A DNA stretch of 64,000 nt from Alphaproteobacteria bacterium. Lineage in GTDB: Bacteria; Pseudomonadota; Alphaproteobacteria; Micavibrionales; Micavibrionaceae. The stretch's first letter is position 1. Each line of letters opens with the position of its first letter. Location: assembly GCA_016794305.1 (NCBI GenBank), contig JAEUKN010000005.1:1-64000 (forward strand). Direction: 5' to 3'. The notes under the pieces were generated by a model. The model did not search any database. It saw nothing but the letters and a program-made list of their open reading frames with translations, and was not told the origin of the DNA. A program made the translations under genes and the position numbers. Shown one piece after another: positions 1 through 64,000 of the stretch.

Positions 1-1
1 G

Positions 2-838
2 GTGAATAGAACCGCTCTCGTGCTCGGAATTGATCCGCACTCAAAAGTGTATCCGTTCGAAGGATTGGATCAACAGCAATCTATATTGCAAATGCGGGAT
101 ACGGCATTGTTTGATGAATATTCTAAGCCAGAATTCGGCCCCATTAAGCAAATTATTCAGGATAAGGGGCATCTTGATACTGAGATAAACGGCATTCGCA
201 TTCAAATTGCCGGCACCTATAAAATGGGCATCACATTCTCGGCGGATGGAAATATCATCACCAACGATATTACTTTTTTCAAATTATTTCCGAATAAGAC
301 CCAAGATGGCGTGGATGTCGGAATTATCACGCTTAATGACGGGGTGGACCCAAAAATTGTGCAGGAAAAATTTAAAAAAATCCTGCCCCCCGATGTTCAA
401 CTGTTCACCAAGGATGAGTATATCGCAGATGAAAGAGCCTATTGGAATGATCTCACTCCAATAGGGTTTATTTTTAATTTCGGGGCCGTGATGGGCCTGG
501 TCGTTGGTTTGGTGATTGTGTATCAGGTGTTGTTCAATGATATTACCAACCACCTTAAGGAATATGCGACACTCAAAGCCATGGGGTTTAAGAATTCTTA
601 TTTTGTTAAGGCGGTGATGACGTCGGCGGTTACCTTGGCTACGCTTGGGTTTATTCCCGGCGCCGTGATTATTTATGGCTTATTTCACCTGATTGAAAGC
701 ACCATCTATATCCAAATGCCGATGCCGGTGTCCTTTGTTTTATTCAATTTTGCGTTGATCATTGTGATGTGTCTGGGGTCGGCCTTGCTAGCCGTTCGCA
801 AATTAAAAAGCTCAAATCCCGTGGATATATTCGCATGA
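2..838 (+). CDS. devC: ABC exporter permease, DevC-type (5' end outside window)
   Basis: This is the C-terminal 278 residues of an FtsX-like permease of the DevC type, the membrane subunit of a DevBCA exporter that works with a periplasmic adaptor and an outer-membrane channel. A soluble periplasmic stretch fills about residues 1-150. Three membrane segments follow near residues 152-178, 203-228 and 243-267, as expected for the end of an MacB/DevC permease. The reading frame is open to the window edge and the family is usually close to 385 residues, so the start lies upstream. The stop codon overlaps the ATG of the ATPase gene (ATGA), which indicates translational coupling. The substrate cannot be told from sequence. 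Confidence 0.85.
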   Translation: MNRTALVLGIDPHSKVYPFEGLDQQQSILQMRDTALFDEYSKPEFGPIKQIIQDKGHLDTEINGIRIQIAGTYKMGITFSADGNIITNDITFFKLFPNKTQDGVDVGIITLNDGVDPKIVQEKFKKILPPDVQLFTKDEYIADERAYWNDLTPIGFIFNFGAVMGLVVGLVIVYQVLFNDITNHLKEYATLKAMGFKNSYFVKAVMTSAVTLATLGFIPGAVIIYGLFHLIESTIYIQMPMPVSFVLFNFALIIVMCLGSALLAVRKLKSSNPVDIFA

Positions 839-1563
839 CGATTTCAGATCACACTCAAATTTCGGGAAGTCAAGACACGCCGGGAAATCCGGCCGCGCGA
901 TTAATCAGGGCCGAAAATATTATCTACCATTATGGGAGTGGGGAGCTGGCGCAGCAGGTTTTAAAAGGGGCCAGTTTGACCGTGGAGTCCGGCGAATTTG
1001 TGATTTTGGCCGGGCCGTCCGGTTCGGGGAAAAGCACGTTGCTCACGCTCATCGGTGCCTTGCGCAAAGGGCAGGAGGGACAGCTGGAGGTCGCAGGAAC
1101 CAACCTGATGACCTGCCGCGAAAATTACTTGCGGCTGGTGCGCCAGAAAATCGGATTTGTATTTCAACAGCATAATTTATTGGGCTTCCTCACGGCGCAA
1201 CAAAATGTCGAGATGTCGTTAGAGATGTTTGACGATTATTCGGCATCGGAACGGCATCATATGGCGCTCAATATGTTGCATCATGTGGGGTTGGGGGATA
1301 AGGCGCATTTATATCCCGCGCAACTATCGGTGGGGCAAAAGCAACGGGTGGCGATTGCCCGCAGTTTGGTCCATAATCCGCAGATTATTCTGGCGGATGA
1401 GCCGACTGCGTCCCTTGATAGTAAGACCGGTATTCAGGTAACGGAGATGCTGCAAAAAATGGTGAAGGAGCAAGGATGTGCCGCCCTGGTTGTAACCCAC
1501 GATAATCGCATTTTTTCTTACGCTGATAGGATCCTGCATATTGAGGATGGCCGCATTTTTTAG
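835..1563 (+). CDS. devA: ABC exporter ATP-binding protein, DevA-type
   Basis: This is the cytoplasmic ATPase partner of the permease just upstream. It has Walker A (GPSGSGKST), a Q-loop (VFQQHN), the ABC signature in the form LSVGQKQRVAIARSL, Walker B with the catalytic Glu (ILADEPTASLD) and the H-loop (VTHDNR). At 242 residues it is a complete MacB/LolD/DevA-class subunit. The ATG at 835 overlaps the permease stop codon. A longer frame begins further upstream inside devC, but conserved sequence starts only after this ATG. The signature LSVGQ replaces the usual LSGGQ, a variant that is common in the DevA family. Confidence 0.9.
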   Translation: MTISDHTQISGSQDTPGNPAARLIRAENIIYHYGSGELAQQVLKGASLTVESGEFVILAGPSGSGKSTLLTLIGALRKGQEGQLEVAGTNLMTCRENYLRLVRQKIGFVFQQHNLLGFLTAQQNVEMSLEMFDDYSASERHHMALNMLHHVGLGDKAHLYPAQLSVGQKQRVAIARSLVHNPQIILADEPTASLDSKTGIQVTEMLQKMVKEQGCAALVVTHDNRIFSYADRILHIEDGRIF

Positions 1564-1607
1564 CGGCACCCTTAAAGCTTTGTCTGTGCATAGGGTTTTT
1601 TGGCGTG

Positions 1608-1621
1608 CATACGATCGTATG
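1608..1621. promoter_or_regulatory. Perfect 14-bp palindrome upstream of the hybrid kinase
   Basis: CATACGATCGTATG reads identically on both strands. It lies in the 111-bp gap between the ABC ATPase gene and the hybrid histidine kinase, 54 bp before the kinase ATG. A perfect, centre-symmetric site of this size fits an operator for a dimeric regulator. No second copy was noticed and no regulator can be named. Confidence 0.35.
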
Positions 1622-1674
1622 TAAAAATAAACTGTTAATAAATCCACCTTATAATTACAACTATAGGGTGAAAA

Positions 1675-3717
1675 ATGTTTATCCACAGCAAAAAGACTCC
1701 GTTTGACAATTATTTGCAAAGGCTAAAAACATGGTTTCATGCGTTGAGGCCACGCCTAACTCCCGCGTTTAACTTGGATATTGAATGGATTTTGGGACAC
1801 GGACCGGAATCGCTGGATTTATCATTGGTGTTCTTTAATAGGGATGGTGATTTGGTTGCGGTCAATGAACGTGCGCGCCATATTTTGCCCCAATTAAAGC
1901 CAAAAAATGCCAAGTGTCAGGCATGTATCGAAGCCATTGATAATTTAAAAAGCTTTATCACTTTTGTGTTTGATCATTCCATCGACCCCCATATGCAAAC
2001 GCATCTATTTTGGGAGAAAGAAGGGCGATATACCACCATTTTTCGGGAGATTATTCAGCTTCAGAATAATCAATTTTATATTATCCGCGCTATTCCGCAA
2101 AAAAACGGTTCTACGCTCGTTGATATGACCGATATTACCGACATCAAGCAAAATGCGGATCATCTGTTTTATTTGGGCCAGCATAATAAAATTCTGGCTG
2201 AGGCCATTCAGACCTCACGCGATGGAATTTTTATTGCCGATAATACGCAGGCAGTCCGCAAGATTTTGTTTGTGAATCAGGCCCTCTCGCTTTTGCTCAA
2301 TCGTGATTGTGAGGAGTTGATCGGGCATTCCAGCTCAATCATTTTTTCTCAAGAATTCCCCAAGGAGTTTGATGAGATTCAAGACATTCTGAAATCAAAA
2401 TCCAATGGCACGATATGGAGTTTCCGTGACCGCAAAAGCAGCGGTAAAATCTGGCTTGAAATGCATTTGATCACATGCGGTGTGAACGGTAATCTTCTTA
2501 TCGGATTTCTGGCGGACCGCACTCAGGAACGCCAGCAGCAAGACCGCCTGCGCCAAACCCAAAGGTTAGAGGCGATCGGGCAATTGGTTGGCGGTATCGC
2601 CCATGATTTTAACAATATTCTCGCGATTATCGAAGGCTATGCGCATATGGCGCAAAGCTCGATCAAACGCGGCGAAGATATCACGCCTAAGCTGGAGAAA
2701 ATTTTGCACGCGACCCAGCGCGGTAGTGGCCTTACGCGGCAGCTCCTGACATTTGGCAAACACCGCATCACAGAGCATAAAACGATTGATATCTGTGCGG
2801 TTGTGCGGGATGTCGAGGGATTGTTACACCCATTGCTGGGTGTGTCGATCAGGCTGATCATGGATGTGGATAAAGGGCCGATTTATATTAAGGCGACCTC
2901 TGACATCATCACCCAAATCGTCATGAATTTATGTATCAATGCGCGGGATGCAATGAAGGATGACGGCGGGGAGATTCACCTGACCGTTATCAGGTCAAAA
3001 AATCGCGATGAAGCGGAAGGGTGTTATCTGATGATTGCCGATACAGGTTGCGGCATGTCGCGCGAAGTCATGGATAAAATATTTGATCCGTTTTTTACAA
3101 CCAAGGAACAAGGTAAGGGAACGGGGTTGGGATTGTCGATGGTTTATGGGCTTGTGCAGCAGCTCAAAGGCGAAATTATGGTTGATTCCACGCCAAAGCT
3201 TGGGACTTGTTTTTCGATTTGGATCCCGCAAAGCCAGGATCAACCTGAAAAAACCGATCATTCCCTCTCTGGGCTTGACCAAGGGGAGGTCTTGCGTGGG
3301 AAAACAGTGGTTGTTGCGGAGGATGAGCCTGATTTGCTCGAAATCATGCAAAGCACGCTCGCAGAATTCGGCATGCACGTATTGACGGCCCATAACGGAA
3401 ATGAAGCGCTTGAGGTGCAGGATAATTATGACGGCGAGATAGATTTTTTGCTGACCGATATGGTGATGCCGGAACTGGGCGGGCTAAGGCTCGCGGAATT
3501 ATTCCATGAAATTCGCCCGCATGCGCATGTGGTGTTTATGAGCGGTTATCCTGTGCGCGGCGAAATCAGTACCATAGATTTGCCCGAAGATGCGGTGTTT
3601 ATGGCCAAACCCATCCTGAAGGAAAACCTGAAAACCATCATGGAAAACATCTATCGCGGGCAGAGTACTCAAGCGCAATCACGATGGATAGAAACCGCAA
3701 CCAGAACAATTAATTAG
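1675..3717 (+). CDS. Soluble hybrid histidine kinase, CckA-like
   Basis: This 680-residue kinase has PAS-like sensory regions (about residues 50-135 and 170-290), a dimerisation/phosphoacceptor domain with His310 in an AHDFNN box, an HATPase domain (N-box NLCINARDA, G-boxes DTGCGMS and GKGTGLGLSMVYG) and a C-terminal receiver with probable phospho-acceptor Asp595 (LLTDMVMPELGG). The AHDFNN H-box and the attached receiver are typical of CckA, the alphaproteobacterial cell-cycle kinase. CckA normally has N-terminal membrane segments and none are visible here, so this may be a paralogue. A single-receiver protein follows 63 bp downstream and is a plausible partner. Confidence 0.85.
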   Translation: MFIHSKKTPFDNYLQRLKTWFHALRPRLTPAFNLDIEWILGHGPESLDLSLVFFNRDGDLVAVNERARHILPQLKPKNAKCQACIEAIDNLKSFITFVFDHSIDPHMQTHLFWEKEGRYTTIFREIIQLQNNQFYIIRAIPQKNGSTLVDMTDITDIKQNADHLFYLGQHNKILAEAIQTSRDGIFIADNTQAVRKILFVNQALSLLLNRDCEELIGHSSSIIFSQEFPKEFDEIQDILKSKSNGTIWSFRDRKSSGKIWLEMHLITCGVNGNLLIGFLADRTQERQQQDRLRQTQRLEAIGQLVGGIAHDFNNILAIIEGYAHMAQSSIKRGEDITPKLEKILHATQRGSGLTRQLLTFGKHRITEHKTIDICAVVRDVEGLLHPLLGVSIRLIMDVDKGPIYIKATSDIITQIVMNLCINARDAMKDDGGEIHLTVIRSKNRDEAEGCYLMIADTGCGMSREVMDKIFDPFFTTKEQGKGTGLGLSMVYGLVQQLKGEIMVDSTPKLGTCFSIWIPQSQDQPEKTDHSLSGLDQGEVLRGKTVVVAEDEPDLLEIMQSTLAEFGMHVLTAHNGNEALEVQDNYDGEIDFLLTDMVMPELGGLRLAELFHEIRPHAHVVFMSGYPVRGEISTIDLPEDAVFMAKPILKENLKTIMENIYRGQSTQAQSRWIETATRTIN

Positions 3718-3780
3718 CAAGATCAACCAACTGAATAAACCAACTTAATTCTGAGTAAATTTTATAAAAAGGAGAAAAAA

Positions 3781-4197
3781 ATGACTAAAGCCAACGATGG
3801 AATTAAACATTTAAAAGTATTGATTGTGGATGATCAGCTGGAGGTACGTTCAATGTTGCGCGGCATGCTCAGTGAGCTTGGCATTTCGCAAATTTTTGAG
3901 GCAGCAGACGGCAAGGAAGCCATGCAATTCACCGACAATGCCATGGATATGATTGATGTGGTTATTTGTGATTGGAATATGCCGAAAATGACCGGGATTG
4001 AGCTGTTGCGGCAGATGAGATCCGTTTATCCCGATGTTCCGTTTTTGATGGTCACGGGGCGCAGCGATATGGATTCTGTGACTCAAGCCAAGGCCAGCGG
4101 CGTGACCGCCTATATCCGCAAACCGTTTTCGCCCGCACATTTGGAAATCAAGCTCCGTGTCATCAAGTCAAAGATTGATGGTGCCAGAGTGGCCTAA
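3781..4197 (+). CDS. CheY-like single-domain response regulator
   Basis: This 138-residue protein is one receiver domain with no output domain. Visible residues are the acidic pocket (VDDQ near residue 17), phospho-acceptor Asp64 (VICDWNMPKMTG), the conserved Thr (VTGRS) and the Lys of the KPF motif. It starts 7 bp after a strong AAAGGAG ribosome site and follows the hybrid kinase by 63 bp, so the two probably act as one phosphorelay. It could act like CheY on a protein target or as an intermediate shuttle. The first residues look longer than in classical CheY, but this has no clear meaning. Confidence 0.85.
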   Translation: MTKANDGIKHLKVLIVDDQLEVRSMLRGMLSELGISQIFEAADGKEAMQFTDNAMDMIDVVICDWNMPKMTGIELLRQMRSVYPDVPFLMVTGRSDMDSVTQAKASGVTAYIRKPFSPAHLEIKLRVIKSKIDGARVA

Positions 4198-4243
4198 ACC
4201 CGGGTTTTTATAATGCTCTGCGGTGTGGTGTGTCGATCCTAAC

Positions 4244-5230
4244 CTAATCGCAGCACTCACGCGTACCGCAGTCCGTGATTTCAAGCTCTAAAGACGTATG
4301 GGCAATGTCAAAATCACTTTTAAGCAATAATTTGATCGCGTGGCGCAATTCATCCTGATTAATCGACTCTGCCATAACGATATGGGCTTCGAGAGCCAGA
4401 TTATGCTCATCCAGTGAGCGCAAATGAAGATGGTGAATACCGGCAATTTGCGGCATTTCCATCAATTTTGTCTCAATCAATTCGGTGAGGCTTTCATGCG
4501 GGGCGGCATCAATCAGGATGTTAATCACGGGCATGATTTCACGGCTGATTTGCCACAAAATATAGCCCGAAATCGCAAGGGTTAAAAGCGGATCAATCCA
4601 ATACCAATCAAAAGCCAAGATCAATAATCCGGCCACGATGACGCCGATTGAGGAAACGGCATCCCCCAAATTATGCAGATAGGCCGCGCGGATATTCTGG
4701 GATTCTTTTGCCCCGCGATAGGTGAGGGCCACGGTGCCGAGATTGATAAAAACGGCAAGACTGGAAATCCAGATCAGTGGTAAACCGGCGACTTCATGTG
4801 GCGTAAAAAATCGTGTTATTGCCTCAATCGCCAGCCAACACGACACCAAAATCAAGGCAACATAATTGGTAAAAGCCGAAAGAGTTTCAACACGGCGATA
4901 ACCATAGGTGCGTAGGCGGTCCGGCCTGCGTCGCGCAATTTTTCGCGCAACTAAAGCCAAAAGCAGTGATGCCGAATCAGAGAGATTATGGAGCGCATCG
5001 GCCACCAAGGCCAAAGACCCCGATGCAACGCCGCCGATAACCTGTATCAGGGAAAGAATAAAATTCCCGACAAAAGCCCATGACAAATTGCGGTCATGTG
5101 CGTGAGAATGGGAATGAGCGTGAGGATTGGAATGGGAATTTGAGTGAGAATGTGAGTAATCATGGGAATGGCCGCGATGCGGCGCAGTTTCATCATTCCC
5201 ATGATCATTCGTGGTGTGGTTATGGTTCAT
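4244..5230 (-). CDS. Cation diffusion facilitator metal exporter (CzcD/ZitB type)
   Basis: This 328-residue inner-membrane antiporter belongs to the CDF family, which expels Zn2+, Co2+ or Cd2+ in exchange for protons. The first 46 residues are rich in His with HSHSNSH-type repeats, a metal-binding tail often seen in zinc exporters. Six membrane segments follow. The paired HxxxD metal sites are visible in segments 2 and 5 (ALHNLSDS and LHNLGDA). A C-terminal cytoplasmic domain and a Cys-rich end (CGTRECCD) complete it. The ATG overlaps the stop codon of the phosphoglycerate mutase gene by one base (TAATG), so translation is probably coupled. Confidence 0.92.
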   Translation of the reverse strand: MNHNHTTNDHGNDETAPHRGHSHDYSHSHSNSHSNPHAHSHSHAHDRNLSWAFVGNFILSLIQVIGGVASGSLALVADALHNLSDSASLLLALVARKIARRRPDRLRTYGYRRVETLSAFTNYVALILVSCWLAIEAITRFFTPHEVAGLPLIWISSLAVFINLGTVALTYRGAKESQNIRAAYLHNLGDAVSSIGVIVAGLLILAFDWYWIDPLLTLAISGYILWQISREIMPVINILIDAAPHESLTELIETKLMEMPQIAGIHHLHLRSLDEHNLALEAHIVMAESINQDELRHAIKLLLKSDFDIAHTSLELEITDCGTRECCD

Positions 5231-5868
5231 TATGCGGCCAGCTTATCAGCCAGATAATATTTGGCTGTGCGTTGTCCGTTTTCAAATTCCAAGACCAAAG
5301 GTGAGCCAGTGGGAATCTCCGTTTGGTTGATATTCTCCGGCGTGTTTTCGCCCAGAATAATCAATAATGCGCGTAGCGAATTTCCGTGGGCTGCAACCAA
5401 AATATTTTTTCCGGCTTCAATTTGCGGCTTGATCACTGATTCATAGTAGGGGCGCACGCGTTTCTCCACAACGTCTTGGAGGCTCTCTCCTCCCGGTGGT
5501 TGAACATCATATGATCTGCGCCAAATATGCACCTGATCTTCGCCATATTTTTGCCGCGTTTCATCTTTATTCAGGCCCGTTAGATCGCCATAGTCACGTT
5601 CACGCAAATCAGGGTGACGAATCATCAACGGCACCATCGCCGCTTGCCCCGCTTCCTCTAAGGCAATTTCCGCAGTTTCATAAGCGCGTTTGAGTGTAGA
5701 GGTATAAACCACATCAAAATGAATATTTGCTTTTGCCAGATTTTCACCCGACATTTTGGCTTCACGCAAGCCTTGCTCACTCAGTTCAACGTCTTGAAAC
5801 CCGGTAAAACGATTTTGCAAATTCCAGTCGCTTTGACCGTGACGCATCAGTACGAGATAAGAAGTCAT
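5230..5868 (-). CDS. gpmA: 2,3-bisphosphoglycerate-dependent phosphoglycerate mutase
   Basis: This glycolytic enzyme interconverts 3- and 2-phosphoglycerate. The phosphohistidine motif LMRHGQSDWN lies at the N-terminus (His10). The Glu of the RERDYGDLTG region and the second catalytic His (AAHGNSLRAL) are present. At 212 residues it is shorter than the 250-residue E. coli form and matches the compact alphaproteobacterial dPGM. It is the first gene of a two-gene unit with the CDF exporter, a pairing without obvious metabolic sense. The start is the ATG at 5868. Confidence 0.93.
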   Translation of the reverse strand: MTSYLVLMRHGQSDWNLQNRFTGFQDVELSEQGLREAKMSGENLAKANIHFDVVYTSTLKRAYETAEIALEEAGQAAMVPLMIRHPDLRERDYGDLTGLNKDETRQKYGEDQVHIWRRSYDVQPPGGESLQDVVEKRVRPYYESVIKPQIEAGKNILVAAHGNSLRALLIILGENTPENINQTEIPTGSPLVLEFENGQRTAKYYLADKLAA

Positions 5869-5935
5869 AATTTTCCCTTATAGAATGATTTTTAAAAATT
5901 TACAGCAGCTCAACGCAGTGAAATCATAAGCGATT

Positions 5936-6820
5936 TTATTTATAGGCCTGCCCGCGGACCAATTTTGAGTAGGACTCGCGCAGGTGTCGTGTGACGGGAC
6001 CCACCACATACTGCGTTTGGTTGATTTTTCCAACGGCGGTGAGTTCAGTGGCCGTACCGGTTAAAAACACTTCATCGGCGGCGTATAAATCTTCTTCGGT
6101 GATATGGTCAATTTCCACCGTGTATCCAAGCTCGCGCGCGAGTTCAATCACCGTTTGCCGTGTTAATCCGTTGAGGAAACAGTCAGGTTCGGGCGTGCGC
6201 AATATTTTGTTTTTAATGCGGAACAAATTGGCCCCCGTGGCCTCCACCGGGTATCCGCGATAATCAAACATCAAAGCATCATTATATCCCTGATTTTCGG
6301 CAAAATGTTTGGAAATGGTATTGATCATGTAAAGCCCCGCAGCCTTAGCATGGCAAGGTGCCGTATCGGGGCGCGGTTTTTTCCATGGGGAGGTGATCAT
6401 GGCGATGCCTTTTTCCCGCAATTCTTCGGAAAAATAGCTGGGCCATTGCCATGCCGCAATCGCCACGTGGGTTTTGGCCAGTTGCGCGCCGATTCCCATT
6501 TGCTCTGACCCGCGCCAGGCAACGGGGCGCACATAGGCATCGGTCAAATTATTGGCCTTTAAAACCGCATCCTTGGCTGCGGTAATTTCATCAGGCGTAA
6601 AGGGAATTGACATGCCCAGAATCTCAGCCGAATTAAACAAACGCGCCGTATGTTCCAGCGATTTAAAAATCTTGCCGTTATAGCATCGCTCCCCTTCAAA
6701 AATCGAGCTTCCGTAATGAAGACCGTGGTTGATCACGTGGATTTTTGCCTCTCTCCACGGCACCATTTCGCCGTCAAACCAGATGAATCCGTCGCGATCG
6801 TCAAAGGGGATTAAGGTCAT
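5936..6820 (-). CDS. ilvE: Branched-chain amino acid aminotransferase
   Basis: This class IV PLP-dependent transaminase performs the last step of valine, leucine and isoleucine synthesis and the first step of their breakdown. The N-terminus FIWFDGEMVPW, the HYGSSIFEGERCY region, the PLP lysine in CHAKAAGLYMIN and the C-terminal FLTGTATEL motif are all typical. The ATG at 6820 gives 294 residues with the family's usual N-terminus. An in-frame start 75 bp further upstream would add a non-conserved extension. The gene is divergent from the OmpR-type regulator, so the 137 bp between them should carry both promoters. Confidence 0.93.
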   Translation of the reverse strand: MTLIPFDDRDGFIWFDGEMVPWREAKIHVINHGLHYGSSIFEGERCYNGKIFKSLEHTARLFNSAEILGMSIPFTPDEITAAKDAVLKANNLTDAYVRPVAWRGSEQMGIGAQLAKTHVAIAAWQWPSYFSEELREKGIAMITSPWKKPRPDTAPCHAKAAGLYMINTISKHFAENQGYNDALMFDYRGYPVEATGANLFRIKNKILRTPEPDCFLNGLTRQTVIELARELGYTVEIDHITEEDLYAADEVFLTGTATELTAVGKINQTQYVVGPVTRHLRESYSKLVRGQAYK

Positions 6821-6957
6821 TTTCAAATATCCGTTATGTTTGATTTGTGTTTGATTTTGATGAACAATGTTTACCAAGGCGCATAAATTTAACATAGACT
6901 TTATCGTCTCGCAAAGCTAAATTTGATTCAAATAAATTTGCAAAGTTTTAGACAAAA

Positions 6958-7680
6958 ATGCCACCATCGCCATTATTTTCTGACGCTCATAAACCCCATA
7001 TTTTGGTGGTGGATGATGATGACCGTATCCGCAGCTTGTTATCGCGATATTTGCGAGATCAGGGATATGTGGTGGCCACGGCGGCGAGTGCGGAGGACGC
7101 AGATCAAATCCTGAAATTCTGCCTGTTTGATGCTCTCATTGTCGATATTATGATGCCGGGGCGCAGCGGTTTGGAATTTACCCGTGATCTGCGGGAATGC
7201 TCGGATATTCCGGTGCTTTTGCTCACGGCTTTGGGGGAGACAGCGGACCGCATTACGGGGTTGGAGCATGGCGCGGATGATTATCTCGCCAAACCGTTTG
7301 ATCCCAAGGAATTATTGTTGCGGTTAAAGTCGATTTTGAAACGTCACCAACCGATTGACCGCCAGATCAGTGAAATCAGCTTTGGCGATTGGGTCTATGA
7401 TTTTGATCGGCTGACGCTCACAAAACGCAGTGACAATGACCATGAAAACCCACAAATTGTCTATTTGACGAGTGTGGAGGGAAAGTTGTTAGAGGCCATG
7501 GGGCGGCAAATGGGAAAAATATTATCGCGTGAAGAACTCGCGCGTTTGTGCGGGTTAGAGGGGAATGACCGTACGGTGGATGTACAAATCACGCGATTGC
7601 GAAAAAAAATTGAAGATGACCGCAGCTATCCGCGCTATATTCAAACCGTGCGCGGGCAGGGCTATGTTTTGAAAGTTTAG
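6958..7680 (+). CDS. OmpR/PhoB-family response regulator
   Basis: This 240-residue DNA-binding regulator has an N-terminal receiver (acidic cluster VDDDDR, phospho-acceptor Asp63 in LIVDIMMPGRSG, LLTALGE and the KPFDPKELLLR helix). A C-terminal winged helix follows with VDVQITRLRKKIEDD and the closing RGQGYVL hairpin. Its cognate kinase is almost certainly the EnvZ-like gene starting at 8035. In related bacteria such pairs are adjacent or overlapping, but here they are pushed 354 bp apart by two palindromic repeats. No clear ribosome-binding site precedes the ATG. Confidence 0.92.
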   Translation: MPPSPLFSDAHKPHILVVDDDDRIRSLLSRYLRDQGYVVATAASAEDADQILKFCLFDALIVDIMMPGRSGLEFTRDLRECSDIPVLLLTALGETADRITGLEHGADDYLAKPFDPKELLLRLKSILKRHQPIDRQISEISFGDWVYDFDRLTLTKRSDNDHENPQIVYLTSVEGKLLEAMGRQMGKILSREELARLCGLEGNDRTVDVQITRLRKKIEDDRSYPRYIQTVRGQGYVLKV

Positions 7681-7783
7681 AGACACCATTCCTCGATTTT
7701 CAAATAAGCCCGTAACTAGGCAACAAAAAAAGCTGAACTTGTGAGGCTTTTTGCCTATTCTGGGTCTTGGCAATGTCTTAATG

Positions 7784-7830
7784 TCCGGCGGCTGCATCCG
7801 GACCCCGCATCAAGTGCGGGGTTGCGAAAT
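7784..7830. repeat. Palindromic repeat, family A, copy 1
   Basis: A hairpin with an 8-bp stem (ACCCCGCA/TGCGGGGT, loop TCAAG) lies at 7802-7822. The flanks CCGGCGGCTGCATCCGG and TTGCGAAAT recur at three further sites (near 21160, 22015 and 23235). It is a REP-like intergenic repeat and may stabilise or end transcripts. Confidence 0.75.
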
Positions 7831-7861
7831 AGGAGGAGTTGTAAGAATTTAGATGATTTTT

Positions 7862-8007
7862 AGGGCACTTCTAAAAACCCTTGGATTGCGGATGAGATAC
7901 TAGGAGCGAGAAACGCAGGACCGTAAGTGTACATTGATGTACATGCGGATCCGAGTTGTCACAGACGCAGGAGATCGCCGCAAGACGGAGGTTTTTAGAA
8001 GTGCCCT
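7862..8007 (+). repeat. 146-bp palindromic element with terminal inverted repeats, family D
   Basis: The ends are perfect 18-bp inverted repeats (AGGGCACTTCTAAAAACC and its complement). Inside is a central GTACAT/ATGTAC hairpin near 7938-7951. The length equals that of the family B elements, and an AGGAGCGAG motif like those of families B and C is present. It lies between a response regulator gene and its kinase and ends 27 bp before the kinase ATG. There is no coding capacity. Together with the family A repeat it fills the 7681-8034 gap, where nothing else is evident. Confidence 0.8.
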
Positions 8008-8034
8008 TTAGATGAATTGAAGTGATGTAATACT

Positions 8035-9528
8035 ATGATATTTAGCTGGAAAATTCTCAATCCCTGGCATTGGGTGCGCAAGATATTACCGCGCACGCTG
8101 CTCATGCGCTCGCTCCTCATCATCACCTTGCCGATTTTATTGTTGCAAATTGTGGTGATGTCGGTGTTTGTGGATAATCACTGGCGAAAGATCACATCGC
8201 GCTTGGCCTTTAGTGTGGCGGGGGAGGTGGCGATTTTCGCCGATGAACTCGACTCCGCCAACACCACCCATGTGGACCAGCAAAAACTGGATGTGATTGC
8301 CAACTATGCGGCCCAGAATTTGGATTTATTGGTGAGTTTTGAGGAAAACGCCCGCATTAACCCTGAGGTCAATACGCGCGGTGCATGGGAAAAATTCACG
8401 GTGGCTGCGCTCTCTAAGGCGATACGTGAGCAAGTGCGCAGGCCCTATAGCCTCTCGGTTTCGGACGCGGATGATTGGGTGAATATCGGCATTCAACTTG
8501 ATAATGGCGTGCTCAGGGTTCTCGCGTTGGACCGGCGTTTATTTTCTTCGTCGGCCTATATTTTCCTGTTCTGGGTGTGGGGGAGTTCATTGATTTTACT
8601 CACGATTGCGATTGTGTTTATGCGCAATCAGATTAAGCCGATCAAACGCTTGGCTTGGGCGGCGGAGCATATGGGGATGGGGCGTGAGATTATGCCGTTT
8701 AAACCCGAAGGCGCGCGCGAAGTTCGTCAGGCAGGTAAGGCGTTTTTAGAAATGCATGACCGCATCACGCGCCAGATTGAACAACGCACGATTATGTTGG
8801 CGGGGATTTCGCATGATCTGCGCACGCCGCTCACAAGGCTCAAATTGGGGCTTTCGCTGATGGGCACAAAGGCAAATGATATGAGGACGGGAAGTGCTGG
8901 AGAGAGTGAGGAGATTGCCGCACTTGAGCAAGATATCGTGGATATGGAGCGGATGATTAACAGTTATCTTGATTTTGTGCGACTCGAAAACCAATCCGAA
9001 CAAAGCGAATCTTTCGACATGGCGCAATTGCTGCAAAAACTATGCGAACAAGCGCGCCGTCAGGCCCAAAGCCAGAATAAATCGCTGGAAATTCTTGAGG
9101 ATATACCGCAATCCATTGATTTTTACGGGCGGCCGCTCTCACTGGAACGGGCAATAGCCAATGTGATCGGCAATGCGGTGAAATACGGCACGATTGTGAG
9201 CGTGCGGGCAACAGAAAAGGTTGCACAAAAACAGGACCCAAAATCGGATCAAATAGGCGGCAAAAAATACGTTCGCATTGAAATTGAAGATAACGGAATC
9301 GGGATTCCGCATGATAAATATGACGATGTTTTTAAACCGTTTTTCAGGCTCGATCCCGCGCGATCCGTCGCGCGGTCCGCTAATGGCGGCGGAGTCGGGC
9401 TGGGTTTATGCATCACGCGCGATATTATTCATCGCCATGGCGGAACGATTGAATTGGCTGGTGCTGAAGGTGGGGGACTCAGGGTTATTTTATCCCTCCC
9501 GATTATGACTCAAAATCTGTTGGGCTAG
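8035..9528 (+). CDS. EnvZ-like sensor histidine kinase
   Basis: This 497-residue inner-membrane kinase has a transmembrane segment near residues 20-48, a periplasmic domain of about 130 residues, a second segment near 177-200 and a HAMP region. A HisKA domain with His260 (GISHDLRTPLTRLK) and an HATPase domain (NVIGNAVKYG, DNGIGIP, GGGVGLGL) complete it. The layout matches EnvZ and related kinases, and the OmpR-type regulator upstream is the likely partner. The start lies only 27 bp after a 146-bp palindromic element, so the repeat may influence how much kinase is made. The last 39 bp overlap the convergent dusA gene. Confidence 0.92.
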   Translation: MIFSWKILNPWHWVRKILPRTLLMRSLLIITLPILLLQIVVMSVFVDNHWRKITSRLAFSVAGEVAIFADELDSANTTHVDQQKLDVIANYAAQNLDLLVSFEENARINPEVNTRGAWEKFTVAALSKAIREQVRRPYSLSVSDADDWVNIGIQLDNGVLRVLALDRRLFSSSAYIFLFWVWGSSLILLTIAIVFMRNQIKPIKRLAWAAEHMGMGREIMPFKPEGAREVRQAGKAFLEMHDRITRQIEQRTIMLAGISHDLRTPLTRLKLGLSLMGTKANDMRTGSAGESEEIAALEQDIVDMERMINSYLDFVRLENQSEQSESFDMAQLLQKLCEQARRQAQSQNKSLEILEDIPQSIDFYGRPLSLERAIANVIGNAVKYGTIVSVRATEKVAQKQDPKSDQIGGKKYVRIEIEDNGIGIPHDKYDDVFKPFFRLDPARSVARSANGGGVGLGLCITRDIIHRHGGTIELAGAEGGGLRVILSLPIMTQNLLG

Positions 9529-10500
9529 AGGCATGATAAAATCATGCGCATTGGTGGCCGCATGTGCTTCACCGCCCAGGATTCTGCGCCATGTTTTGGC
9601 CCCCGCCATACCGTTAAACAACCCCAACATATGGCGCGTGATTGATTTAATTGGCGTACCTGAATGTGTATCTGTTTGGGCTGCGCGTTCCGTCATATAC
9701 TCACACATTTTTTCCAGAATTTTCAGGCGACAGGGGAGGGGAGTTTGATAAATTTCATGCTCTAACTCCGCAATAAACCACGGATTTTGATAGGCCTCGC
9801 GCCCAATCATCACCCCGTCGAAAATTTCTAAATGATCCCGCACATGCTGAACGGTTTTAATGCCGCCGTTTAAAATGACCTTAACGCCGTATTCATGCTT
9901 GATCAAGGCGGGAAGTTTATAATCAAGCGGCGGAATCTCGCGGTTTTCTTTGGGGGACAGGCCCTTGAGCCAGGCCTTGCGAGCGTGAATGATAAACATA
10001 TCGCATCCGACCGCGACCAAATTTTCCACAAATTTTCGCAACATGATTTCGGGGGGCGCATCATCAATTCCAATGCGGCATTTGACTGTAACCGGTATGC
10101 CGGTCGCGTTCTGCATTTCTTTGATGCAATCAGCCACTAAGGACGGTTCAGCCATTAAACAAGCCCCGAATTTTCCTTGCTGCACTCGGTCACTGGGGCA
10201 TCCGCAATTGAGGTTAATGGCATCATATCCCGCATCGGCACCGATTTTGGCGGCGCGGGCTAATTGGGCCGGATCGCTACCGCCCAGTTGCAACACAACA
10301 GGATGTTCAGCGTTTGAGAATCCCAACAGCCGCTCTTGATCCCCATGCAAAATCGCCGGCGCCGTGATCATTTCGGTATAAAGCACAGCATGCGGCGATA
10401 ATTGCCGATGAAAATATCGGCAATGGCGATCGGTCCAGTCGATCATTGGGGCAATGCTTAGAACCTGATTATCATCCCTACTGCGACTTTGGCTTTTCAC
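9490..10500 (-). CDS. dusA: tRNA-dihydrouridine synthase DusA
   Basis: This FMN enzyme reduces uridines 20/20a in the tRNA D-loop. The DusA-specific N-terminus SIAPMIDWTDRHCRYF, the catalytic Cys region NLNCGCPSDRVQQGKFGACL and the FMN-binding NGGIKT and MIGREAYQNPW motifs are all present. The start is uncertain. The GTG at 10500 gives about 13 residues before the conserved block, close to the usual length, while a TTG at 10569 is also in frame. Both lie inside a family B palindromic repeat, so the repeat appears to supply the start codon and the first residues. The 3' end overlaps the convergent kinase gene by 39 bp. Confidence 0.9.
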   Translation of the reverse strand: MKSQSRSRDDNQVLSIAPMIDWTDRHCRYFHRQLSPHAVLYTEMITAPAILHGDQERLLGFSNAEHPVVLQLGGSDPAQLARAAKIGADAGYDAINLNCGCPSDRVQQGKFGACLMAEPSLVADCIKEMQNATGIPVTVKCRIGIDDAPPEIMLRKFVENLVAVGCDMFIIHARKAWLKGLSPKENREIPPLDYKLPALIKHEYGVKVILNGGIKTVQHVRDHLEIFDGVMIGREAYQNPWFIAELEHEIYQTPLPCRLKILEKMCEYMTERAAQTDTHSGTPIKSITRHMLGLFNGMAGAKTWRRILGGEAHAATNAHDFIMPLAQQILSHNREG

Positions 10501-10605
10501 GGCATTTCTGCGCTTCCGCTCCTCACATACCCAAAAGCACGCTGCGGTACGGTTCTCGAAAAACCGCAAAAATCCTGCACCGCAGCGAGATTATAAATAG
10601 GTTCT
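10460..10605 (-). repeat. 146-bp palindromic element, family B, copy 1 (overlaps dusA start)
   Basis: This element aligns along its whole length with the copy at 20834-20980. It begins AGAACCTGATTATCATC and ends with a near-complement finishing AGGTTCT. On the minus strand it carries the hairpin module GCAGCGTG...TATGTGAGGAGCG (10517-10545), which is shared with family C. It covers the upstream region and first codons of dusA. Confidence 0.8.
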
Positions 10606-10623
10606 AAGGGGCTTAACAAATCT

Positions 10624-11316
10624 CTATTGGCCTGAACCGCTTTGGGATTTTAGGAAATTCGAGAAATCAAAATTCGACAAATCATTTTTGGCTTTGGAGC
10701 TTTGAAGGTCATAGGAATTATTACCATGAGAATCAGAAACCGGTGATGCTTCGCTGCCATTCTCGCCTTGGGAATCAGGGGCTGCCTTGCGATATTTTTC
10801 CACCATTTTTTCCAACTCGGCATAACTGCAAAGCCCGATTTCGCATGGGTTGCGCGGGGTAATAATGCTGGCGTTGGCATGGCTGCGATCCCGCACCATT
10901 TGGATGGTGGGTTTTGTGGTGCCGATCAATTTGCAAATTTGTGCATCGGGAATTTCGCCGTGATGTTTGAGCAAATAAGCAATCGCATCCGGTTTATCAT
11001 TGCGACGTGCCACGGGCGTATAACGTGGGCCTTTCCCGCGGGCTTTCAGGGCAGGGCCTTCGCGTTTGGTGATTCGCAATTCGGCTTCGGGATCTTTTTC
11101 GCAACGCTCAATTTCCGCGGCCGTTAATTCGCCGCATTGAATCGGGCTTTCGCCAATGATTCCGCGCCCGACCTCTTCATCGGCATAGGCCTGAATCTCC
11201 ACCACGTGAAGGCCGGTATATTCCGCAATTTGCTCAAATGACAGGGCAGTGTTATCAATCAACCACACTGCGCTTGCCTTAGGTTTCAAGGGTTTATTCA
11301 TCATAAGTTCAGCCAT
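10624..11316 (-). CDS. trcR: Cell-cycle transcriptional regulator TrcR (DUF1013)
   Basis: This 230-residue protein belongs to the DUF1013 family, found almost only in Alphaproteobacteria and annotated as cell-cycle regulator TrcR. The conserved body runs from about residue 10 (ASAVWLIDNTALSFEQIA) through helix-turn-helix-like segments to PRNPCEIGLCSYAELE near residue 165. The last 55 residues are a polar, Ser/Asn-rich tail without conservation. A strong GGAGG ribosome site lies 10 bp before the ATG. The role as a transcription factor is from the family; targets cannot be inferred. Confidence 0.85.
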   Translation of the reverse strand: MAELMMNKPLKPKASAVWLIDNTALSFEQIAEYTGLHVVEIQAYADEEVGRGIIGESPIQCGELTAAEIERCEKDPEAELRITKREGPALKARGKGPRYTPVARRNDKPDAIAYLLKHHGEIPDAQICKLIGTTKPTIQMVRDRSHANASIITPRNPCEIGLCSYAELEKMVEKYRKAAPDSQGENGSEASPVSDSHGNNSYDLQSSKAKNDLSNFDFSNFLKSQSGSGQ

Positions 11317-11490
11317 TTTTTAAAGACCTCCGGGAATTGTTACAAACATAAATTCTTGTTTCCGATCCGCCCCTCAGCGGACCCGTATGGTAAACTACCA
11401 TGAAGGGGAATTAAAGGACTATAGCTTTTTTCCATCACAAAGTATAGTTTTTTTGAAAAATTTTTAAATTTTGACAAAAAACCATCGGAA

Positions 11491-12552
11491 TTACGCCATT
11501 TTTTTTAAACTCAGCCGATCAAAAAGTTCGTTGTCATGCGTTGGCTCGGGGTTGGCCGCGGTGAGGAGTTTTTCGCCATAAAAGATAGAATTGGCCCCCG
11601 CCATAAAGCACAGGGCCTGCAGCTCATCGGACATTTGTTCGCGCCCCGCCGAAAGCCGGACCATGGATTTGGGCATCATAAGCCGCGCAATGGCAATGGT
11701 GCGCACAAAATCAAACGGATCAACATCTGCGCGCCCTTCAAGCGGTGTTCCGGGAATGGCGATGAGTTGGTTGATGGGAACCGATTCGGGCGCAGGGTCC
11801 ATATTTGCGAGCATCACAAGCATTTTGAGCCTGTCATCGTTCGACTCCCCCATGCCGATAATACCGCCGCAACAAACTTTTACGCCGCTATGGCGCACTT
11901 TTTCAAGGGTTTTTAGCCGATCATCCAAGGTGTGGGTGGTAATGATTTCGCTATAAAAATCTTTGGATGTATCAATATTATGATTGTAATAATCAAGCCC
12001 CGAGTCACGTAATTTTTCGGCCTGACCATCCTTGAGCATCCCCAATGTGACGCAGGTTTCAAGCCCTAGGCCCTTCACTGCTTCCACCATGGCGCAAACT
12101 TTGTCTAAATCCTCATCCCGTGGTCCGCGCCACGCCGCCCCCATGCAAAAACGCGTGCTTCCCAAATCTTTGGCGCGTTTTGCGGCCTTCACAACCTCGT
12201 CCACCTCCATCAACGGCTCTTTTTTAAGGCCGGTTTGATAATGCGCCGATTGGGGACAATAGGAGCAATTTTCAGGGCAGCTGCCGGTTTTAATGCTCAG
12301 CAATGTGCTGACCTGAATATCCCCGGCATCAAAATTTTCGCGGTGAATTTGCTGCGCCCGAAACATCAAATCCATAAAGGGTAAATCGAAAAGGGACTGC
12401 GCACGCTCCAGTGTCCAAGACGGGCTGTGGGCTTGGCCTTGGGCTTGGCCTTGGGTAAAAACTTCTGTCGCGTCTGAGTTGATTTCAGAACAATCGCAAG
12501 GCGAAGAACAGGATTTTCGAGAGAGGGCTTCCGGCATTTTTATTGCTTTCAA
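11491..12552 (-). CDS. bioB: Biotin synthase
   Basis: This radical SAM enzyme inserts sulfur into dethiobiotin. The [4Fe-4S] motif CPENCSYC (Cys92, Cys96, Cys99) and the conserved blocks [23 protein letters not shown] and [11 protein letters not shown] are present, together with the C-terminal [16 protein letters not shown]. At 353 residues it is near the usual length. The N-terminal 45 residues before WTLERAQ are extra, Cys-rich and contain a short repeat (QGQAQGQA) encoded by tandem DNA copies. The rest of the biotin operon is not in the window, so this copy stands alone. Confidence 0.96.
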
Positions 12553-12650
12553 TTAATTTCATTCAATTGGTTTTTACCAAAACTTGATTGATAATGCGAA
12601 GTTATTTTTTTAAAACACTCCCATAAAACACTTTTAAGCGAATAAATTTA

Positions 12651-12679
12651 TTGACAATAAAGGAGTAACAGGTTAGAAC
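12651..12679 (+). promoter_or_regulatory. Predicted sigma-70 promoter of rplJ-rplL
   Basis: A perfect -35 hexamer TTGACA at 12651-12656 is followed after 17 bp by TAGAAC (12674-12679). It would give a leader of roughly 250 nt before rplJ. It explains how the two ribosomal genes are expressed although no rplKA genes lie upstream. Confidence 0.5.
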
Positions 12680-12699
12680 CACTTCATTCCTGTCCAAGA

Positions 12700-12934
12700 C
12701 TGCAGGTTTTCAAGGCGGCTATGTTGTCCTGAAAATAAAGGAATTCCACCTGCGAATTCTACCTGCATAGACTAGGCCGTTGCTTGATCCGCGTTTGCGG
12801 CTCTTTTGCATGGTTTATGATGTTTTGGCGGGCGGCTGTGAGTGATCATAGTCGCTATTTTTGTGCCGAAATTTGAGTCGGTACAGCAAAATAGAATATA
12901 TGGAATTTTTATTGTTAACCAAGGAGATAGGGCG
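12700..12934 (+). promoter_or_regulatory. Probable L10 leader (autoregulatory 5' UTR of rplJ)
   Basis: The long untranslated stretch before rplJ contains a region able to fold near 12740-12850, including ACCTGCATAGAC. This is in the place where bacterial rplJ mRNAs carry the L10(L12)4 binding site for feedback control. A good AAGGAG site precedes the ATG. Assignment rests on position and a loose resemblance, not on a covariance model. The remainder of the 12553-12934 gap holds the promoter and nothing else evident. Confidence 0.4.
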
Positions 12935-13435
12935 ATGAATCGCGCTGAAAAACAGACGGAGATTGATACTCTGAAGTCCGGTTTGGACAAATCAGAAATC
13001 CTGATCGTCACTCACAATACCGGCATGACGGTTGCGCAAGTGACCGAATTGCGTAAGGGGCTGCGCGCGCAGGGTGCACGTTACAAGGTCACCAAAAACA
13101 CGTTGGCGAAAATCGCTGTGAAAGGCACAAAATACGAATCTGTCAGTGATTTATTGACAGGTCCGACGGGGCTTTCCACCACCAATGAAGAGCCATTGGT
13201 CGTTGCCAAAACCGTTCACGAATATGCCAAAAAATTCAATGGAAAATTGGTGATTTTGGGCGGTTATTTCGGCGATATGAAGCTTGATGCCGCGGGTGTT
13301 GAGCGTTTGGCAAAGCTGCCGACCCTCAACGAAATTCGTGGAACGTTGGTGGGGCTCATTCAGGCTCCTGCTGCGCAACTCGCACGTTTGGCCCAGGCCT
13401 ACGCAACCAAAGGATCGGAAGATCAGGCCGCGTAA
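12935..13435 (+). CDS. rplJ: 50S ribosomal protein L10
   Basis: L10 forms the base of the ribosomal stalk and anchors L7/L12 dimers. The sequence MNRAEKQTEIDTLKS, the YKVTKNTLAKIA region, the GPTGLS segment and the C-terminal helix for L7/L12 binding are present in 166 residues. The ATG at 12935 follows AAGGAG by 8 bp. An upstream in-frame extension lacks conservation. In most bacteria rplJ-rplL lies between rplKA and rpoBC, but here bioB lies upstream on the other strand and sucB downstream. Confidence 0.95.
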   Translation: MNRAEKQTEIDTLKSGLDKSEILIVTHNTGMTVAQVTELRKGLRAQGARYKVTKNTLAKIAVKGTKYESVSDLLTGPTGLSTTNEEPLVVAKTVHEYAKKFNGKLVILGGYFGDMKLDAAGVERLAKLPTLNEIRGTLVGLIQAPAAQLARLAQAYATKGSEDQAA

Positions 13436-13543
13436 TCATATTAATGGGGGCCGCGCGGTGTTTCGGGCGGTGCTAAAAACTACACAGACTATTTACAATT
13501 TGAATAACAATCCGTAGCTAATTTTTTTATAAGGAGATATATG

Positions 13544-13912
13544 ATGGCTGCTAATTTGGAAAAAATCGTTGAGGATTTGTCGGCTTTGACAGTGATCGAA
13601 GCGGCTGAACTCGCAAAACTATTGGAAGAAAAATGGGGCGTTTCTGCGGCTGCTCCTGTGGCTGTGGCTGCTGCGGGTGCTGCGGCTCCGGTTGAGGAAA
13701 AAGATTCATTTGATGTGATCCTCGAAGCCGCTGGCGACAACAAAATCAACGTAATTAAAGTTGTACGTGAAATCACCGGATTGGGTCTGAAAGAAGCCAA
13801 AGACTTGGTTGAAGGTGCGCCGAAACCTGTTAAAGAAGCTCTGCCGAAAGCCGAAGCCGAAGCATTGGTTAAAAAACTTCAAGAAGCCGGTGCAAAAGTT
13901 TCCGCGAAATAA
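13544..13912 (+). CDS. rplL: 50S ribosomal protein L7/L12
   Basis: This is the stalk protein that recruits translation GTPases. The N-terminal dimerisation helix ([17 protein letters not shown]), an Ala/Pro/Val-rich hinge (residues 36-50) and the C-terminal domain with the signature [20 protein letters not shown] are present. AAGGAG ends 7 bp before the ATG at 13544; an adjacent in-frame ATG at 13541 is less well spaced. The gene is 108 bp after rplJ and is followed by a clear terminator, so the operon consists of these two genes only. Confidence 0.95.
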
Positions 13913-13956
13913 TTTTTCGCTGCGAACAACGCTCGGAAATCTATTATTTTTAAACA

Positions 13957-13989
13957 ATCCCAAGGACACCGTCTTGGGATCGTTTTTTG
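13957..13989 (+). terminator. Rho-independent terminator after rplL
   Basis: A perfect 8-bp stem ATCCCAAG/CTTGGGAT with an 8-base loop is followed by CGTTTTTTG. It lies 45 bp after the rplL stop codon and ends the rplJ-rplL transcript before sucB. Confidence 0.85.
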
Positions 13990-14174
13990 TGTTCATTTTC
14001 TATTGCACTCTCGTTGCCCTTGTGATGGGGCTCGTGAAAAACGCACAAAAAAGCAAAAAATTTCAAAAGCTTGATCAAAACCACTTGATTTTTCGATCAG
14101 AAAAGTGAATGGTCTTTGGGTCAAATTTATTTTGCCAAAATTATTTTCTTAAAGCTATTCTCAAAGGTATTCTC

Positions 14175-15398
14175 ATGACGCAAATTCTTGTACCGACACT
14201 GGGTGAATCCGTTTCCGAAGCGATTATCTCTAAATGGATCAAAAAAGAAGGCGAGGCAGTGGCGGCGGATGAGCCGGTTTGCGAACTGGAAACTGATAAG
14301 GTCACGCTTGAGGTCAATGCACCTGCGGCGGGCGTTTTGAGCAAGATTGCGGCGCCTGAAGGCTCCACCGTGGGTGTTGGCGCGGTTTTGGGTGAAATCG
14401 CCGATGGTCAGGCCGCGAGCCCCAAGGCGGCTCCCGCAGCACAAAAAACTGAAGCAAAAACAGCCGCAACTCCCGCAGCAGCGCAACAGGGCGAAAAATT
14501 GGCTCCGTCCGTGCAAAAAATGGTTGGGGATAACAAACTCAATCCCGCCGAAATTGCCGGAAGCGGCAAAGATGGCCGTGTTACCAAAGGTGATGTGATT
14601 GCGCATATGGAGGCCCCAAAGGCGGCACCTGTGGCTCCCCCTGCAGCCCCGCAATCTCAACCTCAACCGGTGCCCACTGCCCCGCGTGCAGTGGGCCCGC
14701 GGGAAGAGCGGGTGAAAATGACACGGCTGCGCCAGCGTATTGCCCAGCGTTTGAAAGAAGCACAAAACACGGCCGCGATGCTCACGACGTTTAACGAGAT
14801 TGATATGACCGCCGTCATGGATTTGCGGAATAGTTATAAGGATGTGTTTGAGAAAAAACACGGCGTAAAACTTGGGTTTATGTCGTTTTTTGTCAAGGCC
14901 GCGGTGAATGCGCTGCGTGAAATTCCTGCCGTCAATGCGGAAATTAACAATGACGATATCATCTATAAAAATTATTATGATATTTCGGTCGCGGTGAGCA
15001 CGCCGCAAGGCTTAGTGGTGCCCGTGGTGAAGGATTGTGATGTCAAATCCATGGCCCAGATCGAAAAGGATATTGCCTCGCTCGGGACTCGCGCGCGCGA
15101 TGGAAAAATCACCGTGGATGAAATGACGGGCGGAACCTTTACCATTACCAATGGCGGGGTGTTCGGGTCGTTGATGTCCACCCCGATTATCAACCCGCCG
15201 CAGGTGGCTATTCTGGGGATGCACAAAACGCAAATGCGGCCGATGGTGATGCCGAATGGTGAGATTAAGGCGCGGCCGATGATGTATATCGCCCTGTCTT
15301 ATGACCACCGGATTATTGACGGGCGCGAAGCCGTGACATTCCTTGTGCGGATTAAAGAAGCTTTGGAAGACCCGCAACGCTTAATCCTTGAGGTTTAG
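14175..15398 (+). CDS. sucB: Dihydrolipoamide succinyltransferase (E2 of 2-oxoglutarate dehydrogenase)
   Basis: This is the E2 core of the 2-oxoglutarate dehydrogenase complex in the TCA cycle. It has an N-terminal lipoyl domain with the lipoylated Lys in ETDKVTLEV (about residue 43), an Ala/Pro linker, and a peripheral subunit-binding domain ([22 protein letters not shown] cut to its key part, residues 115-150). The catalytic domain ends with the active-site His/Asp motif [12 protein letters not shown]. At 407 residues it has the family's normal size. Neither sucA (E1) nor lpd (E3) is adjacent, which is unusual. The ATG at 14175 begins the conserved [12 protein letters not shown]. Confidence 0.93.
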
Positions 15399-15431
15399 GT
15401 GAAGCCTAGGGCGTAGAGGAAGTAGTTAAAA

Positions 15432-15962
15432 GTGCAGGCGATTGTTCGAACCCTTGAGCCATCGGATATTCCGCTGCTTTATCGCTGTGCCGGGTCGCAT
15501 ATCTCCGAACCTGATTATTTCGAACAATGTTACGAAGAAATCGTCCAAAATCGGCGTGTAACATTCTGGTTATTCATTGAAAAAAGCGGGGAGTCGGGGC
15601 AGGCGGAGCGAATCTGTGCCGGCTATGTCCATTATAATCGCGCACCGCTTTATGCTCCGTTTCGGCGGCTCAATATTCCGGAAATTCAAGATCTTTTTAT
15701 TGCACCGCCTTATAGGCGCGCCGGGCTTGCTAAAACGCTCATAATGCAGTGTGAGGATTTGGCGCGTCGCGAAGGCCATGGCGAGATTGGCATTGGTGTA
15801 GGGGTGGGGCAGGAATTTGGCCCCGCGCAGCGGCTTTATAACTCGCTGGGGTTTCATGCCGATGGGATGGGGGCAGTGTTTGAACGCCAAGCGATTCTCT
15901 CCGGTGCTCTTAAACCCGTTGATCACAGATTGTGTATTATGATGCTTAAGTCGCTGATTTGA
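15432..15962 (+). CDS. GNAT-family N-acetyltransferase
   Basis: This 176-residue protein has the GNAT fold pattern: motif A with the acetyl-CoA loop in IQDLFIAPPYRRAGLAKTL and the following helix, and motif B around RLYNSLGFHADG. The substrate is unknown. It starts with GTG at 15432, 33 bp after sucB, and may be cotranscribed with it. The end is followed by a 93-bp gap and two tiny genes. Confidence 0.8.
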   Translation: MQAIVRTLEPSDIPLLYRCAGSHISEPDYFEQCYEEIVQNRRVTFWLFIEKSGESGQAERICAGYVHYNRAPLYAPFRRLNIPEIQDLFIAPPYRRAGLAKTLIMQCEDLARREGHGEIGIGVGVGQEFGPAQRLYNSLGFHADGMGAVFERQAILSGALKPVDHRLCIMMLKSLI

Positions 15963-16055
15963 TCCCTAGATTAAGACTATTTTAGCATTTAAATGGAATA
16001 GTGAGTTTAGTTAAGTTCAGCGCAACAGGAATTAAGTTTATAAAGGAGAAATTTT

Positions 16056-16283
16056 ATGGCTCAACAAACATATGAATATAAAGTGATTATTTACCGCGAG
16101 GGGATTTTGGGATCAATTTTTCTGGCGGGATCCAAGGTTGATCCGGTGAGATTCTCTGAATTTTTAAATCGCAATGCCGCGGATGGGTGGGAAGTTGTGA
16201 CGATGGAGCGGGAAAGCCGCCGTACCCTTTTGTTTTTTAATCGCGAAGCATTTATGGTGATCATGAAAAGGGCTGTAAAATAA
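16056..16283 (+). CDS. Small DUF4177-like protein
   Basis: This 75-residue protein carries the pattern of DUF4177-type proteins: an N-terminal strand YEYKVIIYR, a central LNRNAADGWEVVTME stretch and a C-terminal strand. The function of the family is not known. A strong AAAGGAG site precedes the ATG. The next small membrane-protein gene begins 2 bp after its stop codon, so both are made from one message. Confidence 0.65.
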   Translation: MAQQTYEYKVIIYREGILGSIFLAGSKVDPVRFSEFLNRNAADGWEVVTMERESRRTLLFFNREAFMVIMKRAVK

Positions 16284-16285
16284 CT

Positions 16286-16501
16286 ATGTATAAAAAAGTT
16301 CTGGTCGCGATCATTGGATTGGTTATTGCGGGTGCCCTATTGACCATCGGGCAAATCTGGGGGCCGCTTTTAAGCGGTGATATCTATTATAAAATCATTG
16401 TGACACTTGTGATTATCGTTATCATATTGGGGCTTATTTTGGCCGTTTCTAGCGATCTCGGCCAACACAAGAAGCTCAAAGACGATAATTATTTGGATTA
16501 G
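16286..16501 (+). CDS. Small membrane protein of unknown function
   Basis: This 71-residue protein has two predicted membrane segments (about residues 5-27 and 34-57) and a short charged tail. No family is recognised. It is tightly linked to the DUF4177-like gene just upstream, from which its translation is probably coupled. Confidence 0.6.
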   Translation: MYKKVLVAIIGLVIAGALLTIGQIWGPLLSGDIYYKIIVTLVIIVIILGLILAVSSDLGQHKKLKDDNYLD

Positions 16502-16667
16502 TCAGCTCCCGAGTATAGCCAGATATAAATTCTATAAATGATCATTTTATACCGTCTTGGTTATGGTATGCGGGGTTGGTGCGTGCCCCTCTTGCCATGC
16601 ATCATGTGGTCGTTGTTAACATACTGAAAAAATTGAAGGATGAAGAAATCTTAATCATTTTTTAGTC

Positions 16668-16696
16668 TTTACATGCGACATTCAGTCGTCTATTTT
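16668..16696 (+). promoter_or_regulatory. Predicted promoter of ompW-like gene
   Basis: TTTACA (16668-16673) and TATTTT (16691-16696) are separated by exactly 17 bp. The start point would lie about 60 bp before the OmpW ATG, ahead of a good ribosome-binding site (CAGGTGGAG). Confidence 0.5.
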
Positions 16697-16765
16697 TATG
16701 CTGCTTTCGGGCGCATAGTATCAACGTAAAACCTATTTTTGATCCTTTAATCAGGTGGAGAAATC

Positions 16766-17434
16766 ATGAAAAAACTACTTTTAACAGCTGCTTTGGCTGC
16801 ACTTATTCCGGCATCGGCAATGGCTGATAGCCATGGAACCTTCAAAAAATCAGCGGGCGACATTCTTGTCCGTGGCCGTGCGATTGCGGTTGTCCCCAGT
16901 GAGAATGTTGACTTATCCGGGGCCGTGTCCGGAAGTGACATGCTTTCAATCGACAATCAAGTCGTTCCTGAGTTGGATTTTACTTATTTCCTGACCGATA
17001 ACATTGCGTTGGAATTAATTGCCGCAGTTACACCGCATGAGATGAACGGACGCAAAGCCCTTTCGGGAGTGGATTTTGGTAAAGTTTGGCTCTTGCCGCC
17101 AACCTTGACCTTGCAATATCACTTTGATCCAATCGAACAAGTCGCCAATATCAGCCCCTATATCGGTGCCGGTGTGAACTATACGCATTTCTTTAATGCT
17201 GATGGATGGGATGAAGCTGTGATTGAAGATGAAGATTTCGACTCAAGCTTTGGCGGCGCATTACAGGCCGGGGTGGATGTTCCGCTCTCTGGTAACTGGG
17301 TGTTCAACGCTGACGTGAAAAAAATCTGGATTAATTCGGATGCCACAGTAACCCTCGTCGGCGGTTCAAAAGTGAATGCTGATGCCGATATTAATCCTTG
17401 GGTTGTTGGGGTTGGTTTGGGATATAAATTCTAA
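16766..17434 (+). CDS. OmpW-family outer membrane protein
   Basis: This 222-residue beta-barrel protein starts with a signal peptide cleaved after about residue 21 (ASAMA-DS). The mature part has alternating strands, the OmpW pattern PTLTLQYHF and PYIGAGVNYTHF, and ends with the outer-membrane signature aromatic residue (GLGYKF). OmpW forms an eight-stranded barrel with a narrow hydrophobic channel. The gene has its own promoter and is followed by a bidirectional hairpin. Confidence 0.88.
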   Translation: MKKLLLTAALAALIPASAMADSHGTFKKSAGDILVRGRAIAVVPSENVDLSGAVSGSDMLSIDNQVVPELDFTYFLTDNIALELIAAVTPHEMNGRKALSGVDFGKVWLLPPTLTLQYHFDPIEQVANISPYIGAGVNYTHFFNADGWDEAVIEDEDFDSSFGGALQAGVDVPLSGNWVFNADVKKIWINSDATVTLVGGSKVNADADINPWVVGVGLGYKF

Positions 17435-17487
17435 TCTTTTACCAGTATAGCACTGGCAAACACCCAAAAGTTTTATGTGTATTTGAA

Positions 17488-17513
17488 GAGCGCATTGAAA
17501 ATATGCGCTCTTT
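17488..17513. terminator. Hairpin terminator between ompW and carB
   Basis: Perfect stem GAGCGCAT/ATGCGCTC with a 7-base loop, followed by TTTACATTT on the plus strand. It lies between convergent genes and could serve ompW and, less clearly, carB. Confidence 0.6.
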
Positions 17514-17517
17514 ACAT

Positions 17518-20500
17518 TTACCCCACATATTTTTGCAGCGGGGTGACGTCGAGTTGTTTGGCTTTGAGGGCGCGGATCGCGAGGATCGCAGCTTTGGCCG
17601 AGGTCAGGAGCGTATAATAAGGAATTTTATGCATCAGGGCGAGCCGTCGGATGGAGGATGCATCCACGATTGTTTGCGCACCTTTTGTCGTATTAATCAA
17701 CATATGGATGTCGCCATTGATCAGGGCGTCCGCGATATGGGGTTGCCCCTCCATCACTTTATTGATGCGCTTCACGTCAATTCCTGCGGCCTTTAGATAA
17801 GAACATGTTCCGCCCGTGGCCACCAATTCAAATCCCATATCATTGAGTTCCTTGGCCAACGGGATTAACCCTTCCTTATCATCATCCTTTACCGATAAAA
17901 ACACGCGGCCCGATTCGGGCAGGCGAACGCCGGCGGCGATTTGCGCCTTTGCAAAGGCATGGCCAATTTCAGCGTCAAGCCCGATGACTTCGCCGGTTGA
18001 TTTCATCTCCGGCCCCAAAATCGGGTCCACACCGGCGAAACGTGAGAAGGGGAACACGGGGGCCTTTACCGCGATATGGTCGGTGGCCATGCCCTTGAGC
18101 ATATCCTGCGCGCGGAAATGGGCCAGTTTTTCGCCCGCCATCAGGCGCGCGGCGATTTTGGCAACCGGCACGCCCGTGGCCTTGGCCACAAACGGGACGG
18201 TGCGAGAGGCCCGCGGATTGACCTCCAGAATATAAATCTCATTTTCGCCCGAATCAGGGTTGTGTTTAACTGCAAATTGCACATTCATCAGCCCCTTAAC
18301 CTTGAGCGCACGCGCCAATTTTTCCGACTGTTTTTCAATCTCACGCACTGTTTTATAGGGCAGCGAGTGCGGCGGCAACACACAGGCACTATCGCCCGAG
18401 TGAATGCCTGCCTCTTCAATATGTTCCATGACCCCGGCGACATAGACATCCTGACCATCGCAGAGCACATCGACATCGACCTCTGCCGCGCCGGTCAAAT
18501 AGCGGTCAAGCAGGACTGGCGACGCGCCCGAAATTTTCACGGCGTTGGAGATATAATTGCGCAATTCATCCATGTTATAAACAATCTGCATCCCCGCACC
18601 GCCCAGAACATAGGATGGGCGAATGACAATGGGAAAGCCGAGTTCCTCAGCCTTAGCGTAGGCGTCCTTGACACTGGTGGCTAGGGCGTTATCAGGTTGG
18701 CGCAATTTCAAATCATGAATCAATTTTTTGAAACGCTCACGGTCTTCGGCAATATCAATGGAATCTGGGTCGGTCCCCAAAATCGGGATGCCCGCCGCCA
18801 TCAATTTCTTGGTGAGCATCAGCGGGGTTTGCCCCCCGAGTTGGACAATCGCGCCCACTACCTCACCATTTTTATTTTCGGCGCGGATAAGTTCGATCAC
18901 ATCCTCCCCCGTCAAGGGTTCGAAATAGAGGCGGTCAGAGGTATCATAATCGGTTGACACGGTTTCGGGATTGCAATTGACCATGATGGTTTCAAACCCG
19001 GCTTCTTTGAGCGCATAGGCCGCATGAACACAGCAATAATCAAACTCAATCCCCTGGCCGATGCGGTTCGGTCCGCCGCCCAAAATAATGATTTTCTTGG
19101 CATCTGTCGGGTTCATTTCGCATTCCGAAGCCACGCCGCCAAACCCTTCATAGGTTGAATACATATAGGGTGTGGCAGAGGGAATTTCGGCAGCGCACGA
19201 ATCAACCCGTTTATAAACCGGGTGGACGTCATGCTTGGTTCTGGCTTTGGCAACGGCTTCTTCCTTTACGCCCACCAATTTGGCAAGTCGCGAATCGGAA
19301 AAACCTGCGGATTTCAGGCGCATCCAGCCGGCCGCGTCAATGGGCAGGCCATGTTCTTTTATGTCCTTTTCCATGTCCACAATATGTTTGATGCGCTCTA
19401 AAAACCACGGATCAAATTTGGTGATGTCGTGAATATCGCTAAGGCTCAAGCCTTCACGGAATGCCTGGGCAATATAGAGAATGCGTTGCGGGGTGGGTTT
19501 GGCCAATGAGGCGCGGATTTCATCGGCTTCGGGTGTACTCGCGGCCCCGCCGATTGTCATCTCATCCAATCCGGAGAGTCCCTTTTCCAGCGAGCGCAGA
19601 GCTTTTTGCAAGGATTCTTCAAAACTGCGGCCAATCGCCATGACCTCGCCGACAGATTTCATCGCGGTGGAGAGTTTATTGTCGCTGCCGCGGAATTTTT
19701 CAAAGGCAAAGCGCGGAATTTTTGTGACCACATAATCAATGGTCGGCTCGAACGATGCCGGCGTGCGCCCGCCCGTGATATCGTTGCCGAGTTCATCCAG
19801 CGTATAGCCCACGGCGAGCTTGGCGGCAATTTTGGCAATCGGGAATCCTGTGGCCTTGGAGGCCAAGGCGGATGAGCGAGAGACGCGGGGATTCATCTCA
19901 ATCACCACCATGCGCCCGTTTTCGGGGTTCACCCCGAATTGCACGTTCGATCCGCCGGTTTCAACCCCGATCCCGCGTAATACAGCCAGTGAGGCATTGC
20001 GCATGATTTGGTATTCTTTATCTGTCAAGGTCAGCGCAGGCGCAACGGTAATTGAATCGCCCGTATGCACCCCCATTGGGTCAATATTTTCAATGGAACA
20101 GATGATAATGCAATTGTCATTTTTATCGCGCACCACCTCCATTTCATATTCTTTCCACCCCAGCACAGATTCCTCAACCAACACCTCATGAATCGGCGAA
20201 GCATCGAGCCCCTCCCGCACAATTTTCTCAAATTCATCGCGGTTATAGGCAATGCCGCCGCCTGTGCCGCCCAGCGTAAAGGATGGGCGAATAATGGCCG
20301 GCAAGCCGATTTTGGGTAGGGCGTCAACGGCCTGTTGCCACGTATTCACGACTTCGCTTTTGGGGCTTTCTAGCCCGATTTGGTCCATAATATCGCGGAA
20401 TTTTTGGCGGTCTTCGGCTTTTTCAATCGCCTCTTCATTGGCCCCGATTAACTCCACCCCCAAACGCTTGAGCGTACCATCCTTAGAGAGTGCCAAAGCG

Positions 20501-20793
20501 GTATTGAGTGCGGTTTGCCCGCCCATTGTGGGCAGCAAGGCATCGGGGCGTTCCTTTTCCAATATTTTGGCGACAATGGCGGGCGTGATCGGCTCAACAT
20601 AGGTTGCATCCGCGAGATTCGGGTCGGTCATAATGGTCGCGGGGTTGGAATTTACCAAAATCACGCGATATCCTTCTTCGCGCAGGGCTTTACAGGCCTG
20701 AGTTCCCGAATAGTCAAACTCGCACGCTTGACCGATAATAATCGGCCCCGCGCCGATAATAAGGATGGATTTGATATCAGTGCGTTTTGGCAT
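17518..20793 (-). CDS. carB: Carbamoyl-phosphate synthase large subunit
   Basis: This enzyme makes carbamoyl phosphate for arginine and pyrimidines. The 1091 residues show the internal duplication of the family: two ATP-grasp halves ([17 protein letters not shown] near residue 16 and [16 protein letters not shown] near 570), each with glycine-rich loops and the ENPRxSR-type metal-binding motifs ([24 protein letters not shown]). A C-terminal MGS-like allosteric domain follows. The small subunit carA is not adjacent. A palindromic family B element ends 40 bp upstream of the ATG and would lie in the 5' UTR. Confidence 0.97.
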
Positions 20794-20833
20794 ATGAAGA
20801 CCCTATATAGCTGCTAAAAATAATGTGGCACTG

Positions 20834-20980
20834 AGAACCTGTTTATGATTTCACCTGCGGCGTTGGCTTTTTATCGGCATTTCTGCGCTCCCGCTCCTCA
20901 CGTACATCTGTGTACGCTGCGGTGCGGTTCTCGAAAAACCGTAAAAATCCTTAGCCGCAGCGAAATTCTAAACAGGTTCT
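20834..20980 (-). repeat. 147-bp palindromic element, family B, copy 2 (upstream of carB)
   Basis: The terminal inverted repeats are almost perfect: AGAACCTGTTTATGATTTC at the left, GAAATTCTAAACAGGTTCT at the right. On the minus strand it contains GCAGCGTA-CACAGATG-TACGTGAGGAGCG (20892-20920), the hairpin module also found in family C. It lies 40 bp upstream of carB, in the sense direction. A weaker partial copy of its right end follows to about 21013. With a family A repeat this accounts for the 20794-21227 gap. Confidence 0.85.
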
Positions 20981-21132
20981 TAACCTTAGCGACATTGTAA
21001 ACAAGCCCTGAGAGCAACTCAATAAAGCTCTCTGACACAGAAGGCAAGATTATTTTTAGGGGGTGAGGCAAAAAAGCTTGTAAGTTTAGGTGAGTAAGCT
21101 CACCAACCGTCAATTTTTAAATCATCCCATAT

Positions 21133-21187
21133 CCGGGGGCCGGCAGCCATATCCGGACCCCGCATCAAGTGCGGGGTTACGAAATTT
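21133..21187. repeat. Palindromic repeat, family A, copy 2
   Basis: The CCGGACCCCGCATCAAGTG hairpin and its flanks (CCGGCAGCCATATCCGG before, TTACGAAATTT after) match the copy near 7800. It lies about 40 bp downstream of the SCO1 stop codon. Confidence 0.75.
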
Positions 21188-21227
21188 GACGGGTGGTGAG
21201 GTGAGTAAGTTTAGTTGAGATGGCGGA

Positions 21228-21902
21228 TCAAGATTTTGTAGTCAAAACTTGCTCCAATCGCTGGCGAATAATATCCACTGTATCGGATGTTTTGAACAAA
21301 CCTATGGTTTTTCCATCAGGGTCTTGCAGATAGATAAACGAGGAATGATCAATTGTATAATTTTCGCCCTCTCCAACTTTGGTGGCAAAGACTTTGTAGG
21401 CTTTTTTAACAGCCTCGATTTGCTCCGTCGATCCTGTTAATCCCACCAGATGCGGATCAAATAACCCCACATAGGACTTGACCACCGGAACCGTATCGCG
21501 CTCAGGGTCCAGAGTAATAAATATTATTTGAATTTTGGATTGGAGCTGTGGCGGGAGCGCAAGATAGGCCTCAACCATTTTACTCAGTGATGTTGGGCAA
21601 ATTACCGGGCAATAGGTAAATCCGAAATAAATTAGCTTATAGCTTTCGGCATAGTTTTTTTCAGTGACGTTGACACCGTCTTGATTGACCAGGTGAAACG
21701 GGCCACCGATGCTCGGGGCAACAATGTCATGTTGTTCGGCATTGTTGGAATTGATAAAATATCTACTGCTGCCGGTAACAAAAATAACCAAGCTCACAAG
21801 TGCAATAAACACCAACAAAGGCAATGCCACCCTCAACACCGAATATAATCGCGGAGATTGAGGAGGGGAGGGGGGGCGGGGGGAATCATCAACAGAACTC
21901 AT
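21228..21902 (-). CDS. SCO1/SenC family copper chaperone
   Basis: SCO proteins deliver copper to the CuA site of cytochrome c oxidase. This one is anchored by an N-terminal membrane helix (residues 21-44). The thioredoxin-like domain has the copper-binding CPVIC motif (Cys98, Cys102) and the distal His in TIDHSSFIYL. It has 224 residues from the ATG at 21902; longer in-frame starts upstream lack conservation. A Pro/Ser-rich stretch precedes the membrane helix. No oxidase genes are nearby. Confidence 0.92.
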   Translation of the reverse strand: MSSVDDSPRPPSPPQSPRLYSVLRVALPLLVFIALVSLVIFVTGSSRYFINSNNAEQHDIVAPSIGGPFHLVNQDGVNVTEKNYAESYKLIYFGFTYCPVICPTSLSKMVEAYLALPPQLQSKIQIIFITLDPERDTVPVVKSYVGLFDPHLVGLTGSTEQIEAVKKAYKVFATKVGEGENYTIDHSSFIYLQDPDGKTIGLFKTSDTVDIIRQRLEQVLTTKS

Positions 21903-21999
21903 GAAACGACCATATCGCAAAAGACAATCATTGTCATCGGTCATTTCGATCGGGGCCTGATCACCCCTCACACCACCCCTCAAATTTCAAAGCGGCTTT

Positions 22000-22036
22000 T
22001 TCGGACCCCGCATCATGTGCGGGGTTTCGAAATTTT
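22000..22036. repeat. Palindromic repeat, family A, copy 3
   Basis: Hairpin ACCCCGCA-TCATG-TGCGGGGT, flanked by CGG and TTCGAAATTT. It lies in the divergent gap between the SCO1-family gene and mdh. Confidence 0.75.
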
Positions 22037-22163
22037 AGGGATGATTCTGTGATCGGGGTAAGCGGAATATTTACGAAGTATTAGGGTTTTGCGGTCACTA
22101 TAACTGCGAATTTTGTTTTTCATTTTTGATATTTTACTAAACCGATTGAAAGGAATAATTTCT

Positions 22164-23147
22164 ATGAAACCAGCTGTAAGAGTGGCCGTTACCGGGGCTG
22201 CGGGTCAAATTGGATATGCTTTATTGTTTCGCATTGCCTCTGGCGAAATGTTGGGCCCCGATCAACCGGTGATCCTGCATTTGCTGGAGATTACTCCGGC
22301 ACTTCCGACGTTAGAAGGCGTGGTGATGGAGCTCAATGATTGCGCGTTTCCGTTGCTCAAGGGCGTTGTCACCAGCGATGATCCGAATGTCGCGTTTAAG
22401 GATGTGGATTACGCGCTTTTGGTCGGCGCACGTCCGCGTGGCCCGGGGATGGAGCGCAAAGATTTGCTCGCGGCCAACGGTGCGATTTTTTCCCCACAAG
22501 GGAAGGCGTTGAACGACCATGCCAAACGCGATGTGAAAGTTTTGGTGGTTGGCAATCCTGCCAATACCAATGCGTTGATTGCCCAACAAAATGCACCGGA
22601 TTTGGACCCGAAATGCTTTACCGCGATGGTGCGGTTGGATCATTCGCGGGCATTGTCTTTGCTGGCGCAAAAAACCGGTACGCACAGCACCGAGATTAAG
22701 AAAATGACGATTTGGGGCAATCACAGCTCCACCCAATATCCTGATTTGCATCATGTGATCGTGGCGGGAAAACCTGCCTTATCACTGGTTGATCAGGCTT
22801 GGTATGAAGCCGAATTTATCCCCCAAGTGCAACAGCGCGGCGCGGCGATTATCAAGGCCCGCGGCGCATCCTCGGCGGCTTCTGCGGCGGCTGCGGCGAT
22901 TGACCATATGCGGTCCTGGGCATTGGGAACGGCGGAGGGCGATTGGGTTTCGATGGCCATCCCGTCTGATGGTTCCTACGGCATCGCCCCCGGTGTGATT
23001 TACGGTTATCCCGTGACCTGTAAAAATGGTGTTTATACGATTGTGCAGGGGCTGGAGATCAACGCATTTTCCCGTGCCCGCATGGATGCCACCGATAAGG
23101 AATTGCGTGAGGAACGCGCCGCCGTTGAGGATTTATTTAAAAAATAA
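22164..23147 (+). CDS. mdh: Malate dehydrogenase
   Basis: This enzyme oxidises malate to oxaloacetate with NAD+ in the TCA cycle. The Rossmann motif [19 protein letters not shown], substrate arginines in [14 protein letters not shown], the catalytic His in [11 protein letters not shown] and the C-terminal region fit the cytosolic-type malate dehydrogenase of 327 residues. Most alphaproteobacteria instead use a lactate-dehydrogenase-like MDH of about 320 residues, so this type may have been acquired. The ATG at 22164 follows an AAGGAA site. Confidence 0.92.
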
Positions 23148-23216
23148 TCGAAGGATTTTATCATTATAAAGCCGATCAATTCTATGCAGAACATCTTCCT
23201 GATCTTCTACCCCCCA

Positions 23217-23252
23217 AATTTCGTAACCCCGTGCTTGACACGGGGTCCGGGT
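23217..23252. repeat. Palindromic repeat, family A, copy 4 (inverted)
   Basis: AAATTTCGTAACCCCGTGC and CACGGGGTCCGG form the same hairpin in the opposite orientation, 70 bp downstream of mdh. It may act as a transcript end. Confidence 0.7.
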
Positions 23253-23332
23253 GCGGTCGCAGGACCCCGGATGGGCAAAAAAGTCTCAAGTTATTCCGAC
23301 TTTTTCTTCTCCGGGACTACGAGTTGGTTTAA

Positions 23333-24016
23333 ATGATGAAATGTGCAAAAATCTTTACGGATGAGTTTAAGGAGGATACTGCCAAGGGCAGCATCCTCTT
23401 CATTCTTTTGATTTGTGTGGCATTGTTCGCGGCGCTGGGGTACGCGGTATCACAAGGATTTCGGCTCAATTTAGGGACAACGGATGCAGCCAAAACCGAT
23501 CAGGAAAAATTAAATGCAACCTCGGTCATTGATTATTTTCAACATGTGGCGGAGGGCGTTCAGGAAATGAAATATGCGAATATTTCGCCTGCTGCCATTG
23601 ATTTTACGCTGCCCGATGACCCAAGTTTTGATACGCCGCCTTTAGACAAAAAAATTTTCCATCCGCAGGGTGGAAACGTTCAATATACGGCTGTTTGGAG
23701 TCAGGTTCAGGAAAAATCAAACACCCCGCGCACACAATGGGCGTTTTTTCAAAACAGCATTGAGGGGGTGGGCGGCACTGCGTCGGAATTAATCGCTAGC
23801 TTGAGTTATATTGACCCGCCACTATGTCAAGAGTTAAACCGCAATATCCTCGGCAGCACCACAATCCCAAGCTTTAGCGGCACATTACAGGATTTATTTA
23901 TCGACGGCACCACACTGATCACGAGCGGCAATTGCGCCGCCTGCGTTGGCAAACCCATGCTGTGCGTGAGTGATGGGACGGATCGAGTTTTTTATTTCGT
24001 GCTCGACCGCGGATGA
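23333..24016 (+). CDS. Hypothetical pilin-like or secreted protein with N-terminal membrane anchor
   Basis: This 227-residue protein has one hydrophobic segment near residues 20-42 (GSILFILLICVALFAALGYA) after a charged N-terminus, then a soluble domain. The AKGSILFILL junction resembles prepilin-like or pseudopilin N-termini, but the usual glycine-Phe-Thr-Leu-x-Glu cleavage motif is missing. The C-terminal part has four cysteines in a short span (CAACVGKPMLC and a preceding Cys), which suggests disulfides outside the cytoplasm. Its last 25 bp overlap the convergent xerC gene. No family is named with confidence. Confidence 0.6.
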   Translation: MMKCAKIFTDEFKEDTAKGSILFILLICVALFAALGYAVSQGFRLNLGTTDAAKTDQEKLNATSVIDYFQHVAEGVQEMKYANISPAAIDFTLPDDPSFDTPPLDKKIFHPQGGNVQYTAVWSQVQEKSNTPRTQWAFFQNSIEGVGGTASELIASLSYIDPPLCQELNRNILGSTTIPSFSGTLQDLFIDGTTLITSGNCAACVGKPMLCVSDGTDRVFYFVLDRG

Positions 24017-25032
24017 GCTTTGCTATGAATTTTAATCAACTCTGAGGCATTGAGTTCGGTATAACGCTGCGTGGTCGAGAGCGACGCATGGCCGAGCAAT
24101 TCCTGAATTTCGCGCAAATTCGTGCCGTTTTCCAGCAAATGTGTAGCAAAACTATGGCGCAGAGCATGCGGAGTCGCCGTTTCAGGCAAATTCAGGCTAT
24201 AGCGCAAATCGCGCATGGATTTTTGCGCAATGCCTTGATGAAGTCGCTTACCGCGCTCCCCCATAAACAGCGGACGATCAGGCATTTCCGCGAATATGGC
24301 GGCGCAGGCGCGGCAATATTCATTCAACACGCGTTCAACAATTCTTAACACCGGCACCTGACGTTCCTTGCGCCCCTTTCCCATTACGCGGATAAATCCG
24401 TCACGGGGGAGGTCCTTGAGATTGAGTGCCAAAGCCTCATTAATCCTCAATCCGCAGCCATAAAGCAGGGTAAACAAAGCACGGTCACGCAAGATGATCC
24501 ATGTAACGGCGGAGCGAGAGTCCATTGACTCACCATCCTCAACATTCTCGCCATCCTGATCGTCCGCGCGCTTAAGATTCAAATGATTCTCTGGGTCGGC
24601 CATACGCACCAATCGCAAAGTTTGGGATAATTCCAACGGCTTGGGCAGTTTGTGCGGCAATTTCGGCGTGCGCACACTCTTGACATGGGGATTATGCATG
24701 ACACCGCTTTTATCAAGCCAACTAAGGAAATTTTTAACCCCCGACAGGCTGCGCGCCCGCGAACTGGCCGCGAGCCCGTCCATATGGCGTCGAGAAAGCC
24801 ATGAGCGAAAATCAGCCAGATTCGTATCAGAGAGTGTATTTAATGAAACCGCTTCCTCGCGATGTTCATGCAAAAAATCTATAAATTGCGTTAAGTCTTG
24901 GGTATAGGCGCGCAGCGTGTGTTTAGAGAGGTGCTTTTCATACGCCAAATAATTCCGCCACAAAGTGATTTGGCGCGCGAGATCCGGCTCCGCCGATAAC
25001 TCCAGGGGAGGGTTTAATTCGCGTTCAGCCAT
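23992..25032 (-). CDS. xerC: Tyrosine recombinase XerC
   Basis: XerC resolves chromosome dimers at dif together with XerD. The N-terminal SAM-like core-binding domain (residues 20-110) and the catalytic domain are present. The catalytic set is visible: Arg in YGCGLRINEAL, Lys in VMGKGRKERQVPV, His/Arg in HALRHSFATHLL, His in LLGHASLSTTQ and the nucleophile Tyr in RYTELN. At 346 residues it is longer than the usual 300 because of an insertion with acidic residues near 175-195. It overlaps the DUF484 gene by 19 bp, a conserved pairing in proteobacteria. Confidence 0.93.
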   Translation of the reverse strand: MAERELNPPLELSAEPDLARQITLWRNYLAYEKHLSKHTLRAYTQDLTQFIDFLHEHREEAVSLNTLSDTNLADFRSWLSRRHMDGLAASSRARSLSGVKNFLSWLDKSGVMHNPHVKSVRTPKLPHKLPKPLELSQTLRLVRMADPENHLNLKRADDQDGENVEDGESMDSRSAVTWIILRDRALFTLLYGCGLRINEALALNLKDLPRDGFIRVMGKGRKERQVPVLRIVERVLNEYCRACAAIFAEMPDRPLFMGERGKRLHQGIAQKSMRDLRYSLNLPETATPHALRHSFATHLLENGTNLREIQELLGHASLSTTQRYTELNASELIKIHSKAHPRSSTK

Positions 25033-25748
25033 GATTTAAATTGTGCCTCAATCACCTTTGCCAAAAACATAATTTGCTCGCTGCCTTGGCCGGCATGAAA
25101 TTGTTGCGGGTTGCGGGACCCAAAAGCCAGAATCGCCGGCGGTGTGGTGGGTGAAATGTTGATTTTAAGCAATAATTGCGACCGCACAAGAGTATGGCCC
25201 GCACCGTAAATCAACTCCAATCCGCCAATATCGGGTTGCATCAAAAGCGTATGATGCTTCATCCATTGGCCGATCGTACCGTTGGGGACAATGCGCACGC
25301 CGGGAATCGTGCTGTGGGGGATTTTATCATCCTCAATTTCCACCACCAGGCTCGTGATATCCACATCCAAAACGGTGGAGAGATCAAAGGTAAGACATTC
25401 AATAAAATCCTCAAAGCTCGGGCAATCCAAAAGCTTCAGCACAGATTGATGGATGCGGCTTTGATTATTCATGTTGTGGCGCGCGGTTTCAACCACATCA
25501 CGCGCCGTTTCCAATGCTTTGCTTTTGTCCTGACGCAGCCGATCAATCAAATAGGACTGAAAATTTGCAATATTTTTGCCCAAATTGGGTTTTGGCAGGG
25601 TGAGTGCCTCATAAATATGCGGGTTGTGATATAAAAAATCAGGATGATCGAGCAAAAATTGCGCCACCTGCGCTTCTGTTAATTTTTGAGAGATCAAATC
25701 AGATTCAGTGTCGGGTGAGGACTCATCCATTGCGGCTATTAAACTCAC
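25014..25748 (-). CDS. DUF484 family protein
   Basis: This 244-residue protein has the DUF484 layout: an N-terminal motif VAQFLLDHPDFLYHNP, a helical linker and a GAF-like C-terminal domain. DUF484 genes usually lie beside xerC, as here, where the two overlap by 19 bp. The biochemical role is not established. The start is the ATG at 25748; a second in-frame ATG lies at 25730. Confidence 0.88.
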   Translation of the reverse strand: MSLIAAMDESSPDTESDLISQKLTEAQVAQFLLDHPDFLYHNPHIYEALTLPKPNLGKNIANFQSYLIDRLRQDKSKALETARDVVETARHNMNNQSRIHQSVLKLLDCPSFEDFIECLTFDLSTVLDVDITSLVVEIEDDKIPHSTIPGVRIVPNGTIGQWMKHHTLLMQPDIGGLELIYGAGHTLVRSQLLLKINISPTTPPAILAFGSRNPQQFHAGQGSEQIMFLAKVIEAQFKSWLNAN

Positions 25749-25932
25749 ATATCATTCAATATTTAGGGCCCAGGGTAGTGCTATGACGAAAGTGTAGTGT
25801 CATGACGAAAGTCACGATGGGAAGGATTCTAGATAAACTATCACGATTCAACCACAAACACTGCGTTTTTCCTAGTAAATTTTTTTCAATCGCCCTATTG
25901 TTTGGATAAGATTTTAGGGTGCTACAAATTAA

Positions 25933-27039
25933 ATGAAGATTTATTTTGATCATAATGCCACAACGCCGGTGCGGGCAGAGGTAAAAGAGCTAATCACACA
26001 AATGTTGGGGGAGGTCGGTAACGCGGCCTCAATCCATGGTTATGGCCGCGCGGCACAACATTATGTGGAACAGGCGCGGCGCAGTCTGGCGGCGACCCTT
26101 GATGTTGACGCTAATCAAGTGATTTTTAATTCCGGCGCAACCGAGGGCAATAATACCGTCATCAAATATTTCGCACAAAAAACGGATGGGCGCGGCCGTA
26201 TTTTGGTTTCAAGTATTGAGCATCCTTCGGTCATTCACTGCGGCGTAAATGTTGAAACAATACCGGTGAGTTCGGCCGGTGTTGTCGATCTCAACCAATT
26301 TGAAGCGATGATGGGTGCGGGGGATGCTCCGCTTTTGGTCTCCGTCATGCTGGTCAATAACGAAACCGGCGTAATTCAACCGGTGGCCGAAATTGCCAAA
26401 ATTGCCAAAAAATATGGTAGCTTGGTGCATTGTGACGCCGTTCAGGCATATGGACGCATGGCAGTGACACGTCATGATTTGGGCGTGGATTATATGACGC
26501 TGTCCGCCCATAAAATTGGCGGGTTACAGGGGGTAGGGGCATTGATTATCGCCCCGCGGGTGGAGGTGCCAATTCTCCTTCACGGCGGGGGGCAGGAACG
26601 CCGCCAACGCGCCGGTACATCCAATGTCATGGGGATTGCAGGGTTTGGCCGTGCGGCGCAATTGGCCGTTGAAAATTTGGGGCATATGGGGCAACTCGCG
26701 CTCTGGCGCGATCAAATTGAAGGGGAATTAAAATCCTGTGCGTCGGTGTCCGTGGTGGGTGACGGGGCTGACCGTGTGGGCAACACATCCCTTATCGCCG
26801 TGGAGGGACAAGAAAGCGATGTGTTGATGATGCGGTTTGATCTTGAAGGAGTGGCGGTGAGTACAGGGTCGGCATGCTCCAGCGGATCAAGCCAAAAATC
26901 ACATGTTTTGCATGCCATGGGATTAGATGATTCCCGAGTGCCGCAAGGATTCGTGAGAATATCATTGGGCCATACCACAACCCCAGACGAAGTCGCACAA
27001 TTTATCAAAATCGCCCAAAAAATATTGGCGAAAAAGTGA
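25933..27039 (+). CDS. Cysteine desulfurase (NifS/IscS family)
   Basis: This PLP enzyme removes sulfur from cysteine for Fe-S clusters, thiolated tRNA or other uses. The N-terminus IYFDHNATTPVR, the SGATEGNNTVIK block, PLP Lys in TLSAHKIGG and the active Cys in STGSACSSGSSQKSHVL are all present. The total of 368 residues and the active-site loop fit the NifS/IscS class I group. No iscU, iscR or iscA lies next to it, so a role outside the ISC operon cannot be excluded. The gene is divergent from DUF484/xerC. Confidence 0.93.
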   Translation: MKIYFDHNATTPVRAEVKELITQMLGEVGNAASIHGYGRAAQHYVEQARRSLAATLDVDANQVIFNSGATEGNNTVIKYFAQKTDGRGRILVSSIEHPSVIHCGVNVETIPVSSAGVVDLNQFEAMMGAGDAPLLVSVMLVNNETGVIQPVAEIAKIAKKYGSLVHCDAVQAYGRMAVTRHDLGVDYMTLSAHKIGGLQGVGALIIAPRVEVPILLHGGGQERRQRAGTSNVMGIAGFGRAAQLAVENLGHMGQLALWRDQIEGELKSCASVSVVGDGADRVGNTSLIAVEGQESDVLMMRFDLEGVAVSTGSACSSGSSQKSHVLHAMGLDDSRVPQGFVRISLGHTTTPDEVAQFIKIAQKILAKK

Positions 27040-27071
27040 GAAGGGCATTGCGTAGATGTTCAGCCCCCGGA

Positions 27072-29810
27072 TTACTCCACCTTACCATGACAATATTTGA
27101 ATTTTTTGCCTGAACCGCAAGGGCAGGGGGCATTGCGCGGGACGTTTGCATCCCATGTGGCCGGATTATTTTGATCAAATCCGCGGCCTTTCATGGGGGT
27201 GACCGAGCCCTCTTGCTTTTGAGAAGAGGCTTGAGCGGGGGCGAGCGCAGGATCTTCACGGGTCAGCTTAGCTTGGTCCTCTTCTTTCGAGCGTTGTTGA
27301 TCGAGCATTTTTTGATAGGTTTGCTCATCAATATTCACTTCGACCTGCGAGAGTTGCTGAATAATCGCGATTTTGAGGCGATTCATCATCGATTCAAACA
27401 TTCCAAAGGCTTCGGATTTATACTCATTCAGCGGGTCACGTTGGGCAAAGGCGCGCAAATTGATCCCCTGACGCAGATGATCCAAATGCAGCAAATGTTC
27501 TTTCCATTGCTGATCAAGCAATCGCAGCACAAAGGATTTTTCAATATGGTTGAAAAATTGATCACCCGCGCGGGCGCGTTTTTGGGCCATATGATTATCG
27601 GAAGCTTGCGTAATTCGCTCAATAATTTCCTCATCCGCAATGCCTTCTTCCTTGGCCCATTCGTCGATTGGAAGATCAAGATTGAGGATGCTGTGAATCT
27701 CGCTTTTCAGGCTGGAAACATCCCATTGTTCGGCATAGGCATTGGCGGGAATGGTCATGGCCACCGTTTCACGGATGAAATCGTGGCGCATATCATCGGC
27801 CATTTCCGTGACTGTCGCCGATTCCATGATTTCATGACGTTGTTCGTAAATAACCTTGCGTTGGTCATTCATCACATTGTCAAATTTCAGCAGATTTTTG
27901 CGGATTTCATAGTTATGTTGTTCCACTCTTGACTGCGCCCGTTCCAACACTTTCGTGAGCAGGGAGTGCGCCAGTGCCTCACCATCCTTCAACCCGATGG
28001 ATTTGTTGGAAAGAACGGATTCTAGGGCTCCGGGGCTAAAAATCCGCATCAAATCATCTTGGGTAGAGAGGAAAAACATTGATGCCCCCGGGTCCCCCTG
28101 ACGGCCAGATCGACCGCGCAATTGATTGTCAATGCGGCGCGATTCATGGCGTTCGGTGCCGATCACATAAAGCCCGCCGGCCTTCAAAACCGTTTCCTTA
28201 TCCTGGGCCAACTCCTGTTTGATTTTTTGCTCTAACTCCGCGCGCGTGTCGGGGCTGGCATCGCCCGGGATTTCATCCTCTAGCCGCATCGCAAGGTTCC
28301 CGCCGAGTTGAATATCCGTCCCGCGGCCCGCCATGTTGGTGGCAATGGTGACGGCACCCACTCGGCCTGCCTGAGCGATAATTTTTGCCTCTTGTTCATG
28401 ATACCGCGCATTCAAAACTTGGTGCGGGATTTTTTCGCGTTTGAGGCGTTCAGAGAGCATCTCCGATTTATCAATCGACACAGTGCCGACCAGCACCGGT
28501 TGCTTACGCGCATGGCATTCGCGGATTAGCTGCACAATCGCAGTTTCTTTATCGGCAATGGATTTATAGATTTTATCGTTATAATCCATCCGCGCCACGG
28601 GGACGTTGGTTGGGACCTCCACCACGCCAAGTTTGTAAATATCCATGAATTCGGATGCCTCAGTCAGGGCCGTTCCTGTCATCCCCGCGAGTTTCGGATA
28701 AAGGCGGAAATAATTTTGAAAGGTGATGGAGGCCAGCGTCTGATTCTCATTTTGAATCTCGACATGTTCCTTGGCCTCTAACGCCTGATGAAGCCCTTCG
28801 GAATAACGCCGACCATCCATCATGCGACCAGTAAATTCATCAATGATGATAACTTTATCGTCTTTGACGATGTAGTCCGTATCGCGCGCAAAGAGTTTAT
28901 GCGCCCGTAATGCCTGATTCACATGATGCACCAGAGTGATATTTTGCGCGTCATACAACCCGCCGGAGGTAAGGAGTCCTTTGGATGTCAGCAATTCCTC
29001 AACATGTTCAACCCCTTGTTCGGTCAAAATCACGGTTTTGGCTTTTTCATCAATTTCATAGTCCTGATCAACGAGCGGCGGAATGATCGTATCCACACTC
29101 ACATACATATCGGTCGCGCTTTCCGTGGGGCCGGAGATAATCAGCGGGGTTCGGGCTTCATCAATCAAAATTGAGTCCACCTCATCGACAATCGCATAAT
29201 TGAAGGGGCGTTGGGCCATATCGCTCAAATTATATTTCATGTTATCGCGCAGATAATCAAAGCCGAACTCATTGTTGGTGCCATAGGTGACATCGGCGGC
29301 ATAGGCGGCTTTGCGGTCGCTATCAAGCATATTGGATAAAATGCAGCCAACACTTAAACCCAACCAATTATACAGCCTTCCCATCCATTCCGAGTCGCGT
29401 TTTGCCAAGTAATCATTCACCGTGACCACATGCACCCCGCGCCCGCTCAGGGCATTGAGGTAAACGGGCAGGGTGGCCATGAGGGTTTTTCCCTCACCCG
29501 TGCGCATTTCGGCAATTTTTCCCTGATGGAGCACGATCCCGCCGATTAACTGCACATCAAAATGGCGCATGCCGAATACCCGCTTTGACGCCTCGCGCAC
29601 GGTCGCAAAGGCATCATGCATCAAATCATCAAGTTTTGTTCCGCTTGCGATTTTCTCGCGGAATTCGGCGGTTTTGTTGCGCAGCTCATCATCACTTAAT
29701 TTTTGGTATTTCTCCTCAAGTGCATTGATCGCGGCTACATGCGGGCGCATGGATTTAATCACGCGGTCATTGCTGGATCCAAAAATTTTAGTGGCTAAAT
29801 TCAAAAGCAT
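27072..29810 (-). CDS. secA: Preprotein translocase ATPase SecA
   Basis: SecA is the motor that drives proteins through SecYEG. The 912 residues include Walker A ([11 protein letters not shown]), the DEAD-like [30 protein letters not shown] and the second helicase domain. The C-terminal zinc tail [14 protein letters not shown] binds SecB and lipids. Length and order are complete. A Gln/Ala-rich linker precedes the zinc tail. It converges on the cysteine desulfurase gene with a 32-bp gap. Confidence 0.97.
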
Positions 29811-30065
29811 TTTATTTATTCCTTAATTTTAGGCGATTCCCTCATATAAGCACTTGTCGCGTGTCCGTCAACGGAATCATGACCTTGTTTAAAAATTTTA
29901 CGACAATGAGAATCCCCCTTGCATGCAGTGCGGAATTATGCACAAATACGGCATCAGAATTAAGTGGCCTATGTTTAAGCGATATAAATTTGGATCGCAT
30001 ATGCATTGCCAAACTTTAAAATCAGCTTTTAGACTCAACCTTTGAAACTCGACAAAGAGGACAAC

Positions 30066-31211
30066 ATGAATAGAAATCTTTCGGCCATTGTTATTGTTAT
30101 TTTAATCGCTGCGGCGCTTGGGTTTGGCTATTATGCTTACAAGGAAAAACAGGCCAAGGATGTCGCACAGGAAACTGCAACCATGGCACCTGCTGATACT
30201 GTCCCGAATATGACGCAACCCGATGCGGCACAACCGGATGCAGCACAAAAAGCAAGCGAATCGGCTGCTACGGAGCCTGCCGCCACTTCAGGCGATGAAG
30301 CGCAGGCCGCAGATGCAAAACCCGCAAACGCCGGAAGCCCTGATAATCCTGTGGTGGCCAAGGTGAATGGTGAGGATGTGTACCGGTCCGATGTCATGGA
30401 GTTTGCCAAAGCTTTGCCCCCGCAAATGCGCCAAGTTCCAATGCAGGCCATTTATCCGATGCTGTTAGAGCAAGTGATCAATTCCAAAATCGTTGATCAA
30501 AAAGCCAAAGCCGCGAACACGGAATCAAATCCGGAAGTGGCCAAACAATTGGCTTCTGCTAAAACTCAGATCGTTCGGGCTGTCTATGCAGAATCTGAGA
30601 TGAACAAAGCCTATAATGAGGCGGACACCAAAAAGGCCTATGATGACATGGTCGCTAAAACTGAAAAAGTGATGGAAGTAAAGGCCGCACATATTTTGGT
30701 GGATGATGAAGCCAAAGCCAAGGAAGTGATTACAAAATTGGAAGGCGGTGCCAAATTTGCCGATTTGGCCAAAGAATATTCCAAAGATAAATCGAATGCT
30801 CAAAATGGCGGTGAACTCGGCTATTTCGCTCAAGGTGACATGGTCAAGGAATTCGCCGATGCGGCCTTTGCGCTTAACAAAGGGGATTACACCAAAACTC
30901 CGGTAAAAACTCAATTCGGTTATCATGTGATTTTGCAAGAAGATAAACGTGAGCGTCCGGCCCCGAGCTATGATGAAGTCAAGGGCGAATTGGAAGCCAA
31001 AGTCAAACGCGACACACTCAATAAATTGGTTGAGGATTGGAGCAAACAAGCTAAAGTCGAGCGTTTTGACTATGATGGGAAACCACTTGCCGCACAAAGC
31101 CCCGCTGCCGGTTCTGAAGCTTCTCAGCCTGCAGCTATGCAACAAAGTGCGCCTGGAACGCCGGACTCACCCGCTTCCGCTCCGGCTCCAGCAGAGTCAC
31201 CTAAAGAATAA
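30066..31211 (+). CDS. Parvulin-type peptidyl-prolyl isomerase (PrsA/SurA-like)
   Basis: This 381-residue envelope foldase has an N-terminal membrane anchor or signal (residues 4-24). An Ala/Pro/Gln-rich linker with a short repeat follows (QPDAAQPDAAQ). A SurA_N/PrsA-like helical region precedes the PpiC rotamase domain, marked by AAHILVDDEA, GGELGYFAQGDMV and FGYHVILQED. The C-terminal 40 residues are again low-complexity. The ATG at 30066 is chosen because AGAGGA stands 5 bp before it. A terminator follows the stop codon. Confidence 0.9.
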   Translation: MNRNLSAIVIVILIAAALGFGYYAYKEKQAKDVAQETATMAPADTVPNMTQPDAAQPDAAQKASESAATEPAATSGDEAQAADAKPANAGSPDNPVVAKVNGEDVYRSDVMEFAKALPPQMRQVPMQAIYPMLLEQVINSKIVDQKAKAANTESNPEVAKQLASAKTQIVRAVYAESEMNKAYNEADTKKAYDDMVAKTEKVMEVKAAHILVDDEAKAKEVITKLEGGAKFADLAKEYSKDKSNAQNGGELGYFAQGDMVKEFADAAFALNKGDYTKTPVKTQFGYHVILQEDKRERPAPSYDEVKGELEAKVKRDTLNKLVEDWSKQAKVERFDYDGKPLAAQSPAAGSEASQPAAMQQSAPGTPDSPASAPAPAESPKE

Positions 31212-31268
31212 TGATTCTTCTGTGAATATCTTTGTCGTTTTTTGATAAAATGATGGATTAAATTTACG

Positions 31269-31299
31269 ACTGCCCCATAATATGTGGGGCAGTTTTGTT
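31269..31299 (+). terminator. Rho-independent terminator after the parvulin gene
   Basis: Perfect 9-bp stem ACTGCCCCA/TGGGGCAGT with loop TAATATG, followed by TTTGTT. It separates the parvulin gene from nrdB. Confidence 0.85.
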
Positions 31300-31331
31300 A
31301 CCCAAATTAAGAGTTACCTCAGGAGTTAGTC

Positions 31332-32393
31332 ATGGCCGATATTATTTCCATCACATCACAAGAAGTTTTATCCGATGATGTGCGCACATCCGCTTCGCCG
31401 CTTTTGGTAGAGCGCCATGTCTATAAGCCGTTTTTATATCCGTGGTGTTATGAAGCCTGGCTCACGCAGCAGCGGATTCACTGGCTGCCTGAGGAGGTCC
31501 CCTTGGCCGAGGATGTGCGGGATTGGAAACAAAAACTCACTCCGGCTGAAAAAAACTTAATGACTCAGATTTTTCGCTTTTTTACTCAAGCCGATGTCGA
31601 GGTCAATAATTGCTATATGAAGCATTATTCCCGCGTCTTTGGACCGGTTGAGGTGCAGATGATGCTTGGTGCCTTTGCGAATATGGAAACGGTGCATATT
31701 GCCGCTTATTCGCATTTGCTCGATACAATCGGAATGCCGGAGATTGAATATCAGGCCTTTATGAAATACAAGGAAATGAAGGATAAATATGATTTCCTTC
31801 AAACCGCGAGCATGACATCACGCCATGATATTGCCAAAACCATGGCGATGTTTGGTGCGTTCACCGAAGGGGTGCAGTTATTTGCATCCTTTGCGATTCT
31901 CATGAACTTTCCGCGCTTTAATAAAATGAAGGGCATGGGCCAGATTGTGACCTGGTCGGTGCGTGATGAAACTCTGCATTGCCTGTCCATGATCAGGTTG
32001 TTCAAAACCTTTATTGCCGAAAATCCGGATATTTGGACGGAAAAACTCCAGCGCGAGATTTCCGATACCGCCCAGCGTATTGTGGGAATTGAGGATGCCT
32101 TTATTGATCTGGCCTTTGAACAGGGCGGCGTAGAGGGGCTAGACGGCCAAGAGGTGAAAAATTATATCCGCTATATTACCGACCGACGACTTCAACAATT
32201 GGGGTTAGAACCGGTTTACCTCATTGAAAAAAATCCGCTGCCATGGATGGATGAAATGTTGAACGGGGCCGAGCACACGAATTTCTTCGAAAATCGCGCG
32301 ACTGAGTATTCCAAGGCATCCACCCAAGGATCATGGGAGGAAGCGTTTGAAGAATCGGCCTTCACGGGCAATTACAAACGCCAATCGGCATAG
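31332..32393 (+). CDS. nrdB: Ribonucleotide reductase class I beta subunit
   Basis: This subunit carries the diiron-tyrosyl radical used by the alpha subunit to make deoxyribonucleotides. Metal and radical residues fit the pattern E-x2-H-x3-Y (METVHIAAYSHLLD), a further ligand region in FTQADVEVNNCY, and WSVRDETLHC in the second half. The C-terminus carries the tail that docks into NrdA. At 353 residues it is a class Ia form of alphaproteobacterial size. nrdA is not adjacent, so subunit balance must be set by separate promoters. Confidence 0.94.
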   Translation: MADIISITSQEVLSDDVRTSASPLLVERHVYKPFLYPWCYEAWLTQQRIHWLPEEVPLAEDVRDWKQKLTPAEKNLMTQIFRFFTQADVEVNNCYMKHYSRVFGPVEVQMMLGAFANMETVHIAAYSHLLDTIGMPEIEYQAFMKYKEMKDKYDFLQTASMTSRHDIAKTMAMFGAFTEGVQLFASFAILMNFPRFNKMKGMGQIVTWSVRDETLHCLSMIRLFKTFIAENPDIWTEKLQREISDTAQRIVGIEDAFIDLAFEQGGVEGLDGQEVKNYIRYITDRRLQQLGLEPVYLIEKNPLPWMDEMLNGAEHTNFFENRATEYSKASTQGSWEEAFEESAFTGNYKRQSA

Positions 32394-32423
32394 AATTTAT
32401 TGGCGGGCGGGAAGTAAATTATC

Positions 32424-34368
32424 ATGCGTAATCCATCAAAATGGTTTCGGGGGCGGACAGTTATTCTTTCGTCCTCCACCGTGTCAGGAGCGAAGAATCG
32501 TGGGTACGATGGATCGCGCAATTCAGGCGGGCGCAGCGGGATATTCGGCATATTGCTAAAAATATTGGCGTTTTTCTGGCGATTATTTCGCCGTGCGTGT
32601 GTCATTGTCGGCTTTGTTGCCATTATCAGCTGGATTGTGATTTTTGCCTTTTCAGACAAGTTTGAGCAACGTAAAAAGCCCGAAATCGGCAATAATGTCA
32701 TTTTGAGCTTTACCCTCAACGGCCAGCTACCCGAAGGGAAATCGCAACCGGAATATATGAAATTGCTGGGGCTGGAAGAAGAGCCCTTAACCCTCTACGG
32801 GGCGGTCAATGCGATTGAAAAGGCGGCGAGTGATCCGCGCGTCAAGGCATTGGTGTTTGAGGCGGAAAGTGCAGGGTACGACATCACGCAAATGCAGGAA
32901 TTGCGCGCGGCCATCATGTCATTCAAAAAGTCGGGTAAAAAAGCTTATATTTATAGCGAATCATACGGCGAAGGCGGGTACGGGCTGGGGCTATATTACT
33001 TCGCATCGGCCTTTGATGAAATATGGATGCAACCGGTCGGCATTGTGGCCATAGGCGGGATTAGCGCAGAAATGCCGTTTTTCAAGGGCATTATGGACCG
33101 GTTTGGGGTCGAGGCACAATTTTTCCAACGCAAAGAATATAAAAATGCGATGGAGCATTTGACGGCAACGCATATGAGCCCGAAAAGCCGTGAAGAAACC
33201 GAAGGACTCATTCAGAATATGGCCCTCCAATTGGTGGCCCCGATCAAGCATGACCGCACAAAAATTGTCGGCAATTTTGATGATTGGATGAGTAAAGGGC
33301 TGCTCACGGATGATGTCGCGCTCAAGGCCGGATTAATTGACCATTTGGGGTATGAAGAGGAAATCGTGGCAAAATTGCGTGGCGCCTATCCCCACACGCA
33401 AAAAGTGAGCATTGCCGATTATGCCGAAAGCATTGCGCCGGACCAGATGAACGGCTCAGAAAGAGCAAAAAAATCATCTTCAAAATCAGTCTCAGCCGCC
33501 CCTAAGGCTCGCGTGGCCGTGATTGCGGTGGAGGGAATGATCGTAAGCGGATCAGCGTCCGGCTCCCCCTATGGTCTACAGTCCCAATTGGCGGGGGCGG
33601 AGGATGTCAAGTCCGCGATTGAAGAGGCCGTGCGGCAAAATTACGATGCCATTATCCTGCGCATCAACAGCCCCGGCGGGTCGCCTTCCGCATCGGAAAC
33701 CATTGCCCACGCGGTGGATTGGGCTCAAAATAAACGCAAAATTCCCGTTTACGTGTCCATGGGCAATGTGGCGGCATCGGGTGGCTATTGGATCGCGGCC
33801 GGGGCCAAAAAAATCTATGCCATGCCCGCAACCCTCACGGGTTCAATCGGGGTGGTCGGGGGGAAAATCAACCTCCAAAAACTTTGGGAAAAATATGATA
33901 TCCATTGGGAAAGCGTGAGCTACGGCCAAAATGCCGCCATGATGTCGTTTAACACACCGTTTAGTGCATCGGAACAGGCGCAATTCGAAGCGTCCCTGGA
34001 TAATGTTTACGCCCATTTTATCGCACGGGTAAAAAAGGGACGTAAAATGAACGAAGCCGATATCGAAGCCATTGCCAAGGGCCATGTATGGACAGGGCGA
34101 ACAAGCCAAGAAAAACGGGTTGGTGGATGAAATTGGCGGGCTGGGGGCTACGCTTGATGGGGTTGCGAAGGATTTGGGCGTGAAAAGCCGGGATAGTCTC
34201 AGCATTAGTTACCTGCCCGAACAAGATGACCCGTTGCAAATTTTTTATGATTTGATGGAGGGGCAGGTGAGTCTGTCACCGATGCTTGATCAATTGCGCG
34301 CGAGCATCTGGCTCAATTCCCACTCCCCCCGTATGGTTTATGCGCCACAGGCTGAGTTTTTTAACTAG
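32424..34368 (+). pseudogene. sppA: Signal peptide peptidase SppA, frameshifted near its 3' end
   Basis: SppA degrades leftover signal peptides in the inner membrane. One membrane helix lies near residues 51-73. The long (67K) type is visible, with the general-base Lys240 (RKEYKNAM) in the first repeat and nucleophile Ser452 (VAASGGYW) in the second. The frame opened at 32424 stops at 34130, but homologous sequence (EQAKKNGLVDEIGGLG) continues in another frame to 34368. One G too many in the GGG at 34095-34097 explains the shift: with two Gs the reading is TGEQAKKNGL. The predicted 568-residue product keeps both catalytic residues but lacks the last ~80. An assembly or sequencing error is possible. 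Confidence 0.85.
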
Positions 34369-34467
34369 ACTAACCAAGTTTCCGCTTGTCAAGCCGCAAT
34401 TTCTGCCATAAATAAAAATAATGTTCGAAACCAAAGCACAGTGCCGAACTTGCGCAGTTTGCGCGCC

Positions 34468-34572
34468 TATACTTGGAATACTGAATTGCCGGCTAGGAAC
34501 GAGCGACGCAGCGTAGGGATTCTACGTAAGGAGCTTGTTGACAACGTCCGGGAGTTCAGTATTCCAAGTATA
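34468..34572 (+). repeat. 105-bp palindromic element, family C, copy 1 (upstream of ldt)
   Basis: The terminal repeats are TATACTTGGAATACTGAA and a near-perfect complement ending TTCCAAGTATA. The central hairpin module GCAGCGTA-GGGATTC-TACGTAAGGAGC lies at 34508-34534. The element is exactly as long as the copy at 54636. It ends 27 bp before the L,D-transpeptidase ATG, in the sense direction. Confidence 0.88.
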
Positions 34573-34599
34573 TCACCAAAATTCACAAGTGGGAATAAA

Positions 34600-35697
34600 A
34601 TGAAGTTTAAATTTGATCATGCTCAATTTTCGCTCACGCGCAATAGCGGCGCATTATTGCTCATATTCTTAGTTTTAGTCCTGAGCGGAATAGGCGCAAC
34701 GCCCGCGCTGGCGGGGGCGGTTTCTGCGCCCCCCACTCACTCCGCACCGCTCAAAAATCAGGCTATCAAAGCGGCGAATAAATCGCAAAATAATACTGTT
34801 GCGGCCAAAAATGGTGCTGCATCTTCCCGCTACACACTTCCCTATATCGGGAAAATGCAGGAAACACGGGCGGATTATGAGGATACGTTGGTGCATATCG
34901 GCCGTGAATATGGTGTTGGGTTCGTTGAAATGCGCGCCGCCAATCCAACGCTCGATCCTTGGATTCCGGGGAGCGGCGCCCGCGTTATTATCCCCACCAT
35001 GAATATTTTACCCGATGCCCCGCATGACGGGGTGGTGATTAATTTGGCGGAAATGCGGCTGTATTACTATAAAACTGCGGGGGCGATGCCCATAACCTTC
35101 CCGATTGGGATTGGGCGTGACGGGTTGCGCACGCCGCTGGGCCAAACCAATATCCAGCGGAAAATGTCGGGGCCAACCTGGCGCCCCACCGACCGCATGC
35201 GGAAAGAGGACCCAACCTTGCCGGCCTCTGTCCCCCCCGGGCCCGAAAACCCGATGGGAACTCATGCCCTATATTTAGGGTTTCCGATGGTGGCCATTCA
35301 CGGCACTAATAAACCCTATGGAATCGGACGAAGGGTGAGCAGCGGATGCATTCGCATGTTTCCCGAAGATATCACCCAAATTTACAATATGGTCCCCGTG
35401 GGCACGCGCGTTACTGTGGTTGATCAACCGATTAAGGCCGCATGGATTGGGAATAAATTATTCCTAGAGGTGCATCCGACTCAAGAGCAAGCCACGCTCA
35501 TGGAGCGCGAAGGGGCTATTCCCGATTATCAGCTCTCGGAACGCGATCTGGCCTATATTATGCGCGTGGCGGGCCCATCGGTTGAAAGTCTTGATTGGCC
35601 CAAAATCCGTCAGGTGGTCAAGGAACGCCGCGGTTATCCCGTTACCATCGCGCAATCTTCGGATAAGGTTGCACCGGATAAAATGGCATCAAGGTAA
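34600..35697 (+). CDS. L,D-transpeptidase (YkuD/ErfK family)
   Basis: This 365-residue envelope enzyme forms 3-3 cross-links in peptidoglycan or attaches proteins to it. A signal peptide or anchor ends near residue 42 (LSGIGATPALAGA). A LysM-like region near residues 85-135 is followed by the YkuD domain with His in VAIHGTNKPYGIG and nucleophile Cys250 in SSGCIRMFPEDI. The ATG at 34600 is preferred: an in-frame extension upstream would be encoded mostly by a family C repeat. The gene is bracketed by that repeat and a half copy in inverted orientation at 35702. Confidence 0.9.
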   Translation: MKFKFDHAQFSLTRNSGALLLIFLVLVLSGIGATPALAGAVSAPPTHSAPLKNQAIKAANKSQNNTVAAKNGAASSRYTLPYIGKMQETRADYEDTLVHIGREYGVGFVEMRAANPTLDPWIPGSGARVIIPTMNILPDAPHDGVVINLAEMRLYYYKTAGAMPITFPIGIGRDGLRTPLGQTNIQRKMSGPTWRPTDRMRKEDPTLPASVPPGPENPMGTHALYLGFPMVAIHGTNKPYGIGRRVSSGCIRMFPEDITQIYNMVPVGTRVTVVDQPIKAAWIGNKLFLEVHPTQEQATLMEREGAIPDYQLSERDLAYIMRVAGPSVESLDWPKIRQVVKERRGYPVTIAQSSDKVAPDKMASR

Positions 35698-35701
35698 GCT
35701 T

Positions 35702-35734
35702 GTTCCCAGCCGGCAATTTAGTGTTCCAAGTATA
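35702..35734 (-). repeat. Half copy of family C element, inverted
   Basis: The 33 bases are the reverse complement of the left 33 bases of the copy at 34468, with three mismatches. The core hairpin and right end are missing. It starts 4 bp after the L,D-transpeptidase stop codon. Confidence 0.75.
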
Positions 35735-35819
35735 TAAACATTTTTTAATAATATTCTGCGTATTATATGGTGATGGGAGTCCATAAGGTGAGTCCCGAAT
35801 TTTCTTTATGGGGGAAAAT

Positions 35820-36377
35820 ATGGAGTTACTCTTAGGTTTACTCGGTATAGGCTTGGTGCTGGGTGTTTATGTCGCTATTGTCTATAACGGCTTGATTTCA
35901 AAGAAAAATCTGGCGGATGAAGCATTTTCGGGCATGGATGTGCAACTCAAACGCCGTTCCGACCTAATCCCCAATTTGATTGAAACGGTTAAGGGCTATA
36001 TGACGCATGAGCGAGGAACCCTTGAAAAAGTGACTGAGTATCGGGCCAGGGCGCAATCAGCGCAAAATCCTGAGGATCGTTTCAAGGCCGAATCCGCGCT
36101 CTCCGGCTTGATCGGGAATATTATGGTGGTATCGGAAAATTATCCCGACCTCAAAGCCAGTAGCAATTTTGACTCGCTTCAATCCGAGCTGGCGAGTACC
36201 GAAGATCAAATTCAATTGGCGCGGCGATATTATAACGGCGCGGCGCGTGATTTGAATATTGCGATTGAGCAATTCCCATCCAATATCATCGCCAAGCAAT
36301 TTAACTTTGCGCTGCGTCCATATTTCGAAATCGAAGATGCCAAGGACCGCGAAACCCCGAAAGTGAGTTTTCAATAG
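35820..36377 (+). CDS. lemA: LemA family protein
   Basis: LemA proteins are small membrane-anchored helical proteins of unclear role, often found with membrane proteins such as the one encoded next. A single membrane helix lies at residues 2-24, followed by the hallmark KRRSDLIPNLIETVKGYM and ARRYYNGAARDLN. It has 185 residues. The ATG at 35820 is placed 6 bp after GGGGGA. An earlier in-frame ATG at 35808 overlaps that ribosome site. Confidence 0.92.
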   Translation: MELLLGLLGIGLVLGVYVAIVYNGLISKKNLADEAFSGMDVQLKRRSDLIPNLIETVKGYMTHERGTLEKVTEYRARAQSAQNPEDRFKAESALSGLIGNIMVVSENYPDLKASSNFDSLQSELASTEDQIQLARRYYNGAARDLNIAIEQFPSNIIAKQFNFALRPYFEIEDAKDRETPKVSFQ

Positions 36378-36429
36378 TACTCGCATCCACCAACTTTTGA
36401 CGCGTTGGGGATAGTTCATGGGGGGAAAT

Positions 36430-38205
36430 ATGGGCAAAAATATCCGCAGTTACCTGTGTTTGCTGGCTTTTCTATTGAGCTTTTTGACACTTCCTTGTGT
36501 TATAGTAAACGCGGCACCTGCGCTTAAGGACGAAAAAATCACAAATTTCAAGGTGATCATCCATATCGGGAAAAACGGCGATGCCGACATAACTGAAGAA
36601 ATTACCGTAAATGCGCTCAATATTCAAATCCGCCATGGAATATTTCGTGAAATACCGAAATATTATTTGGACGGTGAGGGCAACAAAATCCCCTTGATTT
36701 TGCAATTTGGCAGCATCACCCAGGATGGCAAAGGCGCAAAATTTAAACGCACGGACGATTCAAATTATTACCGACTCCAAATCGGGGACCCACACAGCTA
36801 TGTCATGCGTGGGACCCATCGATATTTCATCAATTATAGGGTTAAAAATTCCATCTGGCGCGGTGCGGATCGGGATGAATTTTACTGGAACGTTACAGGA
36901 AACGGTTGGCCGTTTTATATTGATGAGACCACGGTTAGGCTTAATTTTCCCGATGGCATCAATATTTTGGCAAGTGAAGTCTATACGGGCAAGGAAGGAT
37001 CTCAAGCCACGGATGCTAAATCATCCTATTATGAAGGCAAATATTTCTCGGCGCAAACTACACGAATGCTGGCCCCCCGCGAAGGCATGACGATTGCGGT
37101 GGCCATACCAAAAAATTCAATTGGCGAGAGTTCAAAATTTTATTTGATTGTGGCGGCGTTAGGATACTGGGTGTACTACGCACTCTTTTTGATGATTATC
37201 ATACCTTACATCGCCATCACATGGTTTTTATTCGGCCGTGAGAAACCGGGTGTGATTATCCCGCGATTTGAACCACCCGCCAATATGTCGCCGGATGATG
37301 TCTCTTATATCGTCAATCAAGGCTACAATAACAAAACTTTTGCGACTTATATTATCGCCGCCGCTTCCGCAGGTGCCATTAAGATTAAGGAGGACGAGGA
37401 GCATAAGCTGACGATCCTGACTAAAAATCAAAATTTTATAGCACCGCAGCCAAAGGAAAATGAAAAAAGTCAAAATTTTCAAGATATTCTTTCGAGTTTG
37501 TTTTCAGATACCAATGCCTATATCTTAAAAAAGAGGGTTGATCGGAATGATCCGAACTTAAAGCCATTGCGCAGTTTGAAAAAAATCCATAGCGCAAGGT
37601 TGGGATCGAATTTAAAATATTATATTAACGGCAATAATCTTTTCTGTTTTATTGCCATGGCGATTGCCGCTGTTTTCTGTTTGATTGTTTTTGTTTTGGA
37701 TTCCAATCGTGATGATGCAAAATCAATCATTACGATCACGTTGCTCAGCATGATGTTCCTCTTTATCCTTTATAAATGGGGGATTAAAAGATACACATGG
37801 GAAGGGCAGGCCCTGGCCGATGAAGCCGCGGGTTTTAAAATGTTTCTGAATGCTACGGAGGAAGCCCGGCTCAATGTTCTTTACCCCAAACACATCACAC
37901 CCCAAATGTTTGAAAAATACTTGCCCTATGCCTATGCGCTGGGTGTGGATCAGGAATGGTGTGAACAATTCGCCAAGCAGGTAGATATTGAGGATCAATT
38001 AAAAGGCTCATCCCTGACCGGATTGATGTGGATTTCACATCACCACGGATCACTTGACATCACGGCGCTATCTTCGAGCCTGCAATCCATTGGGGACGTA
38101 ATTTCGGCCTCTAGCGTGTCACCGAGAAGTTCAGGCTCAGGCGCGGCTGGAGGTCGTGGATTCTCCGGCCGCGGCGGTGGTGGCGGCGGTGGGGGAGGGT
38201 GGTGA
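36430..38205 (+). CDS. DUF2207 domain membrane protein
   Basis: This 591-residue protein has a signal peptide (about residues 1-28), a large extracytoplasmic DUF2207 domain (ITEEITVNALNIQIRHGIFREIP near residues 50-75, shown in part), membrane segments near 241-266 and 403-450, and a C-terminal Gly-rich tail (GRGFSGRGGGGGGGGGW). This composition is typical of DUF2207 proteins encoded next to LemA. Function is unknown. It starts 52 bp after lemA with the same start architecture: an ATG overlapping a G-rich ribosome site, then the real ATG. Confidence 0.88.
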   Translation: MGKNIRSYLCLLAFLLSFLTLPCVIVNAAPALKDEKITNFKVIIHIGKNGDADITEEITVNALNIQIRHGIFREIPKYYLDGEGNKIPLILQFGSITQDGKGAKFKRTDDSNYYRLQIGDPHSYVMRGTHRYFINYRVKNSIWRGADRDEFYWNVTGNGWPFYIDETTVRLNFPDGINILASEVYTGKEGSQATDAKSSYYEGKYFSAQTTRMLAPREGMTIAVAIPKNSIGESSKFYLIVAALGYWVYYALFLMIIIPYIAITWFLFGREKPGVIIPRFEPPANMSPDDVSYIVNQGYNNKTFATYIIAAASAGAIKIKEDEEHKLTILTKNQNFIAPQPKENEKSQNFQDILSSLFSDTNAYILKKRVDRNDPNLKPLRSLKKIHSARLGSNLKYYINGNNLFCFIAMAIAAVFCLIVFVLDSNRDDAKSIITITLLSMMFLFILYKWGIKRYTWEGQALADEAAGFKMFLNATEEARLNVLYPKHITPQMFEKYLPYAYALGVDQEWCEQFAKQVDIEDQLKGSSLTGLMWISHHHGSLDITALSSSLQSIGDVISASSVSPRSSGSGAAGGRGFSGRGGGGGGGGGW

Positions 38206-38281
38206 GGGGAATTTTTTATGATATCGCGAACATTGGGGTTAAGGAGTTACCTAATGTAAAATGCATCACATAAAAATTTTC

Positions 38282-38310
38282 TTGACATTATCGTTCGTGC
38301 TATGTTAAAT
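38282..38310 (+). promoter_or_regulatory. Predicted strong promoter of small orphan gene
   Basis: TTGACA at 38282-38287 and TTAAAT at 38305-38310 are 17 bp apart, with a TATG just before the -10. It lies 54 bp before the ATG of the 119-residue gene. Confidence 0.55.
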
Positions 38311-38363
38311 CAATTTATCTACGATCCCGATATTATGAGTTATATGAAAAGGAAGGAAATACA

Positions 38364-38723
38364 ATGGACAACAAATCAGAAGCGTTAAAAATTCTTAGAG
38401 AACATTCTATGATAGAGGCTTGGAAAGCTGCTTATGATGGGGTGGAAGTTAATTCCGTAGCGGTAGTGGACTTGAGAGCAAACCCAAATAGTATGGAGGT
38501 CTATCATGCCGCAGCAACTATCCTTGGTATTACTGGGCCTTTTCAAGTATCAAGATGCTTTACAACCACACCTGATAATAGGCTTTTGACTGTTTTAAGC
38601 CTAGGTGATAGAGATATGGCAAGTGAATTAGAGTCAGAAGGTCTCAAAGTTATAAGAACCGAAACAAGACATGATAGTTCTACCAAACTGTCCGTCCCTT
38701 TGCCTGCGGCGTACATTAAATGA
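38364..38723 (+). CDS. Hypothetical protein, 119 residues
   Basis: No family is recognised. The protein is soluble, begins with a charged helix (SEALKILREHSMIEAWKAA) and continues with alternating strand-like stretches. It has one cysteine (VSRCFTTT) and ends without a tail. A consensus promoter and a strong AAGGAAGG ribosome site precede it, so it is probably a real and well-expressed gene. Codon use is more AT-rich than in the neighbouring ruvA. It ends 3 bp from the convergent ruvA stop codon. Confidence 0.7.
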   Translation: MDNKSEALKILREHSMIEAWKAAYDGVEVNSVAVVDLRANPNSMEVYHAAATILGITGPFQVSRCFTTTPDNRLLTVLSLGDRDMASELESEGLKVIRTETRHDSSTKLSVPLPAAYIK

Positions 38724-38726
38724 ACG

Positions 38727-39485
38727 CTAAGACAGTTTTTTAATAGAAAGCTTAAAAAGCTCATCGAAATTGCTGATATGATCTTGTGTTTGGCGGATTG
38801 ACAGCACGGCACTGAAGGCATCCGATTTACCGTATCCGAGATTAACGAGGGCCGAGATCACATCCTGATCAATCGCCCCTGAATTTTGCTGTGGCACCTC
38901 TGCTGCGTCGCCTGTATCGCCCGCTGATTCATTAGCTATAGATTGAGTTGAAGCCTTACCCTTTGCGGATTTTGCGGGGGCCGTTGCTGCCAAGGATGAT
39001 GAGGGGGATGATGCGGGTGATGGAGATGGGGACGATAAGCTTGCCTCCGCCGCGGTTGGCGTTACGGGGGCCGAGAGAATCATGGATTGGACCTTGTCTT
39101 TAAGTTCGGTCACGATACGGGTCGCGAGCTTTGGCCCCACTCCGTCCGCCCTGCGAAACGCCGCCACGTCCCCGGATGCCACCATCATCGGCAAACGCGC
39201 CGCATCACACACCGATAAAATCGCCAGAGCCGAGCGCGCGCCCACCCCCTGAACCGTGAGCAGCAAGCGAAACCATTGCAATTCATCCCGCGTTGCAAAG
39301 CCGTAGAGGTGGATATGGTCTTCGCGGACATGGGTTTCAATTAAGAGTGAGGCGGCATCGCCAACGCCGCCAATCGCCGCCAGGCTGCGGCCGCTGAGGT
39401 ATACCAGATAACCCACGCCGTGGACATCCATGATCAAACCGTCATTCATTTTTGTGTCGATCACGCCGGTTAATTTTGCAAACAT
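38727..39485 (-). CDS. ruvA: Holliday junction helicase subunit RuvA
   Basis: RuvA binds Holliday junctions and loads RuvB. Domain I (FAKLTGVIDTKMNDGLIMDV start), the helix-hairpin-helix motifs (LLTVQGVGARSALAIL and RADGVGPKLATRIVTELKDK) and the C-terminal domain III (ALVNLGYGKSDAFSAV) are all present. The linker between domains II and III is very long and low-complexity (about residues 143-205, Ser/Pro/Ala-rich), raising the size to 252 residues from the usual ~200. Neither ruvB nor ruvC is adjacent, contrary to the common ruvCAB order. Confidence 0.94.
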   Translation of the reverse strand: MFAKLTGVIDTKMNDGLIMDVHGVGYLVYLSGRSLAAIGGVGDAASLLIETHVREDHIHLYGFATRDELQWFRLLLTVQGVGARSALAILSVCDAARLPMMVASGDVAAFRRADGVGPKLATRIVTELKDKVQSMILSAPVTPTAAEASLSSPSPSPASSPSSSLAATAPAKSAKGKASTQSIANESAGDTGDAAEVPQQNSGAIDQDVISALVNLGYGKSDAFSAVLSIRQTQDHISNFDELFKLSIKKLS

Positions 39486-39499
39486 GATGCCACCTAAAT

Positions 39500-40771
39500 T
39501 TATCCGCGCAAAATTCGGGTCATCTCTTCTGGTGGTATCAGGTGATCAATCGGTCCCAATCCCGCCACCAACAGGTCGCCGGCGAATAAATCACGCGCCA
39601 GATTCATGACATCTTGCGCACTGACTTTGCGAATATCCTCCACCGTTTTTGCAATTTCGAATATTTTTCCATGTTGTAAAATATATCGTCCCTGTTGGTC
39701 CGCGCGCGTCAACATTTTTTCGCGGCTCATGCGCAGGCCCGAAGTGATCTGCATTTTCGCGCGGTCCAATTCCTGTTCGGTGATTTCAGTTTGAACCTTG
39801 CGCAGTTCCTCCATTGCCAAGGGAATCAGTTCCTTTAACTCCTCAGGGCCGGTGCCGGCATAAAATCCGAATAATCCGCAGTCCGAAAAACTTTCGGCCA
39901 TGGTGTGGATGCTGTAAACCAGTCCGCGTTTTTCGCGCACTTCCTGCCATAATCTTGAGGACGTGCCGCCGCCCAAAATGCCGGAGAGCAGCCGTTGCGC
40001 TTGATAACGCGGATCAAGTCGGCTGAGCCCTTTGACCGCCACAATCACATGGGCTTGTTCAATGTCTTTTTTGCGCAAACTGGGGGAGGGCGCATAACGT
40101 GCGGGAACGAATCCCGGGACATGATCGGGGCTATTTTGGCCGCAAAATACATCAAAATATGAGCATATTTTTTGCACGAATTCATCATGATCAATATTCC
40201 CGGCCCCCGAAATCACAATGTTGCGCGGGATATAATGCGTCCCAATATAGGTGCGCAAATCATCACCGGTGATGCGGTTGATAATCTCAACACTGCCCAA
40301 TCCCGAAGCCCCGACGGATTGATCGGGAAAAGCGTGTTGGAGCGCATGATCAAAAATCAGATCCTCCGGCGTGTCCTCATACATCTTGATTTCCTGGGAA
40401 ATCACGGCGCGTTCGCGCACAATTTCATCATCCGGAAAGCTGGGGCGTTGCAGGATATCGGCGAGAACCTCAAGCGAGAGATCAAGATAATCATCCAAAA
40501 TGCGCACATAATAGGCCGTGAGCTCGCGCCCGGTATAGGCATTAAAATGGCCGCCCGCATCCTCAATCATATCGGAAATTTGCTTGGCGGTTCGGGTCGG
40601 CGTGCCTTTAAACACCATATGTTCCAGCATATGGGCAATGCCGTTTTGGCTTAGGTCCTCATGGCGCGTGCCCACGCCGACCCATACACCAATCGCAAGG
40701 CTTTCGATATCTTGCGCTGAGTCGGTAACGATGCGTAATTGATTAGGAAGTGTTGTTATGCGTATGGTCAT
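39500..40771 (-). CDS. M16 family zinc peptidase (mitochondrial processing peptidase-like)
   Basis: This 423-residue insulinase-family protease carries the inverted zinc motif HMLEH (residues 47-51) with a downstream Glu. It is related to the beta subunit of mitochondrial processing peptidase, a known alphaproteobacterial affinity. The second half (GGGTSSRLWQEVREKRGLVYSI) contains the conserved Arg/Tyr pair that binds substrate. The ATG at 40771 begins the conserved TIRITTLPNQLRIV. It ends 14 bp from ruvA, so the two are probably cotranscribed, peptidase first. Confidence 0.92.
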   Translation of the reverse strand: MTIRITTLPNQLRIVTDSAQDIESLAIGVWVGVGTRHEDLSQNGIAHMLEHMVFKGTPTRTAKQISDMIEDAGGHFNAYTGRELTAYYVRILDDYLDLSLEVLADILQRPSFPDDEIVRERAVISQEIKMYEDTPEDLIFDHALQHAFPDQSVGASGLGSVEIINRITGDDLRTYIGTHYIPRNIVISGAGNIDHDEFVQKICSYFDVFCGQNSPDHVPGFVPARYAPSPSLRKKDIEQAHVIVAVKGLSRLDPRYQAQRLLSGILGGGTSSRLWQEVREKRGLVYSIHTMAESFSDCGLFGFYAGTGPEELKELIPLAMEELRKVQTEITEQELDRAKMQITSGLRMSREKMLTRADQQGRYILQHGKIFEIAKTVEDIRKVSAQDVMNLARDLFAGDLLVAGLGPIDHLIPPEEMTRILRG

Positions 40772-40970
40772 TAGGATCGGATACTCCAAACCGTGCGCTT
40801 TATCAAGTATAATTAACACAAATTGTGGATCAGGTGAGAATTGCCTGGCCTGAACAGGTCTCTAAAAAGCCGGTGGTGACATTGATGGTGAAGTCAATGG
40901 TGACGACCCGATTAGGACTCGGCATCGCCGACCATATGCTTGTTTTTAAAAATTCCACACAGCGTCGCAA

Positions 40971-40997
40971 TAAAAAAGGCGGAATATACCGCCTTTT
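40971..40997 (-). terminator. Rho-independent terminator of the 336-residue gene
   Basis: On the minus strand AAAAGGCGG-TATATT-CCGCCTTTT is followed by TTATT. It lies 28 bp after the stop codon at 41025. Confidence 0.85.
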
Positions 40998-41024
40998 GCG
41001 GAGCATCATTTGTTATGAAATTTT

Positions 41025-42035
41025 CTAGTTAACCAAGCCTAATTTTTGTAAATATTCATCCGCGTTGGCAGCTTGGCCAGGAGTTGCCACAGCAGATGGT
41101 CTAGTTGCAAACAACGTTTGTGCAAAATCATAAAATATCTTAGACTCTCTTGCAGTAAGCCCTGCATTTTGATCATCGATTGCCGAATCTTCTAATGCCT
41201 GAGCTAGCTGAGCTCTTTCCTGGGTAGTCAGATTTGACGCTGGCAAGGTAACTGATGAGCTGTTTCCTCGTAAAGCACTAATAATCTGCGTTACTCCAGA
41301 GGCATCCATTGCAAGGGGGGAGTGGGGTGGAGATGAAGGGTTTGGAGATGGGGCGGGAGGTGGCGCAGAAGCTCCGCTGCCGTTCTTGGCTAAGTCCATT
41401 ATTTTAAAAAACTGAGCCGCAAAATTTCCGCTATCATCCATTAATTGAGTTAGGGCTTGATCCCCACCTTGTTGCAAAACGCCTGTGGCATCTGTGGGAT
41501 CAATATGAGGATTTGCTTTGCGCACTAGGCTTGCTGGCATCTCTGGCATTTTTCGCTTTTCTAACTGTATCAAATCATCGCAGTTTTGAACAAATGCTGT
41601 TGTATCGATTCCAAAAGCTTGAAAAATATGTGCAAACGCTTTGGCGGTCCCTAGTAATTGTATAGATGTTGAGCAAGAAGACATAAGCACACTATACGCC
41701 TTCTTAGCTTGCTCCGTGTAAAGATCAATTTCTTGATTAGACATTCTTTCAAGGACATTGAGTTGCTTTTTAGCTGCGTCTTCTGATAATTTAGAGCGCA
41801 TATCCGCTAAGTCAGTACGAAGTTTAACAAAAGCTTTTTGAACCTTATCGATGGCTTCTGAATCAATATTCTTTAGCGTTCCTATGGTTAGGATTTGAGA
41901 GAAGTACTTTTTAGCACCTGCTATTCTAGCTTCTGGGTCCTCGGAGGATTGTGATATGGCATAATCCTTTTCCGCTTGATCCATCATAGTTTTAAATTTA
42001 GCTAATGCAGCTTCAGGAGTGTCTTCTTCAGCCAT
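41025..42035 (-). CDS. Hypothetical protein, 336 residues, helical with Pro-rich linker
   Basis: No family is recognised. The protein has no signal peptide and no membrane segment. Residues 1-160 look all-helical and charged, and are followed by mixed sequence. A Pro/Ser-rich linker (APPPAPSPNPSSPPHSP) at about 224-242 leads into a C-terminal helical domain (TTQERAQLAQALEDSA). Such a layout occurs in secreted or scaffold proteins, but no function can be claimed. It lies 97 bp downstream of a 696-residue unknown gene on the same strand and has a GAGGAAA ribosome site. A clear terminator follows it. Confidence 0.7.
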   Translation of the reverse strand: MAEEDTPEAALAKFKTMMDQAEKDYAISQSSEDPEARIAGAKKYFSQILTIGTLKNIDSEAIDKVQKAFVKLRTDLADMRSKLSEDAAKKQLNVLERMSNQEIDLYTEQAKKAYSVLMSSCSTSIQLLGTAKAFAHIFQAFGIDTTAFVQNCDDLIQLEKRKMPEMPASLVRKANPHIDPTDATGVLQQGGDQALTQLMDDSGNFAAQFFKIMDLAKNGSGASAPPPAPSPNPSSPPHSPLAMDASGVTQIISALRGNSSSVTLPASNLTTQERAQLAQALEDSAIDDQNAGLTARESKIFYDFAQTLFATRPSAVATPGQAANADEYLQKLGLVN

Positions 42036-42132
42036 TTTTTCCTCTCATTTTTCTAGATTGATAATCTATTTAAACTGTAACACATATTTAAAATAATTAA
42101 AACATTTTTAATATTTTTATATCGTTAATTTA

Positions 42133-44223
42133 TCATTGTATTCCTAACTCTTTAAAAAATTTGGTTTCTATCAAGTACGCGGTCCCAGTTTTGTTTCCAT
42201 AGCTCTTGGCTAACAACTCATGCACTGCTTGTTTGAATTCTAAAATTTCACTATTAGCCATAGGATTGCCAATCATGGTTTCTCCTTTTATTTTTTTACC
42301 ACCAGAATGTTGCATATATATCTCAGTAATTTTTGTAACCGATTCAGTATTAAAAACTGCACTGTAATTGCTTCTTATTTTCTCTAGGGCTTTTGTTACA
42401 TCTTCTGATTGCAATCCTCGTTGTTGCTGGCTACCTGCTTGAACTGCTGAGGTGGCAAATGCGCCTCTTAAATCTGCAAGCGGCGCATTTTGACCTGTGG
42501 CAACTTGAGATCTTCGGTCAGCGTCTTGGCGTTTCCTTTCTTCAGACTCAGCATCTGCCCGGATAGCTGCATCGCTAGCTTCTATAGCTGTTTTTACACG
42601 ATCTGAAAGATGTGCGCGTAGAGGACTTATCGTTTTTCCAGCATTGTACAGTATTCTTTCGGGGACAGATAGATTATTATCATGTTGATCACTCTCACGT
42701 TCCAATCCCAAAAATCCACCAGCAGCTAGTAGTGGTATGCCCGCCCAAATAAGTGTATTTTTTAGAAATGAACCAAATTTTTGCAGACGCGTTTTCTGTA
42801 CTATGGCAAAATCGCCGTTTGCAACAGATTTACTAAAATCACTATAATTGCTATCGGTAACTCTCTTCCCTTCAAGTAGATGCCCGAAAGTTTCACTGGG
42901 TGAGGTTCTGGAGCCTGTTGCCAATTCTAGTTTTTGGTAGTTAGCCGAAGTTGTAACTTCAGCTAATTTAGCAAGGGATTCTGATATAATTTGACTACGA
43001 TTTATTTTAGCTTGTTCTAGCCCGTCAGCCGTAGAAGCTACTGGGGTATAATGGTTCCCCCCCCCGGTGACGCTTCTACCAAATGTAAACGCCCCAGTTA
43101 ATTTCCTCAACAGTCCTTGCTCAGGGATCGGCGTATTCGCTGCAACTTGTACAGCCAGCGCGGCTTGCCTAAGAGTTCTTTGGGTTTCTAGAACGGCTGC
43201 CTGTCTTTGTTCGGGCGTTTCAATGGCTCTATCTTGAAAATGTTTTTTAAACTGCCCCTCGTGATGATCACGGAAGGTTTTCCATTCCGCGAAGGTGATG
43301 GGGTCTTTGCCGCCGTTTATTCTCGCGGTGATTTCGTTGACATCGGCGGAGTCCTTGTGACCATCAATATGACGTTTTAACTTGTCGGTTTTGATCAAAT
43401 GCGCGCGTAAATCCCCCAACCTTTTTTCAAATGCCTCAGGGGTTTCAAAGGTTTCATACTTATCCACCTTACGCATCAGATCATCAAGTTCCATTGCGTT
43501 TTGGAGTCTGGCACTCTCATCTGCCGCTACTTTAGACATATGCGTATCATACTGCCCCTCGTGATGATCACGGAAGGTTTTCCATTCGGCTGGGGAAATT
43601 GGGTCGCCTTTTTTGAAGGCTTGCTCAATTGCGTTGATATCCGTGAGCGCAGCCCGCCCGTCAACGGACGCGGGAATGAGGCCATTGGCTTTGAGATATT
43701 GACCAAGTTGATCTAAATGCGCCTTATAGGCCTCAACCGTTTTAAATTTTTGCAGATCAGCCGTATCTGCTGAAAGCCGCCCGATTTCGGTGATTATAGC
43801 ATCCTTTTTTACTGGATCGCCATTAAGTCCATCTGCCACTCTGTTAGCTAGGGCTGCAACATCTAGGTTGCCTTCCGGTTTTTTAAGGAGCGCCTCAAAT
43901 GCCGTGGCATCAGGACCTTCAAAAATCCCGCGAAAGAATGATCCCCTAAATTGTTGAGCAATTTCGGCGTCGCGATCAGCATTTTTAGGGATTTCAATGT
44001 GCGGCACAACATTCTCATTAAAATCCTTAAATAAGACACGGAGTTTTTCTGCGTTCCCAGGTTCACTTAACTGCCTTAATAGTTCCGCCGGAGAGAGTCG
44101 GCTTGCTTGATCTGTTGTTGATCTAGCCAGATTAATCAACCTTGTTATTTCTAAATGCGCGGCATCTCCTTTAAGTTTAGTTAATGCAGCTACGCCGGCA
44201 GGTCGTATTTTTGGCACTTCCAT
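42133..44223 (-). CDS. Hypothetical protein, 696 residues, with internal repeat and one membrane segment
   Basis: No family is recognised. Residues 158-224 and 258-324 are repeats spaced exactly 100 residues apart, both ending in AEWKTFRDHHEGQ. A probable membrane segment lies at 486-507 (LIWAGIPLLAAGGFLGL). The C-terminal third is helical with a Gln-rich stretch near 595. No signal peptide is seen. The DNA is more AT-rich than the flanks. It precedes the 336-residue gene on the same strand, and a divergent 461-residue unknown gene starts 130 bp upstream, so the three probably form one unit of function. Confidence 0.7.
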   Translation of the reverse strand: MEVPKIRPAGVAALTKLKGDAAHLEITRLINLARSTTDQASRLSPAELLRQLSEPGNAEKLRVLFKDFNENVVPHIEIPKNADRDAEIAQQFRGSFFRGIFEGPDATAFEALLKKPEGNLDVAALANRVADGLNGDPVKKDAIITEIGRLSADTADLQKFKTVEAYKAHLDQLGQYLKANGLIPASVDGRAALTDINAIEQAFKKGDPISPAEWKTFRDHHEGQYDTHMSKVAADESARLQNAMELDDLMRKVDKYETFETPEAFEKRLGDLRAHLIKTDKLKRHIDGHKDSADVNEITARINGGKDPITFAEWKTFRDHHEGQFKKHFQDRAIETPEQRQAAVLETQRTLRQAALAVQVAANTPIPEQGLLRKLTGAFTFGRSVTGGGNHYTPVASTADGLEQAKINRSQIISESLAKLAEVTTSANYQKLELATGSRTSPSETFGHLLEGKRVTDSNYSDFSKSVANGDFAIVQKTRLQKFGSFLKNTLIWAGIPLLAAGGFLGLERESDQHDNNLSVPERILYNAGKTISPLRAHLSDRVKTAIEASDAAIRADAESEERKRQDADRRSQVATGQNAPLADLRGAFATSAVQAGSQQQRGLQSEDVTKALEKIRSNYSAVFNTESVTKITEIYMQHSGGKKIKGETMIGNPMANSEILEFKQAVHELLAKSYGNKTGTAYLIETKFFKELGIQ
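43251..43287. repeat. 37-bp exact direct repeat inside the 696-residue gene (copy 1)
   Basis: ACTGCCCCTCGTGATGATCA and the following 17 bases are identical to 43551-43587, 300 bp away and in the same frame. They encode the EWKTFRDHHEGQ block of each protein repeat. Confidence 0.9.
43551..43587. repeat. 37-bp exact direct repeat inside the 696-residue gene (copy 2)
   Basis: Identical to 43251-43287. DNA identity is higher than the identity of the surrounding protein repeat, which suggests recent conversion or strong conservation of this block. Confidence 0.9.
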
Positions 44224-44353
44224 TATATCACCCTTAATTATATTATTTGTTATAATGTTATTAATTTCTATTAGCCTATCATTATCCTATCAAATAATGG
44301 ACAAAAATGCAAAATTTATATAAAATAAATTATGTATAATGTTAGGGGGTGTT

Positions 44354-45739
44354 ATGCCAACAGGTGAAAATTCCGAAACATATGATATATTGCATAATAA
44401 CAGAGGGATGCTCTGGGGGTCCGATCCGTCCCCTAAAACCAGAGAATTAGTATGGGGGCAGGCGGGACTTGCGGCAAAAGACGCTGCGGCCTCTACGGCT
44501 TATAGTCTGATGTGGCTTTTAACATGTTTGGGTGATAAAAAGGGGAAAGATCAAGAGTTAAGGTTTCGCGTTGAGGCCGCTTTCAATGAGTGGGGACAAG
44601 ATGCCATGCGTGGCGTTGGCATGGGGGAATTTGATATTGTCAATGCTGCGGGTTGGCAATTTCAAGAGGGGGTGAAATATAACGGTGTCCCATTAACGGC
44701 AGAGCAAGCGGCAAAAACAAAGGGGGGATTTTGGTCTGTCTTTGTTTATCATGAGGATGGAAGTTACGAAGTTATGACCCCCGAATACAAGGATTATATG
44801 AAATATGCCGGTGTTTATATTGCCGGACAATTGGCAACCGGGGCCATGGTCGGGGGGGTGGGGTTAAAAAATCTTTTGAAAGAAATTGCCGATGCCCAAG
44901 GGAATGTCGAAAAAATCAGAAAGATTGTTGAGTTGGGGGCGAAGGAAGGTTTTGCTGTTTCTCAAGGTCTCACGGTGGGGGGCATACAATTATATGAAGG
45001 GTTGAGGCAAGGGATGGTTTTGTCCCCGGAGGCCGTCAATCAATATGCCCATATGTTTGATAACCCCAATATGTCGGCACAGGATTTAAAAGATACTGTT
45101 CTCAATATTATATATGATTATACGGGCAAAGAAGGGTCCCAGGCCAAAAGCATATATATTCCATCCCCCCAGAATATGGGGGACACTATAAAAATTTTAG
45201 AGCAATTATCGCGCAATAACCTTGACGGTTACCATTTGAAACACCCAAATGATCATGATCCGCAACATGATTCAAAAATTCAAATAGATAATTTAGACAG
45301 CGTGTTTAACAATCCACACTTTGTGCGCGGAACCTATTCCCTTATTCAAAAAATGCTGAATGGTGAGAATCTTAGTGACGCTGAACAACTAAAATTGCGA
45401 GTAGGATTAAATAATATCGGGGGTAAAACATTATCCTTGTTTGGTGAAAATGGCCCTCAAGCTCTTCAGGGGGATAATTTGCCGCATTACAGTAATAAGG
45501 ATTTTAAGGAACTCAAAAAGGTCGCTTCAAATTTCATCATCAATATCATGAACAAAGATGGAATAGATAATAATACTGGTGTGGACATAATTATAGATCG
45601 CATGAAATCATTGGCTGATGAAACCATTAAGATACAAAATAAAATAATTATAGAAAACCAGTTGAAGCAATCACGTGAGGAAATGCTGTATTTAACATCT
45701 TCCCCAAGCGCGCTGGGAATATATGGTCGCGGGTTCTAA
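44354..45739 (+). CDS. Hypothetical protein, 461 residues
   Basis: No family is recognised. The start is the ATG at 44354, preceded by AGGGGG at 5 bp. Residues 140-175 contain a Gly/Ala-rich, weakly hydrophobic stretch (VYIAGQLATGAMVGGVGL) that could be a membrane or amphipathic helix. A His/Asp-rich short segment (HPNDHDPQHD) lies near residue 300. The C-terminal 60 residues are helical. No signal peptide is obvious. The gene is divergent from the 696- and 336-residue unknown genes and shares their raised A+T content. A TATAAT hexamer lies at 44335-44340, too close to the ATG to be an ordinary -10 with a long leader. Confidence 0.7.
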   Translation: MPTGENSETYDILHNNRGMLWGSDPSPKTRELVWGQAGLAAKDAAASTAYSLMWLLTCLGDKKGKDQELRFRVEAAFNEWGQDAMRGVGMGEFDIVNAAGWQFQEGVKYNGVPLTAEQAAKTKGGFWSVFVYHEDGSYEVMTPEYKDYMKYAGVYIAGQLATGAMVGGVGLKNLLKEIADAQGNVEKIRKIVELGAKEGFAVSQGLTVGGIQLYEGLRQGMVLSPEAVNQYAHMFDNPNMSAQDLKDTVLNIIYDYTGKEGSQAKSIYIPSPQNMGDTIKILEQLSRNNLDGYHLKHPNDHDPQHDSKIQIDNLDSVFNNPHFVRGTYSLIQKMLNGENLSDAEQLKLRVGLNNIGGKTLSLFGENGPQALQGDNLPHYSNKDFKELKKVASNFIINIMNKDGIDNNTGVDIIIDRMKSLADETIKIQNKIIIENQLKQSREEMLYLTSSPSALGIYGRGF

Positions 45740-45744
45740 AGGCT

Positions 45745-45777
45745 GCTCATGATCTCAACTGCAGTGTTGGCCCTTTA
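45745..45777 (-). repeat. Degenerate fragment resembling one end of family B
   Basis: CTGCTCATGATCTCAACTGC and the following GTGTTGGC align with the left end of the copy at 20834 (CTGTTTATGATTTCACCTGC, then GCGTTGGC) with several mismatches. It lies between the 461-residue gene and dapB. The rest of the element is absent. Confidence 0.4.
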
Positions 45778-45781
45778 AAAC

Positions 45782-46543
45782 CTAATCCCCCATAAAATCC
45801 TGCATCGAATAGAGGGCAGGGGGTTGGGAGGCAAGCCAGCGGGCGGCGCGGAGGGCTCCCTTGGCGAACAGGGCCCGGTCATTGGCGCGGTGGGTGAGCT
45901 CAATCCGTTCCCCCGTTCCCAAAAACATCACCGTATGATCGCCCACCACATCGCCGCCGCGCACAACGGCAAAGCCGATTTCATCCGTATCACGCGCGCC
46001 CGTGTGACCATGCCGATCATACACCGCATGGGTGGCGAAATGGAGCCCGCGCCCCTCCGCTGCCGCCTTACCTAATGCCAGGGCCGTACCCGATGGGGCG
46101 TCAACCTTTTTGGCGTGGTGCGCCTCTACAATTTCAATGGCAAAGTCGGGGCCGAGTCTTTGGGCGGCTTGCTTGACCATCTTGAGGAGCAAATTGACCC
46201 CCAAACTCGCGTTGGGCGTTACCAAAATCGGCGCATTTGCACCGGCTTCGCGGATATCATTCATCTGTTGGTCTGAAATCCCGGTGGTGCCGATCACGAG
46301 CGCCTTGCGCGTGCTCGCGGCAACGCGGGCGTGATGTACGCTGGCTTCAGGTGCCGTAAAATCAATCACGATATCGGATACGGCGAACAAATCTTCGGCA
46401 TCTTTCAAAATCGGAACATTGGTTGGCAAATTTTCCTTATCGCGCGTGATCCCCCCCGCCAAATACAGATCAGTTGCCGCCGTGACTTCGCGCACCAGCA
46501 ATTGCCCCATACGCCCCGTGCATCCCGCGATTCCAATTTTCAT
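45782..46543 (-). CDS. dapB: 4-hydroxy-tetrahydrodipicolinate reductase
   Basis: This NAD(P)H-dependent enzyme of the lysine and diaminopimelate pathway has the Rossmann motif KIGIAGCTGRMGQLLVRE. The catalytic His/Lys motif is EIVEAHHAKKVDAPSGTAL, and the C-terminal domain carries FAKGALRAARWL. It has 253 residues. It is the last gene of the dnaK-dnaJ-dapB cluster, an order frequent in alphaproteobacteria, 39 bp after dnaJ. The other dap gene in the window, dapA, is separate. Confidence 0.95.
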   Translation of the reverse strand: MKIGIAGCTGRMGQLLVREVTAATDLYLAGGITRDKENLPTNVPILKDAEDLFAVSDIVIDFTAPEASVHHARVAASTRKALVIGTTGISDQQMNDIREAGANAPILVTPNASLGVNLLLKMVKQAAQRLGPDFAIEIVEAHHAKKVDAPSGTALALGKAAAEGRGLHFATHAVYDRHGHTGARDTDEIGFAVVRGGDVVGDHTVMFLGTGERIELTHRANDRALFAKGALRAARWLASQPPALYSMQDFMGD

Positions 46544-46582
46544 GATCTATGCTCCCGTTCACCATTTAAATAGAGTTTATCT

Positions 46583-47746
46583 TTATTCTTTCAAATCGTC
46601 CCATAATTCTTTGACTTTTTTAAAAAAACCTTCGCTTTCGGGGGTGTTTTTGCGCCCGGATTTTTGCATGGTTTCGTCCAATTGTTTCATTAAATCGGTT
46701 TGCTTTTTATCAAGGTTAACCGGCGTTTCTACAAAAATTTCGATATAAAGATCCCCGCGTGTTTCCGAGCGCAAAACCTTCATGCCTTTGCCTTTAAGGC
46801 GAATTTGCTGTCCTGTCTGGGTGCCCGCTGGAATGCGCACCTGGGCTTTTTCGCCCTCAATCGTCGGGACGTCAATTTGCCCGCCAAGGGCCGCCGTTGT
46901 CATCGGCACCGGAATACGGCAATGAAGCGTGGCCGCATCGCGTTTGAATAATTTATGGGGTTTGATGCCGATAAGGACATATAAATCGCCGCTTTCGCCG
47001 CCGCGTACGCCTGCCTCGCCTTCACCGCTTAACCGAACGCGCTGGCCTTCGGCGATACCTGCGGGAATTGTGACTTTTACGGTTTTCTCACCCCGCACGC
47101 GGCCTGCACCCGCACACTCAGCGCAAGGTGATTTTATCACGCTACCAGTACCGTTACAGGTGGAACATGTGCGTTCAATGGTAAAAAATCCCTGTTGCGC
47201 GCGGATGCGCCCCGATCCGTGACAGGATTCACATGTTACCGGTGCTGCGCCATCCGCCGATCCCGTACCGTTACAGGTTTCACAGGATTTCACGGTGGGG
47301 ATTTTGAGTTTGACTTCCTTGCCCTTGAAGGCATCCTCCAGCGAGATATCAAGGCTAAACTGCATGTCAGAGCCGCGCATGGGCCCGTTGCGGGACCGCC
47401 GCCCGCCGCCCATGACATCACCGAACATGTTTTCGAAAATATCACTGAACGCTGCGCCAAACCCTTCGGCGGAAAATCCCCCGGGTCCCCCGCCCATACC
47501 TCCCATGCCGCCCATTCCCGCCGGTCCGTCAGGCCCAAAGCGATCATAGGCCGCACGTTTTTGTGGGTCTTTCAAAACATCATACGCCTGGTTCACCGCC
47601 TTGATTTTTTCTTCGGCTTCCTTGGGATTATCCTTATTGCGGTCGGGGTGATATTTCATCGCCAGCTTACGATAGGCCTTTTTCAGGTCTTCCTCACTTG
47701 CGTTTCGCTCAACACCTAAAATTTTGTAGTAATCTTTTTCGCTCAT
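46583..47746 (-). CDS. dnaJ: Chaperone DnaJ (Hsp40)
   Basis: DnaJ delivers unfolded proteins to DnaK and stimulates its ATPase. The J domain has HPD in [11 protein letters not shown] (residues 32-42). A Gly/Phe-rich region follows, then four CxxCxGxG zinc repeats ([32 protein letters not shown]) and the C-terminal substrate domain. It has 387 residues. In most relatives it directly follows dnaK; here an MNT-HEPN pair separates them. The 22-bp gap after the HEPN gene holds only a weak ribosome site (GGAT). Confidence 0.96.
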
Positions 47747-47765
47747 GTGATTCTAGATCCGTTAT

Positions 47766-48170
47766 TTATCCGAGGTCTTTTTCAATTGTTTCCGATAATG
47801 TTTCATAAAGCTTTTTGATGGATTCGTAATAATCATAAACTCTTTCAGAAATTTCCGCAGCCTCTTTTTCCTTATAAGTGTGGGAGGTCAGATTCCTATC
47901 TTCAAGCATCTTCAGCCATATATTTTCATCGTCTATCAAATTCATGACAAAAGCTTTCTTAAATGCCTGACGAGGTGAGGGCGTTTCATGCCCGTATAAT
48001 TCAAGGATCGCCCGTAAGGATTTCCAGGATAATTCATAGCAAAACTCAAATCTCTGGATGATAGCATCAACGCGCCCCGTATGATTTCGCGGAACATCCA
48101 GAATTTCTTTCAAACGGGAGACAGTATTGTGCAGTTCGTCGACCCTCAATTTTGCTTTATCTGTTGTCAT
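47766..48170 (-). CDS. HEPN-domain protein, HepT/HI0074-like (putative type VII toxin)
   Basis: This 134-residue all-helical protein belongs to the HI0074-type HEPN family (IQRFEFCYELSWKSLR motif). It has the RX4HXY signature RNLTSHTY that forms the RNase site of HepT toxins. The ATG at 48170 gives the typical N-terminus. It overlaps the upstream MNT gene by 14 bp, so the two are translated together. In type VII systems the MNT partner inactivates HepT by adding AMP residues to the Tyr of this motif. The pair lies between dnaK and dnaJ. A second pair with the same motifs is at 56435-57123. Confidence 0.88.
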   Translation of the reverse strand: MTTDKAKLRVDELHNTVSRLKEILDVPRNHTGRVDAIIQRFEFCYELSWKSLRAILELYGHETPSPRQAFKKAFVMNLIDDENIWLKMLEDRNLTSHTYKEKEAAEISERVYDYYESIKKLYETLSETIEKDLG

Positions 48171-48513
48171 TGAGCACCTTCCCGTCTTTGAGAATATTTT
48201 CCCGAACCCGTCCTGTGGTTTCTTGAAGACAGACCAAATCAATTTCCAACAATGTCTGCGCATTTTCGACAGCCTGCATCATTGCATCCCAGGCCCTGAC
48301 ATCAAGCCCCCCCGGTACATCCACCGCCAAATCAATATCCGCGCGGGGCATATGATCCCCCCGCGCGCGTGAACCGTACAAAATGACCCGATCTGCACCA
48401 AGTTCGCCAAGCCGTGCCACCAGATCCGCCAGTGCCGGATGCACCAAAGCAGCGGAGATGCCGGGGAGCGGGGGAAATGGAGCAAGAGCATTTTTATCGC
48501 CGGCTTTTATCAT
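48157..48513 (-). CDS. MNT nucleotidyltransferase, MntA-like (putative type VII antitoxin)
   Basis: This 118-residue minimal nucleotidyltransferase carries the exact GSX10DXD signature (GSRARGDHMPRADID). A third carboxylate lies in LLEIDLVCLQ. It is HI0073-like. Its ATG starts directly after the dnaK stop codon (TAAATG), so it should be translated by ribosomes finishing dnaK. The HEPN gene follows with a 14-bp overlap. In this order (MNT first) the unit matches HI0073-HI0074. Its placement implies expression together with the heat-shock chaperones. Confidence 0.9.
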   Translation of the reverse strand: MIKAGDKNALAPFPPLPGISAALVHPALADLVARLGELGADRVILYGSRARGDHMPRADIDLAVDVPGGLDVRAWDAMMQAVENAQTLLEIDLVCLQETTGRVRENILKDGKVLNDNR

Positions 48514-50499
48514 TTAGGCGCGTTTTTCGCCCTTATCGTCATCTTCAAACTTCATGTCCGTGAAGTCGGCATCAATGACATCATCATTGGACGAGGAGGA
48601 TGGTTGACCATCAGCGCTTGAGGCACCGCTTGCGGCACCGCTCGCGGCCCCTGCAGAAGCACCGGCACCACCTGCTTCAGCCGCCGCTGCGGCCTGAGCC
48701 TTTTTATAGGCGATTTCGCCGATTTTCATCGAAGCCTGTTGAAGGGCGGAGAGTTTTTCCTGAATAAGTTTTTCATCCTCGCCATCCATCACGGATTTGA
48801 GTTCGGCAATGGCTGTGCGCGCGGCCTCGGCCTCGGCCGTCGGAACATCGGCACCCAGATCAGTCAGGGATTTTTCCGTTTGATGAATATGGGCTTCGGC
48901 CTGATTGTGAAGTTCAGCCAGCGCACGACGTTTTTTATCGGCTTCGGCATTCATTTCCGCATCCTTGACCATTTTTTCGATGTCGGCGTCGGACAGGCCG
49001 CCGGAGGCCTGGATGCGAATATTTTGCTCCTTACCTGTTGCCTTATCTTTGGCCGTCACGTGGACGATCCCGTTGGCATCAATGTCAAACGTGACCTCGA
49101 TTTGCGGGACACCGCGCGGGGCCGGCGGAATGCCCACCAGATCAAATTGCCCGAGGCTTTTGTTATCCGCGGCCATTTCACGCTCGCCCTGGAAGACGCG
49201 AATGGTCACGGCGTTTTGGTTATCCTCAGCGGTTGAGAATGTCTGGGATTGCTTGGTCGGAATAGTGGTATTGCGGTTAATCAACCGCGTAAACACACCG
49301 CCCAAGGTTTCAATCCCGAGGGAGAGCGGCGTGACGTCAAGCAACAAGACATCCTTCACATCGCCCTGAAGCACGCCGCCCTGAATAGCGGCCCCATCGG
49401 CCACAACCTCATCCGGGTTCACGCCCTTATGCGGTTCGCGGCCAAATAATTCCTTCACCGTTTCAATGATTTTGGGCATACGGGTCATCCCGCCCACCAA
49501 AACCACTTCATCAATTTCAGATGGTTTTAACCCTGCATCCTTGAGCGCAGCCTTACAGGGCTCAATCGTCCGACGTACCAGATCATCCACGAGTGATTCG
49601 AGCTTCGCCCGCGAAATCTTGACATTGAGGTGTTTGGGCCCCGTCGCATCCGCCGTGATAAAGGGCAAATTAACCTCGGTTTGAGTCGAGGACGACAATT
49701 CAATCTTGGCTTTTTCCGCGGCCTCTTTAAGGCGTTGCAGTGCCAATTTATCATTGCGCAAATCAATGCCTTGTTCTTTTTTAAACTCATCGGCAAGATA
49801 ATCAATGATTCGCGCATCGAAATCCTCACCGCCCAGGAACGTGTCGCCATTGGTGGATTTCACCATGAAGAGTTCGTCCGAAATTTCAAGAATTGAGACG
49901 TCAAATGTTCCACCACCCAAGTCATATACGGCGATCATGCCGTGTTTTTTCTTATCAAGACCATAGGCCAGCGCGGCAGCCGTCGGTTCGTTGATAATCC
50001 GCAGCACATCAAGTCCCGCAATTTTTCCGGCATCTTTCGTGGCCTGGCGTTGCGCATCGTTAAAGTAAGCCGGTACGGTGATCACAGCTTCAGAAACGGT
50101 TGTTCCCAAATAGCTTTCGGCAGTTTCCTTCATTTTTTTCAGGATCATCGCGGAAATCTGGGCCGGGGCGAATTTTTCACCGTCAATTTCCACCCACGCA
50201 TCACCATTATCGCCCTCAGTAATTTTGAACGGCGCATGTTCGCGCATTTTTTGCACTTGCGGGTCGTTATATCTGCGCCCGATCAAGCGTTTAATGCCGT
50301 AAAGCGTTTTATCCGGATTGGTGACGGCCTGACGTTTGGCGGGTTGCCCGGTGAGTCGTTGATTATCATTGGTAAACGCCACCATGGATGGTGTTGTGCG
50401 CGCGCCTTCGGAATTTTCAATCACCCGTGGCTCTTTCCCGTCCATAAAGGCAACGCAAGAGTTGGTGGTTCCCAAATCGATACCGATTATTTTAGACAT
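48514..50499 (-). CDS. dnaK: Chaperone DnaK (Hsp70)
   Basis: DnaK is the main Hsp70. The ATPase domain starts [16 protein letters not shown] and contains [15 protein letters not shown] and [12 protein letters not shown]. The substrate domain follows ([16 protein letters not shown]), then the lid and an Ala/Gly/Ser-rich tail of about 45 residues before the acidic end. The ATG at 50499 follows GAGGAAA; an upstream in-frame start would add 22 unconserved residues. Length is 661 residues, slightly above the usual 640 because of the tail. The stop codon is directly followed by the ATG of the MNT gene. Confidence 0.97.
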
Positions 50500-50654
50500 A
50501 GTTTTCCTCTCATTTCTGCGGCAGATAGATGTGGGCCTCACCATGAGCACCCGTCCTACCTCCAAACAAGGTTTACAATAAAGTTCAAAACTCTATATAG
50601 CGCATCGGCTCCAAAATGGACACCCCGCAAATAAAGTTTTTCACAGCCATTTTA

Positions 50655-50683
50655 ATGTAGGATAATTTTCCTATTTTGTCAAG
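50655..50683 (-). promoter_or_regulatory. Predicted heat-shock promoter of dnaK
   Basis: On the minus strand CTTG (50683-50680) is followed after 18 bp by CCTACAT (50661-50655), close to the alphaproteobacterial sigma-32 pattern CTTG-N17/18-CYTATNT. The same bases give TTGACA-N17-TACATT, a fair sigma-70 promoter. The leader would be about 150 nt. No CIRCE element was seen. The rest of the 50500-50833 gap shows nothing else definite. Confidence 0.5.
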
Positions 50684-50833
50684 AAGGGGGGAATCAATTT
50701 TGCTCCGAATAGTCTGCGCTCCAGAGAATTTTTCAATTAAGCGGAAGCCGATTCATCGTAATAAAATGCGATAAAAAATGTTGTAGGCATTGATTGAGCT
50801 TATTCCAGTCCGCAAATAATGCTATAATTTTCT

Positions 50834-51307
50834 ATGGCCCAACTTCATTCCCTAATCCGCCTGCGCAAATATCGCGTTGAAGAAAAACAAAAAATATTGG
50901 CGGAGCTGTTTCGCCAAGCAGAGCTTATTGAAGGCCGAAAACGCGCCATTAGTGAGTCCTTGATTCGAGAGCAAATGATTGCCGAAGAATCGGGCCAGGT
51001 TGATGCCTATGTCTTTTATGCCGCTTATGCATCGCGCATGACGCAAGAGTTGGAGAAAATTGAAATTCAACTTCAGCGCATGGATGCAAGAATCGAAAAA
51101 GCTCAGGAGGATTTGCGAGAGGCGTTTGCCGAGCAAAAAAAGGCGGAAATTATTCAAAAAAAGCGCGATAAATCGGAGCAAGACTTGCTCAAAGCCAAAG
51201 AAAATCGTGAGATGGACAATATCGGCATTGATGTTTTTCTGCGCGGTCAATCAAATGATAAAGCAGTCAACCAAGAACGTGAGGATGAAACAATTAAGAG
51301 GGAATAA
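50834..51307 (+). CDS. FliJ-like coiled-coil protein
   Basis: This 157-residue protein is almost entirely coiled coil, rich in Lys, Glu, Gln and Arg, with the N-terminus LHSLIRLRKYRVEEKQKILAEL. The start and the heptad layout resemble FliJ/YscO-type export chaperones of flagellar or type III secretion systems. No other flagellar gene is in the window, so it may be a separated member or a lookalike. The C-terminal 30 residues are acidic and unstructured. Confidence 0.6.
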   Translation: MAQLHSLIRLRKYRVEEKQKILAELFRQAELIEGRKRAISESLIREQMIAEESGQVDAYVFYAAYASRMTQELEKIEIQLQRMDARIEKAQEDLREAFAEQKKAEIIQKKRDKSEQDLLKAKENREMDNIGIDVFLRGQSNDKAVNQEREDETIKRE

Positions 51308-51423
51308 AAAGATTATTTTGCGCTTCATTATTCCTGTTAATTATTCCTGTGCTCAAACGCCATGCAGGCTCCCTGCAATGCTCTTAACGCTCTTTGCGCG
51401 GGCGGTGGCCTGCCGTCCCGGAT

Positions 51424-51454
51424 GATAAATGTAAAAAGAGGATAAATGTAAAAA
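51424..51454. repeat. Direct repeat GATAAATGTAAAAA (two copies)
   Basis: Two identical 14-bp copies at 51424-51437 and 51441-51454. They lie in the non-coding region upstream of the SIMPL-domain gene. Function unknown. Confidence 0.6.
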
Positions 51455-51524
51455 AGCTTGAAATTAGGCTTTTCAGCAAATGAAAATCATTATAAGCTTC
51501 ACCCTTGGCTAGAGAAAACCTATC

Positions 51525-51548
51525 CAATATCAGCTACAATATCAGCTA
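51525..51548. repeat. Perfect 12-bp tandem duplication before the SIMPL gene
   Basis: CAATATCAGCTA occurs twice in direct tandem, 5 bp before the GAGAGG ribosome site of the gene at 51564. It may be replication slippage or a double binding site. Confidence 0.6.
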
Positions 51549-51563
51549 TCAGAGAGGCACATC

Positions 51564-52451
51564 ATGAATCGGTTCACGAATTTCTTTACCATTTTTTCCC
51601 CCGTACAGAGTTTGAAACAAGCGATGAATGGTTTTTCGAGTATGGCTATGGTGGCTTGGTTGGCCTGCGGATTGCTGCTCTGCCTCACATTTTCAGCAAT
51701 TCCCGTAGCGCATGCGCAAGCGGAAACTATGGAGAGCAAAATATCTTCGGAAGATGCCCAAAAAAAGGCGATCTCTCCATCTGAAACCTATTTGACAATT
51801 TCCGCTTCGGAGCAAAAAGAAGTGGATCAGGATGAACTTGTGGCGGAGCTGCGCATTGAGGTTGAAGACCCAAAATCCAGTGTGGTGCAAGAGAAAATTA
51901 ATAGCGCGGTTAAGGCTGCCGTTGCGAGCATTAAGCAAGAGCCGAGCATTCAACTTTCAACCGGGCAATATTACGTGTATTCCTATGACCCAACCCCTGT
52001 GATTGTAAGCAGTGCAGAGGCGATTAAACCTGAGCGAAATAAGAAAAACGTGATCTGGCGCGGCACGCAATCTTTGAGACTCGTGTCAAAAGATTCGGAG
52101 AAATTGTTGAATAAAGTAGGAGAGATACAGGGGCAGGATTTTGTGATGAGCAATCTGTCCTATCAGTTATCCTCGGAAAAATTTGAAACGGAAAAGGATG
52201 GCTTGATAGAGGCCGCCATTAAAAAACTGCAGAATAAAGCCAATATTGTGGCGCAGTCCTTAAACAAACCATCCTATAATATTGTGGAGCTAAATCTCGA
52301 TAATTCTTATATCCCCACGCCCCAGCCCATGGTGATGATGAAATCCGATATGAGCTTGAGCCGGGAAAGTGCGCCACAACCCCCAACGGCAGAGCCCGGT
52401 AAAGCCGTTATTTCATTGAACGTATCGGCACGGATTCTTTTGAAAAATTGA
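51564..52451 (+). CDS. SIMPL (DUF541) domain envelope protein
   Basis: This 295-residue protein has a signal peptide ending near residue 51 (PVAHAQA). The SIMPL domain follows with TYLTISASEQKEVDQDEL, WRGTQSLRLVSKD and VISLNVSARILLKN. Proteins of this family are periplasmic or anchored and of unclear function; some are linked to oxidative stress. The long N-terminal region before the hydrophobic helix is unusual for a signal peptide. It lies 64 bp upstream of a symporter gene, so they may be cotranscribed. Confidence 0.85.
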   Translation: MNRFTNFFTIFSPVQSLKQAMNGFSSMAMVAWLACGLLLCLTFSAIPVAHAQAETMESKISSEDAQKKAISPSETYLTISASEQKEVDQDELVAELRIEVEDPKSSVVQEKINSAVKAAVASIKQEPSIQLSTGQYYVYSYDPTPVIVSSAEAIKPERNKKNVIWRGTQSLRLVSKDSEKLLNKVGEIQGQDFVMSNLSYQLSSEKFETEKDGLIEAAIKKLQNKANIVAQSLNKPSYNIVELNLDNSYIPTPQPMVMMKSDMSLSRESAPQPPTAEPGKAVISLNVSARILLKN

Positions 52452-52515
52452 TGGATGGATAAGGCAGGGGAGATTAACGGTCGAACAGGGATAACCCAAG
52501 GGGAGAAGAGTTTAC

Positions 52516-53988
52516 ATGCTGTTGTGGTTTGTGATCGGCTATTGGGTTATCTCGGTTGCAATTGGGTTGATTGCCAGTTTAAAAGTTCATAATACGGGCG
52601 ACTTTGCTATCGCCGGCCGTCATTTGCCGTTTTATATGGTTGTGGCCACGGTGTTTGCCACTTGGTTCGGGTCGGAAACCGTTCTGGGAATTTCCGCGAC
52701 ATTTCTGGATGAAAATTTGCGCGGCATTGTGGCGGATCCTTTTGGCTCCTCCCTATGCTTGATTTTGGTCGGGTTGTTTTTTGCCGCGCCGCTGTACAAA
52801 ATGAAATTACTGACCATTGGAGATTTTTACAAAAAACGCTATGGGCGGGTTGTGGAGGTGCTCACGACTCTGGCGATTGTGGTGTCTTATTTAGGCTGGG
52901 TTGGGGCTCAAATCACGGCTTTGGGATTGGTGTTTAGCATTGTTTCCAATGGTCAGATATCCGAAATGGCGGGTATGTGGATCGGCTCGCTCACCATTCT
53001 CATTTATACGTTCTTTGGCGGCATGTGGGCGGTGGCCGTGACGGATTTAATCCAAATGGTGATTATTGTTGCCGGCATGCTCTATATCGGGGCCGAAGTT
53101 TCGGGTATGGCCGGCGGGGTAGGGGCGGTAATTGAACATGCGCAGGCCTCGGGGAAATTTGAGTTTTGGCCCTCCGCCGATCTCGCGAGCATAATCGCCT
53201 TTATCGCGGCGGCGGTCACCATGATGTTGGGGTCCATTCCGCAACAGGATGTTTTCCAGCGCGTTCAGTCCGCCAAAACCATTCAATACGCCAAATGGGG
53301 CTCTGTCCTCGGCGGAAGCCTCTATTTTATCTTTGCTTTTGTGCCGATGTTTTTGGCCTATTCCGCCACCCTTATTGATCCGGACATGGTCGCAGCCCAT
53401 ATGGGGGATGGAGGAGATCGCCAGTTGATTTTGCCGCAACTGGTCCTGACTCATGCACCGCTTTTTGCCCAGGTTATGTTCTTTGGCGCGCTGCTTTCCG
53501 CCATTAAAAGCTGTGCATCGGCTACGCTTTTGGCCCCGTCAGTCTCATTCACAGAAAATATTTTGCGCCCGATGTTGCCAAAAATGAAGGATAAACAATT
53601 GTTGAAATTGATGCGTCTCGTGACCTTGGTCTTTACCGTGGTTGTTACGCTTTATGCCATTAATTCCGACCTGAGCATCTTTGCCATGGTTGAAAACGCT
53701 TATCAGATAACCTTGGTATCGGCATTTATCCCGCTGGCGTTTGGCATTTATTGGAAACGCGCCACCAATCAGGGAGCTTTGTTTTCAGTGATCGGCGGGT
53801 TTACCAGCTGGGTTTTGTGTCTTGCCTTCGCCCCTGAGGATGCGTTGATCCCGCCCCAATTGGCAGGATTGATGGTGAGCTTTGTCGGGATGATTGCGGG
53901 ATCACTAATGCCGCAATTCACCCCTCATCGGCACGAAGTGCATGACGAGTTGCGCGCGGGGCATCATGGCCATGAAAGCCTACAATAA
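52516..53988 (+). CDS. Sodium:solute symporter family protein
   Basis: This 490-residue integral membrane protein of the SSS (SLC5) family has about 13 membrane segments. It shows the family features of a GG-x(2)-AVxxTDLIQ motif (FFGGMWAVAVTDLIQM) in segment 5-6 and the segment 8-9 region with SAIKSCASATLLAPS. Such transporters take up proline, pantothenate, acetate, sugars or other solutes with Na+. The substrate cannot be fixed by sequence. The C-terminal tail is His-rich (HRHEVHDELRAGHHGHE). A GGGGAG ribosome site precedes it. Confidence 0.9.
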   Translation: MLLWFVIGYWVISVAIGLIASLKVHNTGDFAIAGRHLPFYMVVATVFATWFGSETVLGISATFLDENLRGIVADPFGSSLCLILVGLFFAAPLYKMKLLTIGDFYKKRYGRVVEVLTTLAIVVSYLGWVGAQITALGLVFSIVSNGQISEMAGMWIGSLTILIYTFFGGMWAVAVTDLIQMVIIVAGMLYIGAEVSGMAGGVGAVIEHAQASGKFEFWPSADLASIIAFIAAAVTMMLGSIPQQDVFQRVQSAKTIQYAKWGSVLGGSLYFIFAFVPMFLAYSATLIDPDMVAAHMGDGGDRQLILPQLVLTHAPLFAQVMFFGALLSAIKSCASATLLAPSVSFTENILRPMLPKMKDKQLLKLMRLVTLVFTVVVTLYAINSDLSIFAMVENAYQITLVSAFIPLAFGIYWKRATNQGALFSVIGGFTSWVLCLAFAPEDALIPPQLAGLMVSFVGMIAGSLMPQFTPHRHEVHDELRAGHHGHESLQ

Positions 53989-54009
53989 AGCCTGCAATAA
54001 CATGCAATT

Positions 54010-54546
54010 TTATAGTAAATGCGCGCCGATTTGGCGCGTGATATGGTCGGGGAATTCCTGAGATTCCCACGGTAAATAAACCCAACAATTTTGGGCGATG
54101 TGCTCAACAAAATAATCGGCCTGCGGTTGGCCCTCAGGTTTCACAAACAGACAAGCATAGGTCGCTTGCGGCCACAGGGCGCGTATGGCTTTAAAGGTGT
54201 TACCGCTGTCGGACAAATCATCAATCACCAACGTGTCGATTTGGTTGTAATGCAAATCCGGTTGCGAACGGATATGTACGTCGCCGCGGGTTTGGTGAGC
54301 GTGGCTTTCAATGCTGATGCTATCCACCAACCTGATATCCAATTCTCGCGCAATAATGCACGCCGGAACCATCCCGCCGCGCGTCACCGCGATAATGCGT
54401 GTCCAGCTGCGGCCGCTGGCTTTAAGTTTTTCAGCGAGTGCCAAGCTCAAAATATGAATTTCCTGCCATGAAAAGGCACGCTCAGAGGGATGGGAAGAGA
54501 GGGGGGCAGCGGGGGAGGAGGAGAGGGGGGCGGACATTGGATTCAA
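54010..54546 (-). CDS. gpt: Xanthine phosphoribosyltransferase
   Basis: This purine salvage enzyme uses PRPP to make XMP or GMP. The PRPP motif TLVIDDLSDSGNTF and the N-terminal ITRGG-like loop (IAVTRGGMVPACIIARELD) are present, as is the ending CWVYLPWESQ typical of the Gpt/XGPRT group. It has 178 residues. The first 20 residues are Pro/Ser-rich and unlike the family, which suggests the true start may be at a later codon, but no better one is marked. Confidence 0.88.
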   Translation of the reverse strand: MNPMSAPLSSSPAAPLSSHPSERAFSWQEIHILSLALAEKLKASGRSWTRIIAVTRGGMVPACIIARELDIRLVDSISIESHAHQTRGDVHIRSQPDLHYNQIDTLVIDDLSDSGNTFKAIRALWPQATYACLFVKPEGQPQADYFVEHIAQNCWVYLPWESQEFPDHITRQIGAHLL

Positions 54547-54635
54547 AATTCCTCAATCAAAATAAGATAAATAATCTGACCATTTGGAACTTAAAGCGAA
54601 TATCCACTTGATGCAAGTGTGATTTTGTGGTCTGT

Positions 54636-54740
54636 TATACTTGGAAGACTGAATTGCTGGCTAGGAACAAGCGACGCAGCGTAGGGATTCTACGTCAGGA
54701 GCGAAGTGACAACGTCCAGGGGTTCAGTATTCCGAGTATA
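54636..54740 (+). repeat. 105-bp palindromic element, family C, copy 2 (upstream of nuoA)
   Basis: It begins TATACTTGGAAGACTGAATT and ends CAGTATTCCGAGTATA. The hairpin module GCAGCGTA-GGGATTC-TACGTCAGGAGCG is at 54676-54703. It has the same length as copy 1 with about a dozen differences. It ends 46 bp before the nuoA ATG, in the sense direction. Confidence 0.88.
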
Positions 54741-54786
54741 GGTCGAACAAATTTTTGGTTGAGGTCCATAATAACAGGTTGATTTC

Positions 54787-55161
54787 ATGATTCCGCAAGA
54801 AAATTTCCTTATGCAATATCTGCCAATCCTTTTGTTTTTAGGGATTGCGGGGGTGTTGGCCACGGTGATGAGTTTGGTGCCGTTCGTGATTGGCAAGCTC
54901 AAGCCCGATTCGCAAAAACTCTCACCCTATGAATGCGGATTTGATGCATTTGACGATGCGCGCCATAAATTCGATGTGCGGTTTTATTTGGTCGCGATTT
55001 TGTTTATCATCTTTGACCTTGAGGTCGCATTTCTTTTTCCTTGGGCGGTTTCGTTGGGGCAAATCGGCCTTTTTGGCTTTTGGTCGATGATTGTTTTCCT
55101 CGGCGTGTTGACGGTTGGCCTGGTGTATGAATGGAATAAGGGTGCGCTCGATTGGGAGTAA
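54787..55161 (+). CDS. nuoA: NADH-quinone oxidoreductase subunit A
   Basis: This small membrane subunit of complex I has three membrane helices (residues 9-34, 65-85, 92-112). The conserved [20 protein letters not shown] loop lies between the first two. It has 124 residues. It starts a cluster with nuoB and nuoC, but a gene for a foreign-looking membrane protein lies between it and nuoB. A family C palindrome ends 46 bp upstream of the ATG, so it should be in the leader or promoter region. Confidence 0.95.
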
Positions 55162-55169
55162 AGATACAA

Positions 55170-55781
55170 ATGGAATCTGTGCCGAGCTTGAGATTTTATC
55201 CATCAGAGAAAGCATTTGTTAAGTGGACAATAATTGTACTTATTTGTGCGCCTTTTAGCCTTTTCACGTATTGGTTGAATCCTATAGGAACTGCCGTGCC
55301 TATAGCTCTAGGTATTCTGACGATCATTCTTGTTTTGTCAATGATAGAGTCTAATCCAAAATATTTACTTATTAAGAAAAAAAATAATTTGCTTCAGAAA
55401 TCTATTAATATCGGAATTGTAGTTGGATGTGTTGGCTATTTTTTCAGTGCAATAGGTATTCTTTCGAGGAATGCAATGATTTTTTCTTTAGGGGGGATAA
55501 ATAATATAGTAGATATTGTTCTGGTGAAATGTTCTTTGTCGATGGCTTATATTTTGATGAAAATGGACGTTTCGGTGAGAATTGTAAATATTGAAGAGCT
55601 AAACAAAGCCCTGGAGAGTGAGAGCTATTTATTTCAGCAATTTTTCGTGTATATTACGACCGTTATTGATGGATTACTTCATTCTATTATTTTAGCTTTT
55701 TTGTGTGGGATCATATATTTTATAATGTCTTGTTTGCGAGTTAGGAAAGAAAATTTGCGAGTTAGGAAAGAAAATGAGTAG
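55170..55781 (+). CDS. Hypothetical integral membrane protein inserted between nuoA and nuoB
   Basis: No family is recognised. This protein of about 203 residues has roughly five membrane segments (first near residues 18-40, last near 165-190). The DNA is clearly more AT-rich than nuoA and nuoB. The ATG at 55170 is 8 bp after the nuoA stop; a TTG at 55152 overlapping nuoA is also in frame. The last 14 residues ([14 protein letters not shown]) are encoded by a tandem repeat of about 21 bp. Its stop codon overlaps the nuoB start by 8 bp. Nothing links it to complex I by sequence, so it may be an insertion. Confidence 0.7.
55736..55777. repeat. Tandem duplication of the nuoB ribosome-site region
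   Basis: GCGAGTTAGGAAAGAAAA occurs twice, 21 bp apart. The second copy provides the AGGAAAG ribosome site of nuoB. The first lies inside the membrane-protein gene. Confidence 0.8.
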
Positions 55782-56349
55782 TCACCGTGAAGTGTTTAAG
55801 GCTCCGCAGGTACCGCTGCAAACCAATGTTCCAATCATCCCGGCGGTTCAGCAGGATGAAGCCGTGGCGAAATTGGCGCAAGAGGTTACGGATAAGGGGT
55901 TTGTCCTAACCCAGGCCGATAAATTGTTCGATTGGGCGCGCCAAGGGTCGATGTGGCCCATGACTTTTGGGCTGGCGTGCTGCGCGGTTGAAATGATCCA
56001 TTCCTACATGTCGCGTTATGACCTTGACCGATTCGGGATTATTCCGCGCCCCTCTCCAAGGCAATCGGATGTGATGATTGTGGCGGGAACGCTCACCAAT
56101 AAAATGGCTCCGGCACTGCGCCGCGTCTATGATCAAATGGCCGAACCGCGATGGGTGATTTCCATGGGGTCTTGCGCCAATGGTGGCGGGTATTACCATT
56201 ACAGCTATTCCGTGGTGCGCGGGTGTGATCGTATAGTACCCGTGGATATTTATGTGCCCGGTTGTCCACCAACGGCGGAGGCTCTGGTTTACGGGCTCTT
56301 GCAACTACAGAAAAAAATCCGCCGCGAAGATACGCGGATTGTGAGGTGA
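55774..56349 (+). CDS. nuoB: NADH-quinone oxidoreductase subunit B
   Basis: This peripheral-arm subunit of complex I holds the terminal [4Fe-4S] cluster N2. The ligands are in the family motifs: the tandem cysteines in GLACCAVEM, the Cys in [10 protein letters not shown] and in [11 protein letters not shown]. It has 191 residues with an unconserved N-terminal stretch of about 35 residues before the core. It overlaps the preceding membrane-protein gene by 8 bp and is followed by an MNT-HEPN pair and not directly by nuoC. Confidence 0.96.
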
Positions 56350-56434
56350 GGTTCGTGATCATTGTATCCCTTAGGAAAAAACTCAAATACCAGACGCCAG
56401 AGTGAAAATATAAAAACCTACAGGAATTTAAGCT

Positions 56435-56734
56435 GTGACTGAGGATTTTTTGCCCCCCGGCATTGTGGGCTTGCTGGATGATATAAAATCCATTCCGGCG
56501 GTTAATCAAATTATATTATACGGATCACGGGCGAGGGGGGATGCTGCACAGCGTTCGGATTATGATCTGGCGATTGATGCGCCGGATTTATCTGAGCAAG
56601 ATTGGGATAAGATATATTGGATGGTTGAGGATGCGGAGACACTTTATAAAATAGACTGTGTTTGGCTTCAAAAGTCCGGCAGTTCTCTGCGGGCTAATAT
56701 TTTAAGGGACGCAAAGGTTCTGTTTCAACGATGA
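56435..56734 (+). CDS. MNT nucleotidyltransferase, MntA-like (second copy)
   Basis: This 99-residue minimal nucleotidyltransferase has the GSX10DXD motif (GSRARGDAAQRSDYD) and a third carboxylate in YKIDCVWLQ. It is a paralogue of the one at 48157, sharing GSRARGD and the layout, but it is shorter at the N-terminus. It starts with GTG at 56435 after an AGGAA site. Its end overlaps the HEPN gene start by four bases (ATGA). The pair sits between nuoB and nuoC on the same strand. Confidence 0.9.
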   Translation: MTEDFLPPGIVGLLDDIKSIPAVNQIILYGSRARGDAAQRSDYDLAIDAPDLSEQDWDKIYWMVEDAETLYKIDCVWLQKSGSSLRANILRDAKVLFQR

Positions 56735-57123
56735 TGGCAAAATTGCAGACTGATTTTGAGAAGCTGGAAAAATCTATGACTCAGTTGAAAAAGATGTTGG
56801 CATTACCGACTGATCATGAGGGTCGGAGGGAGGCTGTCATCCAATGCTTTGAATTTGTGGTTGAACTGAATTGGAAATTGTTCAAACATATACTGGCGGA
56901 AAAAGATGTCATCGCGAATACGCCGCGTGACGTATTTAAAGAGGCCTTTGCGATCGGATGGATTGATAATGAGGAGATGTGGATCAGAATGATAAAAGAT
57001 AGAAATCTGTCCTCGCACACTTACAATGAGGATCTAGCCAATGAAATTTTAGGACGGATTCCAACCTATACGCCCATGATTGAAAAAACATTTGAGACAT
57101 TAAAACGGATTGCAGAAAAATGA
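56731..57123 (+). CDS. HEPN-domain protein, HepT/HI0074-like (second copy)
   Basis: This 130-residue helical protein has the family start IQCFEFVVELNWKL and the RX4HXY motif RNLSSHTY, as in the first copy at 47766. The two paralogues share the motif blocks but differ elsewhere, so they were not duplicated recently. The start codon overlaps the MNT stop codon. It ends 68 bp before nuoC. As in type VII systems, the expected role is RNase toxin held inactive by the MNT partner. Confidence 0.88.
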   Translation: MMAKLQTDFEKLEKSMTQLKKMLALPTDHEGRREAVIQCFEFVVELNWKLFKHILAEKDVIANTPRDVFKEAFAIGWIDNEEMWIRMIKDRNLSSHTYNEDLANEILGRIPTYTPMIEKTFETLKRIAEK

Positions 57124-57191
57124 CAGATAAGGCAAATTTTCCTAGTGCACACGTTAAGGCGATATGATTTATAAGGATATAAGAGGATAGC

Positions 57192-57896
57192 ATGACATCA
57201 GAACCTATAGACTCAGCGAATGCCGCGGACCCAAAAGACCTGATCCCCGTTTTGACATTGGGGCAGGCATTGCAGGAAAAAATGCCGGAGGCGGTTGAGT
57301 CCTATGAACTTGATCACGGCGAGCTGATCGTACGCGTGCGTAAGGAGGGCTTAACGGATGTGATGGCCTTTTTGCGCGATGATCCGAATTGCCGATTTGC
57401 GCAATTGATGGATATTTGCGGGGTAGATTATCCCGAACGCGCCTTGCGGTTTGATGTCGTGTATCAATTGCTTTCGCTCAAATACAATATGCGCGCGCGG
57501 ATTAAGGTGGCAACAGATGATAAAACCCCGATCCCAAGCGTATCCGGGCTTTTTAACTCTGCCCCGTGGTTTGAACGAGAGGCATGGGATCTCTTTGGGA
57601 TTATGTTTGACGGGCTCGCTGATCACCGCCGCATCTTAACCGATTACGGGTTTGACGGCCATCCGTTGCGCAAGGATTTCCCGCTCACGGGGCATGTGGA
57701 GGTGCATTACGATGATGAAGCCAAACGTGTGGTGTATGCGCCCGTAACCCTCCCGCAAGATTTTCGTGTGTTTGATAATTTAAGCCCGTGGGAAGCCATG
57801 ACCGATGTGCAATTACCCGGCGATGAAAAGGCCGGCGAAAACCCGCATATGCCCAAAATCGGATGGCAGCCTGTTGCTAAGTCGCAAACTGAGTAA
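57192..57896 (+). CDS. nuoC: NADH-quinone oxidoreductase subunit C
   Basis: This peripheral-arm subunit of complex I has the 30-kDa signature ERE(A)WDLFGIMF in [20 protein letters not shown] and the following [20 protein letters not shown]. It has 234 residues. The ATG follows GAGGATAG. It is followed not by nuoD but by dnaX, 14 bp later, so the remaining nuo genes must be elsewhere. Confidence 0.95.
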
Positions 57897-57910
57897 TTTG
57901 AGAGTATGTG

Positions 57911-59719
57911 ATGAGTGATTCCCCCTTTGCGGCCCAGAACTCTGAAGCAGATGACCAAATCTACCGCGTATTGGCGCGCAAATATCGGCCGCAGAATTTT
58001 GATCAATTGATCGGGCAGGATGCGCTGGTCCGCACACTCAAAAACGCCATTAGTTCGGGCCGCATTGCCCATGCCTTTATGCTCACGGGGGTGCGCGGTG
58101 TGGGGAAAACCACGACGGCGCGCATTATTGCCAAGGCCCTGAACTATACCGGTGCGGATGGCACGGCCGGCCCCACCACTGGCCCCACCGATGATTGCGA
58201 AACCTGCCGCGCCATTGCCCAGGACCGCCACCCCGATGTCATGGAAATGGATGCGGCGTCACGGACGGGGATTAATGATATTCGTGAAATTCTTGATGGC
58301 GTGCGCTATGCGCCGATTTCCGCGCGGTATAAGGTTTATATCATTGATGAAGTGCATATGCTCTCCACCTCCGCGTTTAACGCGCTGCTCAAAACTTTGG
58401 AGGAACCGCCGCCCCATGTGAAATTTATTTTTGCGACGACCGAAATTCGTAAGGTGCCGGTGACGGTGCTCTCTCGCTGTCAACGCTTTGATTTGCGCCG
58501 CGTGGATGTTGAAATGCTCTCGGCCCATTATGCTAAGGTCTGTGAGGCTGAGGGCATGGCGGCGGAGTTTGAGGCCATTGCCATGATTGCCCGCGCGGCT
58601 GACGGGTCTGTGCGTGACGGGTTGAGCATTTTGGACCAGGCAATGGCGTTGGGGGACGGAGCCCTGATCACCGCGGATCAGGTGCGGCAGATGTTGGGGC
58701 TGGCGGACCGCAGCCAATTGCTGGATTTGGTGGAATTTATCCTCGGCGGGGACGCCGCAAAATCGCTGGGGTTGATGGCGGATTTGTACCGCGCCGGGGC
58801 CGATGCGCAATCTGTGTTACAAGATATTTTGGACATTACCCATTTAATGACCAAATTCGTCAGTATTTCTGCGCCGCCCGTCACGGTGGAGCCCAATATG
58901 GCAGAGCGGGAGCGCACCCGCGCGGCGGAAATGGCCAAAAAGACCGGTATTGCGCAACTCACCCGCATTTGGCAAATCTTGCTCAAGGGGTTGGGGGAAA
59001 TCGCCCATGCGCCCAACCCGCAATCGGCGGCGGAAATGGTGGTGATTCGGTTGATTTATAGTGGCACACTCCCTGATCCCGGCAGCATTATCAAACAGCT
59101 CAAGGACGGGAGCTTGTCGGTTTCGGCCACAATATCCGGGGGCGCAGGTGCCGCAGGTGGGGGCGCTTCAGGCGGGGCAGGGGGCTTTAGCGGTTTAGGG
59201 GGGGGTGGACTCTCTCGCTCCCCCCAAATCAATATGCCGGGTCACTATTCCGGGGGCGCCGTCCAGGGTGGAGTAACACAGGCTGGAGTAACACAGGGCG
59301 GGGCCAAGATGATGCCGCACCACGCCCATGAAAATTTACCGCTGGCGGTTGCCAATAATAATTTGGGGACTTTGGCGGATGTCGTGGCGTTACTGGAGCA
59401 AAACGGGGCGATGAGCCTGGCCGCGCAAATCGTGCATCATATGGAATTGGTAAAACTGGATCGTGAAGTGATTGAATTTCGGCCCACGGCGGATGCTGAT
59501 AAAAACCTCGCGCACTCTTTGGGCAAAAAATTGCTGGATATCACCGGGCGGCGTTGGATGATTGTCAGTTCCAATTTCGCGCCCAATGCCGCACCCACTT
59601 TGGCGGTTCAGGCCGCGCAGGCACAAGATAAACTGATGGCCGAGATCATCGCTGACCCTGTGATTGCAAGAGTTCTGGCGGCCTTTCCTCTCTCAAAAAT
59701 TGAGATTGTGGAGGGGTAG
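57911..59719 (+). CDS. dnaX: DNA polymerase III subunits gamma/tau
   Basis: This clamp-loader ATPase has Walker A in GVRGVGKTTTARI, a DEVHMLS Walker B, the sensor arginine region and the C-terminal domain III. Of the four zinc-finger cysteines of the E. coli protein only the last two (CETC) are kept; a similar loss occurs in other alphaproteobacteria. A Gly-rich linker lies near residues 412-440, with a tandem GVTQAGVTQGG nearby. At 602 residues it fits tau of this group. The end overlaps the convergent dapA by 74 bp. Only a weak GAGAG precedes the ATG. Confidence 0.95.
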   Translation: MSDSPFAAQNSEADDQIYRVLARKYRPQNFDQLIGQDALVRTLKNAISSGRIAHAFMLTGVRGVGKTTTARIIAKALNYTGADGTAGPTTGPTDDCETCRAIAQDRHPDVMEMDAASRTGINDIREILDGVRYAPISARYKVYIIDEVHMLSTSAFNALLKTLEEPPPHVKFIFATTEIRKVPVTVLSRCQRFDLRRVDVEMLSAHYAKVCEAEGMAAEFEAIAMIARAADGSVRDGLSILDQAMALGDGALITADQVRQMLGLADRSQLLDLVEFILGGDAAKSLGLMADLYRAGADAQSVLQDILDITHLMTKFVSISAPPVTVEPNMAERERTRAAEMAKKTGIAQLTRIWQILLKGLGEIAHAPNPQSAAEMVVIRLIYSGTLPDPGSIIKQLKDGSLSVSATISGGAGAAGGGASGGAGGFSGLGGGGLSRSPQINMPGHYSGGAVQGGVTQAGVTQGGAKMMPHHAHENLPLAVANNNLGTLADVVALLEQNGAMSLAAQIVHHMELVKLDREVIEFRPTADADKNLAHSLGKKLLDITGRRWMIVSSNFAPNAAPTLAVQAAQAQDKLMAEIIADPVIARVLAAFPLSKIEIVEG

Positions 59720-60614
59720 CAGCCCTTAATTCTAACTTGCTCATCGCTTCACGCACGGCAGTTTCGGCGGATGAGGAGGCCGGCACCAATGGCAAGCGGA
59801 GTTCATTGCGGCAAAGACCCAACACGGACGCCCCATATTTCACCGGTGCGGGGGAGGTTTCCACGAACAGGGCTTTGTGCAACGGCATTAAATCATATTG
59901 GCGTTGAAAAAATGTCGCCATATCCTTTGCCGCCCAAGCATTTTGCATGTCGGCACATTGGCGCGGTGCGATGTTGGAGGTCACAGAAATGCAGCCGTCG
60001 CCGCCCTGGGCTAGGCACGCCCCTGCGAGCGCATCCTCACCCGATAACACGGCAAAATTTTCTTTCACGCGCGATTTGATAAAGCTGGTGCGTGACATAT
60101 CGGATGTGGCATCCTTAAGCGCAATAATGCGCGGCAATTCCGCCAATTTACATACGGTATCCACGGCAATTTCCGATCCGCACCGCCCGGGAACATTATA
60201 AATCACAATCGGCAAATCCACCGCATCATGAATGGCGGTGTAATGCGCCAGTAATCCCGCTTGAGTCGGTTTATTATAGTACGGCACCACAATCAACGCC
60301 GCATCCGCCCCGCAATCTTTGGCCAATTGCGTAAGCTCAATGGTTTTTTTGGTCGAATTCGTGCCGCATCCCGCAATAATTGGAATTTGCCCCTTGACCA
60401 AAGCCACAGACATGTCAAAAATAGTGTGGTAGTCTTCAAATTCCAAAGTCGGCGATTCGCCGGTGGTCCCACAAGGAACAATCCCGTGAGTGCCGTTGCG
60501 CAGCTGATAATCAACTATTTTTTCAAAGGCGGGGCGGTCAATCTCTCCACCAATAAACGGAGTGATGAGGGCCGTGATGGAGCCATGCAGTTTTGCCAAA
60601 GCGGGAGTCGTCAT
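59646..60614 (-). CDS. dapA: 4-hydroxy-tetrahydrodipicolinate synthase
   Basis: This lysine-pathway aldolase condenses pyruvate with aspartate semialdehyde. The motif GTTGESPTLEFEDY, the Tyr in PYYNKPTQAG, Schiff-base Lys in RIIALKDATSDMS and SGEDALAGACLAQGGDG are all present. It has 322 residues. The conserved protein ends near AVREAMSKL, and the last 25 residues are an extension made by reading into the convergent dnaX tail. dapB is elsewhere at 45782. Confidence 0.95.
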   Translation of the reverse strand: MTTPALAKLHGSITALITPFIGGEIDRPAFEKIVDYQLRNGTHGIVPCGTTGESPTLEFEDYHTIFDMSVALVKGQIPIIAGCGTNSTKKTIELTQLAKDCGADAALIVVPYYNKPTQAGLLAHYTAIHDAVDLPIVIYNVPGRCGSEIAVDTVCKLAELPRIIALKDATSDMSRTSFIKSRVKENFAVLSGEDALAGACLAQGGDGCISVTSNIAPRQCADMQNAWAAKDMATFFQRQYDLMPLHKALFVETSPAPVKYGASVLGLCRNELRLPLVPASSSAETAVREAMSKLELRAATPPQSQFLREERPPELLQSQGQR

Positions 60615-60671
60615 CGTCAGTTTCTTTCGCTTATCTACAGTGTTATCATGCGTTATAGGGGATGTGAGTTA

Positions 60672-62783
60672 ATGGTCAAGTCAATAGTCAAATCAAAACT
60701 TTCAAAATATCCAAAATATTCTAGCAAAACTTTAGTCCCTTCGGTCGCAAAAGTCCAATTTTTATTAGATTTATCAAGATCATATCTGAGATTGTGCCCT
60801 GTGCTATGCCTGCTGTTATGCCTTGTCTTAAGCCTGATAAGCGGGGTGGTGAATTTTTCGCATAAAGCCTGGGCGGCCCCGCCACCGCAAGCGGCGGTCG
60901 ATGCCCTTATTCTCATGAGTGGTGAAGAATGGCTGGAGGCACGCAATAAAATTGCCGCGCTACGCAATCCGGCCTTTTCCAAGATGTATGAATGGATGCT
61001 CTACCGCGAGGACTATGACCAACTTCCTTTTGACCGCGTGGCGGCCTTTATTGATAAAAACCCGCATTGGCCCAATCAAATTGCGCTCAAAAAAACTGCG
61101 GAGCGCGTGATGCCGGCTGATCTTCCGCCTCAACAGGTTTTGGCGTGGTTTGCGAAATATCCCCCCGTTTCGGGGCAGGGCATGATTAAGCTGCTCTATG
61201 CCGCAAGTATGACCGGAAGTATGACCGGAAGCCTTGCGGGGCAAGGGACACAAAGGGGGGGTAATGTCAATAAACTTATCATTGATCAATGGCCGGTGGC
61301 GGATATTTCTGCGGATGATCTTGTGGCACTCTGGCGCGAAGTCGGCGGGGATATTCCGCTAAAAACTCATAGGCACCGTTTGGATAAGTTGCTGTTTGCG
61401 CAAAAATATGATGCTGCCCGTGCGCTCGCCAATCTCATGGGCGGCGGCTATATGGCGTTGGTGAATGCGCGCATTGCCCTCGCGCAGGACAAGGCGGATG
61501 CCAACAGCCTTTTAAATCAGGTGCCGAGCGGCTTAAGAGCGGACCCGGGGTTGTTGTATGAGCGTTTAAGCTGGCGACGGCGCAATGATATGGACCAAGG
61601 AGCCATAGAAATCCTGCAATCCGCACCCGATATGGCCCAGGTGACCAACCCTGATAAATGGTGGAAAGAACGCCATATTATGATCCGCCGTATGATCGAA
61701 TCGCATAATTATAAACTGGCCTATCAACTCAGCGCGGCGCATGGCAACGGCGATAAGGCAGACACGGCAGAGGCCGAATGGATGGCCGGGTGGTTGGCGT
61801 TGCGGTTTTTGAACCAGCCGCAATCGGCGCTTAAACATTTTGAAACTATGTACGGGCTTGTCGCCACATCCATCTCTAAATCCCGTGGCGCCTATTGGGC
61901 CGGGCGGGCGACTGAGCGGTTGGGGCAAAATGATCGGGCCCGCACTTGGTTCCAAGCGGCCGCGCAATATCCCACCAGCTATTACGGGCAATTATCCTTG
62001 CAACATTTGCATGCGCCCGCACCGCGTTTGAGTGTGGCCGTCGCATCCGCCGGTGATATCCAAAAAATGCGCGGCAATGATTTGATTCAGGCTGCGCAGC
62101 TGGCCCATGCCGCGGGGCTGGATAAGATTCACGCGCTGCTGGTCGGGGCGTTGATTGATACGCTCTCCACCCCGTCCGAATTTATGGCGGCGGCGCAGAT
62201 TTTGGACCGGGGAGGGGACCGCGTGGCCTCTTTCCGCGTGGCCAAGGCGGCATCGTGGAAAAATATTTATCTTGGGCCCTATACCTACCCCGACCTCTCG
62301 CGGCAAATGGCGCAAATTGGTGGGGATCACGCACTTTATCACGCGATTATCCGCCAAGAAAGCCAGTTTGACGCACAGGCGCTCAGCCCGGCGGGGGCGC
62401 TGGGATTGATGCAATTAATGCCCGCAACCGCTAAGGAAACGGCGGGAAAATTGGGGGTCGCGCATCAAACTTCTTGGCTCACTGATCGCCCTTCGCATAA
62501 TATTTTGCTGGGGTCGAGTTATATTGACCGTTTGATTGAACGGTTTGACAACGCCTATCCCATGGCGGTGGCGGGATATAATGCCGGGCCGGGGCGCGTG
62601 CGGCAATGGATTGATGAATTTGGTGATCCGCGCTTAACCAATGATCGTGGCCGCGCAGCACCGAATTCCATGGCGCCCGATTGGGTGGATTGGATTGAAC
62701 TGATCCCCGTGAGCGAAACACGAAACTATGTGCAACGCGTGCTGGAAAACTACTATGTGTACAGTAAAATATTGGAAAAATAG
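60672..62783 (+). CDS. slt: Soluble lytic transglycosylase (Slt family)
   Basis: This periplasmic murein hydrolase of 703 residues has a signal peptide with the cleavage region SHKAWA near residue 62. A long helical superhelix domain with TPR-like repeats follows, then a C-terminal SLT domain with the catalytic Glu in AIIRQESQFDAQALS, GLMQLMPATA and AVAGYNAGPGRVRQW. A duplicated MTGS (MTGSMTGSLAG) near residue 180 comes from short tandem DNA copies. Start codons further upstream would overlap the divergent dapA. Confidence 0.93.
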   Translation: MVKSIVKSKLSKYPKYSSKTLVPSVAKVQFLLDLSRSYLRLCPVLCLLLCLVLSLISGVVNFSHKAWAAPPPQAAVDALILMSGEEWLEARNKIAALRNPAFSKMYEWMLYREDYDQLPFDRVAAFIDKNPHWPNQIALKKTAERVMPADLPPQQVLAWFAKYPPVSGQGMIKLLYAASMTGSMTGSLAGQGTQRGGNVNKLIIDQWPVADISADDLVALWREVGGDIPLKTHRHRLDKLLFAQKYDAARALANLMGGGYMALVNARIALAQDKADANSLLNQVPSGLRADPGLLYERLSWRRRNDMDQGAIEILQSAPDMAQVTNPDKWWKERHIMIRRMIESHNYKLAYQLSAAHGNGDKADTAEAEWMAGWLALRFLNQPQSALKHFETMYGLVATSISKSRGAYWAGRATERLGQNDRARTWFQAAAQYPTSYYGQLSLQHLHAPAPRLSVAVASAGDIQKMRGNDLIQAAQLAHAAGLDKIHALLVGALIDTLSTPSEFMAAAQILDRGGDRVASFRVAKAASWKNIYLGPYTYPDLSRQMAQIGGDHALYHAIIRQESQFDAQALSPAGALGLMQLMPATAKETAGKLGVAHQTSWLTDRPSHNILLGSSYIDRLIERFDNAYPMAVAGYNAGPGRVRQWIDEFGDPRLTNDRGRAAPNSMAPDWVDWIELIPVSETRNYVQRVLENYYVYSKILEK

Positions 62784-62810
62784 CTGTGATTTGATCCACT
62801 GGGGGCCTTC

Positions 62811-63602
62811 ATGTCATATCTACGGGCAATCTTAAAGATTTTATGTTTGACGCTTTGGACACTCCCAATTTTGGTCGTGCAAATTATAGTACTCTGTTTT
62901 ACAAAAGGGCAGGGGGCCTATATCATCCCCCAGCTTTGGCATCGCGGTGTTTGCAAAATTATTGGCCTGCGGGTTGAAATTTTGGGCACTCCGATCACTG
63001 ACCGCCAGATTGTCTATGTATCCAACCATATTTCGTATCTGGACATTAATGTGATTGGCGCGCATTTGCGTGCGTCGTTCATCGCCAAGGAAGATATTGC
63101 GAAATGGCCGATTTTTGGCTATCTCGCCACGGTGCAACAAACCGCCTTTATCAGCAAAAACCCCCGTGCGGCAAAACAGGTCGCTAATTCTTTGGGCGAC
63201 ATGGTGACACAGGGGAAAAGCCTGATTCTCTTCCCCGAAGGCCAGGTCTCATCAGGTGAGCAAATCTTGCCGTTTAAATCCAGCCTATTTTCATTGGTGT
63301 TTATGAATTCCGACCAAACACTTCCTCTTCAACCTGTCGTGATCCACTTGGTGCAAACCAATAAAAATCCGCGTGACCATACAATGACTATGGCGGATCG
63401 CAGCCTCTATGCCTGGCACAGCGATAAACTTTTCGCCCAGCATTTTTGGAATTTTTTGCGCCATCGTGGCGCGCTGGTCCAACTTATTTTTGGTGACCCC
63501 CTAACCCCGACCGCGGGGCAAGACCGCAAAATCTTGAGCAAAATCATCTATGATCAAATGGAAAATCGTCTGGTAAATGTTTCATCATTTCCACATGATT
63601 AA
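62811..63602 (+). CDS. plsC: 1-acyl-sn-glycerol-3-phosphate acyltransferase
   Basis: This enzyme adds the second acyl chain to lysophosphatidic acid. The catalytic HX4D box is NHISYLD (His73, Asp78), with the FPEG motif in LFPEGQVSSGEQ. An N-terminal membrane segment (residues 8-30) holds it at the inner membrane. It has 263 residues, with no unusual domains. It starts 27 bp after the transglycosylase stop codon and may share its transcript. Confidence 0.92.
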   Translation: MSYLRAILKILCLTLWTLPILVVQIIVLCFTKGQGAYIIPQLWHRGVCKIIGLRVEILGTPITDRQIVYVSNHISYLDINVIGAHLRASFIAKEDIAKWPIFGYLATVQQTAFISKNPRAAKQVANSLGDMVTQGKSLILFPEGQVSSGEQILPFKSSLFSLVFMNSDQTLPLQPVVIHLVQTNKNPRDHTMTMADRSLYAWHSDKLFAQHFWNFLRHRGALVQLIFGDPLTPTAGQDRKILSKIIYDQMENRLVNVSSFPHD

Positions 63603-63738
63603 AGTTGTTAAGCCTGAACATTATTTTCCTAAATACACATAAAATTAATTATTTTGCCTTATATTTAAGATAGGGCGAAGTCGATAAAATTTGACATAAA
63701 TTAAGATGTAATCAAAATTACAAAAAGAGGGTTAGTGA

Positions 63739-64000
63739 ATGAACAGCAAATTTGAGCGTGCCGAGCAGGGATTTAGCTTGCTAGAGCTATTACTAGGTGT
63801 GGTGATGATGGCCATGGTGATCGTGGGTGTGGCCGCCATTGTCAGCCGCCAAGGTGATGAGGCAAAGGCAAATGTCGTTGCGCTTCAGCTGAAAACCATC
63901 GGCGATGCCGCCGGTGAGTATATTAAGGATAATTATGATACGATATATACCAATACTCAGGCTGCCAATTCAAAAATAATTATTACCCTGCCTATGTTGA
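63739..64000 (+). CDS. Type IV prepilin-like protein (3' end outside window)
   Basis: The start ATG follows an AAGAGGG site and is not preceded by any nearby gene. The N-terminus has the prepilin peptidase motif: a short charged leader (MNSKFERAEQG), cleavage before Phe, Ser/Leu/Leu and the conserved Glu at +5 (FSLLELLLGVVMM). A hydrophobic helix of about 20 residues continues and a helical stretch follows. 87 codons are visible. It could belong to a type IV pilus, a secretion pseudopilus or a PilS-like conjugative pilus; the context is cut off by the window edge. Confidence 0.85.
   Translation, partial: MNSKFERAEQGFSLLELLLGVVMMAMVIVGVAAIVSRQGDEAKANVVALQLKTIGDAAGEYIKDNYDTIYTNTQAANSKIIITLPML

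Follow-up and report, generated by a model that had tools for sequence, protein, structure and literature searches.

A putative toxin–antitoxin pair between dnaK and dnaJ belongs to a pattern of MNT–HEPN modules in core operons of an alphaproteobacterial order

Why should a gene pair with the marks of a toxin–antitoxin module lie inside the operon of the main chaperones? The question is raised by a 64,000-nucleotide stretch of an alphaproteobacterial genome of the order Micavibrionales (contig JAEUKN010000005.1, genome G000; hereafter "the window"), whose minus strand carries, in this order, dnaK (50499–48514), a gene for a minimal nucleotidyltransferase (MNT, 118 aa, 48513–48157), a gene for a HEPN protein (134 aa, 48170–47766), dnaJ (47746–46583) and dapB (46543–45782). 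The identities of dnaK (HSP70, PF00012, 2e-273), dnaJ (DnaJ domains) and dapB are backed by Pfam, and the two genes between the chaperone genes encode a putative adenylylating antitoxin and a putative RNase toxin, respectively. The MNT ATG directly abuts the dnaK stop codon TAA (TAAATG; junction CGCGCCTAAATGATAAAAG), the MNT and HEPN genes overlap by 14 bp (junction GGGAAGGTGCTCAATGACAACAGATAAAG), with a Shine-Dalgarno-like AAGGTG within the MNT gene upstream of the HEPN ATG, and the HEPN stop codon is followed after 19 bp by the start of dnaJ (junction GGATAAATAACGGATCTAGAATCACATGAGC). The HEPN start was placed at the ATG at 48170; a longer open reading frame runs from 48263. An earlier note on this DNA had given the coordinates, the motifs, the TAAATG abutment, the overlap and the 19-bp gap exactly to the base, and its reading of an MNT–HEPN pair with type VII (HepT/MntA) signature residues inside dnaK–dnaJ is borne out by the protein families and motifs described below.

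The HEPN protein, of the HI0074-type nucleotidyltransferase substrate-binding fold, was assigned to NTase_sub_bind (PF08780, E 5e-33) and passes the curated cut-off of the HI0074 model TIGR01987 (103.2 bits against 55.8). PF08780 was the only family that Pfam reported for it, with no match to PF01934 (HepT proper), and the locus found in this genome by the order-wide PF01934 search is a different one. The MNT protein matches Polbeta (PF18765, E 4e-13) and NTP_transf_2 (PF01909, E 2e-8) in Pfam; its score against the NCBIfam equivalog MntA_antitoxin (NF047752), 46.1 bits, is under the cut-off of 60, and it is therefore classed not as an MntA equivalog but simply as an MNT that shares the mechanism class. 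Its catalytic motif is G47-S48-X10-D59-X-D61 (residues 47–61). The HEPN motif R92-X4-H97-X-Y99 reads R92-N-L-T-S-H97-T-Y99, and Q39 and E42 align with the catalytic metal-site residues Q44 and E47 of a Legionella homologue. The question of the HEPN fold is answered by solved homologues matched with phmmer, namely TTHA0048 (1wty, 2e-23), the Legionella toxin (8xdj, 1e-12) and HI0074 (1jog, 2e-7). The features of type VII class I HEPN/MNT modules (PF01934 or PF08780 with PF01909) are thus present: adjacent co-directional genes of the named families, with GSX10DXD in the MNT and RX4HXY in the HEPN. Those of the autoregulated type II class were not found, as there is no intergenic space or promoter-like site before the MNT gene and no DNA-binding domain family was detected by Pfam. 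To judge from its residues, the predicted pair possesses everything that the AMPylation mechanism would require.

Experimental work on related systems indicates how such a pair might function. The toxin-side family (PF08780/TIGR01987) and the MNT partner are shared with HI0073/HI0074 of Haemophilus influenzae, where the fold of the partner HI0073 is represented by 1no5, and with TTHA0048 of Thermus; unlike these, the window pair is located inside the dnaK–dnaJ operon, flush with the dnaK stop codon. The HEPN–MNT pair of Legionella pneumophila (8xdj, 8xeh) has the same HEPN family, the Q/E metal site and a tyrosine of the AMPylated type, although the window pair is distant from it in sequence. 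In the Legionella toxin, Q44 and E47 form a metal-dependent RNase site, R98 and H103 are of minor importance in vitro, and Y105 is AMPylated (PMC11586414). The closest HEPN found (52% identical; locus L096, 4977–5390, + strand) reads RNLTSRTY, with R in place of the motif His and the Q/E metal site kept, a change in line with the minor role of R98 and H103 in Legionella. The HepT/MntA pair of Shewanella oneidensis (SO_3166/SO_3165) resembles the window pair in its two motifs, its MNT-then-HEPN order and its overlapping genes, and differs in that its HEPN belongs to PF01934 and its own promoter is bound and weakly repressed by MntA; mutation of the motif R or H abolished toxicity there (PMC4621449). 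Shewanella MntA adds AMP units to the tyrosine of RX4HXY by means of GSX10DXD, which blocks the RNase, and PF08780 pairs have been counted in type VII class I (PMC7641770).

The setting of the pair was compared with the same junction in ten congeners (G001–G010). The strongest promoter candidate is TTGACA-N17-TACATT upstream of dnaK at 50683–50654 (minus strand), a putative promoter of the dnaK operon (CTTGACA-N17-TACATT) that agrees with the sigma-70 consensus at 10 of 12 positions and also has a heat-shock-like consensus; the latter (CTTG-N18-CYTAYNT) has its sole match in the window here, with 0.24 expected. Between dnaK and dnaJ, no spacer before the MNT gene, no terminator and no internal promoter above chance were found. 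None of the resolved congener dnaK–dnaJ junctions carries an MNT–HEPN pair: the spacer is short (81–127 bp) in six congeners (G002, G004, G005, G007, G009 and G010) and 399–494 bp long with a small J-domain gene in the other four (G001, G003, G006 and G008). Each of four short congener spacers that were folded contains a hairpin (z -4.2, -5.5, -2.5 and -2.2), and no hairpin was found on folding the window junctions (z 0.6 and 0.4). The module thus occupies the position that an intercistronic hairpin or a J-domain gene holds in congeners. In Salmonella, the region between dnaK and dnaJ has been implicated in regulating the two genes separately (PMC12077118). Many relatives (congeners, loci L018, L019, L020 and L038; family and order, L028, L037 and L041) have a gene for a small J-domain protein of about 100–135 aa at this junction, which is absent from the window.

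A search of the genome itself revealed a second pair in the window (56435–57123, + strand), which the earlier note did not mention. It consists of an MNT gene (99 aa, GTG start, 56435–56734) with GSX10DXD intact and 46% identity to the first MNT, and an HI0074-type HEPN gene (130 aa, 56731–57123) with RNLSSHTY intact and 45% identity to the first HEPN. This pair is located between nuoB (55774–56349, + strand) and nuoC (57192–57896, + strand), identified from the sequence and from the gene order of relatives, in most of which nuoB and nuoC adjoin. Elsewhere in this genome, a HepT/MntA pair together with a SIMPL (DUF541) gene was found between rpoB and rpoC (L247, contig C74, 4989–6394, - strand), the toxin of this module being a canonical HepT (PF01934). 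Searches with MNT domains gave four MNT genes in total; the fourth (L293, contig C110), in the first 500 bases at the edge of its contig, overlaps the start of a fadB-like gene, and its partner was possibly lost to the contig end. From their positions, each of the four lies just upstream of a core gene, in the same orientation. The nuo region of the window is itself unusual: a 209-aa protein, apparently a membrane protein with no Pfam match, is encoded between nuoA and nuoB with overlapping ends (55152–55781, + strand), and dnaX instead of nuoD follows directly after nuoC (57192–59719, + strand), so that this genome has a rearranged nuo operon.

Related modules were then sought among relatives, in genomes that are mostly drafts and with genes called by simple ORF rules; host gene names are backed by family models, with scpB and the restriction operon named by sequence reading and atpG and groEL read by eye. 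PF08780 matches were obtained in 11 of the 142 genomes of the order searched. The earlier note had proposed looking for its gene order in related genomes: the order is missing from the resolved congeners and recurs in G028 as dnaK-GNAT-MNT-HEPN-dnaJ, which the tree described below places as an independent insertion. The other modules have the orders SBP-MNT-HEPN-nuoC (G007; related to the window nuo pair, behind a solute-binding protein gene), fabI-HEPN-MNT-thioesterase (G007), carA-MNT-HEPN-carB (G027), sucC-HEPN-MNT-two ORFs-sucD (G003), sucC-HEPN-MNT-sucD (G089), sdhA-MNT-HEPN-sdhB (G103), Band 7 (stomatin-like) gene-HEPN-MNT-NfeD (G026) and pyk-MNT-HEPN (G059). Of the remaining modules, that of G044 is in a restriction operon, that of G036 is interrupted by stop codons, one in G089 is located between a scpB-like gene and tatC, and another in G089 (contig C62) has a less clear setting. 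The PF01934 HepT modules of the order lie between rpoB and rpoC in three genera, between pntAB and pntB in two and between fadA and a fadB-like gene in one (G002), with further modules before lepA and before a ychF-like gene. In the wider class, modules were found between carA and carB (G251, another family), between pdhB and pdhC, coxA and ctaB, and gyrB and idi (G146, the latter two with fused MNT and HEPN), between atpG and atpD (G477), before groES–groEL and after lipA (G143), and after glyA (G284). The catalytic motifs are intact in nearly all modules compared. A protein scan of genome contigs with the window HEPN returned one distant clostridial locus alone.

These sister modules in nuo, car, suc, sdh and rpo operons indicate that the common denominator of the sites is the core operon, not heat shock. 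The proposal of the earlier note that coupling to the chaperone operon is a special adaptive feature is accordingly not supported, in view both of the absence of the pair from the resolved congener junctions and of the modules at nuoB/nuoC, carA/carB, sucC/sucD, sdhA/sdhB and rpoB/rpoC; the idea of dnaK–dnaJ as the specific, conserved home of the pair was rejected for the same absence and because the second known case is independent. A better fit is the alternative allowed by the note, in which the pair inserted without any adaptive tie to its host operon, amended in two points: modules of this class insert in this way repeatedly, and purifying selection acts on the nuo copy. The pair is an ordinary protein pair in an unusual place, and the place belongs to a pattern.

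The pattern was quantified by a single automatic rule, under which a module is nested if both neighbors are co-directional and within 120 bp. In the order, 10 of 14 PF08780 modules and 6 of 12 HepT modules are nested, together 16 of 26 MNT–HEPN modules, against 0 of 23 ParE/RelE modules (Fisher P 1.7e-6). Relative to a base rate of about 44%, taken from the window alone (24 of its 54 junctions co-directional and tight), the MNT–HEPN excess is modest (P 0.06), and the ParE deficit has P 1e-6. Canonical partner genes (rpoB/C, nuoB/C, carA/B, sucC/D, sdhA/B, pnt and dnaK/J) are split by 15 of the 26 modules of the order, which corresponds to P 3e-9 to 3e-5 given an assumed 10 to 20% share of such junctions, where the list of canonical partners is our own judgement and modules at shared sites (rpoB/rpoC, pnt) may be non-independent events. 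Four of the 15 have extra genes alongside (L071, L072, L075 and L247), and the fadA/fadB case includes a 262-bp gap. This enrichment at canonical partner junctions is the sole strong excess over random insertion. In a phylum sample, nesting was observed in 9 of 25 modules, near the base rate, so that a strong habit is established for the order and, less formally, for the class; the same figure led us to drop any extension of the claim to the phylum as a whole. SBP_bac_3-like solute-binding genes and a DUF559-like gene also lie inside congener nuo operons (L043, L045, L051 and L052), and since genes for such proteins, GNAT and SIMPL occur in core operons of this clade as well, the habit may in part be a property of the genomes rather than of the modules.

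In a tree of the HEPN proteins, the dnaK/dnaJ module of the window is joined to the module that G089 has at its scpB/tatC site (97/92), and that of G028 to the two nuo modules (99/95); these separate placements imply that insertion between dnaK and dnaJ occurred at least twice. Modules at nuoB/nuoC, sucC/sucD (100/100) and carA/carB (100/99) cluster by site, so that both recurrence and inheritance or co-transfer occur, and the view that same-site modules are always independent was rejected. Comparison of the nuo module between G000 and G007 gave dN/dS values of 0.19 for the MNT and about 0.09, at near-saturated dS, for the HEPN, indicating purifying selection; these figures cover the nuo copy, and no close orthologue of the dnaK–dnaJ copy was found at its site. 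At the nuo site, synonymous divergence is lower in the MNT gene (pS 0.44) than in nuoC (0.82), a hint of later exchange, with the MNT gene at nuoB/nuoC appearing younger. Insertion ages are otherwise unreadable because synonymous changes are almost saturated at most of the sites.

The pair is probably a type VII class I (HEPN/MNT, HI0074-type) addiction module, with no promoter of its own seen, that resides as a guest in a core operon, and it is within this reading that we infer co-transcription, toxicity, AMPylation and selfish benefit. The MNT and HEPN genes would most likely be transcribed by read-through from the dnaK promoter, with translation coupled from the MNT ATG on the dnaK stop codon through the 14-bp overlap with its AAGGTG and then to dnaJ. 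The HEPN protein would be a metal-dependent RNase, with its site at Q39/E42 and RX4HXY beside it, and would be silenced when the MNT protein AMPylates Tyr99 using ATP; if the MNT were lost or unable to act, the RNase would be freed. A position between near-indispensable genes would ensure constant expression, and deletion or silencing would harm dnaJ, which makes persistence by addiction plus entrenchment the most likely reason for the presence of the pair. Once inside the operon, the module could be lost only by an exact event if the core gene were not to be damaged. ParE/RelE type II systems rely on autoregulated promoters, whereas an antitoxin enzyme that is made together with its toxin and has no recognised DNA-binding domain could thrive inside a strong constitutive operon. 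A guest of this kind explains why core operons are preferred, why the junctions are seamless and why ParE/RelE modules behave differently, and no tie to chaperones is needed. The promoter of the Shewanella pair implies that the habit is not a family-wide rule (PMC4621449).

Other explanations place the benefit in the host operon. If heat shock raised MNT and HEPN together with DnaK and DnaJ, the RNase might slow translation while the chaperones clear aggregates, and in support of such coupling one may cite the heat-shock-like promoter upstream of dnaK, the independent module at the same junction in G028, the groES–groEL neighbor in G143 and a published speculation that MNT–HEPN arrest buys time for chaperones (PMC3710099). 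We nevertheless regard it as unlikely, given that the resolved congener junctions are empty of the pair, that the same class occupies nuo, car, suc and sdh operons without a heat-shock tie, and that the G028 module is sister to the nuo modules and not to that of the window. Many of the genes in the host operons are linked to energy or ATP (nuo, sdh, suc, pdh, cox, atp and pnt) and the Legionella MNT is ATP-dependent (PMC11586414), which would suit a local energy sensor in which a drop in ATP leaves HEPN un-AMPylated to cut the mRNA of the host operon, or mRNA generally, and so matches costly operons to ATP. However, the same operons also rank with the best conserved and most strongly expressed of all, the Legionella HEPN has been reported to cut RNA non-specifically (PMC11586414), cis targeting has left no sign, and a patchy presence within the genus speaks against a built-in regulator, so that this proposal appears improbable.

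Two further readings dispense with any tie to the host genes. Some modules of the class appear to sit in type I restriction operons (L078, L158 and L163) and the MNT has weak PADLOC matches, to the candidate defence family PDC-S09 alone, from which one might suppose that the pair serves defence, against phages or otherwise, and is maintained in an operon with constitutive expression; the nested modules, however, have no defence neighbors, the HEPN has no PADLOC match, and we give this idea little credence. That the pair is a functionless chance insertion, which is tolerated for being in phase and co-directional and is now heading for decay, seems more doubtful still: its patchy distribution in the genus and the general entry of accessory genes into core operons of the clade would be expected, but catalytic motifs preserved almost throughout, purifying selection on the nuo pair and the absence of nested ParE modules (0 of 23) in the same order argue against it.

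The guest reading may be extended beyond this locus. Toxin–antitoxin pairs are usually described as self-regulated and as residing in islands or on plasmids. A more speculative possibility, which we put forward tentatively, is that the type VII modules of the order follow a distinct selfish lifestyle, as promoterless addiction pairs that persist by fitting without a seam between the subunit genes of operons essential to the cell, rpoB/rpoC among them, and that may spread from one relative to another by recombination through highly conserved flanks. If the class lives mainly in essential operons, different rules would govern how much of it is made, how often it is lost and how it affects core genes, and the persistence of chromosomal toxin–antitoxin pairs without obvious benefit would become testable; annotators should also be aware that such guests can alter polarity and stoichiometry in rpoBC, nuo or dnaKJ. 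A published precedent exists in Thermus thermophilus HB8, in which an MNT–HEPN module is inserted in a lysine biosynthetic operon and is absent from strain HB27 (Makarova 2009, PMC2701414). That report is a single anecdote arguing for mobility and contains no general pattern, core subunit operons or comparison of toxin families, and beyond it no report of MNT–HEPN modules separating rpoB from rpoC, or located in operons of housekeeping or essential genes, was found in the open-licence literature. One operon insertion had been published in 2009, and the general core-operon pattern is likely to be new.

Fusions of the two proteins were also encountered. HEPN domains of fused proteins are described as typically lacking catalytic residues; the single-chain MNT–HEPN proteins of about 235–245 aa seen here (L141, L142, L146, L152 and L155) keep both a GSX10DXD-like and an RX4HXY motif.
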